IMG/VR virus record: IMGVR_UViG_3300028025_002789
Coordinates: 1 to 64,000 of that record
Direction: 5' to 3' (one strand)
DNA length: 64,000 nucleotides
DNA from: a virus
Part shown: in pieces, positions 1 through 64,000 of the stretch
How positions within the stretch are numbered: position 1 is the first letter of the stretch
Layout of the letters: every line of letters begins with the position of its first letter
Notes under the pieces: model-generated
Told to the model about the DNA's origin: nothing
Database searches by the model: none
Seen by the model: the letters and a program-made list of their open reading frames with translations, nothing else
Translations under genes and position numbers: made by a program

Positions 1-715
1 CTTTACCGTAGACACATAGGCCACATGATACGCAGGCGGAACCAGCGGAAGAAATAAGCGGAATACTCTTCATATTCTCAGGACACTTAGCCCCAGGCTT
101 ACCCGTTAATTCTTTCATAGTACTTTCAGTAACAGCGAATGTCTTGCCTAGATAAGCCAGGCGGACACCGTCATTAAGTTTTAAATCATGAGCAATAGTT
201 TTATTCTCATCATCCGTTGAATAATAAAGTGATAGATTAGAAATATCTTTAAGGATTAATGCTGCAGACTTAACTCGTGTATATACCCAAAATTGAATAT
301 CTGAATTCTGATCAATCACAGTCTTCCACGCATATGCGTACGTGTCATTAAAGAAATCTCCGTCCCAGTGGATACGGAATAATAACTTAGCATTGCGCTT
401 CTCGCAATCCTTGCGAAAGTCTGCAATCATAGATTCAATTAAGTTAACCATGGTAGGACCGTCGGCGTCCTTTAATAAATTCCAATTATGCATGAGCACA
501 TTGCGAACGCCCTTATATACTTTTTCTAACTTACCCGCATAACATACGCTTTCGCAAATACTAGTAGCGCCAGGGCATGAGAATGCTTTACCTGCAGGCA
601 GGCCAAAGGTATTAGCAATTGTAGGAGTTTTACCGTTAGGGGAAACGGCATTCGTTACTTTACGGTCCATTGAGCGCTTTAACATGGGCCCAATTATAGC
701 AGGAGACACTGACAT
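1..715 (-). CDS. GP88-like protein, C-terminus cut by window edge
   Basis: Open leftward frame translated by hand from the ATG at 713-715 to the window edge, so the C-terminus is missing (238 codons visible). It contains the segment LPAGKAFSCPGATSICESVC near residue 39 and a late cysteine cluster CVSCGLC near residue 230. The Cys-rich 'SCPGATxxC..CYAGK' core resembles the Gene product 88 family common in actinobacteriophages, whose function is unknown; metal or iron-sulfur binding is an inference from the cysteines. The start overlaps the upstream stop by one base (TAATG), so it is translationally coupled to the 47-codon gene before it. Confidence 0.7.
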   Translation of the reverse strand, partial: MSVSPAIIGPMLKRSMDRKVTNAVSPNGKTPTIANTFGLPAGKAFSCPGATSICESVCYAGKLEKVYKGVRNVLMHNWNLLKDADGPTMVNLIESMIADFRKDCEKRNAKLLFRIHWDGDFFNDTYAYAWKTVIDQNSDIQFWVYTRVKSAALILKDISNLSLYYSTDDENKTIAHDLKLNDGVRLAYLGKTFAVTESTMKELTGKPGAKCPENMKSIPLISSAGSACVSCGLCVYGK

Positions 716-858
716 TATAAGTCCCCCATTTCTGCATCCGCCATGCGTGACATCATGCGCCACATATCTTGCTTAATAGCATCGTCGGAACCATAGAGAG
801 ATCCATCGCAATCATTCATTTCATGACCGCAGCAAGGAAAATCTTCGCAAGTATTCAT
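715..858 (-). CDS. small Cys-rich hypothetical protein (47 aa)
   Basis: A longer upstream start (at 915) is open, but the ATG at 856-858 is chosen because a ribosome-binding site AACGAAAGG (866-874) sits 7 nt before it, as for most early genes here. The protein has Cys4, Cys9, Cys10, His12 and Cys17 (motif DFPCCGHEMNDC), suggesting a metal-binding knuckle, followed by an acidic, Met-rich helix. Function unknown. It leads a two-gene unit with the GP88-like gene, behind the promoter-like element at 887-908. Confidence 0.7.
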   Translation of the reverse strand: MNTCEDFPCCGHEMNDCDGSLYGSDDAIKQDMWRMMSRMADAEMGDL

Positions 859-886
859 TAGTTGACCTTTCGTTGGAGAGGTTGAA

Positions 887-908
887 AGTATAACAGATCT
901 AACTGACA
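887..908 (-). promoter_or_regulatory. early promoter-like element A
   Basis: Read leftward: TGTCAG (903-908), 10 nt, TATACT (887-892), followed by the RBS of the 47-aa gene. It has the same TGTCxG-10 nt-TATAAT geometry as seven other sites in this region. Confidence 0.6.
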
Positions 909-916
909 TTTCCAAT

Positions 917-1000
917 ACGACACGCCGATTTCAGGGCATTATTTATATGTGTCTTAAATCACAAAATGCCCCCTCACATCTGTGGGCGCATTTGTCGATA
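917..1000 (-). repeat. intergenic terminator/promoter module R1
   Basis: Contains the shared words TGTGGGCGC (981-989) and GACACGCC (919-926). The hairpin at about 968-990 (GCCCCCTCACA pairing with TGTGGGCGC, one mismatch) is followed leftward by ATTTTGT, and rightward by ATTTGT, so it can terminate both ways. It is the first of four related modules (others near 3360, 4520 and 5035). Confidence 0.6.
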
Positions 1001-1010
1001 AAAGGGAAAT

Positions 1011-1031
1011 GGGGCGGGAAGAACCCGCCCC
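1011..1031 (-). terminator. strong GC hairpin, terminator of the 1038-1295 gene
   Basis: Perfect 8-bp arms GGGGCGGG (1011-1018) and CCCGCCCC (1024-1031) around a 5-nt loop, followed leftward by ATTTCCCTTTT. It lies just past the stop codon of the leftward gene and is the first hairpin of module R1. Confidence 0.75.
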
Positions 1032-1037
1032 AAGCCT

Positions 1038-1295
1038 TTAATTTATACTGATACTTAGTTTATTAGGTATAAGAGATTTAACAAACTGTATAGTTTCCAT
1101 TGGTAGGAAAATTGCGGTTGTCTTTTTCTTTTTTAGATTATCAAACACAAACGCTTTTACATTTCCGTCAAACCTTTTTAGATTTGAGAACACAATCTCT
1201 CTTAGGTATTCTTGGTCAACACCTTGTTCAGAGTAGATAGTTAAATCATTTGACTTTACTTCGTCATAGATTTCAATACGAAATCTTTCTGCCAT
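1038..1295 (-). CDS. hypothetical early protein (85 aa)
   Basis: Leftward single-gene unit between a terminator/promoter pair at 1324-1360 and the hairpin at 1011-1031. RBS AAAGGAAAG precedes the ATG. Begins MAERFRIEIYDEV, alternating hydrophobic residues of beta type, then the basic stretch LKKKKTTAIF. No recognised family. The position among host-takeover-sized genes suggests an early role, which is inference only. Confidence 0.65.
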   Translation of the reverse strand: MAERFRIEIYDEVKSNDLTIYSEQGVDQEYLREIVFSNLKRFDGNVKAFVFDNLKKKKTTAIFLPMETIQFVKSLIPNKLSISIN

Positions 1296-1323
1296 TGTCT
1301 TTCCTTTGTTAGTAGGGATAGGA

Positions 1324-1329
1324 AGTATA
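1324..1329 (-). promoter_or_regulatory. -10 box of the 1038-1295 gene
   Basis: Read leftward: TATACT, preceded 18 nt upstream by TAGACA, which lies inside the neighbouring terminator hairpin. This unit lacks the TGTCGG word found at the other early promoters, so it may be regulated differently. Confidence 0.45.
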
Positions 1330-1333
1330 ACAT

Positions 1334-1360
1334 AGGGGGCTAGATTTTGTCTAGCCCCCT
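1334..1360 (-). terminator. rho-independent terminator of the 1367-1549 gene
   Basis: Perfect 10-bp arms AGGGGGCTAG (1334-1343) and CTAGCCCCCT (1351-1360) with a 7-nt loop, directly after the leftward stop at 1367. The terminator and the next promoter are interleaved in about 40 bp. Confidence 0.8.
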
Positions 1361-1366
1361 ATAAGA

Positions 1367-1549
1367 TTATGCGCCGATTTTTACCATAGCCCAACGCAAA
1401 CCATTTTCTGTATTAAGCCCCAGCTTTGTTAATGTAGGGCGAATAGAAATGATCTCGCTGATTGTGCCAGTAATGCCAGACTTGCCTGTGGTGAATACAT
1501 CGCCTTTACGATAGAAGCGACCCTTAGCGGTATCTAGAATTGGTGACAT
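1367..1549 (-). CDS. small SGITG-motif protein (60 aa)
   Basis: Leftward gene with a CGAAAGG-type RBS. The core GKSGITGTI...NGLRWAMVK is shared with the 51-aa protein at 2165-2320 (TTSGITGVI...NGKERWTSAPAK), so the two are diverged paralogues. The short alternating hydrophobic pattern suggests a small beta-barrel (SH3 or KOW-like). This fold is inference and the function is unknown. Confidence 0.65.
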   Translation of the reverse strand: MSPILDTAKGRFYRKGDVFTTGKSGITGTISEIISIRPTLTKLGLNTENGLRWAMVKIGA

Positions 1550-1616
1550 TTTATTTCCTTTCGTTAGTTGGTGTGTGTGAGCAGTTTTTAGACTTGCTCA
1601 GGTCGTTGCTTGTTAT

Positions 1617-2039
1617 TTATAGATAACGAGCAATAGCGTTGTATGTGGAAGCATTTACTGTTTCCTCGTCGGTCATTTTAAGAATACGAATAGCGTTTTC
1701 CATCTCATCTTTCATCTCACGATAAGTGTGCTGATGGATAGTTTCGTAGTCCTTTTCAGGTTCTTTTGGAAAATCTTTCTCATCAACTGTTAGGTCAAAA
1801 TCAACATTGAGAGTTTTGTTCCAAGAACGATAGTTGGTGCGTAGGTTTTCAGCCTTTGAGAATTGACCAATAGCCCACTTCCCAATTTCTTTTTTCCACG
1901 CTTCCATCTTTTTGTTAAACTTTGCCTCGTTTTCATCTTGCTTTGCGTAGTCAGCATTTAGTTGTGCTAACTTTGCTTCTAAGGCTTTAATAACCTTATC
2001 AGTAGCAATTTTTACCTGTATTGCTTTACCTCTAGCCAT
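1617..2039 (-). CDS. coiled-coil hypothetical protein (140 aa)
   Basis: Leftward gene with RBS CGAAAGGGA 9 nt before the ATG and promoter element B behind it. The first 60 residues are charged and heptad-like (KALEAKLAQLNADYAKQDEN), predicting a coiled coil. The rest is acidic and polar. No family recognised; small coiled-coil early proteins often bind host factors, but that is inference. Confidence 0.7.
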   Translation of the reverse strand: MARGKAIQVKIATDKVIKALEAKLAQLNADYAKQDENEAKFNKKMEAWKKEIGKWAIGQFSKAENLRTNYRSWNKTLNVDFDLTVDEKDFPKEPEKDYETIHQHTYREMKDEMENAIRILKMTDEETVNASTYNAIARYL

Positions 2040-2069
2040 TTGTATTTCCCTTTCGTTGGTTGTTGGAGT

Positions 2070-2091
2070 ATTGTATCAGTTGCCACCGACA
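2070..2091 (-). promoter_or_regulatory. early promoter-like element B
   Basis: Read leftward: TGTCGGTGG (2083-2091), then TACAAT (2070-2075) with ACT after it. There are exactly 10 nt between TGTCGG and the -10 box. Drives the 1617-2039 gene. Confidence 0.65.
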
Positions 2092-2164
2092 CAAATAGTG
2101 TGAGAGTTCTTACTTACGACATTGGGCGAGATACTCTCTAAACTGCCCCTGTTTCGTTATTCAG

Positions 2165-2320
2165 TTATTTAGCAGGTGCGCTTGTCCAGCGTTCCTTACC
2201 ATTTACATCAAGCAGGATACGATTTGTTCCGCTAGGGTGGTTATCAACGGCTTTAATAACTCCTGTGATACCGCTTGTTGTAGTTGTGTAGGTTTGACCT
2301 ACCTCTAGTGTTGTGTTCAT
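2165..2320 (-). CDS. small SGITG-motif protein (51 aa), paralogue of 1367-1549
   Basis: Found by reading the strand directly. ATG at 2318-2320, RBS CGAAAGGA about 6 nt upstream, stop TAA at 2165-2167. Sequence begins MNTTLEVGQTYTTTT and contains SGITGVIKAV and NGKERW, matching the 60-aa protein at 1367-1549. Function unknown. Its own promoter element C lies just upstream. Confidence 0.7.
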   Translation of the reverse strand: MNTTLEVGQTYTTTTSGITGVIKAVDNHPSGTNRILLDVNGKERWTSAPAK

Positions 2321-2349
2321 TGTGTTTCCTTTCGTTTGGTTATAGCAGT

Positions 2350-2371
2350 ATTATAGTGGATACCACCGACA
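2350..2371 (-). promoter_or_regulatory. early promoter-like element C
   Basis: Read leftward: TGTCGGTGG, 7 nt, TATAATACT (-10 at 2350-2355). This is the closest match to the consensus of the set. Confidence 0.7.
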
Positions 2372-2373
2372 TT

Positions 2374-2393
2374 TCCCCTCATTTCGTAGGGGA
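2374..2393 (-). terminator. short hairpin ending the 2411-3301 unit
   Basis: Arms TCCCCT and AGGGGA around an 8-nt loop, followed leftward by AAAT and then immediately by promoter element C. Same terminator-then-promoter arrangement as the R modules, but with another hairpin sequence. Confidence 0.5.
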
Positions 2394-2410
2394 GTGTCGT
2401 GTGAGATACA

Positions 2411-2551
2411 TCACAAGTATTCGGTTAGGTCGCCGTCCATAATCTCAGATACTGATACGCCTTCGAGTTCGGCGATAGCATCCCATAGTTCAGCTTCGGT
2501 ATAGTTTCCATCAGGATACCAATCAGATAAGATAGAATAAAGATTATTCAT
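2411..2551 (-). CDS. small acidic hypothetical protein (46 aa)
   Basis: ATG at 2549-2551, stop TGA at 2411-2413. Overlaps the upstream gene by 8 nt (ATGAATAA), so it is probably translationally coupled. Highly acidic (EAELWDAIAELEGVSVSEIM). No family recognised. Last gene of a four-gene leftward unit (3301 to 2411). Confidence 0.65.
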   Translation of the reverse strand: MNNLYSILSDWYPDGNYTEAELWDAIAELEGVSVSEIMDGDLTEYL

Positions 2552-2819
2552 AGTAGTCCTCCTGTGGTAGCCACGCATCTAGGTGGTGCTGCTCAATAAT
2601 TGCGGAAGCAGGTGCAAACTTACTTCCTCGATAAGATACGCCTTCGGGCATTTCGATCATTTTGTTATAGTCCTCATCATAGTATGCGTCAATAGCATCT
2701 ATGCAAGGTTGCACCATAGATAGCGGAACGGGTGGGTAGTGATTACCCTGCAAGTGATAGCCTATTGCCATCTCTAAATCTAATTCCTCAGATAAACTTA
2801 CTGCTGTGTTGTATCCCAT
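2544..2819 (-). CDS. conserved phage hypothetical protein (91 aa)
   Basis: Leftward gene starting at the ATG adjacent to the upstream stop. Contains GYHLQGNHYPPVPLSMV and AIIEQHHLDAWL, a pattern I recall from small actinophage proteins of unknown function. Acidic, no membrane segment. Confidence 0.7.
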   Translation of the reverse strand: MGYNTAVSLSEELDLEMAIGYHLQGNHYPPVPLSMVQPCIDAIDAYYDEDYNKMIEMPEGVSYRGSKFAPASAIIEQHHLDAWLPQEDYYE

Positions 2820-3095
2820 TTATTCGTTCTCCTCTAAGATAGTTTCTGATAGGTTGTCCATTTCGGCTATTGTATCGCATAGCACCGACATTTCTGATTC
2901 TGTTAGTAATACCTTAGTAATTCCATCGGCTACCTTGCTAGATAGGGCGGCAGAATACATAAATAGATACCTGGCGAATACATCATCAGATAATTCATTT
3001 CTGCGTGTGTGTAATTCACCCGCAAGCCCCATTATCTCATCGTCAAACACGCTATCTTTAGTAACCGATAATAACTCTAATGCAGTAGATAACAT
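2820..3095 (-). CDS. hypothetical helical protein (91 aa)
   Basis: Leftward gene whose start overlaps the upstream stop by one base. Mostly helical, with a hydrophobic middle (ARYLFMYSAALSSKVADGI) that is too short and interrupted to call a membrane span with confidence. Function unknown. Confidence 0.65.
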   Translation of the reverse strand: MLSTALELLSVTKDSVFDDEIMGLAGELHTRRNELSDDVFARYLFMYSAALSSKVADGITKVLLTESEMSVLCDTIAEMDNLSETILEENE

Positions 3096-3301
3096 TATTT
3101 AGCCACCTTTAACTTTGCCCAAGAGGTACCTTCATTTAATTCGTTAATAGTTGGTTGGATAATAGGCACTAGATGGTCTTTCAATAAGCCTTCTAGAATA
3201 GCAGTTATTTCATCTTTCCCCAAGGCAAGTAATCGAATTGCGCTAGGGTGTGTTTCGTCAAACTCAGTTACGAATTTGAGATAGTGTTCTACTTTTTTCA
3301 T
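3095..3301 (-). CDS. hypothetical early protein (68 aa)
   Basis: The frame is open to 3340, but the ATG at 3299-3301 is preferred because the RBS AACGAAAGG (3308-3316) lies 6 nt before it and the upstream extension would run through the promoter. Begins MKKVEHYLKFVTEFDETHPS. First gene of the unit driven by promoter element D. No family recognised. Confidence 0.7.
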   Translation of the reverse strand: MKKVEHYLKFVTEFDETHPSAIRLLALGKDEITAILEGLLKDHLVPIIQPTINELNEGTSWAKLKVAK

Positions 3302-3330
3302 TTGTAGCCTTTCGTTGTTGGGATGAGAGT

Positions 3331-3352
3331 ATTTTAGCATAGGCTACCGACA
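3331..3352 (-). promoter_or_regulatory. early promoter-like element D
   Basis: Read leftward: TGTCGG (3347-3352), 10 nt, TAAAAT (3331-3336), then ACT. Drives the 2411-3301 unit. Confidence 0.65.
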
Positions 3353-3359
3353 TTTTTTG

Positions 3360-3464
3360 CAACACGCCTCAAAATCCAGGGTGTTTTATATCACACTCTT
3401 AACGACACGCCCGACCCCGCACCTCTGTGGGCGCAGCTGGCGATCTTGTCAAATCGCCACGCCG
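3360..3464 (-). repeat. intergenic double-hairpin module R2
   Basis: Two hairpins in leftward order: arms GGCGAT/ATCGCC (3439-3458) with a loop containing TTGACAA, then GCGCCCACAG facing GTGCGGGG (3415-3434). GGCGTGTCG-like words flank both. It sits between the stop of the 3474 gene and promoter D. Confidence 0.6.
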
Positions 3465-3473
3465 TTTATTTAA

Positions 3474-3662
3474 TTACACACGCCCAAAAATTGTTGTGTA
3501 ATTACTCGCCTCGTGAAATCTCACGACATCAAATCGCTCATTATCTTTAGCAAACATTTCAGCAAAATCATTTACCATTTTAGAAAATAAAGCAGGGTGA
3601 GTTTTATTGCTCGCATACTTTAAAATTTCTGCGGTTGCGATGTAATCTTTTCTAGTCATCAT
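3474..3662 (-). CDS. conserved phage hypothetical protein (62 aa)
   Basis: Starts ATGATG, overlapping the upstream stop. MTRKDYIATAEILKYA...NDFAEMFAKDNERFDVVRFHEAS resembles a widespread small phage protein pattern (KDYxxxAxxL...F...NPRFDxxRFxxA) of unknown function. Entirely helical. Confidence 0.75.
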   Translation of the reverse strand: MMTRKDYIATAEILKYASNKTHPALFSKMVNDFAEMFAKDNERFDVVRFHEASNYTTIFGRV

Positions 3663-3862
3663 CGTTTTACTACCTTTCCATTTCGGTGAAAAATCTTAGT
3701 GTAACATTTACCGCTAGGGGTAAATAAGTTAATTGTTGAGTATTCATCAGCGAAGCCCCAGTCAATAAACTTAGCAAACTCTTCGTGTGCGTTTAATTCG
3801 TCTGAGTATTCTTTACTCCAATGAATTGCGTTTTCATCATTAGCAACAGTTATCTTATACAT
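3659..3862 (-). CDS. hypothetical protein (67 aa)
   Basis: The frame is open further upstream, but the ATG at 3860-3862 overlaps the preceding stop (TAATG), which fits the coupling seen throughout this cluster. Begins MYKITVANDENAIHWSKEY. Short alpha/beta protein with a basic tail (KIFHRNGKVVKR). No family recognised. Confidence 0.7.
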   Translation of the reverse strand: MYKITVANDENAIHWSKEYSDELNAHEEFAKFIDWGFADEYSTINLFTPSGKCYTKIFHRNGKVVKR

Positions 3863-3993
3863 TAGATACCCCACATTTCTAGAGCGCAATCGCAACTCTC
3901 TACATCATAATTGTTTTCATCGCCAAAGAAAATAAATCCAGCACCGCCACACTCATCGCAAGCGACCCCGATTATTTCTATTAAGTTTCCCAT
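3862..3993 (-). CDS. small zinc-ribbon-like protein (43 aa)
   Basis: Read directly. ATG 3991-3993 behind RBS CGAAAGG, stop 3862-3864. Contains CDECGGAGFIFFGDENNYDV followed by CDC, i.e. two CxxC/CxC pairs about 26 residues apart, typical of small actinophage zinc-binding proteins. Probably folds around one metal; DNA or protein binding is inference. First gene of the unit behind promoter E. Confidence 0.75.
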   Translation of the reverse strand: MGNLIEIIGVACDECGGAGFIFFGDENNYDVESCDCALEMWGI

Positions 3994-4025
3994 TTTAGTT
4001 TTCCTTTCGTGTTTTGTTATTAGTA

Positions 4026-4047
4026 ATTATAGCCTAAGCCACCGACA
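4026..4047 (-). promoter_or_regulatory. early promoter-like element E
   Basis: Read leftward: TGTCGGTGG, 7 nt, TATAAT (4026-4031), then TACT. Drives the 3474-3993 unit. Confidence 0.7.
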
Positions 4048-4067
4048 ATTTCGGGGAACGACACGCC

Positions 4068-4190
4068 CTAAAGCGCACCTTCCTGAAATAAGCCGATTTC
4101 TAAATCCAGTAATTCTTGCGGGTTGGCTTCGGATAAATCTACCCAGCCAGCACCTTGCTCATCTAATCTAAAAATTTCAATGTATCCCAT
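4068..4190 (-). CDS. small acidic hypothetical protein (40 aa)
   Basis: Read directly: ATG 4188-4190, stop TAG 4068-4070. Starts 2 nt after the upstream stop (GAATAATAATG). Begins MGYIEIFRLDEQGAGWVDLS and is strongly acidic. No family recognised. Confidence 0.6.
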   Translation of the reverse strand: MGYIEIFRLDEQGAGWVDLSEANPQELLDLEIGLFQEGAL

Positions 4191-4192
4191 TA

Positions 4193-4384
4193 TTATTCAC
4201 CAACCTTTACTGCTATTGTTCGGTAAGTGTATTTACCAGTATTAGATTTAATTTGTACTAAATAACTTTCGGCGTTATCGTACCAAACAGAAGATTTTTC
4301 TGCGGAGATAATTTCACCACGCAAAGTTTTAGAGTTGTAAGTTTTACCAATTAGTAAATCTTGTATTGTGTATAAGTTAGCCAT
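4193..4384 (-). CDS. hypothetical early protein (63 aa)
   Basis: RBS CGAAAGG precedes the ATG, with promoter F behind it. Alternating hydrophobic pattern (SYLVQIKSNTGKYTYRTIAV) suggests a small beta fold, broadly like the SGITG proteins nearby. Function unknown. Confidence 0.65.
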   Translation of the reverse strand: MANLYTIQDLLIGKTYNSKTLRGEIISAEKSSVWYDNAESYLVQIKSNTGKYTYRTIAVKVGE

Positions 4385-4419
4385 TGTTAGCCACTTCCTT
4401 TCGTTTTCGTTATGCCGTA

Positions 4420-4441
4420 ATTATAGCGGATAGCACCGACA
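4420..4441 (-). promoter_or_regulatory. early promoter-like element F
   Basis: Read leftward: TGTCGG (4436-4441), 10 nt, TATAAT (4420-4425), then TAC. Drives the 4068-4384 unit. Confidence 0.7.
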
Positions 4442-4519
4442 ATTTTCTACCTACTAGCCAGTAATTCCAAATAATGAGACGCTCAAGCCATGTGATAAAA
4501 CTCACAAGATCTCGGGCGT

Positions 4520-4618
4520 GTCGCAGGATTTTCAGGGCTTTTCTTAAATCGGACATAACAGACAAATTGCCCCCGCAGTTCTGTGGGCGCTTTCAGCAGT
4601 TTGTCAAGCTGACACGCC
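4520..4618 (-). repeat. intergenic double-hairpin module R3
   Basis: Leftward order: hairpin with CAGC/GCTG arms and a TTGACAA-containing loop (4594-4611), then GCGCCCACAG facing GCGGGGGC (4569-4590) followed by AATTTGT. It shares the word TTATGTCCGATTTAAG with R4. Confidence 0.65.
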
Positions 4619-4619
4619 G

Positions 4620-4847
4620 TTACCCTTCATCATATTCTAAAGAAAGCGGGAAGTCATCAGACATTCCCTCATTCATAGCATCTTGATAATCTAAAAGACC
4701 TTGCTCATACATAATTGGATCACAATTAAAAAGAATCTCAGATGCGGTAAAAGTTGAGTAACCAATCTTTACATCTGGATAACATTCGTCAAGCATTGCA
4801 TCATATGCTTCTTTTATTTCAAGAGCGATTTCAAAATCTGTTTTCAT
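4620..4847 (-). CDS. acidic hypothetical protein (75 aa)
   Basis: Start overlaps the upstream stop (TAATG). Very acidic (pI clearly low), with SEILFNCDPIMYEQGLLDYQ in the middle, a motif seen in small phage proteins of unknown role. DNA mimicry is conceivable given the acidity but is not shown. Confidence 0.7.
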   Translation of the reverse strand: MKTDFEIALEIKEAYDAMLDECYPDVKIGYSTFTASEILFNCDPIMYEQGLLDYQDAMNEGMSDDFPLSLEYDEG

Positions 4848-4957
4848 TATTTATTTCCTTTCAATGACTCTGCATAAGCAGGGTCGGAAACTGAGTCCGC
4901 ACCAAACTCCTCGTAGATTTCTAGATAGATTTCATCATAGTATTCGTTATAGTCCAT
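4847..4957 (-). CDS. acidic micro-protein (36 aa)
   Basis: Read directly: ATG 4955-4957, stop TAA 4847-4849 overlapping the next ATG. AAAGG lies about 12 nt upstream, longer than usual. Begins MDYNEYYDEIYLEIYEEFG, an extremely acidic and tyrosine-rich stretch. First gene of the unit behind promoter G. Confidence 0.65.
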   Translation of the reverse strand: MDYNEYYDEIYLEIYEEFGADSVSDPAYAESLKGNK

Positions 4958-4993
4958 AAGTTGAACCAACCTTTCTTTATCTTGATACTAAGT

Positions 4994-5015
4994 ATCCTAT
5001 CATAGACCACTGACA
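4994..5015 (-). promoter_or_regulatory. early promoter-like element G
   Basis: Read leftward: TGTCAGTGG, 7 nt, TAGGAT (4994-4999), then ACT. Weaker -10 but identical spacing. Drives the 4620-4957 unit. Confidence 0.55.
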
Positions 5016-5034
5016 TTTTGACTCATTTTTCGGG

Positions 5035-5160
5035 TGTGTCGGGAAAGTATTTTTGTGAATTGCGCCACATTTCTAGGGTGTTTCTTAAATCGGACATAAG
5101 GTACAAAATGCCCCCACAAAAGCTGTGGGCGCTATCGCCTATTGTCAAGGCGACACGCCG
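5035..5160 (-). repeat. intergenic double-hairpin module R4
   Basis: Leftward order: arms CGCCT/AGGCG with loop TGACAAT (5135-5153), then GCGCCCACAG facing TGTGGGGGC (5110-5132) followed by ATTTTGT. It sits between the stop at 5163 and promoter G. Confidence 0.7.
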
Positions 5161-5162
5161 TG

Positions 5163-5303
5163 CTATCTACCGAAAGTATAGTGAGTTAGCACACACTCCC
5201 TGCCCTCTATGGTTTGCTTACAGTCACCATAGTGCGGGGTAGAGAACAGAGAGAATACTAGTATGCCTACTAGTAACGATACATAACCTATCAGGGCTTT
5301 CAT
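5163..5303 (-). CDS. small membrane protein (46 aa)
   Basis: Read directly: ATG 5301-5303 overlapping the upstream stop, stop TAG 5163-5165. One hydrophobic segment at residues 3-20 (ALIGYVSLLVGILVFSLF), then a short polar tail with two cysteines, probably outside the cell. Could be a membrane-targeted host-takeover or superinfection protein; this is inference. Confidence 0.65.
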   Translation of the reverse strand: MKALIGYVSLLVGILVFSLFSTPHYGDCKQTIEGRECVLTHYTFGR

Positions 5304-5458
5304 TACTTATTCTTCTTTCTCTTATAGATCTTATAGCCTACTACTAGTAAGGCGGTGGCAATGATGGTGTGCCAAGGTAGATAGATAGCCCCTAAGAAAC
5401 TATCTAACTCTATACCATAGTCACTAGTTATATATAACTCTAGTCCGTCTGTAATCAT
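5303..5458 (-). CDS. small membrane protein (51 aa)
   Basis: Read directly: ATG 5456-5458, stop TAA 5303-5305, both coupled to neighbours by TAATG overlaps. Acidic N-terminus, one membrane span (about residues 23-42, AIYLPWHTIIATALLVVGY), then a basic tail KIYKRKKNK placing the C-terminus inside. Paired with the membrane protein that follows it. Confidence 0.65.
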   Translation of the reverse strand: MITDGLELYITSDYGIELDSFLGAIYLPWHTIIATALLVVGYKIYKRKKNK

Positions 5459-5643
5459 TACTTATCTCCAAACATGTTAAAGACCTCATCTATTTGGTCA
5501 TCTGTTAAGTGGTCAATCTCGATAGCCTTAGAGAAACCGAATACATCTTCTTCATCTGTTATCTCTTGCTCTGCTAATTCTTCATCTAAGTAGGTGTATG
5601 CGTCTGCTACATCTGCTTGAATAGTATCCCATTTAGTCATCAT
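5458..5643 (-). CDS. acidic hypothetical protein (61 aa)
   Basis: Starts ATGATG, overlapping the previous stop. Strongly acidic (EELAEQEITDEEDV...DHLTDDQIDEVF). Function unknown. Third of four coupled genes read from 5810 to 5163. Confidence 0.65.
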   Translation of the reverse strand: MMTKWDTIQADVADAYTYLDEELAEQEITDEEDVFGFSKAIEIDHLTDDQIDEVFNMFGDK

Positions 5644-5810
5644 TACTTAGTCACCTTTATCTCTTGAATGTTAGCGGAAAACTTTTGAGCCTTACCTATT
5701 GCGCTATCGTTTAACTCTGCTACTACTTTATCAACATCTTTAATGTTAGTAGCGATGTTACCAATAGACAATAGGCGAGAGCCTTGCCATAGTGCGTATG
5801 TTATAGTCAT
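5643..5810 (-). CDS. hypothetical protein (55 aa)
   Basis: Read directly: ATG 5808-5810, stop TAA 5643-5645. Preceded by GAAAGAAGAA as a weak RBS and promoter element H. Begins MTITYALWQGSRLLSIGNIA. No family recognised. Confidence 0.65.
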   Translation of the reverse strand: MTITYALWQGSRLLSIGNIATNIKDVDKVVAELNDSAIGKAQKFSANIQEIKVTK

Positions 5811-5845
5811 TTACTGTTCTTCTTTCTCTAGTTTGTTATAGTGGA

Positions 5846-5867
5846 ATAGTAGCGGATAGGGCAGACA
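5846..5867 (-). promoter_or_regulatory. early promoter-like element H
   Basis: Read leftward: TGTCTG (5862-5867), 10 nt, TACTAT (5846-5851). Weaker match, same spacing. Drives the 5163-5810 unit. Confidence 0.5.
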
Positions 5868-5889
5868 ATTACAAGCGACACGCTGTCGC

Positions 5890-6042
5890 TTATTCTGTGA
5901 CCTTAGTCACAGTAGGCAAGGAGATTAGATAGCGTAGGACACGCTTTCTATCTGCTACGGATAGCCCGTAGGTAGAGGTAACGCCACCGTTACGGTAGTC
6001 GTTCTCTATTTTCTCTAATAGAGTTTCTGTTAGTGTAGTCAT
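5890..6042 (-). CDS. hypothetical protein (50 aa)
   Basis: Read directly: ATG 6040-6042 with RBS AAAGGTGG 8 nt upstream, stop TAA 5890-5892. Sequence MTTLTETLLEKIENDYRNGG then VADRKRVLRYLISLP is helical and amphipathic. First leftward gene from the divergent control region. Confidence 0.65.
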   Translation of the reverse strand: MTTLTETLLEKIENDYRNGGVTSTYGLSVADRKRVLRYLISLPTVTKVTE

Positions 6043-6092
6043 TTTATGACCACCTTTCTTTTTTTAAGATTAACTATTTGTTAATTGCTTAT

Positions 6093-6120
6093 AGTATAAG
6101 CCTAGCAGGGGGGACTGACA
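6093..6120 (-). promoter_or_regulatory. leftward promoter I (variant)
   Basis: Read leftward: TGTCAG (6115-6120), then TATACT (6093-6098) 16 nt later, unlike the 10-nt spacing elsewhere. At 10 nt spacing only TAGGCT is present, so assignment of the -10 is uncertain. Confidence 0.45.
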
Positions 6121-6287
6121 TTTTCAAGTCTCAAATCGGACATGTCGGACATTTTGTAAGTTAATTTTATAAATTAGCGTGAGATAGGTCACATTTATGG
6201 TCGCTCTATCCCATTTGTCCGTTTTTATAGATACGTGTATCGTACAAATAAAACCTATATTAACATTTTGGTAAATCTAAAAAATAG
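6121..6287. promoter_or_regulatory. divergent control region
   Basis: Gene-free stretch between the first leftward and first rightward genes. It holds a tandem TCGGACA pair (6137-6150) and the near-palindrome GATACGTGTATC (about 6229-6240), and is AT-rich toward the right. Candidate operators for the early switch; no protein gene seen. Confidence 0.5.
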
Positions 6288-6316
6288 TTGACTGAAATAT
6301 TTTATATTAGTATAAT
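6288..6316 (+). promoter_or_regulatory. rightward promoter, leaderless type
   Basis: TTGACT (6288-6293), 17 nt, TATAAT (6311-6316). The next ATG is only 6 nt after the -10 box, so the mRNA would begin at or next to the start codon. Confidence 0.75.
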
Positions 6317-6322
6317 ACAATA

Positions 6323-6430
6323 ATGGCTGCTAATCGAATCGTTATATGTGAGACATGTGGGCGGGAAATAGAAGTTAGATCAGGCTTTGCTCACATGACA
6401 CTTGCTCGTCATATGAAAGAACACAAATAA
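6323..6430 (+). CDS. C2H2-type zinc-finger micro-protein (35 aa)
   Basis: Read directly: ATG 6323, stop TAA 6428-6430. Contains CETC near residues 9-12 and HMTLARHMKEH near the end, a classical Cx2C...Hx3-5H finger with basic residues, so DNA or RNA binding is likely. No RBS; translation is predicted to be leaderless from the promoter at 6288. The tRNA-Leu gene begins at the next base after its stop, so the two are probably one transcript. Confidence 0.7.
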   Translation: MAANRIVICETCGREIEVRSGFAHMTLARHMKEHK

Positions 6431-6503
6431 GCTCTTATAGCCCAATGGCAGAGGCATACGACTTAAAATCGTACAAGTGTTGGTTCGAGTCCAACTAGGA
6501 GCA
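6431..6503 (+). tRNA. tRNA-Leu (TAA), short variable arm
   Basis: 73 nt. Acceptor arms GCTCTTA/TAGGAGC, anticodon stem TACGA/TCGTA with loop CTTAAAA (anticodon TAA), T arm GTTGG/CCAAC, discriminator A, no encoded CCA. The variable loop is only 5 nt, whereas leucine tRNAs normally have a long variable arm. Confidence 0.85.
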
Positions 6504-6504
6504 C

Positions 6505-6578
6505 GGAGACATAGCTTAGTTGGTTAAAGCCCCAAACTCATAATTTGGTAATCGTAGGTTCGAGTCCTACTGTCTCTA
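6505..6578 (+). tRNA. tRNA-Met (CAT)
   Basis: 74 nt. Acceptor GGAGACA/TGTCTCT, anticodon stem CCAAA/TTTGG with loop CTCATAA (CAT), T arm GTAGG/CCTAC. The D arm resembles elongator Met, but a lysidine-modified Ile tRNA cannot be excluded from sequence. One base separates it from tRNA-Leu. Confidence 0.8.
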
Positions 6579-6598
6579 CAGATATTTTTCAAAAGCTA

Positions 6599-6628
6599 TT
6601 GACCTATCAAAATATTCCATGTTATACT
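6599..6628 (+). promoter_or_regulatory. rightward promoter
   Basis: TTGACC (6599-6604), 18 nt, TATACT (6623-6628). The 230 nt that follow, up to the methyltransferase start, contain G-runs (GGGGGGTAGGGGGG at about 6714) but no gene or tRNA fold that I can support. Confidence 0.55.
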
Positions 6629-6859
6629 AAAGGCTGGTTTGTGGGGGCTTACACTGGAAACTCAAATGTACTAAGTGTCTGCTTCTCTATCCTACATAAT
6701 TGATTTTAAATTATGGGGGGTAGGGGGGCTTTCCTAAAAATCTAAATCCCTAAGTATCAACTTAAATAATATATAATATATATAATACGAAAAAAATAAT
6801 TTTATTAACATTTACTATAATCTAATATTACAGTTGACTAGAATTAATTAAGGATATAT

Positions 6860-7498
6860 ATGACATCAGGGTTAGTTGATCTAAGCATAGCTAATGAGTT
6901 TGTCGACATTCAGAAAATACTAAAACCACAGCTATCCATAGAGGTAGGTGCATTTGACGCAGAGTTTTCACTAATGATGCTAGATAAGAATATATGCGAG
7001 AATATCTATGCATACGAAGCATCTAAGGACGTATATAATAAATTTAAAGCTTCACTATCTGGAATTGACTATACGAACCTTGCGATAACTAATTATAGCG
7101 GAACGGCAACACTTGAAATTGATCCAGATGTTAATGCTTCAGATAACGGATCTAATGGAATTAAAAATAAGCGAGAAGTTAAAAAATATAACTATCTAGA
7201 GGTAGAGTGTAATAGTTTAGATAATCTCCATACATCTGATGAAACAAATTGTTTATGGATAGATGTCGAAGGGGCAAATAAGGAAGTTCTTCTTGGAGCA
7301 GAAAAATTGCTGGAAAATACAGATAGTCTTTTTATAGAAACTGAAACTCATAATTATTGGCAGGAACAGTGGCTGCATAATGATGTAGTTAATTATCTAG
7401 CTAAATACAATTTAACTTTTTATAAATGGAAGAAACAACACACTAGCCAATATAACTGCATATTCATTAAGGATGATCTAATAAGTTTAATATCCTAG
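6860..7498 (+). CDS. FkbM-family methyltransferase
   Basis: 212 aa. SAM-binding motif I is visible as SIEVGAFDAEFS (about residues 26-37), and the FkbM hallmark LWIDVEGANKEVLLGAEKLL lies near residues 131-150. The family O-methylates sugars or other small molecules; in phages it often accompanies glycosyltransferases, of which three occur in this window. RBS AAGGA lies 8 nt before the ATG, with TTGACT (6834-6839) further up. The substrate cannot be told from the sequence. Confidence 0.8.
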   Translation: MTSGLVDLSIANEFVDIQKILKPQLSIEVGAFDAEFSLMMLDKNICENIYAYEASKDVYNKFKASLSGIDYTNLAITNYSGTATLEIDPDVNASDNGSNGIKNKREVKKYNYLEVECNSLDNLHTSDETNCLWIDVEGANKEVLLGAEKLLENTDSLFIETETHNYWQEQWLHNDVVNYLAKYNLTFYKWKKQHTSQYNCIFIKDDLISLIS

Positions 7499-7531
7499 TC
7501 GACTATAATAATTATCATATATAATTAAGGT

Positions 7532-7813
7532 ATGAAGTCGGAAAAAACGACGGATAGACAACACAGATCTTATTTGGTTAAATATATCCAAGAGATGAAG
7601 TCAAGTACTCCCTGTATGGACTGTAAGGAATCTTTTCCATACTATGTAATGGATTTTGACCATGTGCGTGGGCGGAAGCATAAGAATGTAATGGAACTTA
7701 TTCCTACATTGTCCAAGAAGAAGATAGATGAAGAAATAGCTAAGTGTGAGATCGTTTGCTCAAATTGTCATAGAGTCAGAACTCATACTCGTAAATCTAA
7801 TAAATCTAAATAA
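7532..7813 (+). CDS. HNH-type endonuclease-like protein
   Basis: 93 aa. Zinc cysteines C28/C31 (CMDC) and C76/C79 (CSNC), with catalytic-type D41/D43/H44 (MDFDHV) and H80, match the small HNH fold. HNH enzymes nick or cut DNA; free-standing ones in phages act as homing endonucleases or packaging nicking partners. RBS AAGG just upstream. No flanking intron or split gene is visible, so a homing role is not supported. Confidence 0.8.
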   Translation: MKSEKTTDRQHRSYLVKYIQEMKSSTPCMDCKESFPYYVMDFDHVRGRKHKNVMELIPTLSKKKIDEEIAKCEIVCSNCHRVRTHTRKSNKSK

Positions 7814-7821
7814 TATCCTAG

Positions 7822-7851
7822 TTGACTAGAATATATATCTAATGTTATAAT
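7822..7851 (+). promoter_or_regulatory. rightward leaderless promoter
   Basis: TTGACT (7822-7827), 18 nt, TATAAT (7846-7851), 5 nt, ATG at 7857. Confidence 0.7.
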
Positions 7852-7856
7852 AAAAT

Positions 7857-7940
7857 ATGTTTGAATTTCTATTTATATCAGGATTGATACTGTTTAGTTT
7901 ATTAGTGGTTATTACTCTTATTATGGATATAATTAATTAA
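7857..7940 (+). CDS. membrane micro-peptide (27 aa)
   Basis: Read directly: ATG 7857 directly after a strong promoter, stop TAA 7938-7940. Almost wholly hydrophobic (FISGLILFSLLVVITLIMDI), one membrane span. Such peptides can act in lysis timing or exclusion, but nothing here decides. Confidence 0.55.
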   Translation: MFEFLFISGLILFSLLVVITLIMDIIN

Positions 7941-7948
7941 GGATGCGT

Positions 7949-8095
7949 ATGAAAAAGAAATTTGTAGGAATAATGGTTCTTATTGCGACAGCAATAGCTT
8001 TTGGAACATTTCTAGTTAATATTATTAAAAAGGCGGGACTCGAAGACATCTTTGACTTCGACCTAAATGAAGATATAGATGAAGAACTATTCTAA
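7949..8095 (+). CDS. small membrane protein (48 aa)
   Basis: Read directly. The ATG at 7949 is chosen over an in-frame ATG at 7943 because AAGGA lies 5 nt before it. One span at about residues 6-24 (VGIMVLIATAIAFGTFLVNI) and an acidic tail (DLNEDIDEEL). Lysine-rich N-terminus suggests either a signal anchor or a secretion signal. Confidence 0.55.
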   Translation: MKKKFVGIMVLIATAIAFGTFLVNIIKKAGLEDIFDFDLNEDIDEELF

Positions 8096-8168
8096 ACTTC
8101 TAGTTTGGTCAATATTGATCCTAATGCTTATATCTAGCTTATCTATGTTATCTGTTATATTGGAGTAA
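8079..8168 (+). CDS. overlapping membrane micro-peptide (29 aa)
   Basis: ATG at 8079-8081 inside the end of the preceding gene (17 nt overlap), stop TAA 8166-8168. Begins MKNYSKLLVWSILILMLISS; one span. No good RBS beyond GAAG, so the call is tentative. A short hairpin GGGAGA/TCTCCC follows (8172-8189). Confidence 0.4.
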   Translation: MKNYSKLLVWSILILMLISSLSMLSVILE

Positions 8169-8226
8169 ATTGGGAGATTCCCTTCTCCCGCCCGTTTCTG
8201 CCTTGATCGACCCGTAGGGTCATAAT

Positions 8227-8355
8227 ATGGCTAAAAGTGGCTTAGAGGGCCTACAGAGCAATTTAGAGGCATATTCTGGCAAATGGGGTAAAGAGAGAAT
8301 GTCTCTTCTCGCCGAAGCACTTTTTTCGGGCGCACTTTTAAATCGCACTATATAA
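8227..8355 (+). CDS. possible small protein (42 aa)
   Basis: ATG 8227 with AGGG 7 nt upstream, stop TAA 8353-8355. Begins MAKSGLEGLQSNLEAYSGKW. It is the only frame of note in the 240 nt between the micro-peptides and the tRNA promoter, and could be non-coding. Confidence 0.4.
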   Translation: MAKSGLEGLQSNLEAYSGKWGKERMSLLAEALFSGALLNRTI

Positions 8356-8373
8356 GATTAATTATAGTAGACA

Positions 8374-8402
8374 TTGCCATGTCCGCCGCAAAATAGTATA
8401 AT
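8374..8402 (+). promoter_or_regulatory. promoter of the second tRNA group
   Basis: TTGCCA (8374-8379), 17 nt, TATAAT (8397-8402). The predicted start of transcription is a few bases before tRNA-Arg. Confidence 0.7.
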
Positions 8403-8412
8403 GATAATACGT

Positions 8413-8483
8413 TTCAGGTTCGTCTAATGGTCGGACCTCTGCCTCCGAAGCAGATAATGTTGGTTCGATTCCCGCACCTGAAG
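8413..8483 (+). tRNA. tRNA-Arg (CCG)
   Basis: 71 nt. Acceptor TTCAGGT/ACCTGAA, anticodon stem TCTGC/GCAGA, loop CTCCGAA (CCG), D arm GTC/GAC, T arm with one mismatch. Decodes CGG. Confidence 0.8.
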
Positions 8484-8490
8484 CCCACAT

Positions 8491-8563
8491 TGACCCATAG
8501 CTCAGTCGGTAGAGCGCAGAGCTGTTAACTCTGATGTCCCAGGATCGAGGCCTGGTGGGTCAG
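8491..8563 (+). tRNA. tRNA-Asn (GTT)
   Basis: 73 nt. Acceptor TGACCCA/TGGGTCA, anticodon stem CAGAG/CTCTG with loop CTGTTAA (GTT), D arm GCTC/GAGC, discriminator G. Small hairpins GCATAGA/TCTATGC (8568-8586) and AAACTC/GAGTTT follow before the next gene. Confidence 0.9.
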
Positions 8564-8630
8564 CGTAAAGCATAGATACCTTCTATGCGGAATAAGTAAA
8601 CTCAGACAGAGTTTATATTATGGAGGTAAT

Positions 8631-9296
8631 ATGAAAAAGAAAAATATTGTTGTTGTTCTATCTTTAGTTCTATCTTCAATAGTTTTTGTTCAACCATCAG
8701 CTAATGCAGAATGTACAGCTTCAGATCCTTGCGGAGTTTGGTCAGTAGTTGATTCATCTGGCACAATAACCAATAACATCGTTTGCCAGTCATCTGTTTG
8801 TGGCAGTGGCCGACTTGGAGACTTAACAGTAGTTCCTCAAGTTGCTGCAAATCCAATTACTAATGATACTACAGCACGAGGCGGTTCATGGGGTACATAT
8901 GATGCACCTACAGAAACTTTCACAATTGATAGAAGTGGTCCTGGATCAAATATTGAAACACAGTCTGAAACAGATGCATCTGGAGTTACTATATCTGTAG
9001 AGTCTCAACGAGCAGGGTATCAGTTTAAGTATTCAGACACCGTTCAGCCATCATACGAGTTAGATAGATCATACGAGAGATTCATTCCTCTACCAGAAAA
9101 TACTACGGCTAAGGTATCTGGAACCCAAAAGTATATTGATGAAGAAGAGAAAGAACAGACATACTCTGAGTCCTATACATTTAATAATAGACAAACTGCT
9201 GAAGAAGTAAACGTGGTTCTTGTTAGAGAAAGAATGAGACTGCTTATGGAGAATATAGATAGAATATTATCTAAGCTAAGTAAGTGGTTAAAGTAA
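8631..9296 (+). CDS. secreted protein of unknown function
   Basis: 221 aa, behind a strong GGAGG RBS. A clear signal peptide: KKK at residues 3-5, hydrophobic core VVVLSLVLSSIVFVQPS, and the likely cleavage site ANA|EC near residue 26. The mature part has cysteine pairs near its start (ECTASDPCG, CQSSVCG) and otherwise beta-rich, Ser/Thr-rich sequence, ending in a basic amphipathic helix with no membrane span. It is probably exported to the host envelope. It sits between two tRNA pairs in the same direction, so it may be co-transcribed with them. No family recognised. Confidence 0.75.
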   Translation: MKKKNIVVVLSLVLSSIVFVQPSANAECTASDPCGVWSVVDSSGTITNNIVCQSSVCGSGRLGDLTVVPQVAANPITNDTTARGGSWGTYDAPTETFTIDRSGPGSNIETQSETDASGVTISVESQRAGYQFKYSDTVQPSYELDRSYERFIPLPENTTAKVSGTQKYIDEEEKEQTYSESYTFNNRQTAEEVNVVLVRERMRLLMENIDRILSKLSKWLK

Positions 9297-9311
9297 CAAT
9301 ATAAAGTTACT

Positions 9312-9382
9312 GCGGATGTTACATAATGGTAGTGTCTCTGCCTTCCAAGCAGATAGTGAGAGTTCGATTCTCTTCATCCGCT
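9312..9382 (+). tRNA. tRNA-Gly (TCC)
   Basis: 71 nt. Acceptor GCGGATG/CATCCGC, anticodon stem TCTGC/GCAGA with loop CTTCCAA (TCC), T arm GAGAG/CTCTT. Decodes GGA, a codon used very heavily in the structural genes. Confidence 0.9.
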
Positions 9383-9386
9383 CCAC

Positions 9387-9458
9387 ATCTCTATAGCTCA
9401 GTGGAAGAGCAACAGGTTTCTACCCTGTGTGTCGGGAGTTCGAATCTCTCTAGGGATA
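9387..9458 (+). tRNA. tRNA-Arg (TCT)
   Basis: 72 nt. Acceptor ATCTCTA/TAGGGAT, anticodon stem ACAGG/CCTGT with loop TTTCTAC (TCT), T arm GGGAG/CTCTC. Decodes AGA, the most frequent arginine codon in the tail genes I read. Confidence 0.9.
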
Positions 9459-9466
9459 CAAAGTAC

Positions 9467-9503
9467 AAAACCCAATCAGAGGCGGATCCGATTGGGTTTT
9501 GTT
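9467..9503 (+). terminator. bidirectional rho-independent terminator
   Basis: Perfect 11-bp arms AAAACCCAATC (9467-9477) and GATTGGGTTTT (9490-9500). T-runs on both sides let it end the rightward tRNA transcript and the leftward lysin transcript. Confidence 0.85.
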
Positions 9504-9517
9504 GATCTTGCGATCAT

Positions 9518-9551
9518 GTACTGGGAGCAAGTGGGATGCTACGACCAGTAC
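9518..9551. other. hairpin in the convergent zone
   Basis: Perfect 7-bp arms GTACTGG (9518-9524) and CCAGTAC (9545-9551) around a 20-nt loop. No T-run follows, so it is not an obvious terminator. Confidence 0.4.
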
Positions 9552-9604
9552 TTATTAATTGTAAAATAATGTAGATATTAAGTCAACTACTTTTTAGATA
9601 TTTT

Positions 9605-9820
9605 TTATTCTTTTTCTTGATCAGGTGTATATGCTGGATTTGGGCCAAGCAGGTATCCTTTTTCATGATACTCAATCATCTTAGATGTTTTTTCAGAACC
9701 AGCTACCTTGTCTGATATTAGCGTAAGCATGTCATAGATTCTGTGTAGCATAATATAAGTAACCATTGGAAGATTCTCTTCTATAGTTCCATTTTCGTCT
9801 GGTGTATTATTCTCAGTCAT
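9605..9820 (-). CDS. hypothetical protein (71 aa)
   Basis: Last gene of the leftward lysin unit; overlaps the upstream gene by 8 nt. Polar ends around the helix LPMVTYIMLHRIYDMLTLIS, then KMIEYHEKGYLLGPNPAY. No family recognised. By position it could be a lysis accessory protein, but this is inference. Confidence 0.6.
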   Translation of the reverse strand: MTENNTPDENGTIEENLPMVTYIMLHRIYDMLTLISDKVAGSEKTSKMIEYHEKGYLLGPNPAYTPDQEKE

Positions 9821-9998
9821 TTGGTCTCCCTAAGTCTTCCCAAAATTTTTCTCTACCCATAGCGTCTTTTTCTGAAATACTACCGCCATCTGTCTGAATG
9901 CTTTCAAATAGAATTCCAGAAGCAAGGTTCGGCCCGATAACTAAATCTTTGTGTTCATCACATCGATTATTAAAATCTACACAAGCACAATCTTCCAT
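9813..9998 (-). CDS. Cys-rich hypothetical protein (61 aa)
   Basis: Start overlaps the upstream stop by one base. N-terminal MEDCACVDFNNRCDEH has three Cys and one His, a possible metal site; the remainder is polar. Function unknown. Confidence 0.6.
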   Translation of the reverse strand: MEDCACVDFNNRCDEHKDLVIGPNLASGILFESIQTDGGSISEKDAMGREKFWEDLGRPND

Positions 9999-10207
9999 TA
10001 TAGACCCTCCTCAACTTTATTTTTAATTTTTTCATAAAAATCTACACCTAAATATTTTTTATAATCACAGGAAGTACAGTATAAATATATCTTATCTTCC
10101 CAGTCTAGGTTAGACATAAGAAGGCCCTGATCCATTGGACATTCAAGTCTAGGAACAAGGCCTTCTTCTGCTAATTGAAGGTATTTAGATACGTACTGTA
10201 TCCTCAT
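9998..10207 (-). CDS. zinc-ribbon-like hypothetical protein (69 aa)
   Basis: RBS GGAAGG just before the ATG. C23 (LECPMDQ) and C44/C47 (YCTSC) suggest an incomplete zinc ribbon, followed by a basic helix. Second gene of the leftward unit that starts with the lysin. Function unknown. Confidence 0.6.
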   Translation of the reverse strand: MRIQYVSKYLQLAEEGLVPRLECPMDQGLLMSNLDWEDKIYLYCTSCDYKKYLGVDFYEKIKNKVEEGL

Positions 10208-10219
10208 TAACCTTCCTTT

Positions 10220-10771
10220 CTAATAAGAGAACTCATTTAAGAATTCTTTGAATCTTGCCCCGTTAAGGGAAGACCATGATGACCAATCGGTTCCGCCCTT
10301 AGTCATATAATACGTTATCTCTGAGTTTATTACTGGATCAAATAATAAGATATTTGACCTTAATTCAAATTTTTCTTTACGATCAATGCCGAGTTGTCCC
10401 AACATATTAATCTGAAAAATTCCGTAGGAACTGTCTCCAGTATTCCTGTTACCATTGTAAGCCATAGGCCTTGCATTGGATTCTGACTTAGCAATAGCCC
10501 AAGCCATTTTAAGGGCTTTTCCTTCAAAACCAACAGCTGATAAAAGTTCTTTTAGTTCTTTGTCTGTTAGATTCTCAGAAGGCTTGTACACAGTAGTGCT
10601 GTACTTCTCTAAGGTTTCTTTCTTTAGTTGTACCGTTGATTTAGGTGTTTCCACCGTCAATGCTTGAGTTACTGTTGGACCAGGCTGGACTGTAAACAAG
10701 AATAATGTTATCATTCCTATATAAGACCAGTTGTGAGCAACATCGCTCAAACGCTCTTTGATTCTCTCCAT
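10220..10771 (-). CDS. membrane-anchored SLT-type lysin
   Basis: 183 aa from the ATG at 10769-10771, preferred over the in-frame ATG at 10777 because AAAGGAGG then lies 8 nt away. A basic N-terminus is followed by one span (about residues 15-30, WSYIGMITLFLFTVQP), so it is an anchored or exported wall hydrolase. The catalytic core matches soluble lytic transglycosylase/lysozyme folds: Glu97 in KSESNARP and GDSSYGIFQIN at 112-122. It would cleave peptidoglycan glycan strands during lysis or be a wall-remodelling factor. Being leftward, against its neighbours, it has separate control from the holin-like gene at 15158. Confidence 0.8.
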   Translation of the reverse strand: MERIKERLSDVAHNWSYIGMITLFLFTVQPGPTVTQALTVETPKSTVQLKKETLEKYSTTVYKPSENLTDKELKELLSAVGFEGKALKMAWAIAKSESNARPMAYNGNRNTGDSSYGIFQINMLGQLGIDRKEKFELRSNILLFDPVINSEITYYMTKGGTDWSSWSSLNGARFKEFLNEFSY

Positions 10772-10804
10772 TGGCATTTCCTCCTTTAGAGATAACGAAC
10801 TATA

Positions 10805-10834
10805 ATAGTAGCATTGTAATTAAGTTACTGTCAA
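10805..10834 (-). promoter_or_regulatory. leftward promoter of the lysin unit
   Basis: Read leftward: TTGACA (10829-10834), 18 nt, TACTAT (10805-10810). Standard sigma-70-like layout, without the TGTCGG word of the early region. Confidence 0.65.
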
Positions 10835-10857
10835 GTCGGTCAACCAGAAAGAATTAA

Positions 10858-11868
10858 GTGGAATTATCTTATTATACTATTAGAGCAGGACTTAACCCTT
10901 CTGTTGGATTTGGCTATGCGGGACAAAATATAGTTAATACGCTGCAGGAATTAGGACATACTGTTAAATTTGCAAGCCCTAAAGCTCCAGTACAGATAAA
11001 CTTTACTCAACCACATCATTTTAAATTACATAAAGGACAGTATCAAATTGGTTATACTCCTTGGGAATCTACTTTAATTAGACCTGAGTGGAGAGATATA
11101 TTTAATCAATGTGATGAAGTTTGGGCTACATCAGATTGGACGGCAGAAGTATATAAAAATAATGGAGTTACTAAACCTATCTATGTATACCCTCACGGAA
11201 TTGAATCTTTATGGAAACCATATAAAAGAATTTTACATCCAGGAAAACCACTTAAGTTTTTACATATAGGAGAACCATCACCTAGAAAAGATGGACAACT
11301 AGTTGTTGATACATTTATAAAATTATTCGGTAATAATCCAGAGTACCACTTAACAGTTAAATGCCATGGGTCATCAACCATTAGAATATACAACAACAGG
11401 AAAGAACTCGTATCTCCAGACTCAGTATATAGTAATATATCGATAATTAAAGAAGAGTACTCAATAGAACAGTTAGTACAGATTTATCATATGCACCACG
11501 TTCTTGTTTATCCAAGCTGGGGAGAAGGTTTTGGCTTTATTCCGCTTCAAGGATTAGCTACTGGAATGCCAGTAATTTCAACTTATGATTGGGCTCATTA
11601 TCAGAAGTTTTTGGGGCCATTGAAGTTAAGGTCAAAACTAACAGATGCTTCAATTGACGGGGTTCCAAAAGCTGTTGGCGACGCACACCTAGGAAGTTTT
11701 TATCAGCCAGACAAGGATCACCTATCTGATCAAATGGTTGATGCAGCAATTAATTTTAAAGCCTACTCTTCATATTACTTTGCACAGGCTCAAAAAATAC
11801 ATGATGAGTATAACTGGAAAAATTTAACCACACAGGCATTTAGTAATATATTTGATAAATTCTCTTGA
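10858..11868 (+). CDS. GT4-type glycosyltransferase
   Basis: 336 aa with GTG start (10858), weak RBS AGAAAG. GT-B fold signs: an N-terminal GFGYAGQNI glycine loop, the PHGI linker near residue 120, FLHIGEPSPRKDG at about 140, and the nucleotide-sugar site PSWGEGFGFIPLQGLATGMP near residues 220-240. Transfers a sugar from a nucleotide donor; acceptors in phages are DNA bases, virion proteins or host surface glycans. Faces another glycosyltransferase two genes downstream. Confidence 0.85.
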   Translation: MELSYYTIRAGLNPSVGFGYAGQNIVNTLQELGHTVKFASPKAPVQINFTQPHHFKLHKGQYQIGYTPWESTLIRPEWRDIFNQCDEVWATSDWTAEVYKNNGVTKPIYVYPHGIESLWKPYKRILHPGKPLKFLHIGEPSPRKDGQLVVDTFIKLFGNNPEYHLTVKCHGSSTIRIYNNRKELVSPDSVYSNISIIKEEYSIEQLVQIYHMHHVLVYPSWGEGFGFIPLQGLATGMPVISTYDWAHYQKFLGPLKLRSKLTDASIDGVPKAVGDAHLGSFYQPDKDHLSDQMVDAAINFKAYSSYYFAQAQKIHDEYNWKNLTTQAFSNIFDKFS

Positions 11869-11893
11869 CTAAACTATTACTATTTGATAAGAT
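11865..11893 (+). promoter_or_regulatory. promoter before 11916
   Basis: TTGACT (11865-11870), 17 nt, TAAGAT (11888-11893). Overlaps the end of the glycosyltransferase gene. Confidence 0.55.
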
Positions 11894-11915
11894 AAAGACT
11901 TAATAAGGAGATAAA

Positions 11916-12263
11916 ATGGGAAAAGCAAGTTTTATGGTAGACGACTCAATGATTCCAGAAGATCAGATGGCAACTGACTTAGACACAAGGACAAAGATAC
12001 TAGGGCAATTTTACGTAAATAGAGAAAAGTTTCAAAACGCACAGGATATGTTTCAACAGAATGACGTTGGTATTCCTTACGCATTTTTAGTAGCATCTGG
12101 AATTACAATTATGATGGAAGAGTCATCTTCCTATATTAAAGATTCCTGGATAAATGTTTGTAAGTATCTAAGTATTGAGCCAAGGGGACTATATACTGAC
12201 ATCAATGACCTATTAGACATTTCTATTCTTTCTAAAAAAATTAAAGAAGAAGAAGTAGAGTAA
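11916..12263 (+). CDS. unknown protein between glycosyltransferases (115 aa)
   Basis: RBS AAGGAG 7 nt before the ATG. The centre (VGIPYAFLVASGITIMMEESS) is hydrophobic but broken by charge. Ends in a lysine/glutamate-rich tail. The next ATG follows the stop directly, so it is coupled to the GT-A-like enzyme and may be a partner or acceptor of it. No family recognised. Confidence 0.65.
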   Translation: MGKASFMVDDSMIPEDQMATDLDTRTKILGQFYVNREKFQNAQDMFQQNDVGIPYAFLVASGITIMMEESSSYIKDSWINVCKYLSIEPRGLYTDINDLLDISILSKKIKEEEVE

Positions 12264-13001
12264 ATGAGCGTCGAGGCGGAACAAGAAATAACCTTAACAC
12301 CAATACCACATTATGATGTAGTTATATGTACTCCAGGTAGTAGTATGACAAACTCATATATTTCTAGCTTATTAAATACAATTCAAGCTTTAAACTCAAT
12401 GGGAATTTCTTGGAAATATCAAAATGAATATACTTCAATAGTTGCAACAGCAAGAGAAGGGACAATTGCTGACACTATGAACTTCCAGGTAGATACAAAC
12501 AAACCTGGTCTTGGCAAGTATACATATAATAAAATTTTTATGATTGACTCTGATATTTCATGGGATGTAGATTCATTTTTAAAGTTATATAATTCTGAAG
12601 AAAATATAGTTTCTGGATGTTACTCTGTAATACAATACGAATATATTGCAGCATTTAAATCAATACATGATGGTGTTCCAATTAATTATAATGAAATTAA
12701 AAATGAAGAGTCTTTGATTGAAGTTGGGTCGGTAGGTCTAGGATTTTGTTGTGTAAAAAGTGGAGTATTTGAATCTATTTCAAGGCCATGGTTTTTTTAC
12801 CCAGTTATTCCATATACTGCGGAAGATGGATCTACAATGCAGTCTCCAAATTTTTCAGAAGACACGGCTATTTGCTACAAATGGGTAAATGAGGGAAATA
12901 ACAAGATTATGCTAGATGCTAAAGTAACGGTAACTCATAATAAAATATTTGGATTTAACCTAGATTATTTAAAAAACAAAAACTCTAAAGATGAAGTATA
13001 G
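12264..13001 (+). CDS. GT-A-type glycosyltransferase
   Basis: 245 aa. Opens with VVICTPGSSMTNSYISSLL, a nucleotide-binding beta strand and loop, and carries the metal-binding DxD-type motif IDSDISWD near residues 94-101. This fits GT2-like (GT-A) enzymes. Later NFSEDTAICYKW resembles the catalytic 'ED' segment. The acceptor is unknown; with the GT4 enzyme and FkbM methyltransferase it may build a modified sugar. Confidence 0.75.
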   Translation: MSVEAEQEITLTPIPHYDVVICTPGSSMTNSYISSLLNTIQALNSMGISWKYQNEYTSIVATAREGTIADTMNFQVDTNKPGLGKYTYNKIFMIDSDISWDVDSFLKLYNSEENIVSGCYSVIQYEYIAAFKSIHDGVPINYNEIKNEESLIEVGSVGLGFCCVKSGVFESISRPWFFYPVIPYTAEDGSTMQSPNFSEDTAICYKWVNEGNNKIMLDAKVTVTHNKIFGFNLDYLKNKNSKDEV

Positions 13002-13008
13002 GAATACC

Positions 13009-13030
13009 AGTCAACTAAACTTGGTTGACT
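13009..13030. repeat. inverted repeat AGTCAAC/GTTGACT
   Basis: Perfect 7-bp arms separated by 8 nt. Each arm contains TTGACT in outward orientation, the -35 word used at other promoters here, but no matching -10 box is found at the right distance on the plus strand. Confidence 0.4.
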
Positions 13031-13070
13031 AATAAACATATATTATTTTTTTTAAAATATAAAAAACTGC

Positions 13071-13099
13071 TTCCCATACTAATAAAAGTTTGGTAGAAT
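13071..13099 (+). promoter_or_regulatory. promoter of the ribonucleotide reductase
   Basis: TTCCCA (13071-13076), 17 nt, TAGAAT (13094-13099). The leader contains the perfect small palindrome ACGACT/AGTCGT (13126-13138) just before the RBS, possibly an operator. Confidence 0.5.
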
Positions 13100-13152
13100 T
13101 AGTATCTTACTAAAAATTAAATCAAACGACTAAGTCGTAGAAAGAGTGTATT

Positions 13153-15087
13153 ATGTCAAGAGCTATAGAAAACCCTTATGAAAACTTTATTGCATTATCA
13201 AGATATGCACGATGGATTTCTGAAGAAAACCGTCGTGAAACATGGGGGGAAACTGTAGATAGATATTTTGACTACATGCTAGATCATTTAAAAGATAACA
13301 ATAACTATACTCCAGATTTAAAGCTAGTAGAAGAATTAAAAGAGGCAGTCTATAATAGAAACGTTATGCCTTCAATGCGATCTGTAATGACTGCAGGTGC
13401 AGCATTAGATAGAGACCATGTTGCTGGTTACAACTGTTCATTTGTTCCAGTCGATAACCCAAGATCATTTGATGAAACCATGTATATCCTTATGTGTGGA
13501 ACTGGAGTAGGATTCTCTGTTGAGTACAAGTATGTTAATAAACTTCCTTCCGTCCCAGAAACATTTGAAAAGTCTACAACTGTAATTATTGTAGAAGACT
13601 CTAAGCAGGGATGGGCTAAATCTTATCGTGAATTACTAGCCCTACTTTGGACAGGACAGATTCCAGCAATTGATGTTTCTAAAGTCCGTCCAGCGGGAGC
13701 AAGACTTAAAACAATGGGTGGAAGATCTTCTGGTCCACAACCACTTGTAAATCTTTTTGATTTTACTATTGCAAAGTTTAAAAATGCAGCTGGTCGTCAA
13801 TTAAAACCAATTGAAGCTCATGACATTATGTGTAAGATCGGTGAAGTTGTAGTTGTTGGAGGAGTTCGTCGTTCAGCAATGATTTCTCTTTCTAATATTA
13901 ATGATATTGAAATGGCTGCAGCAAAATCAGGTAACTGGTGGGAAAATAATACTCAACGTGCACTTTCAAATAACTCTGTTGCATATTCACGCAAACCAGA
14001 GATGGAACAGTTTATAGCAGAATGGAAAAATCTTTATGACTCAAAATCAGGAGAACGAGGTATATACAATGTGGCCGCAGCTCAGGCCCAAGCAGCCAAG
14101 TTTGGAAGAAGAGATCCAGATATTCACTACGGAACTAACCCATGCTCAGAAATTATTTTACGTCCTTACCAGTTTTGTAACCTTTCAGAAGTCGTACTAC
14201 GTGAAAATGATACAAAGAAAGATATCCAACGCAAAGTCGAACTTGCAACAATTCTTGGTACGTGGCAATCAACACTAACAGATTTTAAGTATCTTCGTAA
14301 AATATGGAAAGACAATACAGAAGAAGAGCGCTTATTAGGTGTTTCATTAACTGGACAGTTTGGACATAAGTTCATGTCTGGTAAAGAGGACCTAGTTTCC
14401 TTAGAGGCATTTTTAATGACTCTAAGAGAAAAGGCAAGAGAAACAAATAAAGATGAGGCTGGGAAAATTGGGATTCCAGAGTCTGCAGCTATTACATGTG
14501 TAAAGCCATCTGGAACAGTATCTCAATTGGTCGGGGTATCTTCAGGAATGCATGCATGGCATTCTCCATATTATATTAGAACAGTACGTGGATCTAAGGG
14601 AGACCCCATTTCTGTTTTCTTGAAAGAAGTTGGGATTCCAGTAGAAGACGATGTAATGAAACCAAACGATACATATGTCTTCTCATTTCCAGTAAAAGCA
14701 CCAGAAGGTGCAATTGTTAGAAATGATTTAACTGCTATAGAGCACCTAAATATTTGGTTGGTATACCAACGTGCTTGGTGTGAACATAAGCCATCTATTA
14801 CTGTTTCTGTAAAGGAAGAAGAGTGGATGGAAGTTGGAGCTTGGGTATATAAGCACTTTGATGAAGTATCTGGAATTTCATTCCTACCTCACTCAGATCA
14901 TTCATATAAGCAGGCACCATATCAGGAAGTTTCAAAAGAAGAGTATGAAGATCTACTAAGCAAGATGCCAAAAACAATTAGATGGGAAGATTTATCTTTC
15001 TATGAGACAGAAGACGGAACATCTACAAACGCCACTCTGGCTTGCAGTTCAGATGGCAATTGCGAACTCGTAGACATTTCTTCATAA
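13153..15087 (+). CDS. nrdJ: class II (adenosylcobalamin-dependent) ribonucleotide reductase
   Basis: 644 aa. Reduces ribonucleotides to deoxyribonucleotides using a B12-derived radical, supplying DNA precursors. Active-site residues line up with the monomeric Lactobacillus-type enzyme: Cys95 (GYNCSF), Asn329/Cys331/Glu333 (NPCSEI) and Cys342 (FCNL), with the same 11-residue spacing between the last two cysteines. The C-terminal redox pair is probably Cys631 and Cys637. Shorter than the about 740-aa Lactobacillus protein. RBS GAAAGAG upstream. It needs host B12 and thioredoxin-type reductants. No intein or frameshift seen. Confidence 0.93.
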   Translation: MSRAIENPYENFIALSRYARWISEENRRETWGETVDRYFDYMLDHLKDNNNYTPDLKLVEELKEAVYNRNVMPSMRSVMTAGAALDRDHVAGYNCSFVPVDNPRSFDETMYILMCGTGVGFSVEYKYVNKLPSVPETFEKSTTVIIVEDSKQGWAKSYRELLALLWTGQIPAIDVSKVRPAGARLKTMGGRSSGPQPLVNLFDFTIAKFKNAAGRQLKPIEAHDIMCKIGEVVVVGGVRRSAMISLSNINDIEMAAAKSGNWWENNTQRALSNNSVAYSRKPEMEQFIAEWKNLYDSKSGERGIYNVAAAQAQAAKFGRRDPDIHYGTNPCSEIILRPYQFCNLSEVVLRENDTKKDIQRKVELATILGTWQSTLTDFKYLRKIWKDNTEEERLLGVSLTGQFGHKFMSGKEDLVSLEAFLMTLREKARETNKDEAGKIGIPESAAITCVKPSGTVSQLVGVSSGMHAWHSPYYIRTVRGSKGDPISVFLKEVGIPVEDDVMKPNDTYVFSFPVKAPEGAIVRNDLTAIEHLNIWLVYQRAWCEHKPSITVSVKEEEWMEVGAWVYKHFDEVSGISFLPHSDHSYKQAPYQEVSKEEYEDLLSKMPKTIRWEDLSFYETEDGTSTNATLACSSDGNCELVDISS

Positions 15088-15157
15088 TAGGTATATAATA
15101 TAAATTGGGGTAACACCCAAATTCCTGGGCGCAATGCCTAGAAATAGGAGGATCTAC

Positions 15158-15382
15158 ATGACAAAAGATCTTAAAAAGAACGGACTAGTAGAAATGCAAG
15201 AAAAAATTCTAGCAGCGCTAGCAAGTTATGGTCGCCACTTCTTAGGTGCGTCTATTGCTCTTTACATGACTGGAAATACTGACCCAGCAGATTTAATTAA
15301 GGGCGGAATAGCAGCATGTTTGCCAGTTATTCTAAAAGCACTTAATAGCAACGAGCCAGCTTTCGGCTTTACAAAGAAGTAA
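15158..15382 (+). CDS. holin-like membrane protein (74 aa)
   Basis: The ATG at 15158 follows RBS AGGAGG at a good distance; an upstream in-frame start at 15134 is less likely. Two hydrophobic stretches, GRHFLGASIALYMTG and GGIAACLPVILKAL, joined by NTDPADLI, and a basic C-terminus. This pattern matches small actinophage membrane proteins annotated as holins. A holin would time lysis by opening the membrane; the assignment rests on size and topology. Confidence 0.6.
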   Translation: MTKDLKKNGLVEMQEKILAALASYGRHFLGASIALYMTGNTDPADLIKGGIAACLPVILKALNSNEPAFGFTKK

Positions 15383-15404
15383 TTCTTAAAATCAATTAGG
15401 ATAG

Positions 15405-15442
15405 CTCCTGTGCTAAAATAAGCATAGGAGTTTTCCTATTTT
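15405..15442 (+). terminator. rho-independent terminator after the holin-like gene
   Basis: 10-bp arms CTCCTGTGCT (15405-15414) and AGCATAGGAG (15421-15430) with one wobble pair, then TTTTCCTATTTT. The loop also contains TAAAAT, so a -10 box for the next gene may be embedded here. Confidence 0.7.
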
Positions 15443-15456
15443 AGGAGATTTTGCAA

Positions 15457-15804
15457 ATGGCAGGTAAAAAGAATTTCGAAGTGGATCAAAATACCACTTT
15501 TAGCTTTATTGTTGAGTATAAAGACAACAATGACAATCCAATCAACCTAACAGGGTCCTTGGCTAAACTTCAGGCTAGAGATACACAAGGCGGATCTAAA
15601 CTAGCATTTAGCTTAACTAGTCCAGCAGGCGGAATTACAATTGATGGACCAAATGGTAAAGTAACATGCAAAATGACTCCCACACAAACAAACAAATTAT
15701 TTTATCCAAAGTCCTCATATGACCTTATGATCATAGACTCTAATGGAAATAGAATTAAGCTGCTTGAAGGATTTTTCACACTCAGCAGATCGGTAACTAT
15801 ATAA
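15457..15804 (+). CDS. virion structural protein, Ig-like beta domain (115 aa)
   Basis: ATG at 15457 chosen (AGGAG 9 nt upstream); the frame also has a TTG at 15451. Pattern FSFIVEYKDNNDNPINLTG ... MTPTQTNKLFYPKSSYDLMI ... LLEGFFTLSRSVTI matches a common small siphovirus beta-sandwich protein found beside tail fibres, thought to be a baseplate or fibre connector. First gene of the fibre array. Confidence 0.65.
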   Translation: MAGKKNFEVDQNTTFSFIVEYKDNNDNPINLTGSLAKLQARDTQGGSKLAFSLTSPAGGITIDGPNGKVTCKMTPTQTNKLFYPKSSYDLMIIDSNGNRIKLLEGFFTLSRSVTI

Positions 15805-16247
15805 TGGTAGAAAATGTAATTGTAACCGAACAAATAAATAAAGTCATAATTCAAACTCCTGGACCACAAGGCCCAAGAGGAAGAAGTATATTAAATGGAA
15901 ATGGCTCTCCCGCTGAAAATTTTGGTCTCGAAGGAGACTTTTATTACGATAAACTAACAACTAGATTTTATGGCCCAAAACCATCAGATATAACATGGGC
16001 AGGTGCCCCAAACTACCTTTTGAATACAGAAGTTGCTTTTCAGTATGCTTGGGAAATGGTCAATATTACTGGACCAGTATCTGGCATATACTCTGTTGTA
16101 ATAAATCACAATTTAGGATTCTCTCCAAACGTCACTGTTAAGTCAAGCGCTGGAGATGTTTTAGAAACGGGAATAGACTATAATAGTCTTAATACTTTAA
16201 CACTGACAATGGCCCAACCATTCTCAGGGACAGCATATCTGTCCTAA
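15804..16247 (+). CDS. tail fibre protein with short collagen-like motif (147 aa)
   Basis: Start overlaps the previous stop. A short Gly-X-Y segment PGPQGPRG near residue 20 is followed by GDFYYDKLTTRFYGPK and a C-terminal beta domain (VVINHNLGFSPNVTVKSSAG) that recurs at the end of the next gene. Probably a trimeric fibre segment. Confidence 0.7.
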   Translation: MVENVIVTEQINKVIIQTPGPQGPRGRSILNGNGSPAENFGLEGDFYYDKLTTRFYGPKPSDITWAGAPNYLLNTEVAFQYAWEMVNITGPVSGIYSVVINHNLGFSPNVTVKSSAGDVLETGIDYNSLNTLTLTMAQPFSGTAYLS

Positions 16248-16262
16248 GAAGGAGCAAAGAAA

Positions 16263-17669
16263 ATGGCAAGAAAATTTTTAGTAAGCGTTGATCTCAACAA
16301 GAATGAGTTACTCAATGCCAGAATTCAGAACTTAGGTTCTGCCCCATCAAGTCCAGTCACTGGTCAAGTTTACTATGACACATCGAACAACACGATGTAC
16401 TACTACAATGGACTATCCTCACCAGATGGCCCATGGATGCCAATGTCTGGCTCCACAGAGGTTATTCAAGATGTAATTGGTTCATCCGTATTAGCTGGAA
16501 CAGCATTAACATCAACATATAACGACACAGCAGGAACAACAACATTAAGTTTAAATAATACAGCGGTAACAGCTGGAGCATATGGCTCACAAACAAAAAT
16601 TCCTACATTCACAGTAGACGCACAAGGTCGTTTAACTGCAGCTGGTGAAGTAGACGTAGCAACAACACTTACAATTTCAGATGATACCTCCGCAACAATT
16701 GGTATTAACCTTCTAACAGAAACTCTTGAAATAAATGGTGGAGAAGGAATTGATGTATCCGTAACTGGAGACACAGTAACAATTTCAGGAGAAGACGCAT
16801 CCTATACAAACAAGGGTGTTGCATCATTTAGCGCAACAGATTTCGTAGTAACATCTGGAGCTGTAGCACTTAATACTGAATCAATTCAGGACATGATTGG
16901 TGGGATGGTAACATCTCCAAATACTGAAAATGGAATTACAGTAACTTATGATGATTTAAATGGTAAGGTAAACTTTGATGTAAATGATCCAACTATAACA
17001 CTTTCAGGTGACGTAGCAGGATCTGCAACAATGACAGACCTTGGCAACGTAGAAATCACAACAACAATTCAGCCTAACTCTGTAGCCTTGGGAACAGATA
17101 CAACAGGTAACTATGTAGCAACAATTTCTGGAACAACAAACGAAATTGAAGTTTCTGGCTCAGGTTCAGAAAACTCTGCAGTTACAATTGGTCTTCCAAA
17201 TGATGTTCAAATTACTGGAAACCTACAGGTTGGCGGTAACTTAAACGTAGTAGGAACAATTAACTCTGTTAATACTACTCAGGTAAACATTGTTGATAAT
17301 AAGATCAACCTTAATACAGACTTTACTGGAACCCCAACAACAGATGCAGGAATCCGTGTTGAGCGTGGAGATTCCCCAGACGTTGAAATTCTTTGGAATG
17401 AAACAAATGATAATTGGACATTAACAAATAATGGTACAAATTATCACGCAATTACAAGAAAGTTTGTAGAAACTCTATCTACTTCTGCAACATCTTATGT
17501 AGTAACACATAATTTAGGAACATCAGATGTAATGGTACAGGTATCTGAAACAGCATCACCTTACGCAAAAGTAGAAACTGATATTGAACTTACTTCAGCG
17601 TCTACTGTAACAGTAAAGTTTGCTTCAGCACCAGCATCAGGAGCATATAAAGTAGTAGTAATAGGATAA
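16263..17669 (+). CDS. tail fibre protein (468 aa)
   Basis: RBS AAGGAG upstream. N-terminus PVTGQVYYDTSNNTMYYYNG is the usual attachment signature of cyanophage-like and actinophage fibres. The middle consists of Thr/Ser/Gly-rich beta repeats (PTFTVDAQGRLTAAG), and the end repeats the VVTHNLGTSDVMVQV fold of the preceding protein. Likely a trimeric beta-helical shaft for host recognition. Confidence 0.8.
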   Translation: MARKFLVSVDLNKNELLNARIQNLGSAPSSPVTGQVYYDTSNNTMYYYNGLSSPDGPWMPMSGSTEVIQDVIGSSVLAGTALTSTYNDTAGTTTLSLNNTAVTAGAYGSQTKIPTFTVDAQGRLTAAGEVDVATTLTISDDTSATIGINLLTETLEINGGEGIDVSVTGDTVTISGEDASYTNKGVASFSATDFVVTSGAVALNTESIQDMIGGMVTSPNTENGITVTYDDLNGKVNFDVNDPTITLSGDVAGSATMTDLGNVEITTTIQPNSVALGTDTTGNYVATISGTTNEIEVSGSGSENSAVTIGLPNDVQITGNLQVGGNLNVVGTINSVNTTQVNIVDNKINLNTDFTGTPTTDAGIRVERGDSPDVEILWNETNDNWTLTNNGTNYHAITRKFVETLSTSATSYVVTHNLGTSDVMVQVSETASPYAKVETDIELTSASTVTVKFASAPASGAYKVVVIG

Positions 17670-17673
17670 AAGA

Positions 17674-18027
17674 ATGGCTAAACAATTTTTAGTACCGCTA
17701 AAACTTGTAAATCTTTCTCAAGATCCAACGGTAGGAACTACTGGAGAGCTTTATCTAAATAGCGTAACTGGTAAGATAAGATTATATGTAAATGGAGCAT
17801 GGGGAGACCTAAGTTCAGGCAGTGGTGGCGGATCTGCAGGATTACTAGAGCACTCACACTCTTATGACGGAACGGTAGTTGGAGTACAAACTACAATTGC
17901 TATTTCGTTTCCAAATTTAGACGGAGGCTCTGTTTATAACATAGTCTCAGCAATTGGAAATGTAGACGGAGGATTCCCAGAATCCTTCTATAGTTTAGAA
18001 GCAGCATATGATGGAGGAGTAGTCTAA
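17674..18027 (+). CDS. short tail fibre protein (117 aa)
   Basis: Begins MAKQFLVPLKLVNLSQDP, and GELYLNSVTGKIRLYVNG repeats the attachment module of the previous gene. A Gly/Ser linker is followed by a short beta domain. Possibly an adaptor between fibres. Its end overlaps the next start (TAATGG). Confidence 0.7.
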   Translation: MAKQFLVPLKLVNLSQDPTVGTTGELYLNSVTGKIRLYVNGAWGDLSSGSGGGSAGLLEHSHSYDGTVVGVQTTIAISFPNLDGGSVYNIVSAIGNVDGGFPESFYSLEAAYDGGVV

Positions 18028-19340
18028 TGGCAGTAACAATTCAATCACGCAGAGGTACTCTATCCAATTGGACAACAGTAAACCCCATCCTTGCCGATGG
18101 CGAAATTGGTATAGACTTAACATCTCTTAGACTTAAAGTAGGTAATGGTACATCAACATGGAATCAGCTAGACTACTCATTTGCTAAGATATTCTTTGGA
18201 TCAAATGCTCCAGCTTCAAATTTAGGATTTAAAAATGACGTATATATTGATAGCCTTACAGGCTTAATTTATAATAAAACAAATGACACTACATGGGCAG
18301 CAGGAACATCTATTGCTGGTAACTATGTAAATCTTTCTGATGTCGGAGTTACAGTAGCATCTCTTTCTGGCGGCAAAATTCCAGATACACAAATACCAGA
18401 TGGAATTGCAAGAGATTCAGAAGTAACAACTGCATTATCAAGTTATGTGCCCACTTCTCAAAAGGGTGCTGTTAGCGGAGTTGCAACATTAGATACTAAT
18501 GGAACAATTCCAGATACACAGATTCCAGCAGCAATTGCTAGAGATTCTGAAGTTACAACAGCAATTAATAATTTAAGCTCAACGCTAACAACATCAATAG
18601 GAAACGTAGCAACAGATTTATCAACAAACTATGTTCCAAATACAGCTAAAGGCACTGCTAACGGAGTAGCAACTTTAGGGTCAGACGGTAAATTAACTGC
18701 TGGACAAATTCCAGCGATTTCAATTGTCGATACTCATGTTGTAGCTAGCCTAGCAGCTCAAAACGCTTTAACTGTTCAAAAAGGTGACTTTGTAATTAGA
18801 ACAGATGAAGGCAAAACATATGTTTATGACGGAGCGGTATATCAAGAAATTCTTACACCAGGCGGTGGAGGAGGATCGGCATTAATCACTTATCAAGCAT
18901 GGTCTCCAACAATAGGTGGATCATTCAGTCTTGGCAATGGATCGGTATCTACTAGATACACGAAGAGCGGACAGTTTGTTCAGGCCAATTTAAGAATTTC
19001 ATGTGGTTCAACGACTAACCTAGGAACAGGACTAACTTTTACAATGCCTACTACACCAGTCGGCACAGTAAATATGTACGGAGCTATCACAAACAATAAG
19101 GTGGGGTACCCACTAACTAAGTTTGCTGAAACCTCTGGAGTAGTAACCGTGGCTGGAGAAGAGAAAAAAATCAGCTACTCAGACTTAACCTCTATTGGAA
19201 CATACCAGGATTTGGCAAATTCATTTGTCAGATATGGAAGAATTACTGGAAATTCTTTCCACACCCCATTAAAGAATAATGGGTTGCTTTTAACTAATCA
19301 GTATGCTACAATAAATTTAACATTTACTTACGAAGGATAA
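18027..19340 (+). CDS. tail fibre with Mtd-like N-terminal domain (437 aa)
   Basis: Residues 3-50 (IQSRRGTLSNWTTVNPILAD, GEIGID, LKVGNG) match the N-terminal domain of the major tropism determinant family. The centre has repeated IPDTQIP / ARDSEVTTA units, which form fibre shafts. The C-terminal 160 residues form a beta domain with GSVSTRYTKSGQFVQANL, typical of receptor-binding tips. Confidence 0.8.
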   Translation: MAVTIQSRRGTLSNWTTVNPILADGEIGIDLTSLRLKVGNGTSTWNQLDYSFAKIFFGSNAPASNLGFKNDVYIDSLTGLIYNKTNDTTWAAGTSIAGNYVNLSDVGVTVASLSGGKIPDTQIPDGIARDSEVTTALSSYVPTSQKGAVSGVATLDTNGTIPDTQIPAAIARDSEVTTAINNLSSTLTTSIGNVATDLSTNYVPNTAKGTANGVATLGSDGKLTAGQIPAISIVDTHVVASLAAQNALTVQKGDFVIRTDEGKTYVYDGAVYQEILTPGGGGGSALITYQAWSPTIGGSFSLGNGSVSTRYTKSGQFVQANLRISCGSTTNLGTGLTFTMPTTPVGTVNMYGAITNNKVGYPLTKFAETSGVVTVAGEEKKISYSDLTSIGTYQDLANSFVRYGRITGNSFHTPLKNNGLLLTNQYATINLTFTYEG

Positions 19341-19348
19341 CATAGATT

Positions 19349-19639
19349 ATGGCAGGAACAACTACTAACGGATTACCATATCCTAGTTCTGGAGACAACA
19401 TTGATGTCCCAGCGGATATTCAGGCATTAGCTCAAGCAATTGAGTCTAATTTTATTACAGAAAATATTGTTGATGCAAAAGGTGACTTAATTGTTGCTAC
19501 GGCAAGCAACACTGTAACTAAAGTTCCTCTTGGTTCAAACGGTTATGTTCTAACAGCAGATTCTTCAGAAAGTTCAGGAGTAAAATGGGCGGTACCCTCA
19601 GCGGGTGCTTTCGACCCAATTCTCTTTTTAGGAGTATAA
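19349..19639 (+). CDS. short tail fibre protein (96 aa)
   Basis: N-terminus TTNGLPYPSSGDNIDVPADI is a recurrent fibre attachment motif, and DAKGDLIVATASNTV is repeated in the protein at 19971. It ends soon after, so it may be an N-terminal adaptor or a shortened fibre. Confidence 0.65.
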   Translation: MAGTTTNGLPYPSSGDNIDVPADIQALAQAIESNFITENIVDAKGDLIVATASNTVTKVPLGSNGYVLTADSSESSGVKWAVPSAGAFDPILFLGV

Positions 19640-19642
19640 AAA

Positions 19643-19969
19643 ATGGCATCAGATTATAAAGTACTTGGACAGGTAGCACCAGCATCAAACACTGTTGATC
19701 TTTATACCGTTCCTTCAGGAAAATCAGCAGTTGTAACAAATATTATTGTTACAAATCGTCACTCATCTACATCATCATATAGAATTGCTGTAAGACCAGC
19801 AGCCTCAGCAACAAGCAACGAGCACTACATTGCTTACGACATAGATGCCCCAGGCCTTGGAACAACAGCTTTAACATTAGCTTTAACATTGCAGGCAGGC
19901 TATGATCTTGAAGTAACTTCAAGTTCTGCAAATTTATCATTCAGCGCATTTGGAACGGAGATATCATAA
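19643..19969 (+). CDS. small beta-sandwich tail protein (108 aa)
   Basis: Begins MASDYKVLGQVAPAS and folds as one beta domain ending in LSFSAFGTEIS. The same N- and C-terminal halves flank a 235-residue insertion in the protein at 23322. This compact version is common in cyanophage and actinophage fibre clusters; function is probably structural or receptor binding. Confidence 0.7.
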   Translation: MASDYKVLGQVAPASNTVDLYTVPSGKSAVVTNIIVTNRHSSTSSYRIAVRPAASATSNEHYIAYDIDAPGLGTTALTLALTLQAGYDLEVTSSSANLSFSAFGTEIS

Positions 19970-19970
19970 A

Positions 19971-21395
19971 ATGGCAATTAATCAATTAGGTGGCGGTAGC
20001 GCTGCTTTAGAAGCAAAGTTTAATGCAAAGGGAGATATTCTAGTAGCAACAGCAAATGATGCTTCTACCGCAGTTTCAGTTGGAACGAATGGACAAGTTT
20101 TAGTTGCGGATTCCTCTCAAGCAGCAGGAGTAGTTTGGGCAGCAAATGCTCCAGATGTAGCAACAACAAAGGGTGATTTAATCACACGTACAGCATCAGG
20201 ATACGCAAGAATTGGAGTTGGATCTAACGGACAAGGTCTTCTAGCTGACTCATCTACAGCAACAGGATTAGTCTGGGGAGCTCCAGCATCAGTTGCTTAT
20301 TATGACAGAACTCAGGTATTTACATCATCAGGAACATGGACTGCACCAGCTTCAGTAAACAAAGTTAACGTGCTATGTATTGGTGCAGGTGGCGGAGGCG
20401 CTGCAGGTGCACGTATTGGCGCAGGTGCTTCGGCAACAGCAGGTGGTGGTGGCGCAGGAGGAAACGCAGTATACATTAAAGACGTTCCAGTAACCCCAGG
20501 AACAACATACACAGTTGCAATTGGCAGCGGAGGACTTGGTGGAGTAGGATTAAACGTATTCCAGTCAAGCTCTAATACAACACAAACAACTGGCCCAGGT
20601 GGTTCAAATGGTGGAGACACATCATTTGGTTCACTAAACACAGTTCAGTATGTTCTTGCAGCAGGTGGTGAAGGCGGAGGAACATCTAACGTATCAGGTG
20701 GTAGAAATAGACCAAATAACTACTTAGGACAATACACATTTAACTACGGATCAACTTATGGTGGTCAAATGTGGATGGGATACTGGACACAACAAGACGG
20801 ACAGACATTTGATTCCAGTACCGCAAACATGAGAGCTAGATGGTTCAGCACTGAAAGATTCATTGAAACAGGAGACAGCTTTACATATTTAACTGTTGAT
20901 GGAAGCCAGGTAATGCCTGGTGGAGGATCTTCAAGCGGATATGACACAACCACAACTCCAGATCAACAATGGATTAACGGAAAACATGCTGGATCTGGTA
21001 ATCAATCTTCTAGAGATCAGCAACAGCGTTGGAAATCTCCACAATTCTCAAACCTATTAAATATAGTAGGTGGAGGCTCAGCAGGAGCTACAGGAAACGC
21101 TAAAGGTGGAGGCGCAGGTACTCCAGCAGGATACATGGGTGGTGGAGGACTTGGTGGTCGTGCAGATCAAAGTTCTGCAGCTCTTTCTTCAGTAGGTCAT
21201 CAAGGAAACGTAGGAGCAGGTTCTGGCGGAGGCTCTGGATTTAACGGTAACGCTGGAAACGGTGGAAACGCTGCAGCAAACACTGGCTCAGGTGGCGGAG
21301 GTGGCGGAGGTTCATTTGGAGCTTCTACTTATATCTCTGGCTCTGGTGGTACTGGTGGTTCTGGAATAGTAGCACTTTCATGGATAGGAGCATAA
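19971..21395 (+). CDS. glycine-rich tail fibre tip protein (474 aa)
   Basis: ATG at 19971 directly follows the preceding stop; a longer frame start overlaps that gene. The N-terminal 90 residues repeat the DAKGDLIVATA fibre module twice. From about residue 112 (FTSSGTWTAPASVNKVNVL) the protein becomes strongly glycine-rich (GGGGAGG, GSGGG) like receptor-binding tips built from polyglycine helices. Likely a host-range adhesin. Confidence 0.8.
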   Translation: MAINQLGGGSAALEAKFNAKGDILVATANDASTAVSVGTNGQVLVADSSQAAGVVWAANAPDVATTKGDLITRTASGYARIGVGSNGQGLLADSSTATGLVWGAPASVAYYDRTQVFTSSGTWTAPASVNKVNVLCIGAGGGGAAGARIGAGASATAGGGGAGGNAVYIKDVPVTPGTTYTVAIGSGGLGGVGLNVFQSSSNTTQTTGPGGSNGGDTSFGSLNTVQYVLAAGGEGGGTSNVSGGRNRPNNYLGQYTFNYGSTYGGQMWMGYWTQQDGQTFDSSTANMRARWFSTERFIETGDSFTYLTVDGSQVMPGGGSSSGYDTTTTPDQQWINGKHAGSGNQSSRDQQQRWKSPQFSNLLNIVGGGSAGATGNAKGGGAGTPAGYMGGGGLGGRADQSSAALSSVGHQGNVGAGSGGGSGFNGNAGNGGNAAANTGSGGGGGGGSFGASTYISGSGGTGGSGIVALSWIGA

Positions 21396-21396
21396 C

Positions 21397-21693
21397 ATGT
21401 CACAATATGTATATGTAAAAGATAATAAAGTAGTAAACCTTGTTGATTTTGTAGATCCCTCAGCGGCTACATTAGACTTGTTTAGAATTTCTGCTGGAGT
21501 AGATTCAATAGTAGAATTCGATGGCTACATTGCAGTAGGAGACGGTTTTGTAAATGGAGTAAGAACTCCTAACAAACCATTTGAAGGATGGGTTCTATCA
21601 GAAGATGGTTCTTACTACCTTCCTCCAACAAACAAACCTTCAGACGATCATGTATGGTCTGATGAAGATGAAGACTGGGTTTTACCAGCTTAA
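21397..21693 (+). CDS. fibre-associated protein, possible chaperone (98 aa)
   Basis: Follows the glycine-rich tip by one nucleotide. C-terminal pattern PFEGWVLSEDGSYYLPPTNK then WSDEDEDWVLP is acidic and tryptophan-rich, as in small proteins encoded after phage tips that help assemble or cap them. Assembly role is inferred from position. Confidence 0.6.
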   Translation: MSQYVYVKDNKVVNLVDFVDPSAATLDLFRISAGVDSIVEFDGYIAVGDGFVNGVRTPNKPFEGWVLSEDGSYYLPPTNKPSDDHVWSDEDEDWVLPA

Positions 21694-21710
21694 TTAAAAT
21701 GCATTAATAA

Positions 21711-21744
21711 TAAATGGCCTACTTCGGTAGGCCATTTATTTTAT
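21711..21744 (+). terminator. rho-independent terminator
   Basis: Perfect 11-bp arms AAATGGCCTAC and GTAGGCCATTT around TTCG, followed by ATTTTAT. Splits the fibre array into two units. Confidence 0.9.
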
Positions 21745-21768
21745 ACTTAATTAAATTAAATTGTGAGG

Positions 21769-21774
21769 TATAAT
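21769..21774 (+). promoter_or_regulatory. leaderless -10 box before 21782
   Basis: TATAAT followed by 7 nt and the ATG. The -35 region is AT-rich without a clear TTGACA. Confidence 0.6.
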
Positions 21775-21781
21775 AAGATAT

Positions 21782-22870
21782 ATGGCAACTAATTTCCCAA
21801 CATCTTTAGATACATTAGTTAATCCTTTATCAGGAGATAATGTTAATGCTCCTTCACATGCCGCTCAACATACAAATGCTAATGATGCTATTGAAGCACT
21901 AGAGCAAAAAGTTGGTATAACAAATTCGGCGGTAACAACAACTCATGATTATAGAATTTCTCAAGTAGAGGCTTTAGCAGCAACCGCAGCAGCGGGATCA
22001 AAGTCAATTATTCAAGATGTTAGAAATCAAAGCGGATCATCTTTAACTAAAGGAACTCCAGTATATGTATCTGGATCAGAAGGAGCTTCTGGAAAGTTAT
22101 TAGTTTCACCAGCTTCAAATTCTGCAGAATCAAGTTCATCAAAAACAATGGGATTAACCTCTTCAACAATTTTAAATAACAACAATGGACAAGTAGTATC
22201 TGAAGGAATTTTAGAAGGAATTAATACAACTGGATCGGTAGACGGAGATCCAGTATGGCTGGGCACAAGCGGTCAAAAGATATATGGACTTGCTAATAAA
22301 CCTTATGGATCATCACACCTTGTATTTCTAGGAATTGTAATTCGTGGCGGACAACAAAATACAGGATCCATGTATGTAAAAATACAAAATGGTTTTGAGA
22401 TAGAAGAATTGCATAATGTATCAGCTAGAAATGCAGCTACTGGTGATATTTTAGTATATAACGCAACAAGCGGATTATGGGAATTAGAAACATCTACAAC
22501 ATTTGTAACAACAACAGATTTAGGAAACTCTCTAGGAAGCTATGTTCTATCCTCAGAAGTAGGAAACCCAGATGGCGTAGCCTCTCTTGATTCAACTGGT
22601 AATATTCCAGTTGCCCAACTTGGTAATATTATAGATGCCGCACCAAATGCTTTAAATACATTAAATGAATTAGCAGCGGCATTAAATGATGATGAGAATT
22701 ATGCTACTACAGTAACTACAGCACTATCAGGAAAGGCTCCACTGGCCTCTCCAGCCCTTACTGGAACACCAACTGCTCCAACAGCGGCATCAGGTACAAG
22801 TACAACACAAATAGCCACTACAGCTTATGTACAAGACTCTTTAGCCATGGCAATGGCGTTAGCCTTATAA
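21782..22870 (+). CDS. tail fibre protein (362 aa)
   Basis: No RBS; predicted leaderless. N-terminus ends in a coiled coil (NANDAIEALEQKVGITNSAV). The middle VRNQSGSSLTKGTPVYVSGS matches a module common in phage fibres, and the C-terminus has ASPALTGTPTAPTAASGTST plus TQIATTAYV, the classic lambda-Stf-like shaft repeat. Probable side or central fibre. Confidence 0.8.
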   Translation: MATNFPTSLDTLVNPLSGDNVNAPSHAAQHTNANDAIEALEQKVGITNSAVTTTHDYRISQVEALAATAAAGSKSIIQDVRNQSGSSLTKGTPVYVSGSEGASGKLLVSPASNSAESSSSKTMGLTSSTILNNNNGQVVSEGILEGINTTGSVDGDPVWLGTSGQKIYGLANKPYGSSHLVFLGIVIRGGQQNTGSMYVKIQNGFEIEELHNVSARNAATGDILVYNATSGLWELETSTTFVTTTDLGNSLGSYVLSSEVGNPDGVASLDSTGNIPVAQLGNIIDAAPNALNTLNELAAALNDDENYATTVTTALSGKAPLASPALTGTPTAPTAASGTSTTQIATTAYVQDSLAMAMALAL

Positions 22871-22904
22871 GCCCTTAAATGGTAAAATTTGTTAGGAGAT
22901 AAAT

Positions 22905-23318
22905 ATGTCAGTACAATTTGATTTAACCAATTTCAACTCTGTCATTCAGGCGAAGATGAATCAACTGCATTCAACTACATCTGCAAACGAGATGATTTTG
23001 ATACTGAAGGCACTTGAATCGGCATATGCAACTATTCTTAATGGTACTGCAATAAACAATGCAAATGCTATTACAGATATTGGTAATACTAAAGTAGCAG
23101 CAGTTAATACAGCAGGAACAACTCAGGTAGCCGCAGTAAATACCGCAGGTACCACTCAGGTAACAGCAGTAAACACAGCTGGAACAACTGGCGTAACAAA
23201 TATTAATACAAATAAGACAACAGCGTTATCAGAAATAGATGTTGCTAAGACACAAGCAACAGCATTAGTAATGAGCGCAGCGGGTGGAACAAATCCGTTT
23301 TTGTTGATGGGAGCGTAA
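22905..23318 (+). CDS. helical-repeat fibre linker protein (137 aa)
   Basis: RBS AGGAGA 8 nt before the ATG. A helical head (FNSVIQAKMNQLHSTT) is followed by three near-identical 11-residue units VAAVNTAGTTQ (nt about 23090-23195) that vary at synonymous sites, then a coiled tail. Probably a trimeric stalk joining fibre domains. Confidence 0.65.
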   Translation: MSVQFDLTNFNSVIQAKMNQLHSTTSANEMILILKALESAYATILNGTAINNANAITDIGNTKVAAVNTAGTTQVAAVNTAGTTQVTAVNTAGTTGVTNINTNKTTALSEIDVAKTQATALVMSAAGGTNPFLLMGA

Positions 23319-23321
23319 TAA

Positions 23322-24383
23322 ATGGCAACAAACTATAAAATATTAGGTCAAGTTCAAGCTTCATCTGCTGGAGCAACTCAAAATTTAAATATCTGGCCAG
23401 ATCCAAACTTTGAATTTTATCCAGCATCACACACAAGTGGTCACGGTCCATCCAGTGGTGGCGCTAATGCAACAAGTCCAACTTTTGCACCATGGCAAGG
23501 ATCTAACTGGCAATCAAATGAATACATAGACTATCTTGACGGAGATGGATATACCGTTGGATCTCGTTCAGACTCTATTAGATTTAACGCTCACCATCAC
23601 AATGCAAACCCTCACTGGATTACCAGAGACTCAAATAAGCCATACCTAGATTCATCAAAGGTTTATACGCTATCTTTATGGTATAAAGGAACTAGCGATG
23701 GACACTGGAATAAAACATTTGCTTGGTCAAGAAATGACGGATCTAGCTGGACAACTATTGAAGACTGGGGTTCAAATGGAGATGCTCACACCCAAACAAA
23801 TAACAGAGGCTACTTGAATAGTTGGAAACAATACTATACAACATTTAGCGGAACAAATAACTGGTTTAGAATGTATTACAGATCAGGACAATATAACTCA
23901 AATAACTGGAATAGATTTCAGATAGATAATATTTATTTAACAGAAGGAGCTATTCCTCAAGCATTAATTCCCACACGTGCTCCAGATGGTTCTACTGGAA
24001 ATCCAAATATTGTATATGCTGCTCCATTTACTGTTAGATCAGAAGGATGGGCTGGAGATGCATACAACTCTTCAACAATTAGAAAATTAACTGGAGCATG
24101 GCAGACACTATACACAGTTCCAGATACATACCAGACTGTTGCATCAACCATATCTATAACAAATATATCTGCAACATTACCAGCAACGTATAGAATTGCT
24201 GTTGTTAAATATGGAGAAGCATTAACTCACAAGCATTTGCTAGCTTTTGATCAACCAATTGCAGTAAGTTCAAATGAATCATACACAGTTGGTATGACAC
24301 TATCAGCTGGAGACAGAATTATGGTTCAGTCAGATACAGATAGAGTTCAGTTCTCATTATTTGGTTCGGAAATTACTCCATGA
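23322..24383 (+). CDS. tail adhesin: small beta protein with inserted jelly-roll domain (353 aa)
   Basis: Residues 1-15 (MATNYKILGQVQASS) and the last 100 (TLYTVPDTYQTVASTISITN ... FSLFGSEIT) match the 108-aa protein at 19643. Between them lies about 235 residues rich in Trp, Asn and His, with WPDPNFEFYP and IDNIYLTEG, typical of carbohydrate-binding jelly rolls. Likely a receptor-binding variant of the compact protein. Confidence 0.75.
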   Translation: MATNYKILGQVQASSAGATQNLNIWPDPNFEFYPASHTSGHGPSSGGANATSPTFAPWQGSNWQSNEYIDYLDGDGYTVGSRSDSIRFNAHHHNANPHWITRDSNKPYLDSSKVYTLSLWYKGTSDGHWNKTFAWSRNDGSSWTTIEDWGSNGDAHTQTNNRGYLNSWKQYYTTFSGTNNWFRMYYRSGQYNSNNWNRFQIDNIYLTEGAIPQALIPTRAPDGSTGNPNIVYAAPFTVRSEGWAGDAYNSSTIRKLTGAWQTLYTVPDTYQTVASTISITNISATLPATYRIAVVKYGEALTHKHLLAFDQPIAVSSNESYTVGMTLSAGDRIMVQSDTDRVQFSLFGSEITP

Positions 24384-25012
24384 TAAAAAGAAGTGGAGCA
24401 TATAGAGAAAGAAAGTCATATTCAGACGGACTTACACTTATTTGTGAAACAACACCATATGCTGGTACAATAAATGCAAATAGCGGAATGATAAACCCTC
24501 AATTAGTTGATGGTACTTCAACAATTTCTTTTTCAAATATACCGCAACATTTTAGAGATATTAAATTAGTATTTTCTCAAATGGCTCATAATACAGCAAA
24601 TAGCACTGGCTATAGAATTGTTATGAACCTTAATGGAGATACTACAAATAATAGATATTATACTAGAGCTGGATTTAGAGCGACTGGTAGCGGAGGAAAT
24701 ACATCGGTATCAGCTCCAACCTGGAATGCTGATAACACTAATTCTTTTTATTATGGATCAGTATTTAGACCAGAAAATGTTACTTGGACTGGAAGCGGAG
24801 AAATCACATTTCCGTCATATTCTGCAGTTACTGGCTGGTCTAGATCAGCATATGGAAACTGGTACCACTTAAACCAATCAGACTACAACCTTCCATATGG
24901 GTTTAACTATTATAATGGAAGCAATATGGCAATATCAAGCATTAATATTTCCCTAGAGTCTTCAGTTACATTTAGACAAAATTCAAAAATAACCCTTTAC
25001 GGAATAGGATAA
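24380..25012 (+). CDS. receptor-binding type fibre protein (210 aa)
   Basis: Start overlaps the previous stop (ATGA). Contains the pattern ISFSNIPQHFRDIKLVFSQM ... MNLNGDTTNNRYYTRAG ... ISLESSVTFRQNSKITLYGIG known from many phage tail-tip proteins that form a beta-sandwich head. Likely a tip module of the adhesin before it. Confidence 0.75.
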   Translation: MIKRSGAYRERKSYSDGLTLICETTPYAGTINANSGMINPQLVDGTSTISFSNIPQHFRDIKLVFSQMAHNTANSTGYRIVMNLNGDTTNNRYYTRAGFRATGSGGNTSVSAPTWNADNTNSFYYGSVFRPENVTWTGSGEITFPSYSAVTGWSRSAYGNWYHLNQSDYNLPYGFNYYNGSNMAISSINISLESSVTFRQNSKITLYGIG

Positions 25013-25024
25013 TTGTAGTATAAT
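24996..25024 (+). promoter_or_regulatory. promoter before 25046
   Basis: TTTACG (24996-25001), 17 nt, TATAAT (25019-25024), overlapping the end of the preceding gene. Confidence 0.6.
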
Positions 25025-25045
25025 ATATACAAGGAGACAATAAAC

Positions 25046-26473
25046 ATGCCATCAACATATCATTTATATCAAAGATACGGATTAATCTCACCAACCGAGA
25101 CTGGTACTGGGGTATATGCAATGTGCAAATATTTACCATCACCAGTAATTCAACAAGGAATTACAAACGCTGTTTACGCATTTGATGCTACCGCAGACTA
25201 TTCAACATTTTCTCCAACTGGAGCAGTATCGTACTACGACGCTCAATTTGGAATGGTTGGAGTAGGCTCAACTCGTGTAATTCTAGATGGATCTTCTCCT
25301 ACACCAAATATTAAAATACCAAGCTCATCTTACTATGACACTGGAGTGGTTACATATAAAACAGCATCTGTATATGTTTGGAGCGAATTCGCACTTCAAA
25401 TTAGATTAGATTTAAACTTACAAGATGCTTCTAATAATTCTGTAGGCGGAACAGATAGCACAACAGTAACTCTTACTCCTTATAAATGGACAAGAATTGA
25501 AACTATTTCAACTGCAAATGCTCAAAAAGTTCTAGCAACATTAAATGTATTAAATTTTAATTCTGCAACAGACACAGGAAAAATATTTTATATGGACTGT
25601 GTTCAAATTGAAAATCAAAGATGGTCGACTTCTTTTATGAATCAGCCAACTAGAGTTCAGACAGATATAACATTTACTGTTCCAAGATTGGGCCCAGACT
25701 ATACTGTAACTGGATGGGCAAAAATGGGAAGACATACAACTACCGTAGCTGGAGGCTCAGCACCATTTTTTACATTATATAATGGCGCCACAGACTATGC
25801 AACAATGCGGTATGTAGAAGGAACTACAAAAGTTCAAGCTTTTAAAGACGATACTGATCCAAATACAGATTTCTCTACAACAAACTTTGACTTAAACCCA
25901 TCAGACCTTGTATTTTTTGCATTAGTTAATGATGGATTAACAATGACAATGTACGTAGCAAAAACTGGGGACTCATCTTTAACCACAGCAAATCAAGCAA
26001 CAGATTTTAGCGTATTTAACACAATTTATATTGGAAGAGATACTGCTTCAAATTATTTAAATGGACCAGTAGAAAATTTATTAATTCATAAAAAAGCACT
26101 AAGTTCATCAGATATTTTAGCTATTTTTAATAGTGCAAATTCTTATGATTATGCTTCAACTCAGGATATAATTTTTTCATACGCCACACCATCTACAACT
26201 GGAACCAGCAAAGCCCTTGCATATACAGGGACTGGGTACCTTAGATATAAGAATGTTACCGCATCTTTAGATATTATTCCAGCAACTGGAATGGCGTCTA
26301 ATTCTTTAGTTGGATCATCTACACATCTAGTTTATGGAGATGACGTAGAGGAGTTAGAGCTCTACGGACAGATTGCAACATCAACTAATTTAACAACAGC
26401 AACACTCTATACAGTAGATCAAATAATTGATGTACCAGGAATTGGAAGAACTGCTTTCGTAACTAAGCAGTAA
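25046..26473 (+). CDS. LamG-type adhesin (475 aa)
   Basis: RBS AAGGAG. N-terminal jelly-roll with FYMDCVQIENQRWSTSF. A LamG/concanavalin-like domain spans about residues 215-370: DYTVTGWAKM, then LNGPVENLLIHKKALSSSDI at its end, the diagnostic closing strand of LamG folds. These bind glycans, so the protein probably recognises host surface polysaccharide. A small C-terminal domain follows. Confidence 0.8.
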   Translation: MPSTYHLYQRYGLISPTETGTGVYAMCKYLPSPVIQQGITNAVYAFDATADYSTFSPTGAVSYYDAQFGMVGVGSTRVILDGSSPTPNIKIPSSSYYDTGVVTYKTASVYVWSEFALQIRLDLNLQDASNNSVGGTDSTTVTLTPYKWTRIETISTANAQKVLATLNVLNFNSATDTGKIFYMDCVQIENQRWSTSFMNQPTRVQTDITFTVPRLGPDYTVTGWAKMGRHTTTVAGGSAPFFTLYNGATDYATMRYVEGTTKVQAFKDDTDPNTDFSTTNFDLNPSDLVFFALVNDGLTMTMYVAKTGDSSLTTANQATDFSVFNTIYIGRDTASNYLNGPVENLLIHKKALSSSDILAIFNSANSYDYASTQDIIFSYATPSTTGTSKALAYTGTGYLRYKNVTASLDIIPATGMASNSLVGSSTHLVYGDDVEELELYGQIATSTNLTTATLYTVDQIIDVPGIGRTAFVTKQ

Positions 26474-26481
26474 GGAGAACT

Positions 26482-26664
26482 ATGATTAATTATATTTGGG
26501 CAACAGAAGATACGCTCAAGCGTTATAACGAAGACGGAACACACTCCTTTGTTAGCAAAGAAGATTCAGATTACTTAGAGTGGTCTTCATCTGGAAATAC
26601 AGCTCAGGACACAGATGAAGCATTGTCAACAACAGAAACAGAGCCATCTCCAAACCATATTTAA
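26482..26664 (+). CDS. small fibre-associated protein (60 aa)
   Basis: RBS AAGGAG before the ATG. MINYIWATEDTLKRYNEDGT followed by an acidic, Ser/Thr-rich tail. Position after an adhesin, like the 98-aa and 75-aa proteins at 21397 and 33111, suggests an assembly or capping role. Confidence 0.55.
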   Translation: MINYIWATEDTLKRYNEDGTHSFVSKEDSDYLEWSSSGNTAQDTDEALSTTETEPSPNHI

Positions 26665-26702
26665 TATATAATTTATTAAATGTAAAGTAGAAAGATCTGG
26701 CA

Positions 26703-28277
26703 TTGCCAAAGCTAAAAAAAATAACTATTGTCGGCGGAGGATCTGCTGGCTGGATGTCTGCTGCTACGCTTATATCAAATTTTCCACAATATGAAATTTC
26801 ATTAATAGAAAGTCCAGAAATACCTAGAATTGGTGTTGGAGAAAGCACACAACAAAAGATAGCGGTATGGGCTAAAAATATTGGTATTAGCCATAAAGAC
26901 TTTATGGAAAAAACTGATGCTTCCTATAAATTTAGCATTAGGTTTAAAGATTTTAATCATGTTGGAGATGACGGATTTCATTATCCATTCGGCAGTATAC
27001 ATTTAGGAAACACAAATAAAGGCACAAATGAATGGGCTTTAAAAAAAATAAAATATCCAGAAACACCTAATTCTGATTTTGCAGACTGTTTTTTTCCACA
27101 AATGTCTTTAATACATAATAACACAATCAGTGAAAATAAGTATAATGTTTTTGAAGAATTTAATTTTGAAAATGAGCATGCATACCATTTTGATGCGATT
27201 AAGTTCGCTAACTGGCTTGCCGAAAATTTTGCAAAACCAAAAGGCGTTCATCATATATTAGCTACAGTTACTAAAGTAAATGTTGATGAAAATGGCGTAT
27301 CATCATTAGAGTTAGACAATGGAGATATTGTAGAGTCTGATCTATATATAGATTGCACTGGTTTTAAAGCATTATTAATATCAGAATCTTTAAAAGAAGA
27401 ATTTATAGACTATTCAAAAGGATTGCCATGCAATAGGGCTTGGGCAGTTCAAATTCCATATGTAGACAAAGAAAAAGAAATTGAAAATTATACAAACTGT
27501 ACAGCTCTAGGATATGGTTGGGTTTGGAACACACCGCTTTATTCTAGAATAGGAACGGGGTATGTTTATTCAGATAAATTTACTACACCAGAAGCAGCCT
27601 TAGAAGAATTTAAAGAATACTTAAAAAATAAAATAGACCCCATTCATGCTCCAGAAAGAATTACTGATGATTTAAAATTTAACGATGTTAGATTTAAAAC
27701 AGGAATCCATAAAAAGCTTTGGTCTAAAAATGTTGTCGCAATTGGGCTTTCCGCTGGATTCATAGAACCACTTGAAAGCAATGGCCTATACACAGTTCAT
27801 GAATTTTTAAATATTTTATCAAAATCTATTAATAAAGGCTACTATAATGAAATTGATAGAAAAGGATTTAATCATATTACTAGAAGAATATTTGAATCAT
27901 TTTTTCAGTTTGTTCAATTGCATTATAGCCTTAGCCAAAGAGATGACACAGAGTTTTGGAAATATATGACGGAGCAGGATATAGGCATAGTAGATAATTT
28001 TGACTCTACAAGAGAATTTAACAAACAGAGAATGATTGATTCAGAATATAAAGAAACTGGACCAATGTGTGTTGCTTATGGACATGGCGTAGTTCCTTTA
28101 GGAACAGAAGAGATAATTCAATATAATGATGTTTCTAATGAAGACTTAGACACCACTGTTTCTGGTTTTATATTTAAAACAAATAAATCTATTGAAAAAT
28201 GGAATAATGAAGCTAAAGACTCTATGTCTCATTACCAATATTTAAAAAAGAATTTTCATTATATGGATAAGGAGTAA
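26703..28277 (+). CDS. flavin-dependent halogenase-like oxygenase (524 aa)
   Basis: TTG start at 26703 (KLKKITIV follows at once); GAAAG lies upstream. FAD site GGGSAGWM (11-18). GVGESTQQ (44-51) and the region with Lys76 (ASYKFSIRF) align with the catalytic-lysine segment of PrnA/RebH. GWVWNTP (272-278) stands for the WxWxIP signature, and FIEPLESNG (353-361) for the EPLESTG halide/Glu site, so the expected Thr is Asn360. The family adds Cl, Br or I to an activated ring via hypohalous acid and a Lys haloamine; a cyanophage member (VirX1) is known to iodinate. It needs host reduced flavin. It sits inside the fibre array, and its substrate is unknown. Confidence 0.85.
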   Translation: MPKLKKITIVGGGSAGWMSAATLISNFPQYEISLIESPEIPRIGVGESTQQKIAVWAKNIGISHKDFMEKTDASYKFSIRFKDFNHVGDDGFHYPFGSIHLGNTNKGTNEWALKKIKYPETPNSDFADCFFPQMSLIHNNTISENKYNVFEEFNFENEHAYHFDAIKFANWLAENFAKPKGVHHILATVTKVNVDENGVSSLELDNGDIVESDLYIDCTGFKALLISESLKEEFIDYSKGLPCNRAWAVQIPYVDKEKEIENYTNCTALGYGWVWNTPLYSRIGTGYVYSDKFTTPEAALEEFKEYLKNKIDPIHAPERITDDLKFNDVRFKTGIHKKLWSKNVVAIGLSAGFIEPLESNGLYTVHEFLNILSKSINKGYYNEIDRKGFNHITRRIFESFFQFVQLHYSLSQRDDTEFWKYMTEQDIGIVDNFDSTREFNKQRMIDSEYKETGPMCVAYGHGVVPLGTEEIIQYNDVSNEDLDTTVSGFIFKTNKSIEKWNNEAKDSMSHYQYLKKNFHYMDKE

Positions 28278-28278
28278 T

Positions 28279-28980
28279 ATGTCTAAAAAAATAGTATTTA
28301 CAAATGTTCCTACAATGCTAGTTTCAGAAGAATACTTTCCGTCTCCAGCCTCTAAATATTTACCAGAGTGGTATAAAAAAACTAATTCATACTATAACGA
28401 TAAAAAAATGCCACAACAAATTACTATTAAAAAATGTATTCCCGTATTTGATGTTTTATCAATGGGCTATTATATTTTACTAGCACGGGATGTTTTTATA
28501 GAAAATGGAAAAAATGGAATGCCACCAGTCATACATGACGCTGAACCAGATTTTAATAAGTACCCTATAATTAGTACACATGAGTTTGAGCAAGCCCCAT
28601 TTCACCCTTATCCAAAGTTTCACAATAAAATTTTAAAGTGGACCAATCAATTTAGCATTAAAACTGAACCAGGATATAGCTGCTATTTTACAACCCCTCC
28701 CCATCAGGATCTGCCATTTTTAAATTTCGATGGTGTTGTAGATACAGATCGCTACCATTCTCCAGTAAATATTCCATTTTCTATAGATCCAGATTTTGAA
28801 GGATTAATTGAATCTGGAACACCAATTATTCATGTAGTACCATTCAAGAGAGATTCTTTTAAGATGGAAATAGGATCTGAAAAAGAATTGAATTTAGAAA
28901 AAAAGCAAGAACTTAGGCTTCATTCAAAAATATTTGATAGATATAAATCTATGTTTTGGATAAAAAAGGAATACAAGTAA
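28279..28980 (+). CDS. DUF6065-like protein (233 aa)
   Basis: Follows the halogenase by one nucleotide. Pattern GYSCYFTTPPHQDLPFLNFD ... GVVDTDRYHSPVNIPF ... GTPIIHVVPFKRDSF matches, as far as I recall, the DUF6065 family found in cyanophage genomes near modification genes. Function unknown. The conserved His, Asp and Arg residues suggest an enzyme; this is inference. Confidence 0.65.
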   Translation: MSKKIVFTNVPTMLVSEEYFPSPASKYLPEWYKKTNSYYNDKKMPQQITIKKCIPVFDVLSMGYYILLARDVFIENGKNGMPPVIHDAEPDFNKYPIISTHEFEQAPFHPYPKFHNKILKWTNQFSIKTEPGYSCYFTTPPHQDLPFLNFDGVVDTDRYHSPVNIPFSIDPDFEGLIESGTPIIHVVPFKRDSFKMEIGSEKELNLEKKQELRLHSKIFDRYKSMFWIKKEYK

Positions 28981-29279
28981 TGAAGAATAAAAATCGCATG
29001 GAATGGGTTATAGCCCTTAAAACAATGGGGCATAAAGAATATTGGAATAGAGCAAACACCGTTGAGTTTTTTGCATTTGTTGCCAAGGCAGCTATTATTA
29101 TCCCAGGACTTATATTTGATGTAAGCATCTGGTGGTTCTACATATTTGCCTTAGTTTCAAGTCTTGGGCTTATTTGGTCATCTACCGTTAAAACCATTCC
29201 CACTCTTATTTGGTTTAATATTCTATGGAGTACTCTAGCAATAGCTTATATAGCTAAGCACTTTGGACTTATCCTTTAA
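28980..29279 (+). CDS. membrane protein (99 aa)
   Basis: ATG at 28980 overlaps the previous stop. About three hydrophobic segments between residues 20 and 95 (AAIIIPGLIFDVSIWWFYIF, VSSLGLIWSSTV, WFNILWSTLAIAYIA). Function unknown. Membrane placement beside a halogenase and glycosyltransferase might indicate modification of an envelope component. Confidence 0.7.
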   Translation: MKNKNRMEWVIALKTMGHKEYWNRANTVEFFAFVAKAAIIIPGLIFDVSIWWFYIFALVSSLGLIWSSTVKTIPTLIWFNILWSTLAIAYIAKHFGLIL

Positions 29280-29280
29280 A

Positions 29281-30339
29281 ATGCGTTTTCATGTGGTTAG
29301 TCTTCCACATACTCAAACGACTAAAGAGTATGTCAATTGTGCCTTTACTGAAAAAGTAAGGCGCTTTTGTCTTATGATGAAAGACTTAGGGCATGAAGTT
29401 TACCTATATGCTGGAGAAGAAAATGAAGCCCCATGCGATGAACTAATTACCTGTATATCTAATCAAGAAAGAATTGATGGTCTAGCAGGAAAACATTTTA
29501 CATCAGCTTCGTTTGATATTGCCCAGCCTTTCTGGGATAAATTTTTAAATACCGTAATAAAAGAAATGAGCCCACGACTTCAACAAAAAGATTTTATATG
29601 TTTAATTGGCGGTACATCTCATAAGCCAATAGCAGATGCATTTCCAGAACATATGTCAGTAGAGTTTGGAATAGGATACGGATCAACATTTGCAAAGTAT
29701 CGTGTGTGGGAATCCTACTCATGGATGCATTCATCATATGCTTCCTATAAAGATCCAACTAAAATAGATGGTTTATTTTATGACACGGTAATTCCAGGTT
29801 ATTTTGAACCAGAGATGTTTCCATTCCAGCCAAATAAAAAAGACTACTATCTTTATATTGGTAGAATGATAGAGCGAAAAGGTGTTGGAATAGCTTCAGA
29901 GATGTGTAAAGCAATTGGGGCTAAATTAATTATGGCGGGTCCTGGAGATTACATTCCTTCATATGGCGAATATATTGGACCAGTAGATTCAGATAAAAGA
30001 GCAGAACTAATGAGTAATGCAATTGCAGTTATTGCACCAACAACTTATATAGAACCATTTGGCAACATAGTTCCAGAGGCACATTTTTGTGGAACCCCAA
30101 CAATTACAACGGACTGGGGAGCATTTGTAGAAACAAATCCAAACGGAATAACTGGATATAGATGTAGAACCCTAGATGAATTTTGCAAAGCGGCAGAAGA
30201 TGTTAAGAAATTAAATCCTCAAATAATACATGATCGTGCAATGGCCATATACTCAGTAGACGTTATAAAATACAAGTATGACAAGTATTTTAAAGGCCTT
30301 TTAACCCTATGGGACCAAGGATGGTACACAAGATTATAA
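29281..30339 (+). CDS. GT4-type glycosyltransferase (352 aa)
   Basis: ATG at 29281 one base after the previous stop. GT-B fold: N-terminal FHVVSLPHTQTTKEYV, the donor-half opening YLYIGRMIERKG near residue 200, and the nucleotide-sugar motif EPFGNIVPEAHFCGTPTI at about residues 258-275, with the catalytic-type E-x7-E pair. Last gene of the halogenase cassette. Confidence 0.85.
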   Translation: MRFHVVSLPHTQTTKEYVNCAFTEKVRRFCLMMKDLGHEVYLYAGEENEAPCDELITCISNQERIDGLAGKHFTSASFDIAQPFWDKFLNTVIKEMSPRLQQKDFICLIGGTSHKPIADAFPEHMSVEFGIGYGSTFAKYRVWESYSWMHSSYASYKDPTKIDGLFYDTVIPGYFEPEMFPFQPNKKDYYLYIGRMIERKGVGIASEMCKAIGAKLIMAGPGDYIPSYGEYIGPVDSDKRAELMSNAIAVIAPTTYIEPFGNIVPEAHFCGTPTITTDWGAFVETNPNGITGYRCRTLDEFCKAAEDVKKLNPQIIHDRAMAIYSVDVIKYKYDKYFKGLLTLWDQGWYTRL

Positions 30340-30351
30340 GGCTAATAATGG

Positions 30352-30357
30352 TACAAT
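30352..30357 (+). promoter_or_regulatory. leaderless -10 box before 30364
   Basis: TACAAT, 6 nt, ATG. No RBS precedes the gene. Confidence 0.6.
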
Positions 30358-30363
30358 ATAAAA

Positions 30364-31488
30364 ATGGCAACCACAGGTAAAGGTTTTCGATACCCAGATT
30401 ATTCAAACACTCCAGATGTCCCTAGAGACCTTGGATACCTTGCCGCAGACGTAGATACCTATTTAGGTACACACCCTGGCCCTACGGGCCCTACAGGCCC
30501 AACTGGACCCGCAGGAGCTACTGGTCCGTCAGGACCACAAGGTGCAATAGGAGTTACAGGCGCAACAGGTCCTACAGGACCAACTGGACCACAAGGCCCA
30601 CAAGGAACTGCAGTAACAATTTTAGGAACATATAATTCATTAGGTGAATTACAAACAGCCCATCCAACTGGAAGTGCTGGAGATGGATATTTAATTGGCG
30701 GAACGTTATATGTTTGGTCAGTAAGTACAACATCATGGGTAAATGTTGGAAACATTCAAGGACCAACGGGTGCAACAGGACCAACGGGTGCAACTGGTCC
30801 ACAAGGAGCTTCAGGTGCAGACTCAGTTGTTGCTGGACCAGCAGGACCAACTGGACCAGCGGGAGCAACAGGACCTTCAGGGCCACAAGGCATACAAGGA
30901 ATTCAAGGAGTATCTGGACCAACTGGACCAGTAGGAGCAAGCGGCCCAACAGGGCCATCAGGAGCAGACTCTACAGTTCCTGGTCCTACAGGACCAACAG
31001 GACCAGCAGGAGCCACAGGACCAACGGGACCAGCAGGAGAAGTAACACTACTTGGAGCACAGACACTTGTAGATAAAACATTAAATTATCCTACATTTTT
31101 ATCTGGTACAGAAACAGTAAATATAGTTGCTTCAGCAGCAACTGGAACAATTAACATTGATGCTGAAACATCAACAATTTATTATTATACTTCTGATGCA
31201 ACAGCAAATCATACTTTAAATTTTAGATATAATTCTTCTACATCATTATCTTCAAAGTTAAGTGTTGGAGAATCAATTACATTTGTGTGGATGAATACAA
31301 GTGGCGCAACAGCATATTACCCATCTGTCATTCAAGTTGATGGATCATCAATTACACCAAAGTGGCAAGGAGGAACTGCACCAACTGGAGGCAATACAAG
31401 CTCTGTAGATCTTTATACTTTTACCGTTTTAAAAACAACGGCTTCTCCAGCTTACGTAGTTCTTGGATCACAAACTAAGTTCGCATAG
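30364..31488 (+). CDS. collagen-like tail fibre (374 aa)
   Basis: N-terminus [20 protein letters not shown] is a fibre attachment motif. Two collagen-like Gly-X-Y tracts (about residues 39-81 and 131-231), rich in GPTGPT and GPQG, flank a small module [15 protein letters not shown] seen in many fibres. The C-terminal beta domain starts at [13 protein letters not shown]. Collagen tracts trimerise and stiffen fibres. Confidence 0.85.
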
Positions 31489-31497
31489 GAATAGCAT

Positions 31498-33114
31498 ATG
31501 CCAATAATATCATCTAGAGGTTCAGGCTCTTCAAGAGGGTTTGGTTTTGGCATTGGTAAATCTGGACCAATTGCAAACGGTGGAGACATAATTGCAACAT
31601 ACGGATCCTATACATATCATACATTTTTAAATAGCGGAACATTTACAATGCTTTCATCTAAGCCAGTTGAAGTTTTAACAATTGGTGGAGGAGGAGCAGG
31701 CGGAGGACACCACTCAACACTATACACAACATATGGTGGAGGAGCAGGAGCTTTACTATTACAAAATACAACTCTTTCCCCAAACACTTACTCAGTTACA
31801 GTTGGTAGTGGAGGAGCTGCCCCATATTCTACACAAGGAGTTAGAGGTCCAAATGGATCTTCATCCCAATTTGGAAGTTTAACTGCAGCATCAGGTGGCG
31901 GAGGTGGTGGAGCTAGTAGTGGAAATTCAGCATATTTTAATTCAGCTTCTCAAGACGGATCTGCTGGAGCAAGCGGTGGAAATGGTGGCGGAGGCTCACC
32001 AGCAGGCTCTGGAACACAAGGATTTGCAGGCGCACTTGGTGGTGGAGGAGGAGCAGGCGGAGTAGCATCATCAACATTAGCTGGGTCTGGTGCAACATAT
32101 ACAGATTGGTTTATAGCTTCAGGAAAAGGAATCAGCGGTCTTTTTGCAGGTGGCGGAGGCTCTGCAGATTATATTACAGTTAGCGGTGGTGGAGGACAGG
32201 GCGGTGGCCCAGCACCATGGGGTGCAAGTGGACAAAGTGGAATTGAAAATACTGGTGGTGGCGGTGGCGGTGCAGGAAAAAATCAAGACTCTTTTCAGCC
32301 TGGAGGAAGTGGCGCAAAAGGAATTGTAATTGTTAGATACTTAGGATCTCATCCAGATGCAATTATACGGACAGCACCAGGTGCAGTTCCTACAAACTCT
32401 GGAGCACCAGCAATTGGAGGATCTGCATCAGCAGGAAGCACATTAACAAAAACATCTGACGGTTCTTGGAGCGGACAAACATATTTAGAATACAAATGGC
32501 AATACTCTAATGATGGATCGATATGGGGAGATAGAACTTCATGGTCAGCAACTTATTCAGATTATTCAATAAGCCCAGCATCAGCTGGACAAGCACCTTG
32601 GCAATATTTTACTTCTTATCCTGCAAAAAATTCTACTAATCAGACATATAGTTTAAGACAAGGATTAAATGGAAGTAAAGATCAAGGACTATACTATAGA
32701 CTAGCTGTAAGAGGCGTTAACTCAAGTGGATCTTCGGCTCCAGCATATTCTGCAGCTACATCACAAATACCATTAATTCCAGTATATTCTGGAGGAGGAA
32801 GCTACACTGGTTCTTTATCATCTGGTAGCACAATATCAGCAACAAGAGGAACATGGAGTTCAACTGCTCCTCAATGGTTATATTCTTTTATGAGAGCATC
32901 AAATCCAGATGGAAGTAATACTACAGCTTTTATGCAAACAAGTTCTACTGATAGCGCAGGAAACCCATCCGCAGGATGGGGAAACTCATTTGGAAGAAAC
33001 TACACAATTACTGCGTCAGACAGGGGATCGTACCTTGGAGTCATACTTACACCAATAGGTGGTAGTATTAGTGGAGGAAGCGGTGTTACAATTATGTTTG
33101 GATATGTACCATGA
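31498..33114 (+). CDS. glycine-rich adhesin with Ig-like repeats (538 aa)
   Basis: Residues about 60-285 are glycine-rich (GGGAGGG, SGGGGGG) after the same 'FLNSGTFTM' opening as the protein at 19971. The C-terminal half has Ig-like repeats (GGSASAGSTLTKTSDGSWSG, YKWQYSNDGS; then GSTISATRGTWSS). Likely a host-range tip. Confidence 0.8.
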   Translation: MPIISSRGSGSSRGFGFGIGKSGPIANGGDIIATYGSYTYHTFLNSGTFTMLSSKPVEVLTIGGGGAGGGHHSTLYTTYGGGAGALLLQNTTLSPNTYSVTVGSGGAAPYSTQGVRGPNGSSSQFGSLTAASGGGGGGASSGNSAYFNSASQDGSAGASGGNGGGGSPAGSGTQGFAGALGGGGGAGGVASSTLAGSGATYTDWFIASGKGISGLFAGGGGSADYITVSGGGGQGGGPAPWGASGQSGIENTGGGGGGAGKNQDSFQPGGSGAKGIVIVRYLGSHPDAIIRTAPGAVPTNSGAPAIGGSASAGSTLTKTSDGSWSGQTYLEYKWQYSNDGSIWGDRTSWSATYSDYSISPASAGQAPWQYFTSYPAKNSTNQTYSLRQGLNGSKDQGLYYRLAVRGVNSSGSSAPAYSAATSQIPLIPVYSGGGSYTGSLSSGSTISATRGTWSSTAPQWLYSFMRASNPDGSNTTAFMQTSSTDSAGNPSAGWGNSFGRNYTITASDRGSYLGVILTPIGGSISGGSGVTIMFGYVP

Positions 33115-33338
33115 TAAATGAAATATTAATAGAAAGACCAGAAGAGGCTCCAACCTTTTTTAAAGTTTCTTTAAATAATCCAAATGATGAATCATACATT
33201 CAATGGATTAAATCTACTGTAGGAGCAAGATGGGTAGATATTCAAGGAACTACATTAAACCTAATTAGAGAAAATAGGGACGGAACAATATATATTTATA
33301 ATGAAGCTTTAGATAGTTGGGATATAGATGTCATATAA
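33111..33338 (+). CDS. small fibre-associated protein (75 aa)
   Basis: Start overlaps the adhesin stop and end overlaps the next start, so tightly coupled. MINEILIERPEEAPTFFKVS with SYIQWIKSTVGARWVDIQG. By position a capping or assembly protein; function not established. Confidence 0.55.
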   Translation: MINEILIERPEEAPTFFKVSLNNPNDESYIQWIKSTVGARWVDIQGTTLNLIRENRDGTIYIYNEALDSWDIDVI

Positions 33339-35166
33339 ATTAGATGTTCTTTCTCATTCACCACTAGCCTTTTGGCCACTAGAATCTGTTTCTAGCAGTG
33401 GTTTATTGACCTATCAAGATTTATTAGATGACTATTCTACATATACTCAATTCTTAAACGGATTTGATACGTATGCTGAATCTAGCGGATCAATTACCCC
33501 AGACATTTCTGGCTCAAATAATACTGGTATATACATAGGCCTTTTATATGAAAACAATATTCCTTTAGTATCAGGATTAACTCAATCAAGAAAAATTAAA
33601 GGATCTTCTTCTATATTTTATCCAACCTTAAATGATCATACTCAGCCTCAGTCATCAGCAGGCTTTGGAACATCAAATGCTTCAGACAATGATTTTACTT
33701 TAGAATGCTGGGCATATGTAGATACATCCTCTACCTTAGATATACCATTAGTTGGAGACTCATCATCAGATGTAGGATTGTTCTATAGCAATAAGAATAT
33801 TACATTTAAATTAAATTCTCAAGAAATTACATGGACGATTCCATATACAAAGAAAGCGCTTCATATAGTAGCTACATATACCCCTACAAATGCATATCTT
33901 TACATTGACGGTAAGATGGAGGTCCAGAAAGATCTTACTAATTTTGCATTTAATAACTCTAGCCTAAATCTATCTTCTGGCCCAGTAAATAACTCTAATG
34001 ACTACATGCTAATAAATTCAGTTGCTATCTACAGATACTCACTAAGTCCTCAATCAATTAAAAGCCATTATGATAATGGAAAGACAATTGATTCAAATCA
34101 GGTAGTATATCCAGATGGGGGAGAGCTATTTAACATATACGATAATGCATTGTCGACAAAGTACTCATACTCTTATCCAGCTAATAGACAATGGGAAGAC
34201 TTTTTGACTGATGATTTATACTATGACAATATAAATGATGCGATAAGAATTTCTTCAGGAACTGGTATTGCAAAAACCGTTATACTTAATGATTTTATAA
34301 CTATCCCAAGCGGTGCAGAAATGGATGACTCCAGAATAGAATGGAGCGGAAATAATGGAATTACAGTCCAGACAAGTATTGACGGGATAACCTATCAGTC
34401 TTGTGTAAATGGTCAAGCAATTCCTCAATATTCTCTAGCATCATTTAATGCCTCTAGAAATCTATATATAAGAATTACAATGACAACATCAAATGATAGC
34501 CTATACCTTCCTAAACTATATAGCCTATCAATGAGCTTTTATAATAATCAAGTATTCTATGCAAATAACTCAGCCTCATATATCTCTCCTCTTCAGGGAG
34601 ATGTAGGATTAAGCAATAGTAGATATGAGCTATTATCAAGGGATGCAAGAAATGGAATAGCCCTAGAAACAGGATCAGCATTTTCAATTAATACTAGTAC
34701 CTTAACTAAATCATTAGAGTTCTTCTATACTCCATCTACAATAAATAACGGCGGGCTAGTAAAATCAACTTCTGGATCTGGATATTCAGCATCTAACTTC
34801 TCTTGGTCATCAGGAACAATATCCAAAACCAATATAGCCAAGATATATGTCAATGGAGTAGATAAGAGCACCCAGACAGATATCCATAATATTTTTGCCA
34901 AGGATCAGATGTATTATGTGGTTATCACATTTACTAATCCTATATCTGGGCAGATTGATATAAACTACTCTACCGCTGGCGCAATTTCGGCACTTTACCA
35001 GAATATAGCCATATATGATTATGCCCTAACCTTAAGTCAGGTAGTAGAACATTTTAACCTATACCTAGGAAATGCAACCGTATCCCTATCTAATTCGTTA
35101 ATGACCATGACAGAAAACTCTTTTAATTACTATAATTACGACTGGACCGTAGTACAAAATATATAA
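33328..35166 (+). CDS. tail adhesin with two LamG-like domains (612 aa)
   Basis: Opens with HSPLAFWPLESVSSSGLL, the usual start of phage LamG proteins. LamG-type segments: FTLECWAYVDTSSTLDIPLV ... AYLYIDGKMEVQ ... VAIYRYSLSPQSIKSHYDNG (about residues 125-255), and a second ending NIAIYDYALTLSQVVEHFN (about 560-580). Probably glycan binding. Last fibre gene before the portal operon. Confidence 0.8.
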   Translation: MSYKLDVLSHSPLAFWPLESVSSSGLLTYQDLLDDYSTYTQFLNGFDTYAESSGSITPDISGSNNTGIYIGLLYENNIPLVSGLTQSRKIKGSSSIFYPTLNDHTQPQSSAGFGTSNASDNDFTLECWAYVDTSSTLDIPLVGDSSSDVGLFYSNKNITFKLNSQEITWTIPYTKKALHIVATYTPTNAYLYIDGKMEVQKDLTNFAFNNSSLNLSSGPVNNSNDYMLINSVAIYRYSLSPQSIKSHYDNGKTIDSNQVVYPDGGELFNIYDNALSTKYSYSYPANRQWEDFLTDDLYYDNINDAIRISSGTGIAKTVILNDFITIPSGAEMDDSRIEWSGNNGITVQTSIDGITYQSCVNGQAIPQYSLASFNASRNLYIRITMTTSNDSLYLPKLYSLSMSFYNNQVFYANNSASYISPLQGDVGLSNSRYELLSRDARNGIALETGSAFSINTSTLTKSLEFFYTPSTINNGGLVKSTSGSGYSASNFSWSSGTISKTNIAKIYVNGVDKSTQTDIHNIFAKDQMYYVVITFTNPISGQIDINYSTAGAISALYQNIAIYDYALTLSQVVEHFNLYLGNATVSLSNSLMTMTENSFNYYNYDWTVVQNI

Positions 35167-35191
35167 TTTTGTCACAACCCCTGACAATATC

Positions 35192-35220
35192 TGGACTTTA
35201 ACCCAAAAGAATGGTAAAAT
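35192..35220 (+). promoter_or_regulatory. promoter of the head module
   Basis: TGGACT (35192-35197), 17 nt, TAAAAT (35215-35220). The ATG at 35229 is 8 nt later with no RBS, so the transcript is probably leaderless. Confidence 0.65.
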
Positions 35221-35228
35221 TGTGATCT

Positions 35229-35576
35229 ATGGATATTAATAAGATCAATACTCAGGTATTAGAAGAAGAAACTAGATTAGGCATATATGTTTGGGAAATG
35301 CCTGACGGAAAGTGGATAGGCGATGACGAAGGAAATTTTCTCTCAATCACATCAACAAAAGGAAACAAATCTAGAGTTAATGCACTGGCTGATGAAGTTA
35401 GGTCATACGGTATTCTTGAAGGCAGGCCTTTATTTCTTTCTGGACGCAGGAAGATCGACGACGAAGAATACCAGTATCAACAACAAAGATTAAAGTGGGG
35501 CCTTGTCCCAGATCCTATGGATGTAGGAAACTATAAAGACGAGATGAAAGCTTTGAAAAACGGAGGAGCAAAATAA
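35229..35576 (+). CDS. conserved protein before the portal (115 aa)
   Basis: GIYVWEMPDGKWIGDDEGNF ... VNALADEVRSYGILEGRPLF ... EYQYQQQRLKWGLVPDP is a pattern of a small conserved actinophage protein encoded just before portal. Role unknown. Its stop overlaps the portal start by one base. Confidence 0.65.
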   Translation: MDINKINTQVLEEETRLGIYVWEMPDGKWIGDDEGNFLSITSTKGNKSRVNALADEVRSYGILEGRPLFLSGRRKIDDEEYQYQQQRLKWGLVPDPMDVGNYKDEMKALKNGGAK

Positions 35577-37159
35577 TGGAATATGTAGAAGACAACGATA
35601 CATTTAGCAATGAGGTATCTATATCAAATTCATCTGATTTATTTAGCTTTAGCCAACCAGTAGTAATTGAAACCGATCCATTTAAAATAGAAGGCGAAGA
35701 TTTAAAAAAAGTAATTGGACTAAGTCCAGCATTTCGTAGAAAAGTATCTAGAGATCTACAGAAAAGCTTTACTGGAATTGAAGGAACTGGAACACAGCAG
35801 AACCTATTGCAGCAAGCAGTAACTGGCTATGCAATGTTTGACCTTGTTCAACCAGTATACAATTTAGAATATCTTTCAAAGATATATGAAATTTCTCCAT
35901 ACAACTATGCAGCAATTAATGCTAAGGTTGCAAACATAGTCGGACTTGGATACTCATTTGTTGAAAGCAAAAAAGCGATGGAAGCACTAGACAATATTGA
36001 AGATGCTACACAGCTAACTCGTGCTAGACGAAAGATGGATAGAGTCAGACAGCAGTTAGATATTTGGCTAGAGGATGTAAATCAGGAAGAAACATTTGTT
36101 GAAACTCTAGTAAAAGTATATACAGATTTAGAAGCAACAGGAAATGGCTTCATTGAAATAGGCAGAACAACTAGCGGGAACATAGGATATATTGGACATA
36201 TTCCAGCAAAGACTATGCGTGTTCGTAGACTTCGTGACGGATTTATACAGCTACTTTACGGCAAGGCAGTATTCTTTAGAAACTTTGGCGACATGGAAAC
36301 AGAGAATCCAATTGCTGGTCAAGAAGATAGACCAAATGAAATTATTCATTTGAAGAAATATACCCCTATGAATAATTACTATGGAATTCCAGATATTGTT
36401 GCATCACAAAATGCAATGGCTGGAAACGAGTTTGCTGGTAAATACAACCTAGACTACTTTGAAAACAAGGCAGTACCACGTTATATTATTACAGTAAAGG
36501 GAGCAAAGCTTTCACCAGAATCAGAAAGAAAGCTTCTTGAGTTTTTCCAGGTAGGCCTTAAGGGCAAGAACCATAGATCACTTTATGTTCCACTTCCAGC
36601 AGATTCATCTGACTCGAAGGTAGAATTTAAGATGGATCCAGTAGAGGCTAATATTCAGGACTCATCATTTAATAATTATAGAAAAGCTAACCGTGATGAA
36701 ATTCTTTTATCTCATCGTGTTCCAATTAATAAAATTGGAGTCCCAGAAGGAGTCAGCCTTGCCTCAGCGAGAGATGCCGATAAAATGTTTAAAGAGCAGG
36801 TATGTCGTCCAGCACAGGATATTCTAGAAAAGAAATTAAATAGAATTATTGCAGAAAAAACAGACATACTTATTTTGAAGTTTAATGAGCTAACCCTTAC
36901 AGACGAAGACACTCAATCTAAAATTGATGAGAGATATTTGCGTATGCAGGTTATTACCCCAAATGAGGTAAGAATCCGAAAGGGAATGATTCCAATTGAC
37001 GGTGGGGATGAAGTAATTCAATTAAAGCCTCAACAGGCAGCGGAACAAACAGCCCAAGCAATGAATAGTAGAGCCCGAACTCAAGAAAGAGATTCTAACT
37101 CACCTGATATTTCAGGGGAGGCCAGAAACCCAAAAGGTGAGGGTAGGGTCACAGCTTAA
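35576..37159 (+). CDS. portal protein (527 aa)
   Basis: Forms the dodecameric ring at the head vertex through which DNA passes. Diagnostic segments: YGIPDIVASQNAMAGNEFAG, EIIHLKKYTPMNNYYG, the stem/clip region SLYVPLPADSSDSKVEFKMD and the wing pattern LLSHRVPINKIGVPEGVSLA, with a disordered C-terminal tail (TQERDSNSPDISGEA). Length fits PBSX/HK97-type portals. No terminase precedes it. Confidence 0.9.
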   Translation: MEYVEDNDTFSNEVSISNSSDLFSFSQPVVIETDPFKIEGEDLKKVIGLSPAFRRKVSRDLQKSFTGIEGTGTQQNLLQQAVTGYAMFDLVQPVYNLEYLSKIYEISPYNYAAINAKVANIVGLGYSFVESKKAMEALDNIEDATQLTRARRKMDRVRQQLDIWLEDVNQEETFVETLVKVYTDLEATGNGFIEIGRTTSGNIGYIGHIPAKTMRVRRLRDGFIQLLYGKAVFFRNFGDMETENPIAGQEDRPNEIIHLKKYTPMNNYYGIPDIVASQNAMAGNEFAGKYNLDYFENKAVPRYIITVKGAKLSPESERKLLEFFQVGLKGKNHRSLYVPLPADSSDSKVEFKMDPVEANIQDSSFNNYRKANRDEILLSHRVPINKIGVPEGVSLASARDADKMFKEQVCRPAQDILEKKLNRIIAEKTDILILKFNELTLTDEDTQSKIDERYLRMQVITPNEVRIRKGMIPIDGGDEVIQLKPQQAAEQTAQAMNSRARTQERDSNSPDISGEARNPKGEGRVTA

Positions 37160-37214
37160 TTATTAGGCAACTAGTTATTTGCCTTTTTACATTTTAAAAG
37201 ATAAAATTAAGCAT

Positions 37215-38525
37215 ATGAATATTGAAAAATCTTTATGGTCTTCTCATGGCGATAACATCAGCTTATCTGTCCCATTCACTAAAGTCAATCGTGAAAAAAG
37301 AACTGTTTCTGGATTCGCAACTTTAGATAACATTGATCAAACAAATGATCTAGTAACTGCAGAAGCAAGCCTGAAAGCTTTTGAAAATTTCCGTGGCAAT
37401 ATCCGTGAAATGCATGGATCAAATGCTGTAGGCAAAATGCTTTCATTTAGACCAGAAACATTTTATGACCCAGCAACAAAAGAATTTTATAGCGGAGTAT
37501 ATGTAGATGCATATGTTTCTAAAGGCGCACAAGATACATGGGAAAAAGTTTTAGATGGAACTCTACAGGGATTTTCAATTGGCGGGAAAATCACAGAGTC
37601 AGATAACGAAGTAAATAAGTCAACAGGTAAGACTGTAAGATTTATTAAAGGCTACGACCTACTTGAGCTTTCAATTGTAGACTCGCCAGCAAATGAATTG
37701 TGTAATATTTTATCAATTCAGAAAGCAAACGGTTCTTTAATTTTTAAAGGTATTGCGGCAGAAGTTACTACAGAAAACATTTTTTATTGCGAAGAAAGCA
37801 AATCAGTATTCATCTCACAAGATGCATCATATGATTCCCCTGTTACTGGTAAACCAGCAGCACTAATTGGGTGGGTAGAGTCAAACGATGTTAATAAATC
37901 AAAAGAGATAGATAAAATTCTTGATTCATTTTTGAAGTCAAGATTACCGTTGCCTGAAAGACAAACAATTGCAAAACAGGCAAACGTAGAAGGAGGTAGT
38001 GAAGTGTCAGAAAACACAGAAACAGTAGTAGTTGAAGAAACTGCTCCAGTAGAAACACCAGTTGTTGCTGAGGAAGCACCAGCTGTTGAAGTAGCTGCAG
38101 AAGATGCAGTTGCAGACGCTTCTGCCGAAACTCTAGAAAAAGCAGCCGACGTATCAGAAGTTGAGGTTGATGAACCTGATTTTGCAAAGATGCTTGGTGA
38201 TTTAAAGGGCTTTTTCTCAGAGACTCTAAATAAAGCTTCTGAGGCAAATGCAGCACAGGTTTCAACTATTAAAGAAACAGTAGAAACTTTTAGCAAGAGC
38301 GTCGATAGCAGAATTTCAGAATTGGCAGAACAACATGCCGTACTAAGCAAGGCTGTTGAAGATATCAAGGGCACAATTGATGGCGTAGAAAAGCGTGTCG
38401 ATGCAGTTGAATCAGAGACTGCAATTAAGAAGTCCTCTGACCTTGGCGGGTCACAGGAAGTAACAATCAAAAAATCTAAATGGAACGGTTCTTTCCTCGG
38501 TTCCGTGAACGAATTATTTAACTAA
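37215..38525 (+). CDS. capsid maturation protease fused to scaffold (436 aa)
   Basis: ATG at 37215 preferred over an upstream frame start. N-terminal HK97-type prohead serine protease: His67 in REMHGSNAVG and Ser121 in LQGFSIGGKI, with LLELSIVDSPANELC following. From about residue 265 the protein is acidic (ETAPVETPVVAEEAPAVEVA) and then coiled-coil with heptads up to residue 420, as expected of an internal scaffold. The protease would cut the scaffold and capsid protein during maturation. Confidence 0.85.
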   Translation: MNIEKSLWSSHGDNISLSVPFTKVNREKRTVSGFATLDNIDQTNDLVTAEASLKAFENFRGNIREMHGSNAVGKMLSFRPETFYDPATKEFYSGVYVDAYVSKGAQDTWEKVLDGTLQGFSIGGKITESDNEVNKSTGKTVRFIKGYDLLELSIVDSPANELCNILSIQKANGSLIFKGIAAEVTTENIFYCEESKSVFISQDASYDSPVTGKPAALIGWVESNDVNKSKEIDKILDSFLKSRLPLPERQTIAKQANVEGGSEVSENTETVVVEETAPVETPVVAEEAPAVEVAAEDAVADASAETLEKAADVSEVEVDEPDFAKMLGDLKGFFSETLNKASEANAAQVSTIKETVETFSKSVDSRISELAEQHAVLSKAVEDIKGTIDGVEKRVDAVESETAIKKSSDLGGSQEVTIKKSKWNGSFLGSVNELFN

Positions 38526-38546
38526 AAAGGGTAGGTGAAACAAACA

Positions 38547-39599
38547 ATGAGCAATGAATTATTAGAAAAGACAATTGCAGCAGGTACAACTGCTACAGGT
38601 ACATTCGCATCCACTACAGGTGGGTCAGGAGTACACCGTGGATCAGAAAATGGCAACGGTGGTCTATTAAATGCAGAACAATCAGCTCGCTTTTTAGACT
38701 ATATGTTCGACGCAACCGTAATTGGTAAAGTCGCCCGTACAGTCCGCATGAGAGCAGACACTACAGAAATTGATCGTATGTCAGTTGGAGAGAAGCTTAT
38801 GAAGCTTGCAACTGAAGGAGACGACACAGCAGCAAACAGCGCTGTTACTTTCTCAAAGATCTCTTTGACAACAAAGAAACTTCGCTTGGATTGGGAGCTT
38901 TCAACAGAGTCTCTAGAAGACAACATTGAAGGTGCTGATCTAGAAGATCACATTGCCCGCTTGATGGCAACACAGGCAGGTAATGACATTGAAGATGTAA
39001 TCCTTAACGGAAATACATCTCTAACTTCAGATGCACTATACAAGTCATTTGACGGTATTGTTAAGAAGGCAAAGGCTAGCGGTCACGTTGTTGACGCAGG
39101 TGGAGCTGCAGTAAGTCGTGCTGTATTTAACAGCGCTCTTAAGGCTCTTCCACGTAAGTACAAGCAACGCCGTTCAGATCTTCGCTTCCTAGCAGGATCA
39201 AACTTGATTCAAGATTTCCTATATGCTAACAGCATTGGAACAAACAACACAATTCCACAAGATATTGCTTCAAGCATTATCCGTGGACAAGAGGTACAAC
39301 CATTAGGTGGACCTGCAGGATATGTGGCACCATTCGCATTCGGTATTCCGATTGTTGAAGTTCCACTTCTTCCAGAAGCACAAGATGGCGATTACACAGG
39401 AGAGACTGGCAACCACGGAGACATCCACTTGACATTCCCAAATAACGTAGTTATTGGTATCAAGCGTGACGTAACTGTTTACCGCTTCTTCTGGCCACGT
39501 AAGGACTCAATTGAGTACACAATGTATACTCGTGTTGGTGTTCAAATCGAGCAGGCAGATGCCTGGGTCGTTGTGAAGAACGTAAAAGTAGCTTCATAA
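38547..39599 (+). CDS. major capsid protein, HK97 fold (350 aa)
   Basis: Start ATG at 38547 after AGGTGA. Follows the protease-scaffold directly. FDATVIGKVARTVRMRADT and the P-domain/E-loop patterns (RLDWELSTESLEDNIEGADL) plus the ending YTMYTRVGVQIEQADAWVVV match HK97-like capsids. Codon use is richer in C-ending codons than its neighbours, as expected of a highly expressed gene. A terminator follows. Confidence 0.85.
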   Translation: MSNELLEKTIAAGTTATGTFASTTGGSGVHRGSENGNGGLLNAEQSARFLDYMFDATVIGKVARTVRMRADTTEIDRMSVGEKLMKLATEGDDTAANSAVTFSKISLTTKKLRLDWELSTESLEDNIEGADLEDHIARLMATQAGNDIEDVILNGNTSLTSDALYKSFDGIVKKAKASGHVVDAGGAAVSRAVFNSALKALPRKYKQRRSDLRFLAGSNLIQDFLYANSIGTNNTIPQDIASSIIRGQEVQPLGGPAGYVAPFAFGIPIVEVPLLPEAQDGDYTGETGNHGDIHLTFPNNVVIGIKRDVTVYRFFWPRKDSIEYTMYTRVGVQIEQADAWVVVKNVKVAS

Positions 39600-39621
39600 T
39601 AGGATTAATTCCGCAAGAAAG

Positions 39622-39650
39622 GCCCCCAATTAATTTTGGGGGCTTTTCAT
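39622..39650 (+). terminator. rho-independent terminator after the capsid gene
   Basis: 8-bp arms GCCCCCAA (39622-39629) and TTGGGGGC (39636-39643), then TTTTCATTTT. Confidence 0.9.
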
Positions 39651-39666
39651 TTTAATTTAGTAATGC

Positions 39667-39672
39667 TATAAT
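39667..39672 (+). promoter_or_regulatory. -10 box before the neck genes
   Basis: TATAAT 17 nt after the terminator's T-run, ahead of RBS AAGGAG at 39690. No strong -35 is visible. Confidence 0.55.
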
Positions 39673-39699
39673 TAAATAACCTAGATTAAGGAGATTACT

Positions 39700-40101
39700 A
39701 TGTCATTCGAGACATTAAAGATATCTGAACTTAGAAAGATCGCTGAAGATTTCGGCGTAGACACAGAAACATTAAAGAATAAAAATGATATTGTTGCATC
39801 CCTAGCAGACGAAGGCGTTACTTGGGCGGTATATCAAAAAACCATTAAAGACGTAGAGGATGCCAAGGAAGATATTTCTCACGAAATTCTACCTAAATTT
39901 GATCCAAAAGCGGAGCAGCCAGAAAATACTGTTTTAGTTAGAATGACAAGAGCTAACTTTAGGTATGATATTATGGGATTCACCTTTACTAAAGATCACC
40001 CATTTGTGGCAATGGATAAAGAAAAGGCACAAGAAATTTTTGACAAGGAGGAGGGTTTTAGATTAGCTAATCCAAAGGAAGTTCAAGAGTTCTATAGCTA
40101 A
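39700..40101 (+). CDS. head protein with HeH/LEM-like N-terminus (133 aa)
   Basis: Residues 4-40 (TLKISELRKIAEDFGVDTET ... KNDIVASLADEGV) match the HeH/SAP-type helix-extended fold used for DNA or protein contact. C-terminus KDHPFVAMDKEKAQEIFDKE with FRLANPKEVQEFY is shared with small phage head proteins. Probably a head decoration or neck factor. Confidence 0.7.
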   Translation: MSFETLKISELRKIAEDFGVDTETLKNKNDIVASLADEGVTWAVYQKTIKDVEDAKEDISHEILPKFDPKAEQPENTVLVRMTRANFRYDIMGFTFTKDHPFVAMDKEKAQEIFDKEEGFRLANPKEVQEFYS

Positions 40102-40113
40102 TAAAACCCATGT

Positions 40114-41091
40114 ATGGCAGAGGTATACAAAAATTCTAACGCACCAATAAGTACAAAGATATTTTTTGGTGGAGAAATTGTTGACGCAGACTCAACAGTT
40201 TTAGTTCAGCTATACGATATTACTAGTCCTTCTGCATCTACAAATCCATATAACCCAGGCACCCCAGTAGGAATATACCAGGCAACAAAAGTTGAAACGG
40301 ATACTGGATCATATAAATTAAACTTACCATTTACATTAACGACTGTAGATAGAAAATTTAGGGTTCACTGGATTTATCAGTATCAAGGTCAAGAATTAAT
40401 GCATTACACATTTGCCGATGTAGTAACCCCATACTGCAATATAATTGAGGCCATAGAGGATTTAAACATAGGATCAGATCAGTCTGACCCAAACTATAAG
40501 ACATATCATGAAATTGCCATGGCTGAAAAGTATGCTAGAAAAATAATTGATGACTATACTGGACAGAACTTTACTCTGTATACAGACACAGAAACAGTAT
40601 ATGGATCTGGCTCAGACATTCTACCAACTTCATATAAACTTCATACTTTAGAAAAGCTATACGCTAATGATATTTTATTAATAGACAACATTAATCAAAT
40701 AAACAATATTGGCTATAACTTACAGGTATCAGAATCTGGTTTTGGTATAAGATTAAATAGAAATAATATAGTTGACAACACAGTATACGTTGCAAATGGA
40801 ATGGTTCCGCCATCTCTATACGGAGAAGGATTTTTTAATAAAAATACAACATATATTTTGCAAGGAAAATTTGGATGGAATAGAGTTCCAGACGAAGTAG
40901 AGCAAGCATGTATACAGCTCATCGGACATTTCTTTGATAAAGATAGACACTGGAAAGATCAGTATGTAAAATCAATACAGACATTCGACTGGAAGATTGA
41001 TTATAATTCAGACATTCATTCTGGCACAGGCTGCGCCTACGCAGACAAGCTTCTATCCCCATATGTTTTAAATCAAATGGTTGTGATCTAA
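40114..41091 (+). CDS. head-tail connector protein (325 aa)
   Basis: ATG at 40114. The N-terminal 115 residues are a beta domain. From about 130 on, HEIAMAEKYARKIIDDYTGQ ... VPDEVEQACIQLIGHFFDKD is the gp6/adaptor-type pattern of connectors that plug onto the portal. Next gene begins at the following base. Confidence 0.75.
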   Translation: MAEVYKNSNAPISTKIFFGGEIVDADSTVLVQLYDITSPSASTNPYNPGTPVGIYQATKVETDTGSYKLNLPFTLTTVDRKFRVHWIYQYQGQELMHYTFADVVTPYCNIIEAIEDLNIGSDQSDPNYKTYHEIAMAEKYARKIIDDYTGQNFTLYTDTETVYGSGSDILPTSYKLHTLEKLYANDILLIDNINQINNIGYNLQVSESGFGIRLNRNNIVDNTVYVANGMVPPSLYGEGFFNKNTTYILQGKFGWNRVPDEVEQACIQLIGHFFDKDRHWKDQYVKSIQTFDWKIDYNSDIHSGTGCAYADKLLSPYVLNQMVVI

Positions 41092-41520
41092 ATGTTTTCA
41101 GTCATAGACTCAGTTCTGTCTATGAAAATGGATGTGTATAGACAGTCTGATGCACAGAATCCAGATACTGGGGCAATCATAAAAGAGTGGAATTATTACA
41201 AGACACTAGATTGTCATGCAAAAGGCGTCATTAGCAATTCAGCTACTACCCGCTCAAGCGATAAGCAAGTATTTGATAATAGATATTTAAACGATCAGGT
41301 GATTCAAATTAGAACATCTGAGAGACTTATTCTCAGAGAAAAAATTACTAACGTTAGAGATAAAGACGGTAATATAATCTGGGCAGAGATTAACTTTCCC
41401 ACAGAAACACCAACAGTATTTGAAGTAATAGGAACAACCCCGATAACAGATCCATTTGGAAGAGTAATTGGATACAACTCATCTATGAAGAGATCGGAGA
41501 ACCAGCAAATTGGAATCTAG
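41092..41520 (+). CDS. head completion / stopper protein (142 aa)
   Basis: SVLSMKMDVYRQSDAQNPDT ... RTSERLILREKITNVRDKDG ... fits the SPP1 gp16-like head closure family (small beta-barrel) by pattern and by its place between the connector and the tail completion protein. It would close the head-tail channel. Confidence 0.7.
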   Translation: MFSVIDSVLSMKMDVYRQSDAQNPDTGAIIKEWNYYKTLDCHAKGVISNSATTRSSDKQVFDNRYLNDQVIQIRTSERLILREKITNVRDKDGNIIWAEINFPTETPTVFEVIGTTPITDPFGRVIGYNSSMKRSENQQIGI

Positions 41521-42298
41521 TAAATTACTGGTACAGGCAGCAAGCAGCCTTGAAAGATTAATGGTTGGAAACTCAAGAGATGCCTCAATTAAGGATAGCA
41601 ATGTAGCGCAAATATCTGCAGCAATATACTATCAGGCTAATGTCATTGCTAAATTGACAGAAAGCAAGCAATTTAAAGACAAATTTAAATCTGTGATATT
41701 CGCACAAATTCTAAAAGACTTTGGAAATTATGTAGACGCACAGGCTAGAGTAAAACCTAATTCCCTACATCATATGTATGAGTGGAAAAAGGCAGGAGAT
41801 GAAAAGGCAAGACTATTTAATCTAAGAATGATAGATGGAGAAGGAGTCTCATTTAAAATATCTTATGAGTATAAATTATCTAAATCATTTGTTCCAGCCC
41901 CAGAAGGAAGAAGAAGACACGTATTCTCAAATAAAGCTTCCGTGATGGAGGCTGGAATGCCTCTAATAATTGCTCCACGCCATTCTGAGAGGCTTGTATT
42001 CGATTCTAATGGTCAGACTATCTTTATGCCCAAAGGGGCCTCAGTGACCGTTAAAAGGCCTGGAGGAAGCGGTGTAAAAAATCAGTTTACTTTAAAGTAT
42101 AGTATATTTTTTAGAAGTCAATTAGTTAATCAATCTATTAAGGCTTCAGGATTCCAGAGACTATTTAACTCATCATTGACAAAAGCAATGAATCTTCCAG
42201 CATCAATTAAAAAGGTTCAATATTCATTCTCACCAAATACTATTAGATCTATGGCGGACTCAGCAGTAACACAATCATTTGGAGGTGCAATGGTATGA
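41510..42298 (+). CDS. neck/tail completion protein (262 aa)
   Basis: TTG start at 41510, overlapping the previous gene by 11 nt, with GGAG about 10 nt before it. Long helical N-terminus (LVQAASSLERLMVGNSRDAS) and a basic middle (FVPAPEGRRRHVFSNKAS). By position and size it corresponds to HK97 gp10-type tail completion proteins. Overlaps the next start (ATGACA). Confidence 0.65.
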   Translation: MESSKLLVQAASSLERLMVGNSRDASIKDSNVAQISAAIYYQANVIAKLTESKQFKDKFKSVIFAQILKDFGNYVDAQARVKPNSLHHMYEWKKAGDEKARLFNLRMIDGEGVSFKISYEYKLSKSFVPAPEGRRRHVFSNKASVMEAGMPLIIAPRHSERLVFDSNGQTIFMPKGASVTVKRPGGSGVKNQFTLKYSIFFRSQLVNQSIKASGFQRLFNSSLTKAMNLPASIKKVQYSFSPNTIRSMADSAVTQSFGGAMV

Positions 42299-42807
42299 CA
42301 CCTGATTATAAATTAGACGCTATGTTTGAGCTAAGAAAATTTTTATGGAGTAAGCTTGTTCTGACTGGAATATTCGATAATGATGAATACTACAGCGACA
42401 ACCTTGCCGAAACAATAATTCCAATTATTCCAGTTCAGCAGGCTCCAGAAATGAATCAATTTTTGAGCGGGAAAAAGCATATAGTCTACGATAAGATAGG
42501 TACCTCTTATGAGGAAAACTGGATGGTATGCTGTGAGCAAATCCTATTTACAATATACTCCACAGACTTTTCGGAAATTAATGAAATTAGAAACTTTATG
42601 ATGGATCAGTTTAGAAGAATGGATGAGTCTGCTAGGGATATAAATAGGTACTCTGGATTATCTGATAAATTTAAATTTCATAGCATATTTATAGCAGATA
42701 TATCTCCAACTGAGCCATCTCAAGAATTACAGGGATTCCTCTCTGCAGACGTCATTTTAGAAGTAAAGTATTCAAGAATGGTCGACTCAGTAGGTAGATT
42801 TTTATAA
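42295..42807 (+). CDS. tail terminator protein (170 aa)
   Basis: Pattern MFELRKFLWSKLVLTGIFDN ... IIPVQQAPEMNQFLSGKKHI ... ILFTIYSTDFSEINEIRNFM fits tail terminators, the hexameric ring that ends the tail tube. It lies between the neck genes and the tube protein as usual. Confidence 0.75.
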   Translation: MTPDYKLDAMFELRKFLWSKLVLTGIFDNDEYYSDNLAETIIPIIPVQQAPEMNQFLSGKKHIVYDKIGTSYEENWMVCCEQILFTIYSTDFSEINEIRNFMMDQFRRMDESARDINRYSGLSDKFKFHSIFIADISPTEPSQELQGFLSADVILEVKYSRMVDSVGRFL

Positions 42808-42903
42808 TTTGCCTTATAGCCTATTATGGCCTAAAATTGGACTAGAGGAAAGAGCCTAGCCAGCGAAACAAATTTTTAGAAACCACAGGAGGTGGAAATA
42901 AAT

Positions 42904-43629
42904 ATGGCAATTCAAAATACAGGTAATGCCCGCAATATTCTTGTAGGAGCATCACCACTATTCTTGACAGTTGAAGATTCAACTGTTTCAGGGTATGTTG
43001 AAGACATGGAAGCAGGATCACTCAGCGCTTTTGTTGCAAACAAAAACAGATCTGTACCAGCTTTCGTTCCGTCACAATCATACACTACTACATTAAATAA
43101 CGTCGAGACAGTATCAGCAGCAACCGACACACCAGCAGGTACAAAGGGTGCAGCATACCGTAACGTAGGTTATACAAATAACGGTCTTCAAATTACTTAC
43201 AATCCAACATACGATTCAGTAACAGTAGATCAGTTGCTAGATACAGCAAAGCTTTTCAAGTCTGCGATGGAAGTTATGATCGCAACAGAAATGTCAGAAG
43301 GAACACTAGAAAACGTTCTAGTTGTATTCGGACAGAAAGCTGCAACATTAAATTCAGGAACTCTAGGATTAGAGGCAGGAGCACTTGGCTCAGCCCCTAC
43401 AGAGCGTCAATTAATTGCAGTTGGACAAGCTCCAACTACAGCAGTTAACGCAAACACAGAGCGTGTATACTATGCACGTCGTGTTCTATCTGTTCAGCAA
43501 TCACAGTTCTCTCTATCACGCAGCACACCAACAACATTCCCAGTAACCTTCCGTCTTTTGCCATCAGGTAGCTCAAGCTACGTTGGCTCAGAGTACGGTA
43601 AGATTATTGACCGTGTAATCACTGCATAA
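42904..43629 (+). CDS. major tail tube protein (241 aa)
   Basis: Strong RBS AGGAGGTGG before the ATG at 42904. Beta-rich with EDSTVSGYVEDMEAGSLSAF and the C-terminal YARRVLSVQQSQFSLSRSTP ... VTFRLLP, typical of siphovirus tube proteins. As in the capsid gene, codon use is biased to C-ending codons. Followed by a terminator. Confidence 0.8.
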   Translation: MAIQNTGNARNILVGASPLFLTVEDSTVSGYVEDMEAGSLSAFVANKNRSVPAFVPSQSYTTTLNNVETVSAATDTPAGTKGAAYRNVGYTNNGLQITYNPTYDSVTVDQLLDTAKLFKSAMEVMIATEMSEGTLENVLVVFGQKAATLNSGTLGLEAGALGSAPTERQLIAVGQAPTTAVNANTERVYYARRVLSVQQSQFSLSRSTPTTFPVTFRLLPSGSSSYVGSEYGKIIDRVITA

Positions 43630-43652
43630 TAATTTAATTAAATTATTAACGG

Positions 43653-43676
43653 AAGCCCTCAGAAATGAGGGCTTTC
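43653..43676 (+). terminator. rho-independent terminator after the tail tube gene
   Basis: Perfect 9-bp arms AAGCCCTCA and TGAGGGCTT with GAAA loop, then a T-containing tail. Confidence 0.85.
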
Positions 43677-43679
43677 TGC

Positions 43680-43708
43680 TTGTATTATTAAATCAAGTTT
43701 AGTATAAT
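43680..43708 (+). promoter_or_regulatory. promoter of the tail assembly module
   Basis: TTGTAT (43680-43685), 17 nt, TATAAT (43703-43708), then RBS AAGGAGGA at 43723-43730. Confidence 0.65.
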
Positions 43709-43736
43709 GATTAGGACTATCCAAGGAGGATATAAA

Positions 43737-44075
43737 TTGGCTACAACCGTATACGACGTAGAAGAAATCACCTTACAGAATGGTGACAAGGTCCGACTTA
43801 AGCCCTTAACAATTAAGGCGCTAAGAAAATTTATGGCGGCTATCGCAAAGACAGCAACATCTCAAACAGAGGATGAAACACTAACAATTCTTATTGATGC
43901 ATGTGCCGTTGCTATAGAACTACAACTACCAGAGTTAGCAAACAACAGAGAGGCATTAGAGTCAGCATTAGATATGCCAACTATTAATCGCATCCTTGAA
44001 GTTTGCGGAGGAATTAAACTAGACGACCCAAACCTGGGAGCGGCAGCAGTTCTTCCTGGTCAGAACTCGATCTAG
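43737..44075 (+). CDS. tail assembly chaperone, N-terminal form (112 aa)
   Basis: TTG start at 43737 is preferred because AAGGAGGA lies 6 nt before it; an ATG at 43707 falls inside the promoter. LQNGDKVRLKPLTIKALRKF ... ILIDACAVAIELQLPELANN has the usual chaperone pattern. Lies between the tube and tape-measure genes, like lambda gpG. A fraction of ribosomes should shift at 44027-44033 to make the long form. Confidence 0.85.
   Translation: MATTVYDVEEITLQNGDKVRLKPLTIKALRKFMAAIAKTATSQTEDETLTILIDACAVAIELQLPELANNREALESALDMPTINRILEVCGGIKLDDPNLGAAAVLPGQNSI
44027..44033 (+). promoter_or_regulatory. -1 programmed frameshift site CCCAAAC
   Basis: Perfect X XXY YYZ heptamer in frame as C CCA AAC. Shifting back one base enters the second open frame (44033-44395), which has no good start of its own before 44147. 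Confidence 0.85.
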
Positions 44076-44395
44076 CCGCTCTTGAAGGAGAAGTTTTTCT
44101 TTTAGGTAATTGGAAAAATTACGAAGAACTAGAAGAAAATATTTCTATGCCAGAGCTTATACAGACTTTTAAATCTATGCAAAAAACTGAAGAAGAGAAA
44201 AGAAAATTTCTAGCATCTCTTCAGGGCATAAATTTAAATGAAGAAAAAGAAGAAGAAGGTTCTACCTTTGAAGATGTACGAAAGAGAGCACTTGGAATAG
44301 ATACATCATCTGATGATGTTGTTTCTTTACAAGGCCCTTATGCAGCAGAAGCTGGTTTCGGAATCGGAGCAGGGTTAGGATACTCTAGGGAGTAA
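44033..44395 (+). CDS. tail assembly chaperone, frameshift extension (120 aa of a 219-aa fusion)
   Basis: Read in the -1 frame after the heptamer, giving PGSGSSSW then SELDLAALEGEVFLLGNWKN, followed by MPELIQTFKSMQKTEEEKRK and a helical tail. The GEVFLLG segment resembles the second half of chaperone G-T fusions. The fusion would be 99 + 120 residues. The long form recruits tube subunits to the tape measure. Confidence 0.8.
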   Translation, partial: PGSGSSSSWSELDLAALEGEVFLLGNWKNYEELEENISMPELIQTFKSMQKTEEEKRKFLASLQGINLNEEKEEEGSTFEDVRKRALGIDTSSDDVVSLQGPYAAEAGFGIGAGLGYSRE

Positions 44396-44404
44396 TATAG
44401 TTAA

Positions 44405-47400
44405 ATGGCCGACGAACAAATAGTCACCAATATAGTCGCAACCTCCGACTTTTCAAATCTTATTACAGATCTCAATAAGGTTTCTTCGGCATTAACAAAA
44501 TTACAGGATAAGCTTCAGGCAACAAATAAAACATTAGCCGCACAAGTTGCGGTGATGAATAGATCATTCGCAGATACCATAAGAAGTACTGGTCAATTCT
44601 CTACACACTTTGTTAGCTTAACATCTGATGTAGATAAGTTTGGACAGCAATTAGATAGAGGCCAAATGAAACTTGGCCAGTTCTTCAGGGTATATGCTCA
44701 GCATGCTAAATCAAATGGCGGATTAATAAGAGACTTAGCAAAACAACAAGTTCAACTACAAAACTCAGTTCTACAGCCACTAGGCAAAAATGCTGAAGGG
44801 TTAATGCAATACAATGTTCATATTCCAAGAGGAATTGATGTAATAAAGAACAAGACAGCAATTGCAAGACAAGAACTTCAGATCATGAATAAGGTTGTTC
44901 AAGAGGGCGCAGGACAATTAATTAACTGGGGTAAAAATACACAGTGGGCAGGACGTCAGTTAACAGTAGGTCTTACTGTTCCGATGGCGGCATTTGGTAA
45001 AGCATCAGCTGATGCATTCAGAACTGCTGACGAACAATTAGTTAGATTAACAAAGGTTTATGGTGGTATATCTCAAACATCTAGTTCAGAATTATTGAAA
45101 GTAAGAAAAGATGTAATAGAGACAGCTAGACAAATTTCAAAATCAATGGGTGCAAGTTTTAATGAAACAATTGGATTAGCAGCAGATATTGCAGCAACTG
45201 GTAAAACAGGAAACGAATTACTAAAGTCGGTTCAGGAAACAACACGTTTAGCAGTACTTGGTGAAGTAGATAGACAAGAAGCTATGAAGGCTACCCTGGC
45301 AATTCAAACAGCTTTTAAATCAAATACTGAAGAGCTAACAGAATCAATTAACTTTTTAAACGCAGTTGAAAACCAGACATCAACAACTCTAAACGATTTA
45401 GTAGAAGCAATTCCAAAAGCTGGACCAATTGTTAAAGGTCTAGGCGGAGATGTAAAAGACCTTGCCTTATACCTTACAGCAATGCGTGAAGGTGGAATTA
45501 ATGCATCTGAAGGAGCAAACGCATTAAAGTCAGGTTTAGCATCTCTTATTAATCCAACTAAAGTAGCAACAGGCATGTTTGCTGATTTTGGCATAGATTT
45601 AAAAAATATAGTACAAAAAAATGCTGGAGATACAACTGCTACTATTTTAGAATTGCAGTCAGCATTAGAAACATTAAATCCTTTACAGAAACAACAGGCT
45701 TTAGAGCAGCTATTTGGTAAGTTCCAGTTTGCACGTATGAACGCATTGTTTGAGAATCTTGGAAAACAAGGAAGTCAGACACTACAAGTACTAGACTTGA
45801 TGAAGGCAAGCAGTCAAGATTTATCTAATTTAGCAGGACGAGAATTAGCACAAGTAACAGAGTCTGCTTCTGGTAGATACCGCAGAGCCCTAGAAGGATT
45901 AAAAGCTGATCTTGCAGCCGTAGGAGATCAATTCTTGAATATTAATACAAGTCTTATTAACTTTGTAGATGGAATATTGAAGTTTATTCAGAAACTTCCA
46001 GACCCAATAAAGAAAATACTTGGATTCCTGGGAATGTTTACTGCAGCGGCAGGACCTTTAATTATGTTAACTGGTGTTCTTGGAAACTTCTTTGGATACA
46101 TAATCAAGGGTGTATCTCATATGAGAGCATTATTTAAAGGCGGAGAAGGATGGAAACTTTTAACACCAGAAATTTTAGCAGCTAATAAAGCTGGTAATTT
46201 AGTAGAACAAACATTTTATAGCGATGCAAAAGCCGCAGCAGTATTAAAACAATCTATTGCTGGTCTAACAGCAGAGTTTGCAGTATTACAGCAAAAGGCT
46301 ACGTCTGCTGCAGTATCAATTAATCCAGGAATTTCAACTATGGCTGGCAATGTTATTGTTGCAGGAGGCCCAAGAGTAGTAGATCCTAGACATCCATTAG
46401 TTGGAAAGCCTGACACAAGAGCAGCAGCACATCATAATCCAAGAGGAATGATGACTCAGGCACAAAGAGATGCTCAAACAATTCACTCAGTAACACCAGG
46501 ATCAATTGATGTAAACCAAAGAATTGGTACAACTCCTCAAATGTTTATGTCTGGAGACCTTCCAAAAATTGAAGGACTTACAGCAGTAAAGGGAGTATCA
46601 ACTGGAATAGTTGCAGGAGAAGCAGCTAAGTGGCATGCTCTTATGGGATCACTTTCGATGTTGAGCAAAAAAGAAGTTGCAACATTAAAGAAAGAAATTG
46701 CAAGAACTGGAACTTTTAGCACAGACATAAGCCAGTCATTTGGACAACTTCTTCCAGTAATGACAGATATAACAAATAATGCTGCAAGAAGATCTGCTCA
46801 AATAGTTGCACAACTTCAAGCTGGAAAAATTACTTTAGATGCAGCCCGTTCAAAAATTATTGCATTAAATGCTGAAATAGAAGCAATGATGGCACAGGCA
46901 ACAACACAAGTTGCAACTGGTCTAGGACGAACAGCATCATTAACTCAGACACCTTTAACTGGACAACCTATTGTAAGTCCTACAGGAAAATCAAATATTA
47001 AAGAAATTTTTAGATCTGGGAGAAAAGGCAAAGCGGTAATTGATACTATTGCCAGATCTCTTGGAATTAGAACTTATGGAGCTGGATACTCAACAGAAAC
47101 AACTATACCTAAAAAGATGGCTACTGGTGGAATTGTTCCAGGAGTTGGTAATACAGATACATATTCTACAACTCTTCCAGAAGGTGCATTTGTTGTAAAT
47201 AAACAAGCAACTGCACAAAATATGGATATCATCGCCCCAATGCTTGGAATGAATATGGGCGGACAAGTTCCAGTAATGCTTACTCCTGGAGAAGCAGTAA
47301 TTGATCCTAAAACAGCTAGCGCTAATTTAGATACACTTTATGGCATTAATGGTCCAGGAGCACAAGGACCTGGATATAGGCTAGGTGGATACGTACCATC

Positions 47401-50400
47401 TGCAATAGCAAACTCAATTCTTAGCGCATTTAAAATTTCATCAAGATCTACAAAGTCAGCAAAACTTCTTGGTAACTGGGGAATGCTTTTACCAAAAGGC
47501 ATTAACAGCGGACTTGCTGGCAACAAGAGCGTAAGAGGCGCAGAGTTAATAAAATACACACAAGATCCTTCTAGACAAACATCCGTTGGAGAATTTTTAG
47601 CTCACGTAGGAGTTCCTGCAAAAGAAATTAAAAGAATTCAGTCTAACATAGCTAAAAAAATTACAGAATCAATAGACCCAAGAGATTCTTATAACGATGC
47701 AATGTTAGGCCAAGTATCATTTTCTGTTATAGATAAAGAAATCAGATCTCTTGAAAGTAGGCTCCCAGGAATATCTTTAGCATATCAAAAAGATAGAATG
47801 ACTCCTGGAAGAAGAGATACACGCAAAACTCCTAGAGCTGGAGAGACACAAGCAGAAGCAGATAAACGTGGCGGCGGAAGCCCTACAGGACTAAGAGCGC
47901 CAGGTGGAAGAAAGAGCGGATATAAAACTGGAAAAGACGGAGAAGCCTTTGCTCATTTTACAGATGCAGACTTTGAAGAAAACTTAGCTTTAATTGGACA
48001 GTCAATGGGGCACATGGTTGGAGGTTATAATCCAGCAGTCCGTGGCATACATCCAAATAGTTATTCTATTAATTCACATGGCAGAATGACAAATCTTGGG
48101 ATGCCTTTACGAAAGTTAGAACGTGGATGGTCAAATCCAAGATATGTGGCGCCTGATCCAAATTCAATAGCATTAACTAATAAATGGAGAAGAGGATATA
48201 ACTCTGGCGGAATGGTTTCAATGCCAAGATCAATTCCAGTTCCACAACAAAATGGTAAGTATAATATGGGCGGAAAAGTTCAAGGATACAATGCTGGCGG
48301 AATGATTGCATCCACACTACTCGGACTACTTGCATCACAAGGAGGCTCAGCGCTTGGATCTAAGTTTGGCGGAGAAACTGGTTCAATGATTGGTGGAATG
48401 TTAGGATTCTCAATTCCAGGAATGTTAATGGCTGGTAGAGGACCTAGAATGGCAAAGGGTTCAGAAGAAGCACAAGGATTCTATGGAAACAAATTAGACA
48501 AATCAATTATAGGTAATACTAAGTTTGGCGCATCTTTAGCAAATACTGCAGCACAAGGATCTAAGGTATCTAGAGTCCTTATGGGAATGGCTGGTATATT
48601 AACAAAGACAAACTTAATTTTAGCTGGAGTCACAACAGCAGCAGTACTTGGATATAAAGCTTGGCAAAATCATAAAGAAGCACTTAGACTAAATCAATTA
48701 AGTTATGGCTTAACAGCAGAGGCAGCTCAAAAGGCTGGATTAAAGTTTGTTGATTATAATGCTAAGATCAAAGATTCTATTAATAATGTAAAGATGGTTA
48801 CAGAAAGAAACAAGCTTATGTACGAAAGCATGAAGAGTGCTGGATTACCTATTCAAATGACTATTGAGCAATATAAGAAGTTAAGAAAAGAAGTTAAGTC
48901 TACAATGTCAGATTATGTAAAGATGATTGACAGAGCTAAAGACGGAGACCTTGCTTCTATGGCAGAAAGATTAAAGACACAATTTATTGCTGCTGGAATG
49001 TCTGCAGATGAAGCAGCAAAGAAGATTTATATAGCCTTTACATTATCTAATAAGGCTGCATCAGCAGCTGTATCAACAGTTGGAAATGCTAACTTTAATA
49101 AAATAATTGATGCTCAAACAGCAGCAGTTCAAGCAATGGAATCATTTAATAAGGCAGCATCATTTGAGGACGCAAAGACACAGGCAACCGCATTAAACAC
49201 AGCTTTGCAGGCAGTAGATGGAAGCCTAGAAAATATTGTATCTGAAAGTCAAAAGAAAGCTGATGCGGATAAAACTGGAAAGACTGAAGTTATCAGTAGA
49301 TATGAAGCTGAAAAACAAATGCTTAATGGAATTACTTCAAATATTAAGGGACAGAAAAAACTTACTCAAGGATTAATTGATGAGCTAGCAAAACAAAACC
49401 CACTTATAAGAGACTTTGCTACTACACAAGACACAGTACTAAGCCTTTGGCAGAAGATGAGATTAGCAGCACAAGGGTATACTGGTGATTTAACAATGGG
49501 TGCTCAACAAACTAAAGCACTGTATACAGTCTATAATAAAGTTGCATCAGCTGTAGAAGCTAAAAATAAAGTAGGTGCATTAAAATCACAGTATGCTAAT
49601 TTAAATACATTACAGACACAGCTAGAAAAAGCTCAGAATGCAGCAAAGGGACAATCTGTACAACAACAGATTGATTCAAAGAAAGCAATTGAAGCTATCG
49701 ATGATAGAATTAAAAAGATTAAAGAAGAGGCAGACGCTAGACGTAAGGCTCTTTCTCAACAACAACAAGATGAAGATTCTTTAACTCAAATAAAGAAAAA
49801 GCAGTTAGAGTATCAGCAAGCACTAGCTTCTGGAGATATGGCTGCTGCAGCACAGGCTCAATTAGATATACAGTCATTAAATAGACAGCAACAGGTAACT
49901 CAGGCAACAAGAGCAATTGATGATAAAGAATCTTCAGATATAGCCAAGTTAGAAAAACAAAGAGACGCTCTATCCAAGAAAGAAGAGAATCTTGCCAACA
50001 AGGCTGCATTAGCAGCGGAGTCAATGGGATCATTAACAGAAAAGATTAGAAAGCAACAAGAAGCAATTGATACATTTAATTCTGCAGTGACTAACTTACA
50101 AGTAGCAATCATTGAAAAGAAAAAAGATATAAGCGGAGAGTCTGCGGCTGTTGTAAAGGCTGGAGAGGCAGCGGGAGTTAAAACAACTGGATCAGATAAA
50201 GTTGGTGTTTATGATGGTAGCAGGTTAACATATAGAGATAAAACTCCACAAGAACGTGCAAAAGATTTTATGCCAAAAGATTTAAATAAGACCTTGAATA
50301 CGGATACAGTTTACGTAAATGCAAAAAACCTTATTGATAACGCTGGTACATTTAATAAACCAAAAGATTTTGGTAGAGTTCCTGGGCTAGATCCTAGAGA

Positions 50401-50860
50401 TATTTATAAAACAGCATGGGGCAGAATAGGCCCAAATAGCGCACAGCAAAAGGTTGAAGAGTATGCTAGACAACAAGGAGTTAAGCCTGGGCAGCAGTTT
50501 ACACTTGGAGCTGGAAACAAAAAAGATAATACATACAAAGATTATCAATTTAGAGTAAGAGAAGACGGAACCGTCGTCCTTGTTAAAAAATTTGCAGCTG
50601 GTGGAATGGTCACAAATAGACCACTTGCAATGCCTAAGTTTAATAAAATGGGAATGGGCGGACCAGTAGTTAATTCAGTTCCTAGATATAATTCTGGAGG
50701 ATATGTATCTTCATCTAAGTCTTCTTCATCTTCAGTTATTATTAAAAATTTAAATGTCGAATTTCCAACTACCCCACCTAATGCTAAAGAATTCTATGCA
50801 CAAATAAAAGAAATAGCAAGACTAGAGGGAACTAAGGTTTCAGATGGGAAAAGAGCATAA
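44405..50860 (+). CDS. tape measure protein (2151 aa)
   Basis: Sets tail length; at the usual 0.15 nm per residue the tail would be about 320 nm. N-terminal TMP domain: TARQISKSMGASFNETIGLA and LALYLTAMREGGINASEGAN (residues about 230-390). Hydrophobic segments near 540-570 (LGFLGMFTAAAGPLIMLTGV), 1300-1345 and 1400-1420 fit membrane insertion during DNA entry. Repeated MATGGIVPG / GGxV / LPEGAFVVNK units occur at 900-1000 and near the C-terminus. Coiled coil at about 1750-1900. Confidence 0.95.
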   Translation: MADEQIVTNIVATSDFSNLITDLNKVSSALTKLQDKLQATNKTLAAQVAVMNRSFADTIRSTGQFSTHFVSLTSDVDKFGQQLDRGQMKLGQFFRVYAQHAKSNGGLIRDLAKQQVQLQNSVLQPLGKNAEGLMQYNVHIPRGIDVIKNKTAIARQELQIMNKVVQEGAGQLINWGKNTQWAGRQLTVGLTVPMAAFGKASADAFRTADEQLVRLTKVYGGISQTSSSELLKVRKDVIETARQISKSMGASFNETIGLAADIAATGKTGNELLKSVQETTRLAVLGEVDRQEAMKATLAIQTAFKSNTEELTESINFLNAVENQTSTTLNDLVEAIPKAGPIVKGLGGDVKDLALYLTAMREGGINASEGANALKSGLASLINPTKVATGMFADFGIDLKNIVQKNAGDTTATILELQSALETLNPLQKQQALEQLFGKFQFARMNALFENLGKQGSQTLQVLDLMKASSQDLSNLAGRELAQVTESASGRYRRALEGLKADLAAVGDQFLNINTSLINFVDGILKFIQKLPDPIKKILGFLGMFTAAAGPLIMLTGVLGNFFGYIIKGVSHMRALFKGGEGWKLLTPEILAANKAGNLVEQTFYSDAKAAAVLKQSIAGLTAEFAVLQQKATSAAVSINPGISTMAGNVIVAGGPRVVDPRHPLVGKPDTRAAAHHNPRGMMTQAQRDAQTIHSVTPGSIDVNQRIGTTPQMFMSGDLPKIEGLTAVKGVSTGIVAGEAAKWHALMGSLSMLSKKEVATLKKEIARTGTFSTDISQSFGQLLPVMTDITNNAARRSAQIVAQLQAGKITLDAARSKIIALNAEIEAMMAQATTQVATGLGRTASLTQTPLTGQPIVSPTGKSNIKEIFRSGRKGKAVIDTIARSLGIRTYGAGYSTETTIPKKMATGGIVPGVGNTDTYSTTLPEGAFVVNKQATAQNMDIIAPMLGMNMGGQVPVMLTPGEAVIDPKTASANLDTLYGINGPGAQGPGYRLGGYVPSAIANSILSAFKISSRSTKSAKLLGNWGMLLPKGINSGLAGNKSVRGAELIKYTQDPSRQTSVGEFLAHVGVPAKEIKRIQSNIAKKITESIDPRDSYNDAMLGQVSFSVIDKEIRSLESRLPGISLAYQKDRMTPGRRDTRKTPRAGETQAEADKRGGGSPTGLRAPGGRKSGYKTGKDGEAFAHFTDADFEENLALIGQSMGHMVGGYNPAVRGIHPNSYSINSHGRMTNLGMPLRKLERGWSNPRYVAPDPNSIALTNKWRRGYNSGGMVSMPRSIPVPQQNGKYNMGGKVQGYNAGGMIASTLLGLLASQGGSALGSKFGGETGSMIGGMLGFSIPGMLMAGRGPRMAKGSEEAQGFYGNKLDKSIIGNTKFGASLANTAAQGSKVSRVLMGMAGILTKTNLILAGVTTAAVLGYKAWQNHKEALRLNQLSYGLTAEAAQKAGLKFVDYNAKIKDSINNVKMVTERNKLMYESMKSAGLPIQMTIEQYKKLRKEVKSTMSDYVKMIDRAKDGDLASMAERLKTQFIAAGMSADEAAKKIYIAFTLSNKAASAAVSTVGNANFNKIIDAQTAAVQAMESFNKAASFEDAKTQATALNTALQAVDGSLENIVSESQKKADADKTGKTEVISRYEAEKQMLNGITSNIKGQKKLTQGLIDELAKQNPLIRDFATTQDTVLSLWQKMRLAAQGYTGDLTMGAQQTKALYTVYNKVASAVEAKNKVGALKSQYANLNTLQTQLEKAQNAAKGQSVQQQIDSKKAIEAIDDRIKKIKEEADARRKALSQQQQDEDSLTQIKKKQLEYQQALASGDMAAAAQAQLDIQSLNRQQQVTQATRAIDDKESSDIAKLEKQRDALSKKEENLANKAALAAESMGSLTEKIRKQQEAIDTFNSAVTNLQVAIIEKKKDISGESAAVVKAGEAAGVKTTGSDKVGVYDGSRLTYRDKTPQERAKDFMPKDLNKTLNTDTVYVNAKNLIDNAGTFNKPKDFGRVPGLDPRDIYKTAWGRIGPNSAQQKVEEYARQQGVKPGQQFTLGAGNKKDNTYKDYQFRVREDGTVVLVKKFAAGGMVTNRPLAMPKFNKMGMGGPVVNSVPRYNSGGYVSSSKSSSSSVIIKNLNVEFPTTPPNAKEFYAQIKEIARLEGTKVSDGKRA

Positions 50861-51318
50861 TGTCAACTATATATCTTCCAGTAGGATCGGTTTTATATTT
50901 TAATTCAACAATTAAAGTATCAGAGCATAATCGTCAACCAGTCTCAATTGGTAAGACAAGAATTGAACAAACTAAGAGAATGTCTAATGGGCTTATGCGT
51001 AAGTTCTTTATTGCCGATAAGGAAACAATTAGCGTTTCTTGGAACATGCTACCTTCATTTACAACTATGACAGTTGACGGAGGATATGGGGCAGTAGACT
51101 TAAAATCATTTTATGATGGATCTGCTACAAAAGCAGCGGGAGCATTATCAGGAAGATCCTCATTTGATGTAACCATTGCATATGGCAATACAACAAAAAC
51201 AATGGAAATGATGTTTACAAGTTGCTCATTTGAAATAGTTAAGCGAAATGTAAAGGAACAAACAACAGACCTTCCCCAAGAGTTTTGGAACGTATCTCTT
51301 TCTATGGAAGAGGTATAA
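50860..51318 (+). CDS. minor tail protein, distal-tail-like (152 aa)
   Basis: Starts at the tape-measure stop (TAATG overlap). SEHNRQPVSIGKTRIEQTKR ... KETISVSWNMLPSFTTMTVD has a small beta-domain pattern. First gene after tape measure, the usual place of Dit-type proteins that cap the tail tube, though the protein is shorter than usual Dit. Confidence 0.65.
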   Translation: MSTIYLPVGSVLYFNSTIKVSEHNRQPVSIGKTRIEQTKRMSNGLMRKFFIADKETISVSWNMLPSFTTMTVDGGYGAVDLKSFYDGSATKAAGALSGRSSFDVTIAYGNTTKTMEMMFTSCSFEIVKRNVKEQTTDLPQEFWNVSLSMEEV

Positions 51319-54300
51319 TGATAGATTCAGGTAAAACAGCTTTACAGAATATATTCAAGCAACAAAAAACAATTCAAGTAGAAGCTGGTTGCGAAATTGA
51401 ATATAACATGAATTCTTTAATTGATGGAATAACTATTTCTTCTGCCACTCCAGACTCCTCATATACATCACAAATATCTGGATGGCCAACAGGAAAAGCA
51501 AACCCATACAAAAAGCTTTTTCCAATAGATTCAATAATTAAACCATTTAGACCACTAGATTCAGGAATCAAGTACTTTGTATTTTTGTCAAACGATACGA
51601 CATCAAATACATTTTCTCCATATAGATCTTTACAATATCCATCTTCTCAGCCGAGAATATACTATCCAGGCGTAACCACTCAGTATAAATATTGGCTAGG
51701 GGCTAAAGACACAAATGTAAATTTAACATTAACATATAAGCAAACATCTAGCTCATCTATTGGCAACAAGCATGCATTGGCAAATAAAATAGTTATTAGG
51801 TTTGAAAAGTATCACGCTCTTCCATTATCGTATACTGTCACCGTAACAAGGTCTGATGGGTCAATACAGACTCTAGGCCCAATCGCTCCACCATCAAGTG
51901 GAAATATTGAATTAAACTATACTGGATCAGCCTGGACTCAGCATGCATTAACAGAGCCAGTTTCTTATGCTACTCCAATTTCAATTAAATCTATTAATCT
52001 AGTTGCAACATCTCCAGGCGGTGGAGAAGTAATTGGAGTCATAGAACTATCTGCAAGATGGGTAAAGGACATATCCTCAGACGTAGTATCATTTGATATA
52101 CAGAAAGAGTCATCATCTTCTTCAGAAGACATATTGCCAGTAGGATCAGTTACTGCTAATAGCATAACAGCAAACATAGTTAAATATAATCAATCTACAT
52201 TGCAGACAGTCTCATATAACAGAGAGTCAACATCGATTGATCCATCATTAATATACTTAGTTAAAAATGCAGAAATAAGACCATTCTTTAAAGTTTATCA
52301 TTCTGGTGGAACTACAGTTGCAGGCTCATATGATAAGGTTAAACAAGGAACATTCTATATAAATGATTTCAATATTGATGCCTATGGAGACACATCCATA
52401 AATGCTCTAGATGGATCAAAGTATTTAATGGAAACATTATGCCCAGATATTGTTTGTGAATTTTATCCAGTAACAGCAATTTTAAGAAGATTATTAGATT
52501 CAGTAGGGTTTTCAAACTATAACTTTAATTTACATGCTACATCAGAAACATCAATTCCTCAGATTAATTATTGGTGGACAGACGATACTACAACAGTATG
52601 GCAAGCAATTCAAGATCTATGTAGAGATATTCAGATGAACTCCTTCTTTGATGAAAACAATGTTCTTCAGTTTTATAGCAGAGACTACATATACGATAAA
52701 GCAAGGTCTTCTGTATGGGATTTTTACAATGAAGCAGAGGGTTCTTCTTTACCAAACATAATTGATTTTACTCAAAAAGAAATAGTTGCAGCAAACTATG
52801 TAAAAGTTTTATGGCAATCAGCTTTAACATCTAACTACACTGGAACATCAAGCGAGCTTTGGACAGCACCAACAACATTTTTAAGTGCTGGTGGATTACA
52901 GCAGTCTATAACAGACTCACAAATGGAACTTGTGATAGATACTAAAACAATAGATATATATTCAAAACAACAGGCATTCTATAACTTTTCAGGTTTTGTT
53001 TTGATAGACTCTGAGATTATTGAATATGAAGCAATTGGTTATGACGTAACTTTGCAAAATGGAACAAAAGAACATCAATGGATTTATTCAGAATCTGATG
53101 TAAATAAATACAGGTCGTTATCAAAACCTGGATACGAGGACGTCAATAATCCAGCAAACACATCTTACTTTAAGCCAAGCGGAAGATACAAGGTTAAAAA
53201 GAGAGGTGCACTTGGAACAGTAGCAGCTGCACATTCATCTGGAAATTCAAATCTAGGAAATTGGACTGGAAGAGAAGTAACTTGGGATAACAAGGCAACA
53301 ACAACATATGGAACTTCAACAACCCCTAGCAGTTTAGATTTTTATTATAACGTTAAGCCAAAACAAATATCTTTAACTAGCGTTGAGTTAGACTTTGTTG
53401 AGCCTACTACTAATCCTACTTCATATATAGTAGAAGTTCAAAGATTAAATGATGATGGGTCAAACGATGGAGCAGCAATAACTCTTCCAGCATTTACTGG
53501 AAATCCCCCATTATTAATTGAAAATCTTTTTCCAGGATCAAAGTATAAATTTAAAGTTACACCAAAAAACGGAGCTGTATCTGGAAATAGTATAATTAGT
53601 GCAGTTTTTACACTTAGCGCTGTATCGTATAATGGAAACTTCTCTTCTAACCCAGTATTAGCAACAGCATTAACACCAGGAAAATCTTACCTGACATTAA
53701 CTAATTCAACAACAGCTAAAGATAAATATGTTATGGCATATAGAGACTTCAATGGAATTAATTTAACTTCTTTTACACCAAACACATCTTATCCGCCATA
53801 CTCATATACCCCAAATACATATAGCGAAGCATACTACGCATTTGGCACTAGCATATTTTTAGATTCAGATATAAAATCACAAGCATCGTCAGCTGGCATG
53901 GGATTCTTCGTTGATGATTTAGGGAAAACTGGATACTTTATTGTTGTTGAAACTACAAAATCTGCAACCGCAAAAGAAACTAAATCAGTTAGAATATTAA
54001 AAGCTGACGGGTCTGGAGTTAGAATATTAGCAGACTCACAAAGAACAGCCACGTCAACATTTGAAGGAGTATATGGCGGTAAACAGTACAACTTAGATGT
54101 CAGAGTTAAGGTTCTTGGAAACGATCTAAGCATTATTGCATACGTAAATGGATTTAAAATAGAGGCAAAAGATTCTAATGGGATGCTAAACGCCAAGGAG
54201 ACCAATAAGATTTTAGATCAAACAAAAACAGTATCAGTTATTTGTGGAAATGGTACAGTCGCATTTGATTATGTTTATGCAACAGATATGAGTAAAACAA

Positions 54301-54980
54301 AGTATGAACAATCACTAGTTGACCCAAACATGTACCTAGCACAATTTTCAAATGATCTACTAGACATGTCATTTGGAGATATTGTATATGACGCCAAGAA
54401 CTCAGAAAATACATTAAAGAGTCAAACAGTGGATGATTTTGGAACAGTAGTGAGAGAAATTTATTATGTTAAAACTAAGTTAAATACAAGACCAGCATTT
54501 CCTGTATTATGGTCTACTGGAGGAAACAAGGCAGTAAATATTATTGGACAGACAGTATCTAACTTTAATGCAGAGGCGTATGTATTAAATAATACTTCTA
54601 CAACTGTTCCATTAAGTAACGGTGCCGAAGCTGGATTCTTTATATATGGAAACAGTATTGGTCAGTCTGGAACCTTAGAATATTCAACTGACGACAGTTC
54701 AGAATACGCAAATAAAGAACCAGTAATTTTTGAGTCTAGGTGGCTACAAAATGAATATGATGTCAAGCAATTGGCAAACTTTATAAAAAATAAAGCTATT
54801 AATAAGGGCAAACTTATAGACATGGAAGTATTTGGAAACCCATTACTTTCAGTAGGAGACATAGTTAAAGTTAAATATACCTATCAGGGACTACTTGGAA
54901 CTGAATCCCTGATCATCACAGATATTAACCAATCTTTTCAGGAAGGAATAAATACATCCATTACATGTCGAACTTTGTAG
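51318..54980 (+). CDS. large minor tail / hub protein with FN3 domain (1220 aa)
   Basis: ATG 51318 overlaps the previous stop. NDFNIDAYGDTSINALDGSK ... LCPDIVCEFYPVTAILRRLL near residues 355-400 is a hub (Tal)-like motif. An FN3 domain lies at about 678-766 (TSYIVEVQRLNDDGSND ... GSKYKFKVTPKNG), followed by a LamG-like beta region (about 790-985). The end SVGDIVKVKYTYQGLLGTES resembles OB-type hub modules. Probable central tail tip. Confidence 0.75.
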   Translation: MIDSGKTALQNIFKQQKTIQVEAGCEIEYNMNSLIDGITISSATPDSSYTSQISGWPTGKANPYKKLFPIDSIIKPFRPLDSGIKYFVFLSNDTTSNTFSPYRSLQYPSSQPRIYYPGVTTQYKYWLGAKDTNVNLTLTYKQTSSSSIGNKHALANKIVIRFEKYHALPLSYTVTVTRSDGSIQTLGPIAPPSSGNIELNYTGSAWTQHALTEPVSYATPISIKSINLVATSPGGGEVIGVIELSARWVKDISSDVVSFDIQKESSSSSEDILPVGSVTANSITANIVKYNQSTLQTVSYNRESTSIDPSLIYLVKNAEIRPFFKVYHSGGTTVAGSYDKVKQGTFYINDFNIDAYGDTSINALDGSKYLMETLCPDIVCEFYPVTAILRRLLDSVGFSNYNFNLHATSETSIPQINYWWTDDTTTVWQAIQDLCRDIQMNSFFDENNVLQFYSRDYIYDKARSSVWDFYNEAEGSSLPNIIDFTQKEIVAANYVKVLWQSALTSNYTGTSSELWTAPTTFLSAGGLQQSITDSQMELVIDTKTIDIYSKQQAFYNFSGFVLIDSEIIEYEAIGYDVTLQNGTKEHQWIYSESDVNKYRSLSKPGYEDVNNPANTSYFKPSGRYKVKKRGALGTVAAAHSSGNSNLGNWTGREVTWDNKATTTYGTSTTPSSLDFYYNVKPKQISLTSVELDFVEPTTNPTSYIVEVQRLNDDGSNDGAAITLPAFTGNPPLLIENLFPGSKYKFKVTPKNGAVSGNSIISAVFTLSAVSYNGNFSSNPVLATALTPGKSYLTLTNSTTAKDKYVMAYRDFNGINLTSFTPNTSYPPYSYTPNTYSEAYYAFGTSIFLDSDIKSQASSAGMGFFVDDLGKTGYFIVVETTKSATAKETKSVRILKADGSGVRILADSQRTATSTFEGVYGGKQYNLDVRVKVLGNDLSIIAYVNGFKIEAKDSNGMLNAKETNKILDQTKTVSVICGNGTVAFDYVYATDMSKTKYEQSLVDPNMYLAQFSNDLLDMSFGDIVYDAKNSENTLKSQTVDDFGTVVREIYYVKTKLNTRPAFPVLWSTGGNKAVNIIGQTVSNFNAEAYVLNNTSTTVPLSNGAEAGFFIYGNSIGQSGTLEYSTDDSSEYANKEPVIFESRWLQNEYDVKQLANFIKNKAINKGKLIDMEVFGNPLLSVGDIVKVKYTYQGLLGTESLIITDINQSFQEGINTSITCRTL

Positions 54981-54992
54981 TTGACCAAATGG

Positions 54993-54998
54993 TATAAT
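54993..54998 (+). promoter_or_regulatory. leaderless -10 box before 55005
   Basis: TATAAT, 6 nt, ATG. A TTG start at 54981 would put the -10 box inside the gene, so the ATG is preferred. Confidence 0.55.
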
Positions 54999-55004
54999 AT
55001 TAAA

Positions 55005-55811
55005 ATGAAAGCAGACCAATCAAAAAATAGAATCCCGTCCAAAAAGATTACTCCAGGGACTCCTATTATTCTGCAAAAAGATAGTCCAGATTTAATATTT
55101 TTAAATCCTAAAAACGTTATTATTAAAGATGGTAGCGGATTTGTTTATGATAAATTTTCAGGTGGAATTAATTTAGGAACACTTGGAGACGAAACACAAG
55201 GCGGCGACGAAAGCGTAGACTCAGATAACCCGCTTCCATTTGTAGACACCGTTGATATGACAGATATAGAAAGCATCACATTTGAAGAATATATTGATCC
55301 TACAACAAAAATAACTAAATATAATGCTATAATTAAAATTAGAAACGGTAGCGTAAATGCAAGTAGTGTTGTAGGTGTAGATGCAAGAATTTATGATTCA
55401 TCTTCATCATCATATACGGCCTCTACTGCAATCTCTGCTAATAGCAATAGCCCTACATTTATTACTCCAACACCGACAGTACCATCAGTAATTTTTGATA
55501 GAACTGGATCAACTGGAGTATCTTGGGGATGGAATGACTCAAGCGGATTTGGATCTTATGACTCAATATCCTATGAGTGGATTATAACAACTTTACAAAC
55601 TGGAGGAACGGTTATTAGTTCAGGAACAAAAGCCTATCCTTCTTCATCATATTACGGTATAGGTGATAGCGGAAAAACTAGACAATATAGAATTAGCTCT
55701 TCACAAGGAGATACGCCAGCTTCTGCATCTGCAAGATGGCTTAAAGTTAGGACAGTGGTAACTGGAACAAATGGTAAAAAATACTATTCCAATTACTCCA
55801 CTGCAATTTGA
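55005..55811 (+). CDS. minor tail protein (268 aa)
   Basis: Starts at the ATG 6 nt after TATAAT. PSKKITPGTPIILQKDSPDL ... GFVYDKFSGGINLGTLGDE, then a beta domain with WGWNDSSGFGSYDSISYEWI and YSIxxGTAYPSSS-type loops of Ig/FN3 style. Tail tip or fibre component. Confidence 0.65.
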   Translation: MKADQSKNRIPSKKITPGTPIILQKDSPDLIFLNPKNVIIKDGSGFVYDKFSGGINLGTLGDETQGGDESVDSDNPLPFVDTVDMTDIESITFEEYIDPTTKITKYNAIIKIRNGSVNASSVVGVDARIYDSSSSSYTASTAISANSNSPTFITPTPTVPSVIFDRTGSTGVSWGWNDSSGFGSYDSISYEWIITTLQTGGTVISSGTKAYPSSSYYGIGDSGKTRQYRISSSQGDTPASASARWLKVRTVVTGTNGKKYYSNYSTAI

Positions 55812-55822
55812 TAGGGGACAAA

Positions 55823-56965
55823 ATGATAAAAGGTGAATATGTAATATATGAAAACGGAAAAGAAATATTCCGATCCCCTAATATTATAACAAAGTTTGGC
55901 AAAAGATACTTCACACGCCAGCTTGCTGGAATGATTCAAAATAATTCTAAAGATATGGCAATCGGAATTAGTGAATCGAAGTCTATATCTACTGTTTCTG
56001 GAAACGGTACATCTATAACATTTACTACAACTTCTGCACATGGACTATCTGTGGGTAATAAGGTTAGCATTGTGAACGTAAATCCAATAGCCTACAATTT
56101 ATCTGATGTTATAATTGATACAGTTCCAACATCCACTACTTTTACTGTACTGGGAACAACATCTTCAACATATGTATCTGGCGGGAATGTATGCTCAGAC
56201 GTAGACACTAGACTAGGATTTGAAATATACAGAACTCCAGTATCTCTTGGAAGCACAGACATACAGGTTCAAAATGATACTGCTACATATTCAATTATTT
56301 ATAAAGCTACAATACCACAAGATGTGTCTGGAGTTATATCAGAAATTGGATTATATCCATCACTAAGAACATCTTCAAATAGCTACGACAGCAAGTTTGT
56401 AGCAGATTTTGATAAGTACTTTGACTGGGTAGATTTAAATAATTATAGTCCAGCAACATCTCCAATTGGAGCAAAGGTAGGAGGAAATGTATTAACAATG
56501 ACATCTAATGCTTCTTCCTCTAATGAGTATAAGACTAACATATCTTTAGATCTAGAAGGATATAGCAATCAAGATTCTTTAACAATTGCATACTATAAAG
56601 AAGATACAAATCTTAATAAGATTACTTTAAAGTTTTATAGCTCTGATTCAGATTATTATTATGTGGATATTACTCCACAATCTGGAACTGGACATAAAAT
56701 ATCTTCCGATATTAATTTAAGCACACTATTTGGAAACATAGTAGGGTCACCATCTAAATCAGAGATTATTAAAATTGGAGTGGTAATTGTTCCAAATGCT
56801 TCTACATCTACATCTGTAGGAATAGACTCATTAAGAATTAATGATGAGGATACCTTTGACCCTTTATTTGGATTACTAAGTAGAACAATTCTTTCTTCCC
56901 CATATTTAACTAAAATGGCTGGAAGACAAATAGACATAGAGTATAGATTAGACTTGGACTTTTAA
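55823..56965 (+). CDS. minor tail protein (380 aa)
   Basis: ATG 55823 with GGGG 6 nt before it. MIKGEYVIYENGKEIFRSPN ... FTRQLAGMIQNNSKDMAIGI resembles tail proteins encoded after the hub. The middle is a beta domain (ISEIGLYPSLRTSSNSYDSK) and the end LSSPYLTKMAGRQIDIEYRL suggests a docking tail. Confidence 0.65.
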   Translation: MIKGEYVIYENGKEIFRSPNIITKFGKRYFTRQLAGMIQNNSKDMAIGISESKSISTVSGNGTSITFTTTSAHGLSVGNKVSIVNVNPIAYNLSDVIIDTVPTSTTFTVLGTTSSTYVSGGNVCSDVDTRLGFEIYRTPVSLGSTDIQVQNDTATYSIIYKATIPQDVSGVISEIGLYPSLRTSSNSYDSKFVADFDKYFDWVDLNNYSPATSPIGAKVGGNVLTMTSNASSSNEYKTNISLDLEGYSNQDSLTIAYYKEDTNLNKITLKFYSSDSDYYYVDITPQSGTGHKISSDINLSTLFGNIVGSPSKSEIIKIGVVIVPNASTSTSVGIDSLRINDEDTFDPLFGLLSRTILSSPYLTKMAGRQIDIEYRLDLDF

Positions 56966-59371
56966 ATGGCATATGAAGACCTATTAAAAGATACCTCTAG
57001 GGTTGATTCAAGCAATAGTAATTACTTTTTAGTTACTATTACAGATATAGATGTAAACCAGTCATACCCAATTCAATTTAGATGGAAATATAATGATGGA
57101 ACATTTTCTCCATGGTCTGCGGTTAGAGTAATAACAACTCCTGGAGAATCGGATCCAAATACTCCTAAATTTGTTTCTACAAATGTAGATGTGTCTACTC
57201 CTGGATTTTTAAAAATTACATGGGATGGAACTTCTGATGATGCTACACCAACACCACTTACAGATATAGATAGAGTAGATGTTTATATAAATGGTTTGCC
57301 ATTTGATGGAACAAAGCCAGCAGCATCATTTAAAACAGCTGGCACACAAGTAATAGCAGCTCCAGGTGGAACATATCAAATAGTTTTATACGCTGTTTCA
57401 AAACTAGGTAAACTTTCACCAGTTAGCGCAGCAGTTACTAAAACAGTTTCAGACATAAGCAACCCAGTAGTTGATCCAGAAGATCCAGAAGCGCCAACCG
57501 TAACCGCAGGACTTGCATCTGTTATCGTTGAATGGAGTGGTAAAAAAACTGGTGGTTTAGATTTTCCCACAGGAAGCTTTGCTGGAGCAAAAGTATTTAT
57601 AGGAACCTCAGCAGGATTTACTCCAAGTGACAACAACTGGGTACACACATTAAATTTTGCAAATGGTTCAAACAAAGTATCAATTGGCGTAGGAACAATT
57701 ATTGATAAAACTGCTGGAACCCTTCTACAATACAATACTCCATACTATGTAAAAATAGATACGATTAACGCAAGTGGCACATCAAATAATAATCCCATTG
57801 CAGCCTCTGGTAATCCAATTACTGTAAATAAAGTTGCCGCAAGCGAAATTAAAACAGGAACACTTGCAGCAGATGCATCAATTACGGCTGGAATAGATGG
57901 TGGATCTAGGGTTGTTTTATCTGGTGGAGCCAACCCACTTGTAATATATGGAACTAATGGAACTACAGAATTATTAAAATTTACTGGTGGAGCAACTGGA
58001 ACATTAACCGTAAATGGAGGCGGAACATTTACAGGAGATTTATCAGCTGGATCAGGATCCTCTATATTTAAATCAGATACAAGCGGAATATATCTTGGAA
58101 ATGCAGTATATGCTTCTGCGCCGTTTAGTGTTTCTAGAAATGGTGTATTAAAAGCAGAGTCTGGAACTATTGGAGGATGGGTTCTTGGAAGCACATATTT
58201 ACAAAATGCTTCAGTATCCCCAACAATCAAAATTGACACTACTGGAATTATAGTAGGATCTACATCTAATCCATATATTGATATCACATCTTCTGGTATT
58301 ACTCATAGAAATGCAAATGGAACCGCAAGCGGCAAATTTACTTTAACCACTGGGCCGTCAGCGCAATTAACAATTGATGGCACATTTACAATTAGTGGGT
58401 CCTCAACCATTGATGGAACAGCAGCATCTACAGTTGTATCTAATGCTTCAACTGGGTCAACAGCAATTCAATCTGGAAATGGAGTTACAAAAAATTCTAG
58501 TAATCAAATAACTAGAATTAGTACTAATGGTGGAATTGTAGTTTCAAGTTCTACAGCTTCAAGCGGAGCAAGAGTAGAATTAACAAATACTGGATTTTAT
58601 TCTTATAACGGAAGCGGTCAGGAAACTGTTAGTATAAATGCATCAGATGGATCCGCCTCATTTGCTGGAACAGTAAATGCTAATTCTGGATACTTAGGAA
58701 ACTCATCTTCTGGATGGAATATTACATCTACATCGATAAATAATAACGCTAGTACATCAGCAGGAGTTACAGCAATTTTTGCAACCCCATCTGCTGGATA
58801 TAGCATACTTGTTCCTGGAAAAATAGTTTCTGACGGCGGATTCCAGTCAGATCTTGGAATTCAATTAGTAAGAGGCGGAAGCACAACTTCAAACTCATTC
58901 TGGAAGTCTCTTGGAAACATGTCACCATTTTTTGACAACGGATATACAGTTGGCTCATCTAGCTGGAAATGGTCTGCAATATGGGCATACACTGGAACAA
59001 TTCAGACTTCTGATCAAAGGCTTAAAAAAGATATTATAGAGTCTAGTCTGGGCCTAGAATTCATTAATGCTCTAAATCCAGTTTCTTATAAATGGATAAT
59101 TGGAGGACGAAAGCCAATATATGACGAAGAAACAAAATCTTTTACAAGCACAGAAGATGTACCAGGAACAAGAACACATTATGGATTTTTGGCACAAGAA
59201 GTAAAACAAGCTTTAGATACGGTGGCACCTGGAAAAGATTTCTCTGGCTGGGTTCTAACAGATAAAGATGATCCAGAGTCTGAGCAAGCACTAAGATATG
59301 AAGAATTTATATCCCCAATGGTAAAGGCCATACAAGAGTTATCAGCAAGGCTTGACGCCCTAGAAGCATAA
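56966..59371 (+). CDS. tail fibre with S74 intramolecular chaperone (801 aa)
   Basis: N-terminal FN3-like repeats (residues about 15-290; IQFRWKYNDGTFSPWSAVRV, YQIVLYAVSKLG). Then a triple-beta shaft with GAGSSTF-type repeats. C-terminus 675-801 is a peptidase S74 auto-chaperone: catalytic Ser682 and Lys687 in SDQRLKKDI, followed by YGFLAQEVKQAL and ISPMVKAIQELSARLDALE. The domain aids trimer folding and is cut off itself. Confidence 0.85.
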   Translation: MAYEDLLKDTSRVDSSNSNYFLVTITDIDVNQSYPIQFRWKYNDGTFSPWSAVRVITTPGESDPNTPKFVSTNVDVSTPGFLKITWDGTSDDATPTPLTDIDRVDVYINGLPFDGTKPAASFKTAGTQVIAAPGGTYQIVLYAVSKLGKLSPVSAAVTKTVSDISNPVVDPEDPEAPTVTAGLASVIVEWSGKKTGGLDFPTGSFAGAKVFIGTSAGFTPSDNNWVHTLNFANGSNKVSIGVGTIIDKTAGTLLQYNTPYYVKIDTINASGTSNNNPIAASGNPITVNKVAASEIKTGTLAADASITAGIDGGSRVVLSGGANPLVIYGTNGTTELLKFTGGATGTLTVNGGGTFTGDLSAGSGSSIFKSDTSGIYLGNAVYASAPFSVSRNGVLKAESGTIGGWVLGSTYLQNASVSPTIKIDTTGIIVGSTSNPYIDITSSGITHRNANGTASGKFTLTTGPSAQLTIDGTFTISGSSTIDGTAASTVVSNASTGSTAIQSGNGVTKNSSNQITRISTNGGIVVSSSTASSGARVELTNTGFYSYNGSGQETVSINASDGSASFAGTVNANSGYLGNSSSGWNITSTSINNNASTSAGVTAIFATPSAGYSILVPGKIVSDGGFQSDLGIQLVRGGSTTSNSFWKSLGNMSPFFDNGYTVGSSSWKWSAIWAYTGTIQTSDQRLKKDIIESSLGLEFINALNPVSYKWIIGGRKPIYDEETKSFTSTEDVPGTRTHYGFLAQEVKQALDTVAPGKDFSGWVLTDKDDPESEQALRYEEFISPMVKAIQELSARLDALEA

Positions 59372-59403
59372 TGCTATTATAGGTATCTACAGATAGGATA
59401 GTT

Positions 59404-59559
59404 ATGTCAAATAAGGCAGAATTAGTAATTACCGCTCTACAACAGCGTATAGGAGAAATTGTATCTAATTATGAAACTCAGATTGCAGTTTTACGTGCAG
59501 AGATTACTCAACTTATGGAAGCAAATGATTCGAAAGAAACAGACACAGACTCTAACTAA
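59404..59559 (+). CDS. small coiled-coil protein (51 aa)
   Basis: Read directly: ATG 59404, stop TAA 59557-59559. ELVITALQQRIGEIVSNYET ... AVLRAEITQLMEA is a clean coiled coil with a charged tail. Overlaps the next gene by 35 nt. Function unknown. Confidence 0.6.
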   Translation: MSNKAELVITALQQRIGEIVSNYETQIAVLRAEITQLMEANDSKETDTDSN

Positions 59560-59914
59560 TCCAGTAATACTTCCATCAGGTCTAGCAGTAAAAACAGACA
59601 GTGGAGTATATTGGGTTAAAGACGGTAAAAGGTTTAAACTTATATCTGACCGTGCCGCAAAGTCATGGAATTTCCCTACAGTAAATGCTACAGATCAAGC
59701 AGTTTCCTCTATGAAAATTGTTGGAAAACTAGGATTCAGAGACGGAACCTTGATAAAGAACATAGCAGATGGTAAAATATATTTAGTATCACAGAATAAA
59801 CGTAGGCATATAGTAACCCCAGATTCGTTTGCTAAATATGGCCTTAATAGATCTAGCACGATAGAAGTTAGTGAATCTGAAACAAATATGCACGACTTAG
59901 GAGAAAACTTATAA
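59525..59914 (+). CDS. conserved phage protein (129 aa)
   Basis: Start ATG 59525 with GGAAG 4 nt upstream; longer frame starts lie inside the previous gene. LPSGLAVKTDSGVYWVKDGK ... KSWNFPTVNATD ... LGFRDGTLIKNIADGKIYLV is repeated-module pattern of a conserved actinophage protein near tail genes, possibly wall-associated. Confidence 0.65.
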   Translation: MIRKKQTQTLTNPVILPSGLAVKTDSGVYWVKDGKRFKLISDRAAKSWNFPTVNATDQAVSSMKIVGKLGFRDGTLIKNIADGKIYLVSQNKRRHIVTPDSFAKYGLNRSSTIEVSESETNMHDLGENL

Positions 59915-60309
59915 TGGCATCTTTAATACCAGTAACTTTCAATGAAGGTGAGCCATTAGACGTTACTAAGTTAAATAATCTTAGGCTTAATATTACAGAA
60001 ACATATGCTACGGCAGCGGCTCTTCAGAACGCTACTCTTGACGGCAAATCAATTCCAGTAATTGACTCTGGAACAGTACAGGTAAAAACTAAAGTTGGAA
60101 AATCAGATCCAGTAAATTTACCAATTAATCCAAACTTTTCTGGAACACCAATGTTTATTGTATCAATTGGTGGAGGGTCTACTTCTGGAGCACAGATCAC
60201 CCTAGCTATTCAAAATGCAGCATCAGCCCCACAAGTATATGCAATTTCAAATAAAGCTGATTTAAATATAGTAGTTAATTATATAGCAATAGAAAAAAAG
60301 AGTATTTAG
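59914..60309 (+). CDS. small virion-associated beta protein (131 aa)
   Basis: Start overlaps the preceding stop. VTFNEGEPLDVTKLNNLRLN ... FIVSIGGGSTSGAQITLAIQ reads as a short fibre head/beta domain. Likely a minor virion protein. Last gene of the structural module. Confidence 0.6.
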   Translation: MASLIPVTFNEGEPLDVTKLNNLRLNITETYATAAALQNATLDGKSIPVIDSGTVQVKTKVGKSDPVNLPINPNFSGTPMFIVSIGGGSTSGAQITLAIQNAASAPQVYAISNKADLNIVVNYIAIEKKSI

Positions 60310-60312
60310 TAC

Positions 60313-60340
60313 TTGACACCTCAAATCAATATGTTACAAT
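60313..60340 (+). promoter_or_regulatory. promoter of the replication module with overlapping palindrome
   Basis: TTGACA (60313-60318), 16 nt, TACAAT (60335-60340). The palindrome TTACA-5 nt-TGTAA (60334-60348) covers the -10 box and the expected transcription start, suggesting a repressor operator. Confidence 0.75.
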
Positions 60341-60352
60341 TACTGTAACATT

Positions 60353-60376
60353 AAAGTCACGGCCTCGTGACTTTTT
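60353..60376 (+). terminator. leader hairpin (possible attenuator)
   Basis: Perfect 9-bp arms AAAGTCACG (60353-60361) and CGTGACTTT (60366-60374) around GCCT, then TT. It lies between the promoter and the gene, about 20 nt before the 60394 start. Confidence 0.75.
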
Positions 60377-60393
60377 CCACATTAAGGTATAAA

Positions 60394-61194
60394 ATGAGTA
60401 ACGATTTAAAATGGATGCTATCTTCAGATCAGCAGTTTCCATATCAAGATGATAAGATGATTGCCCTGTGGTTTAAAGTCATGAAATGGTTTAAGCCAGA
60501 CGTAGTTGACTACCTTGGAGATACAGATGATCAGGCATGCTATAGCAAATACACGGAAGGTAAGTCAGCAGAGTTTTTAAACTATCATAAGAGTGATAGT
60601 AAAGATTTAATTGTTCCAATGATGCGCCATGAAGCAAAGGGTGCAAGGGATTTTTATGCTAAGACAAGAGAGATGTTGCCAGATGCACAATTATTTTCAG
60701 CATTAGGTAATCACGATATTAGAATATTTAATTATGTAGACGCAAAGCTTCCAGAATATATTTCTGAGGTAACACCAGAGTCCATGTGGAGCTTAGATTC
60801 ATTAGGATATGAATATATTTATTACAATGAATTACCAAAGAGACGTTTTGGAGACATTCACGTACATCACGGACTTTCAATTGCAGCAGGTGGAGCAGTA
60901 AGAAAAGACATGGAAGATCTACAAATATCTTTAATACGTGGGCACTCACATAGAATTGCTTCACATATGGTAACCTATGAGCTTAGAAATAATGGAGAAG
61001 GCGAAACACTTCGTGGCTACGAAATTGGTCACATGTGTGACGAAAAGAGTGACGGAATGAAATATAGCCAACACCATGATTGGCAAAAGGGATTTGCAGT
61101 TGCTCACATTGTAAATGATTACCCACATATTCAAATGATTCACATTGCCCCAGATTACTCATGCGTTGTGGATGGAAAAGTATTCACGCTATGA
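60394..61194 (+). CDS. calcineurin-like metallophosphoesterase (266 aa)
   Basis: ATG 60394, AAGG 7 nt upstream. Metal site motifs in order: Asp12 (SSDQQ), GDTDD (42-46), GNHD (105-108), HVHH (156-159), GHSH (183-186). The fold hydrolyses phosphodiesters or phosphomonoesters with two metal ions; phage members are often linked to DNA processing. The substrate is unknown. It heads the replication operon. Confidence 0.85.
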   Translation: MSNDLKWMLSSDQQFPYQDDKMIALWFKVMKWFKPDVVDYLGDTDDQACYSKYTEGKSAEFLNYHKSDSKDLIVPMMRHEAKGARDFYAKTREMLPDAQLFSALGNHDIRIFNYVDAKLPEYISEVTPESMWSLDSLGYEYIYYNELPKRRFGDIHVHHGLSIAAGGAVRKDMEDLQISLIRGHSHRIASHMVTYELRNNGEGETLRGYEIGHMCDEKSDGMKYSQHHDWQKGFAVAHIVNDYPHIQMIHIAPDYSCVVDGKVFTL

Positions 61195-61379
61195 TGAAAT
61201 GTCAGAGATGTAAGGGCAGAGTATTTATTGATAGAGTGTTTTCACAAAAATTACATATAGAACTTTTCTGCATATTGTGTGGAAAACGATGGATGATCAA
61301 CAAAGAATTGAATGCATTTGCCAAATGGTTAGATCAAAACGACAGAGAACACGCAAAAAATTACTCTATTTCTTCTTAA
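61191..61379 (+). CDS. zinc-ribbon protein (62 aa)
   Basis: Start ATGATG overlaps the previous stop. CQRCKG at residues 4-9 and CILCGK near residue 27 form a four-cysteine zinc ribbon, followed by a helical tail. Probably DNA or protein binding. Its 3' end overlaps the next gene by about 55 nt. Confidence 0.7.
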   Translation: MMKCQRCKGRVFIDRVFSQKLHIELFCILCGKRWMINKELNAFAKWLDQNDREHAKNYSISS

Positions 61380-61807
61380 ACGGGAAGATACATAAAGTAA
61401 TTAGAACATCAAAAGCTAGGGATGAGCTAGTTGCTTGGTGCTACCCAGATAAAAAAAGAGTTATGTATGCCTATTCTCAGGTAAAAAAGAATATGGGTAA
61501 TGCTTACTCTATTAAAAATGTATGCGAAATCTTAAATAGGCACAGAGTTACGGTAGAAGAATATATTCTTCAGGGCAAAATTAAAGAGCCTCAGAGAGTT
61601 TATCCTATTAGTAACCCAGACTCAACATGGTATAAGTTTATGTTTAGCGAGTCCGATATATACGATTTGCACCAATTTATACTAGATGCTGGCTATACAA
61701 AAGATTTTCCATCTAAGGCAGAATTGACTGCTCTTCTCAAACACAACTTAATATTGTATACTAAGACAGACGAGGGTAGCTTCGTACCAGTATGGAAGGC
61801 GGAATAA
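61325..61807 (+). CDS. HTH-type DNA-binding protein (160 aa)
   Basis: ATG 61325 inside the previous gene; RBS weak. Basic N-terminus RSKRQRTRKKLLYF, and a MerR/excisionase-type helix-turn-helix at about 61-92 (YSIKNVCEILNRHRVTVEEY). C-terminus contains SELTALLKH-like helix and YTKTDEGSFVPVWKAE. Likely a replication or transcription regulator of this operon. Confidence 0.7.
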   Translation: MVRSKRQRTRKKLLYFFLNGKIHKVIRTSKARDELVAWCYPDKKRVMYAYSQVKKNMGNAYSIKNVCEILNRHRVTVEEYILQGKIKEPQRVYPISNPDSTWYKFMFSESDIYDLHQFILDAGYTKDFPSKAELTALLKHNLILYTKTDEGSFVPVWKAE

Positions 61808-62013
61808 TGGCAGAGACTAGAGTAAAGGTAGATCTTTCTTTTACTAGAAATCTTGGTAACTACGAGAGTATCAAGATAGGTATTGGTATTGAGGATGATA
61901 TTAGGCATGGAGAAAATGTTGATACTGCAACAGAAAGAGTTTATAAGTTTGTAGAAGAAAAGCTTATTCAAAAAACTCGTGAGGTAGAGGAAGAATTAAA
62001 GCATGGCAAATAA
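61807..62013 (+). CDS. hypothetical protein (68 aa)
   Basis: Start overlaps the previous stop (TAATG). TRVKVDLSFTRNLGNYESIK, then a helical acidic C-terminus (VYKFVEEKLIQKTREVEEEL). A single-strand-binding or helicase-loading partner is possible by position; no family recognised. Confidence 0.65.
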   Translation: MAETRVKVDLSFTRNLGNYESIKIGIGIEDDIRHGENVDTATERVYKFVEEKLIQKTREVEEELKHGK

Positions 62014-62320
62014 TAGAGAGCCTTATATTTTGCTAACAATGTATCAAAATCTATATAGCGAAAAATATGGTAAGGCTGCTACTATAAATAAGTTTAGAGA
62101 GAAGTGGGGAATGCAAGACGTTATAGAGAGTGTTGGCTTTGATCGTGCAAAACAACTTATTGAGTATTATTTCACAACATCAAAGATAAACCACACACTG
62201 CAATTCTTCTTCTATAACTTTGACAAGCTAGACATAATGCAAAAAGAAATTGAAAAGGATAAAGCAAACCGTAAACTATTACGGCAGGCTACTAAAAGAT
62301 TAGTGGAGGGCGGAGAATAA
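62003..62320 (+). CDS. possible helicase loader/accessory protein (105 aa)
   Basis: Overlaps the previous gene by 11 nt and is directly coupled to the helicase start (TAATG). All helical: YILLTMYQNLYSEKYGKAAT, TSKINHTLQFFFYNFDKLDI and a basic end. Position just before the DnaB-type gene suggests a loader or primosome subunit, but there is no sequence proof. Confidence 0.55.
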   Translation: MANNREPYILLTMYQNLYSEKYGKAATINKFREKWGMQDVIESVGFDRAKQLIEYYFTTSKINHTLQFFFYNFDKLDIMQKEIEKDKANRKLLRQATKRLVEGGE

Positions 62321-63558
62321 TGAATACAGAAGCAACTTTAATATCTGCGGTATGCAAAAATAAAGACATTAGCACTCTGCTAGCAGACAATGTTGATGAA
62401 CTGTTTACCTCTCATAGAGATATATGGGAAGGCCTAAAATCGTATTACTATAAGTTTAAAGCTGTGCCAGAAGTTGGAGTTCTTCAGGAGAAGTTTAAAG
62501 ACTTTGAGCCAGACAATAATGTAAAAGCAGAAACTGGATACTATTTAGATACACTAAAGAATGAATACCTTTCTGCAAGACTAAAGAGTGTTATTCTTAG
62601 AAGTGGTTCTGCATTAAAAGAAGAGGCAGCATCCAGAGTACTTGCTGAAATGCAAAGTCAGTTAGCAGGCCTATCAAAGTTTACAAACAATGTTCGTGAC
62701 TTAGACGTAACAGATTTAGAATCAGCAGAAAGACATTTTCAATCAGTAAAAGATCGTTCTGCAGTAATGGGTGGAAGTCCAGGAATATCAACTGGATTCC
62801 AAGCTATTGATACAGCATATCCAACTGGTATGGCTCCAGGACATTTAATTGTTGCAATTGGTTGGCCAGGAAAAGGTAAGACATGGTTCACATCGTATCT
62901 TGCATGTAAGGCATGGGAGCAAGGATTTAAGCCAATGATCATATCCCTTGAAATGTCTCCAGAAAATATGCGTGATCGTATTTATACAATGTTGGGATCT
63001 GGCCTATTCAAGGCTAGTGATTTATCAAAAGGTGATATTAATATAGATGATTTCAGGACGTGGGGTAAAAAGAAGTTTGAAGGAAAGAATAGCTTTGTCC
63101 TTGTATCTAATGAAGGCACGGCTGAAGTTACTCCTGCTACGGTACAAGGTAAGATCGATCAGCACAAACCAGATCTCGTTATCTTGGATTATCATCAGCT
63201 CTTTAATGATAATAAGCGCAGTAATTCTGAAGTAGAGCGTAACCGTAATATTTCTCGTGAGTTTAAGTTGCTTGCTGTATCTAATAATATTCCAATTATA
63301 GATATTACTGCTGCAACTGCTGACGACATTTCAGATCAAGAGAATCCGCCTATGATGTCACAGGTTGCTTGGTCAAAAGCAATTGAGTATGATGCTGATA
63401 TGGCTATGGCTATTCATAGATATCCAGGAACAAATTTAATTGAAGTTGTTTCAAGAAAGAATAGACACGGGCACGAGTTTGATTTCCACCTAGACTGGGA
63501 TATCAATAGAGGTATTATTAAAGAGTTATATGACTACGTACCACCACAAACAAATTAA
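62320..63558 (+). CDS. dnaB: DnaB-type replicative helicase (412 aa)
   Basis: RecA-fold NTPase: Walker A GWPGKGKT (181-188), Walker B LVILD (286-290), ISLEMSPENMRDRI and the arginine-finger-type C-terminal VSRKNRHGHEFDFHLDWD. N-terminal 130 residues correspond to the DnaB/gp4 primase-interacting domain. It unwinds DNA at the fork as a hexamer. Confidence 0.88.
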   Translation: MNTEATLISAVCKNKDISTLLADNVDELFTSHRDIWEGLKSYYYKFKAVPEVGVLQEKFKDFEPDNNVKAETGYYLDTLKNEYLSARLKSVILRSGSALKEEAASRVLAEMQSQLAGLSKFTNNVRDLDVTDLESAERHFQSVKDRSAVMGGSPGISTGFQAIDTAYPTGMAPGHLIVAIGWPGKGKTWFTSYLACKAWEQGFKPMIISLEMSPENMRDRIYTMLGSGLFKASDLSKGDINIDDFRTWGKKKFEGKNSFVLVSNEGTAEVTPATVQGKIDQHKPDLVILDYHQLFNDNKRSNSEVERNRNISREFKLLAVSNNIPIIDITAATADDISDQENPPMMSQVAWSKAIEYDADMAMAIHRYPGTNLIEVVSRKNRHGHEFDFHLDWDINRGIIKELYDYVPPQTN

Positions 63559-63841
63559 AAGATTTCAGGTGTCTGTACAATTTCGTGACGATTCTGACAT
63601 AATTAGAATGAGGCATCAGTACGAAAGCTTATTGTTAGATAAAATGCGTGGAGATGGATATGCAAGAATACTTGACATAGACACTGCATTTTCGATAGAA
63701 TTTACTGGAGAGACATGGAAGTTCTTAATGACTCTTCAGGGAATATACGTAGGAAGGAAAAAGGCATGGCAATCAGAGGGAATTACGCAAGGAAAGTTGA
63801 TTCCACGCAGTACTCGCCAAACCACATTAAGTCAATTCTAA
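63530..63841 (+). CDS. hypothetical protein (103 aa)
   Basis: ATG 63530 inside the helicase gene; a GTG at 63571 (VSVQFRDD) is an alternative start. FRDDSDIIRMRHQYESLLLD ... FSIEFTGETWKFLMTLQGIY. Small basic alpha/beta protein sharing the fork operon. Function unknown. Confidence 0.55.
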   Translation: MTTYHHKQIKRFQVSVQFRDDSDIIRMRHQYESLLLDKMRGDGYARILDIDTAFSIEFTGETWKFLMTLQGIYVGRKKAWQSEGITQGKLIPRSTRQTTLSQF

Positions 63842-64000
63842 AAGGACTTGGACTTGATATAACTGGTGAGACGTCAAATGATTTCCTATGCTACTGCCCA
63901 TTTCATTCTAATAGACACACTTCAAGCTTTAGCGTAAGCAGAGAGTATGGTGCTTTTATATGTTTTAATCCAGCATGCGGAGAAGCTGGAACTCTTATAG
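63766..64000 (+). CDS. dnaG: DnaG-type primase, zinc-binding N-terminus, cut by window edge
   Basis: Read directly from ATG 63766 (GGAAGG and AAAAAGG upstream), open to the window end. CHC2 zinc finger: CPFH at 44-47 and C66/C71 in ICFNPACGEAGTL. Overlaps the preceding gene by 76 nt. Would synthesise RNA primers with the DnaB-type helicase just upstream. Confidence 0.85.
   Translation, partial: MAIRGNYARKVDSTQYSPNHIKSILKGLGLDITGETSNDFLCYCPFHSNRHTSSFSVSREYGAFICFNPACGEAGTLI

Follow-up and report, generated by a model that had tools for sequence, protein, structure and literature searches.

Middle promoters of bacteriophage T4 carry a MotA box (WWWTGCTTtA) located 12 ± 1 bp from the -10 element, and about half of them also contain a TGN extension (PMC2988021). 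The promoters described here share with them a sigma-A/70 -10 with frequent TGN and a poor -35, together with a short, asymmetric and phage-specific box (here AAATGTCRGT) which is placed at a near-fixed distance and is common to a set of promoters. They differ in the sequence of the box and in its location about 9 bp from the -10, approximately 3 bp closer than in T4 and with no slack, the MotA box being farther from the start site than the present one (-28 to -20). The proteins involved also seem to differ: members of the MotA and AsiA families (PF09158 and PF09010) were absent from the six genomes searched, both being detected in the T4 positive control, and the host here is suggested to be an actinobacterium instead.

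Among actinobacterial systems, the WhiA/WhiB promoters of Streptomyces resemble those reported here in combining a short GACA-type site, a WhiB protein and sigma-A promoters; their GACAC site occurs in either orientation and at no fixed distance (PMC3781837), whereas in the complementary form of the present box, YGACAWT, both are fixed. By their description, the CR1-CR4 repeats of cluster M mycobacteriophages likewise occur in many short copies between the genes of one actinophage arm, close to stem-loops (PMC7953290). The takeover of transcription by large lytic actinophages is poorly understood, and the WhiB proteins of phages, which are among the commonest actinophage regulators, have no clear role in the phage cycle. 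Here we analyze a window of 64,000 nucleotides, the first part of a phage record of 97,728 bases (97.7 kb), in which about 15 near-identical promoters with a box at fixed distance (AAATGTCRGTSS) are predicted to turn on one arm, both in this phage and in its relatives. They represent a sharply defined, rigid-box promoter class in at least 100 uncultured phage contigs.

Results

The preliminary description of this DNA had listed eight leftward sites in which TGTCxG is followed, after exactly 10 nt, by a TATAAT-like hexamer. All eight are present on the minus strand, and the observation turned out to be real and understated. An exact search for TGTCNG-N10-TANNNT over the whole record, which is a fragment lacking part of the arm, gave 14 matches, 11 of them leftward within 693-6120 and the remaining three scattered over the rest of the record at chance level. 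The motif is nearly absent from the other arm, which carries the structural and replication genes. Between positions 1 and 6300, TGTC[AGT]G-N10-TANNNT matches 11 times on the minus strand and not once on the plus strand; dinucleotide-preserving shuffles of the same region (n = 500) average 0.07 matches and never exceed 2. The spacing proved as invariant as had been described: among spacings of 0 to 20, N10 is the sole peak with 11 matches, and the others have 0-3 each. A looser search allowing two mismatches across the whole window was only slightly enriched (48 vs 32), implying that the signal resides in the exact form of the motif.

The first box promoter of the leftward arm lies at 6099-6120 (TGTCAG-N10-TAGGCT; this and all other box promoters are on the minus strand). 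It had been reported as a ninth, variant site at 6093; the site itself is genuine, the variant register is not, given that it fits the normal N10, and relatives' sites of this sequence type show TAGGAT, TATGAT or TATAAT with N10 kept. Further along the arm are a weak site at 5846-5867 (TGTCTG-N10-TACTAT, start codon at 5810) and those at 4994-5015 (TGTCAG-N10-TAGGAT, start codon at 4957), 4420-4441 (TGTCGG-N10-TATAAT, promoter of ORF 4384-4193, with an additional weak -35, TAGAAA, at 18 nt), 4026-4047 (TGTCGG-N10-TATAAT, start codon at 3993) and 3331-3352 (TGTCGG-N10-TAAAAT, start codon at 3301). The site at 2869-2890 (TGTCGG-N10-TACAAT; TGTCGGTGCTATGCGATACAAT), missed previously, is located within the 3' part of the upstream gene (ORF 3095-2820) and ahead of ORF 2819-2544. 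It is followed by the promoters of ORF 2320-2165 (2350-2371, TGTCGG-N10-TATAAT) and ORF 2039-1617 (2070-2091, TGTCGG-N10-TACAAT), by the site at 887-908 (TGTCAG-N10-TATACT, start codon at 858) and by the GP88 promoter at 693-714, also missed, with TGTCAG at 709-714 and the -10 TATAAT at 693-698. The original set of eight was therefore incomplete, since 693, 2869 and 6099 belong to it as well, and the perfect TATAAT noted at 2350, 4026 and 4420 is found at 693 too.

The leftmost reading frame of the window, which encodes a GP88 (PF17338) protein (2-715, minus strand, cut by the record end), was used as query for relatives, giving 80 homologous loci on IMG/VR contigs that were oriented along the arm. 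In these loci, whose sites come from related phages and are non-independent samples, N10 produced 1052 matches on the arm coding strand versus 11 on the other strand, and N9 and N11 produced 7 each. Removal of identical cores left 678, in which the spacer itself varies. Positions -31 to -20 of their logo spell A A W T G T C R G T S S, with TG at -15/-14 and TATAAT occupying -12 to -7; the start region beyond is poor in G and rich in A. Upstream of the box there is a weak T/G/A signal at -35 to -32, not exceeding 0.2 bit between -35 and -33. The consensus box is TGTCRGTSS (-28 to -20), A being more frequent than G at -24 among relatives, and the promoter as a whole can be written as AAAWTGTCRGTSS plus five variable bases, TGN and TATAAT, with the start codon about 30 nt further on. 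An extended -10 (TG at -15/-14 or -14/-13) is present in 73% of the cores. Because this first logo came from pre-filtered matches, it was redone with one half fixed at a time: fixing TGNTATAAT alone recovered AAATGTCRG and fixing AATGTC alone recovered the -10, and the box was not recovered from the opposite strand under the same treatment. Boxes occur 603 times on the arm strand and 5 times on the other, and 538 of those 603 (89%) have a -10 at N10. Of the matches in 20 long contigs, 290 share one orientation and 18 have the opposite one; the reversed control pattern gave 33.

The proposal that these sites are promoters of one coordinated set is supported. A ribosome binding site, a start codon and a frame of at least 40 codons lie within 150 nt of 962 of the 1052 sites (91%), compared with 36% of random positions. 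In these cases the median distance between the -10 and the start codon is 30 nt, which puts the codon around 24 nt after the presumed start site. The in-frame GP88 ATG at 685 lies only 7 nt past the -10 of site 693, and exactly this distance is seen in 49 of the 80 relatives, the others having a leader of 27-31 nt. With such a distance, transcription would begin at the A of the ATG or directly beside it, and site 693 is probably a leaderless promoter giving rise to a leaderless mRNA. The genes of the arm may be early, an assumption drawn from their arm and synteny.

The earlier view that the box is no -35 hexamer at the usual distance is supported. Measured against an ordinary sigma-A promoter with a TTGACA-like -35 at 16-18 bp, only 16% of the box promoters match at 5 or more of 6 positions, compared with 5% on the other strand and 27% of the box-less promoters of the arm. 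Box strength and -35 strength showed no anticorrelation, which leaves a box strictly in place of the -35 unsupported. Considering this together with the residual similarity (16% vs 5%), the box may supplement the -35 instead of replacing it, and "largely takes over from" is to be preferred over "replaces". A box acting as the -35 of a -10 located farther downstream was also discarded, as nothing is conserved 16-18 nt from it. On sequence criteria, the box promoters are a phage-specific class in which most of the role of the -35 has passed to the box at -28 to -20.

Promoters of the usual kind are found in the same DNA. A box-less leftward promoter at 1324-1353 (minus strand) has a near-canonical -35 (TAGACA-N18-TATACT), and the rightward arm carries a canonical sigma-A promoter at 6288-6316 (plus strand, TTGACT-N17-TATAAT) and further sites similar to it. 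The whiB operon (83,873-84,184, in the part of the record beyond the window) is preceded by TTGACA-17/18-TATAAT, with 12/12 positions matching in four phages and 11/12 in two. Host polymerase is thus expected to use normal sigma-A promoters in these phages, from which the box class differs. A terminator or RNA element was rejected as an identity for the repeated motif: the confident Rfam matches are tRNAs only, and the hairpins are separate features.

The phage has dozens of syntenic homologues with Streptomyces phage Paradiddles (Stanwilliamsviridae), with identities of 66% for the ribonucleotide reductase, 63% for the helicase and 56% for both DnaE and the terminase. The core genes follow the same order, namely glycosyltransferase, ribonucleotide reductase, portal, capsid, helicase, primase, DnaE, RecA, RuvC, terminase and WhiB. 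By these shared genes and their order the clade can be assigned as an uncultured relative of the Streptomyces Stanwilliamsviridae, and its WhiB and its relatives suggest an actinobacterial host.

The strict form of the motif, which covers 13% of true sites, matches 58 times in 84,980 bacterial and archaeal genomes (species), where around 119 matches are expected by chance. The 58 are scattered over unrelated phyla, and two of them lie on contigs that belong to this phage clade and were misplaced in metagenome-assembled genomes (MAGs) of other bacteria. A host promoter type was accordingly discarded, the genome-wide scan being at chance, and the bacterial matches gave no indication of the host, as they offered only contigs misplaced in MAGs of other bacteria; the MAGs holding these two contigs suggest lake water as the source. 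Viral contigs gave at least 120 strict matches, and 117 of the 120 listed share several proteins with this clade. From this distribution the box can be regarded as specific to the phage clade and almost absent from bacterial genomes, which makes it a signature to recognize the clade in metagenomes. No paper describing the motif was found in the literature covered, a partial sample with most subscription journals outside it.

Discussion

The arrangement that we consider rather likely is that of clade-specific promoters at which a dedicated factor, bound to the box, contacts sigma-A RNA polymerase and compensates for a weak -35. The directional box AAAWTGTCRGTSS at -31 to -20 would be bound in constant register by a DNA-binding factor that the phage either produces or recruits, and its contact with sigma-A polymerase would substitute for the -35. 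The small-gene arm would in this way be turned on as a unit, with the other arm and whiB using ordinary TTGACA/TATAAT promoters. Such an organization would resemble the T4 middle promoters (MotA box plus -10) with a different protein. The rigid distance from box to -10 points to a dedicated switch protein in contact with polymerase and, together with the varied spacer, the single orientation, the inseparability from the -10 and the clade-specificity, favors such a factor over a repressor or a passive repeat.

The preliminary description had offered an activator site, a repressor site or an alternative sigma contact; the repressor has become less likely and the alternative sigma is unsupported, given that sigma-70 region 2 (PF04542) is absent from six genomes and positive in 10 of 14 control genomes, and that the -10 is an ordinary sigma-A TATAAT. 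As an operator, the box would be an immunity or shut-off site for a phage repressor placed over the promoters. Many identical sites over the promoters of one arm recall cluster A mycobacteriophages, which have stoperator systems with many identical sites. Stoperators would be expected apart from promoters or at flexible positions; the boxes rarely occur without a -10 (538 of 603 have it at N10), point almost without exception in one direction and are rigidly spaced, none of which a steric repressor needs. Moreover, no tyrosine integrase (PF00589) was detected in the six genomes, in a search confined to that integrase type, and the close relatives from Streptomyces count as large lytic phages. 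We regard the operator as the least probable of the readings weighed here. A better, although still unlikely, account is that host sigma-A polymerase reads the box unaided, using it as a spacer element comparable to the Z-element that has been proposed for the beta' zipper, and that with the extended -10 this gives strong constitutive early promoters. The extended -10 in 73% of cores and the frequent perfect TATAAT are in agreement with it, and so are the Streptomyces relatives, which pair TGTCC in the same register with a full -35, as an accessory element would do. Host promoters should then show the box, however, and its strict form is at chance in the bacterial and archaeal genomes; in addition, nine conserved positions and a slack-free spacing would exceed known spacer effects.

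Two proteins of the phage, WhiB and a 48-aa HTH protein, may be the box factor. WhiB (PF02467) is present in 6/6 genomes tested, in a syntenic place and 48% identical to that of Paradiddles, and its near-perfect canonical promoter means that it could be made first. The 48-aa protein is conserved across six relatives as well as Paradiddles, whose annotation calls it a "DNA binding protein", and its model shows three helices (pLDDT 88.7). A WhiA/WhiB-type scheme, in which phage WhiB sits on sigma-A region 4 and host WhiA or the 48-aa protein reads the box, would agree with the resemblance of YGACAWT to the WhiA site GACAC and with the binding of Wbl proteins to sigma-A region 4 (PMC6282962, PMC10245118). 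On the other hand, the box lacks the final C and so does not contain GACAC, the known Wbl contacts lie upstream of the -35 and not at -28 to -20 (PMC10245118), and a fold search with the small HTH model returned generic HTH matches only (including sigma region 4), none of them significant. WhiB is also carried by many actinophages (PMC8612146), and the strict box was found in none of the named phages examined. This scheme is improbable, slightly less so than the operator. Equally doubtful is an independent actinophage form of sigma appropriation, in which WhiB, produced first from its near-perfect canonical promoter, would remodel sigma-A region 4 and the mini HTH protein would read the TGTCRG box, switching on the entire arm.

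A factor dedicated to the box, which we prefer, can also be considered in the light of the cultivated relatives. The Streptomyces Stanwilliamsviridae (Boydwoodruffvirinae: Paradiddles, Wofford, Jay2Jay, EGole, Coruscant, MulchMansion and LukeCage) have the same syntenic leftward arm of small genes, including GP88 and DUF932, and their arm promoters show TGTC(C) at -28 to -24 and an extended -10, in the same register as here. They differ in having a real TTG -35, a -10 that reads TAGACT and a weak TGTC element, of which we found no published description within a partial coverage of the literature. In these seven phages TGTC occurs at -28 in 10 of 42 arm promoters, some of which are orthologous and hence non-independent, compared with 0-2 at 16 other offsets. 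Finding the element in this register together with a real -35 suggests that it was an accessory in the common ancestor and gained dominance in the clade studied here. Since a weaker form of the box exists in cultivated Streptomyces phages, the box factor can be hunted in the laboratory.

Box promoters of the leftward arm and the probable start of GP88

From its sequence, translation of GP88 (PF17338), the leftmost leftward frame of the window, probably begins at the ATG at 685 (minus strand) on a leaderless mRNA, and not at the ATG at 715. This arrangement of the box promoter (693-714, minus strand) and ATG-685 is kept in 49 of the 80 relatives bearing GP88. Among the 678 non-identical promoter cores from these relatives, the three bases 3' of TGTCRG (-22 to -20 relative to the presumed transcription start) are non-random, being chiefly TGG (252/678), ACC (112/678), TCC (65/678) and TGC (56/678). 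In the divergent relative G020 (contig of L156), two box promoters of opposite direction (16883-17348) adjoin the main set, so the box is not bound to a single arm orientation.

Four intergenic cassettes on the minus strand (915-1035, 3398-3470, 4510-4622 and 5030-5162), each 3' of a leftward gene, share the layout GGCGTGTC...[GCGCCCACAG-N-TGTGGGGGC]...GACACGCC, with larger inverted repeats enclosing terminator-like hairpins (fold z-scores -1.8 to -4.0).

Genes beyond the window

A protein of 48-54 amino acids, similar to a portion of the DNA-bridging Lsr2 family (phrog_6269), is encoded where the leftward arm finishes, at 96,826-96,972 (minus strand) of the 97,728-base record G000 and at 16407-16571 of locus L012. 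This position shows that the right end of the record joins the leftward arm, several kb being absent between the two.

The WhiB operon (83,614-84,503 of the record; L009/L010) also lies outside the window and is preceded by a perfect TTGACA-N18-TATAAT promoter kept in six phages; the gene directly 3' of whiB is present in 6/6 relatives. Directly 3' of ruvC, a stand-alone HTH protein of 48 amino acids (73,249-73,395 of the record, 9249-9395 of L009) is kept in 6/6 relatives and in Streptomyces phages.

Two contigs of the phage clade, L100 and L134, were binned into MAGs of bacteria, one assigned to Methylophilaceae and one to Saccharibacteria.

Follow-up and report, generated by a model that had tools for sequence, protein, structure and literature searches.

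A virus-only membrane protein as the apparent partner of a flavin-dependent halogenase in an actinophage fibre array

The variable end of an actinophage tail-fibre array carries the gene of a flavin-dependent halogenase (HAL), accompanied by the gene of a small, tryptophan-rich, virus-only and previously undescribed membrane protein (MEM) that, judging by the distribution of the two genes among viral sequences, is an obligate partner of HAL. Our leading explanation, to which we give about an even chance, is that HAL and MEM form an exchangeable module, inserted here with a DUF6065-like gene, in which MEM positions HAL at the membrane. The window, that is, the whole stretch of DNA analysed, comprises 64,000 nucleotides of an IMG/VR record (IMGVR_UViG_3300028025_002789); the features discussed are collected in Table 1.

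Table 1. Features of the halogenase locus and its flanks (positions in the window)
Feature	Position	Strand	Remarks
LamG-domain adhesin, upstream of cassette	25046..26473	+	PF13385; variable between sister phages
Short ORF, 60 aa, between adhesin and HAL	26482..26664	+	gene type common between fibre genes
HAL, flavin-dependent halogenase, VirX1 group, Asn360 type	26703..28277	+	524 aa, TTG start
Catalytic Lys76 codon (HAL)	26928..26930	+	K in 72/73 viral relatives
Asn360 codon (HAL)	27780..27782	+	site occupied by Thr in VirX1 and by Ser in Thal
DUF6065-like protein, 233 aa	28279..28980	+	phrog_7084; predicted dUTPase-like beta-clip fold
MEM, small three-helix membrane protein, about 98 aa	28980..29279	+	family L035-L114
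GT, GT4-type glycosyltransferase	29281..30339	+	phrog_3408 7.5e-82, PF00534; backbone gene adjoining cassette
Collagen-like fibre gene, downstream, conserved backbone	30364..31488	+	PF01391 2.3e-17; phrog_5073 tail fibre

Enzymes of this family chlorinate, brominate or iodinate aromatic compounds. As far as its sequence tells, HAL is in all likelihood a functional member. A Pfam profile search matched it to PF04820 (Trp_halogenase) at E 6.1e-107 (358.7 bits, cut-off 21) over profile positions 1-452 of 458, a PHROG profile search matched it to phrog_2928 at E 5.7e-146, and the closest solved structure is VirX1 of cyanophage Syn10 (PDB 6qgm, E 9.8e-92). The FAD-binding GxGxxG loop is present as GGGSAGW (residues 11-17), and Glu355 is kept, as in 73/73 viral relatives. 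The halogenase assignment of the original prediction is thus borne out by profile and structure matches and by intact motifs, and the FAD loop, Lys76 and Asn360 that it named are all seen in the sequence. It had also claimed a WxWxIP motif, of which both tryptophans (W273 and W275) and the proline are kept but the isoleucine is a threonine; with WVWNTP in HAL, the motif is WxWxxP. In all sampled relative pairs but one, dN/dS of HAL lies between 0.04 and 0.16, indicating purifying selection.

The well-studied PrnA, RebH and Thal share the PF04820 family and motifs with HAL, but have Thr or Ser at the halide site where HAL has Asn360; Thr/Ser is typical of this site, though not universal. They are single soluble enzymes of antibiotic gene clusters and work without a membrane partner. 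VirX1, 41% identical to HAL, belongs to the same PF04820 clade and shares with it the FAD loop, Lys, W-x-W and Glu; it differs in coming from a cyanophage, in carrying Thr in place of Asn360 and in having no MEM. The uncharacterised CPUG_00132, encoded directly upstream of VirX1 in Syn10, is of the Asn360 type and 44% identical to HAL, again with no MEM partner; in the tree its placement is loose, and it does not fall in the main Asn group. Asn occupies position 360 in 24 of the 73 viral halogenases versus 1/120 cellular ones, and HAL falls within a VirX1-type clade that stands apart from the cellular enzymes (36 rows, SH-aLRT 98); L281 is its single bacterial member. Because Asn360 is common to so many viral relatives, it appears to be a clade variant and not decay. 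The residue reported originally as a departure from PrnA and RebH therefore stands, reinterpreted as a phage-clade signature, and its reading as a broken site is rejected. In PrnA and RebH, it is mostly backbone amides that bind the halide. That HAL has lost halogenation, with Asn360 blocking the halide site and the protein serving as another FAD oxidase or as a binding protein, would be suggested by the replacement of Thr/Ser, but is very improbable given those amides, the retention of the remaining motif residues throughout the clade and the constancy of Asn in divergent sequences under selection.

The source is a virus of aquatic actinobacteria: its portal is 60% identical to that of Streptomyces phage BillNye, the gene order is the same and a WhiB-like gene is present, in agreement with the actinophage-type genome first proposed. 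The location inside a fibre array is likewise upheld by the flanking genes, a LamG adhesin upstream and collagen-like, Gly-rich and LamG-type genes downstream. Different genes occupy the upstream-adhesin position in two sister phages (G051/G052), and the collagen-like gene is 72-93% identical among sisters. No structured RNA was found in 20-38 kb, and a promoter scan gave a signal not clearly above chance.

The halogenase, DUF6065-like, membrane-protein and glycosyltransferase genes, initially described as one tightly packed unit, all lie where they had been placed and on the plus strand; the start of GT is more likely ATG 29281, because its relatives begin MRFHVV. Membership of GT in the unit does not hold. 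In sister phages with portals 97.5% identical, the halogenase at the same site is only 47-48% identical to HAL and MEM 51-54%, while GT is 93% identical, which indicates that halogenase alleles have been exchanged at this site. Sister phages that have a different HAL, or lack one, share GT at 92-93% identity, and G055 has GT without HAL. GT is thus vertically conserved phage backbone outside the cassette, and a four-gene cassette that includes it is ruled out. Since GT occurs without HAL, its position is no pointer to a glycan target, and the original proposal that HAL and GT together modify a fibre or host surface glycan goes unsupported. GT does lie directly downstream of the cassette, and the published Actinomycetia phage DSL-LC01 (PMC10611076) also has an annotated glycosyltransferase after its halogenase; BLASTP found no relationship between that enzyme and GT. 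We hold the glycan proposal to be highly unlikely, counting against it as well that glycans have no electron-rich aromatic ring.

The DUF6065 assignment was only partly sustained. The protein itself matches PF19541 at E 0.0062 and 16.5 bits, under the Pfam cut-off of 26.6; its family fares better, with 31 of 53 aligned members matching DUF6065 at E <= 0.01. We found no papers on the DUF6065 family in the literature searched. The AF2 model of the protein encoded here (pLDDT 93) is predicted to have a dUTPase-like fold: in Foldseek (E 1.8e-4, probability 1.00) all 50 matches listed belong to the dUTPase/dCTP deaminase superfamily, with TM normalised by query only ~0.25-0.41. GVVDTD and the G-x-P stretch are in register with dUTPase motifs 3 and 4, and the motif 3 Asp is kept, but invariant Pro stands in place of RS in motif 2 and of Arg in motif 4, making dUTP hydrolysis unlikely. 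The gene is a frequent neighbour of HAL and is not specific to it: in 17 of 28 portal-matched records it is present without HAL, which rules it out as a halogenase-specific partner.

The association of MEM with HAL is of another kind. MEM is a real gene, as predicted; its start codon, ATG 28980, overlaps the stop codon (TAA) of the DUF6065-like gene, which in this phage stands between HAL and MEM. The family has invariant residues, seven Trp are conserved in ~98 residues (7.1% Trp), and its dN/dS of 0.04-0.07 indicates purifying selection. The predicted model consists of three long helices at moderate confidence (pLDDT 72), for which a fold search gave no significant match to solved structures, only weak 3-helix SemiSWEET/MPC look-alikes. 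Scans of 50,697 phage records and 84,980 species genomes yielded no relatives, and a host origin of MEM was set aside on the species-genome scan. In counts that include near-duplicate records, HAL and MEM are both present in 2 and both missing in 26 of the 28 portal-matched records (2/0/0/26, Fisher p 0.0026), and the HAL/MEM table for DUF-selected loci reads 4/5/0/71 (p 8e-5). PF04820 occurs in 24 of 25 MEM-bearing records of at least 30 kb versus 2/28 portal-matched records; one 34.7 kb record has MEM without a halogenase. All 53 adjacent pairs (near-duplicates included) are on the same strand and overlap or abut, in either order and in no fewer than three genomic settings, among them fibre arrays and replication modules, and their halogenases fall in two deep clades. 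Marine cyanophage-like halogenase records, many of them fragments, lack MEM in 21 of 22 cases, the single match being a truncated MEM beside the halogenase. Such halogenases presumably function on their own, which counts against the proposed module, as do the intervening DUF6065-like gene, the moderate confidence of the MEM model and the record with MEM but no halogenase. The pairing had gone unnoticed in the original prediction.

How might such a module work? By the mechanism of its family, HAL would bind FADH2 from a host flavin reductase (no PF01613 flavin reductase was found in the phage record) and make hypohalous acid, which would pass via Lys76 to an electron-rich aromatic group with the assistance of Glu355. 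MEM, most likely translationally coupled to HAL, may dock it at the host membrane or join it in a complex, and HAL would then meet its substrate at the membrane or envelope. HAL alleles are swapped among close sisters while GT and the fibres stay, in keeping with a target that differs from host to host. A more specific version, in which MEM is itself perhaps the substrate and halogenated MEM or host membrane or envelope results during infection, seems to us rather unlikely. Less probable still is that HAL acts as an auxiliary metabolic gene on a free small aromatic (tryptophan, indole or a host pigment precursor), yielding for example a protective antibiotic. A role of this sort is the usual conjecture for cyanophage prnA (PMC2984593; PMC9964418), and in vitro VirX1 acts on many small aromatics (PMC8407142), but HAL has no biosynthetic partner genes beside it, its constant neighbour is a membrane protein and the site at which its alleles are exchanged lies in a fibre array.

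Among the alternatives to a membrane-positioned HAL, the one we take most seriously, as a tentative possibility, is that HAL halogenates Tyr/Trp side chains in the tail fibres of the phage itself, alongside other fibre-modifying enzymes (2OG-Fe(II) oxygenases, DUF6065). It has some plausibility because other phage halogenases, VirX1 included, occupy fibre loci. Halogenase genes lie just behind tail-fibre or collagen-like genes in seven cyanophages (Syn10, P-RSM6, S-RIM44, P-TIM40, S-WAM1, Sf-CH11 and S-CREM1), mostly preceding 2OG-Fe(II) oxygenases, and the VirX1 gene also adjoins a DUF6065-like gene; these loci are partly syntenic by descent and so are not independent cases. HAL-MEM-DUF sets lie within fibre arrays of sister actinophages (L001, L147, L151 and L135). 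The very distant halogenase of DSL-LC01, likewise a freshwater actinophage, also follows collagen-like fibre genes, although it is 22% identical to HAL, lacks GVGES and the second Trp and has no MEM. Precedent for a protein target comes from flavin-dependent halogenases and brominases of RiPPs, which are reported to act on peptide Trp (PMC10858898, PMC10286304), but are leader-guided and have no phage or fibre context. Against a fibre target, the HAL-MEM pair of a related freshwater-type phage group lies within the replication module, flanked by the genes of primase and SSB, the halogenases of S-B64 and HTVC008M are away from fibre genes, and a membrane partner would not be needed. Fibre-locus placement thus recurs in cyanophages and is not universal; a composition-based count of a fibre within three genes for 19/60 halogenases has no proper background and carries no statistical weight.

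Tryptophan halogenases of phages have been on record since 2010 at the latest, and VirX1 serves as a useful biocatalyst, yet we know of no natural substrate for any of them. The locus offers three handles on this problem: an apparently obligate membrane partner suitable for co-expression; a set of halogenase alleles that near-identical phages have exchanged naturally at a single locus; and the position of VirX1 itself, whose gene lies in a fibre locus with a DUF6065 gene and a paralogous halogenase as neighbours. For the DUF6065 family, the predicted model puts forward a candidate fold.

The halogenase gene (HAL, 524 aa) is real. Its product matches the Trp_halogenase profile PF04820 (E 6.1e-107) and phrog_2928, and its closest relative among solved structures is VirX1 of cyanophage Syn10 (PDB 6QGM), which prefers iodide and accepts diverse aromatics (PMC8407142). 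The FAD loop, Lys76, W273 and W275, noted in the original prediction, are all kept, as is Glu355, and the Asn noted at the halide site stands: the motif around residue 360 is ESNG in HAL vs ESTG in VirX1 and ESSG in Thal. Asn occupies this position in 24 of 73 distinct viral relatives (21 ESNG, 3 EGNG) and in 1 of 120 cellular ones, the latter, on a chromosome-like Deltaproteobacteria MAG contig (L281), probably acquired from a phage. Asn-type sequences cluster inside a clade that also contains VirX1, and dN/dS of HAL is mostly 0.04-0.16 (a single pair at 0.78). Judging from the kept motifs, this clustering and the dN/dS values, HAL is an intact enzyme under selection, and is probably active.

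Coordinates of genes and regions in the window, its virus record and the compared loci
Feature	Record	Position	Strand
HAL	window	26703-28277	+
DUF (DUF6065-like)	window	28279-28980	+
MEM (membrane protein)	window	28980-29279	+
GT (GT4-type glycosyltransferase)	window	29281-30339	+
FkbM-methyltransferase-like and glycosyltransferase-like genes	window	6860-7498, 10858-11868, 12264-13001	
Further such gene, same phage	L195	9392-10141	
WhiB-like gene	full record	83873-84184	
Glycosyltransferase-like gene ahead of halogenase, G051	L277	7577-8233	
Asn-type halogenase, Deltaproteobacteria MAG	L281	5986-7587	
VirX1 region, Syn10 (HQ634191)	L031	6998-10875	
Halogenase, DSL-LC01	L362	5989-7560	
Tandem DUF6065-type genes	L010	4885-7006	
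Tandem DUF6065-type genes	L015	4005-6051	
Second DUF6065-like gene	L001	9870-10592	

The full virus record is 97,728 bases long, the window covering bases 1-64000. An actinophage-type genome, as originally proposed, is borne out by a portal 60% identical to that of BillNye-type Streptomyces phages, by a gene order shared with them, in which transglycosylase is followed by glycosyltransferase, ribonucleotide reductase and, after further genes, the portal (genes of the window were identified by eye), and by a WhiB-like gene recognised by eye. HAL indeed sits inside the fibre array: adhesin and fibre genes fill about 20 kb between reductase and portal, and HAL is among them. FkbM-methyltransferase-like and glycosyltransferase-like genes, likewise recognised by eye, lie outside the cassette.

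We compared the locus with sister phages G051 and G052 (portal 97.5% identical) and a cousin, G055 (91%). GT is 92-93% identical in the compared phages; downstream, the collagen-like gene is 72-93% identical, and the LamG gene (88-89%) and portal are conserved where read, as is the Gly-rich gene in two cases. Upstream of GT the window carries HAL-DUF-MEM, G051 and G052 carry HAL-MEM plus a gene for 84 aa, and G055, which also has this 84-aa gene, otherwise carries just a DUF6065 gene in reverse orientation. Identity among the HAL proteins of the window, G051 and G052 is 47-55%, and they fall in different subclades. Because the downstream genes are conserved while HAL diverges or is absent, HAL alleles are exchanged at this locus and GT is a phage backbone gene, not the cassette member it had been taken for. 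Modification of a fibre or surface glycan, originally proposed from the neighbouring sugar-modifying genes, is thus unlikely: GT persists beside other HAL alleles or without HAL. The glycosyltransferase-like gene ahead of the G051 halogenase is 35% identical to window 12264-13001.

MEM (about 98 aa) belongs to a family conserved in IMG/VR, where 290 stretches passed the search and 80 were kept; at the sensitivity of the tools used, no relatives were found in 50,697 phage records or in 84,980 species (one genome each). Its model has one short and three long helices, and seven Trp positions are conserved. A PF04820 gene occurs in 36 of 50 MEM records, and in 24 of the 25 of at least 30 kb. In the portal-matched set of 28 records, the unbiased test of co-occurrence, HAL and MEM are found together in the same two records and neither in 26 (Fisher p 0.0026); loci selected by DUF6065 give HAL/MEM counts of 4/5/0/71 (p 8e-5). 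Adjacent pairs are always on the same strand, overlapping or abutting, with HAL first in 30 loci and MEM first in 23 (near-duplicates counted). They lie in fibre arrays (window, L001, L147, L151, L135), between the primase and SSB genes of the replication module (L035, L040, L044, L059, L063, L072 and others) and elsewhere (L002, L096, L103); at the replication site, MEM is absent from the window record. MEM partners halogenases of both the ES(N/T)G and EATS clades. The dependence is one-way: among 22 records from other viruses with a halogenase, 21 lack MEM and the remaining one has a truncated MEM. In L036, L037, L047, L050 and L108, MEM stands between primase-like and SSB-like genes without an adjoining halogenase; longer records of this type carry the halogenase elsewhere. 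We found no description of the pair in the literature searched. As the role of HAL we favour modification at the membrane or envelope, by way of MEM.

Modification of a fibre protein comes second. Halogenases lie behind fibre or collagen-like genes in Syn10, P-RSM6, S-RIM44, P-TIM40, S-WAM1, Sf-CH11 and S-CREM1, mostly preceding 2OG-Fe(II) oxygenases; S-B64 and HTVC008M are exceptions to this placement. In Syn10, VirX1 has an Asn-type halogenase on one side and a DUF6065-like gene on the other, immediately behind fibre-type genes; this native setting suggests fibres or a common target. For cyanophage prnA, published guesses are an antibiotic protecting the host (PMC2984593, PMC9964418) and capsule decoration or a secondary metabolite (PMC7824862). 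A freshwater actinophage halogenase has been reported in DSL-LC01 (PMC10611076); it adjoins collagen-like genes, is very divergent, lacks GVGES and the second Trp, and is possibly no longer a halogenase.

The window DUF protein falls below the threshold of the DUF6065 Pfam profile, which matches 31 of its 53 relatives. Its AlphaFold2 model (pLDDT 93) retrieves dUTPases or dCTP deaminases in all 50 Foldseek PDB matches listed, consistent with weak profile matches to dUTPase, and the S-CREM1 homologue is annotated as a triphosphate nucleotidohydrolase. Since the phosphate-binding motif residues are not retained, the protein, with its predicted dUTPase-like fold, probably serves in binding. The gene has relatives in 49 archaeal virus records; two of these were read, haloarchaeal viruses HJTV-2 and HF2 (L027, L028), and there it lies near adhesin and tail/fibre genes on the opposite strand. 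Two marine T4-like contigs (L010, L015) carry three tandem DUF6065-type genes flanked by halogenases and probable 2OG oxygenases. In L001 the genes for MEM and DUF6065 are separated by one for a second DUF6065-like protein, which has diverged very far and has relatives in several loci. The literature searched yielded no mention of DUF6065.

What is new is an exchangeable halogenase allele and its obligate membrane partner, MEM.
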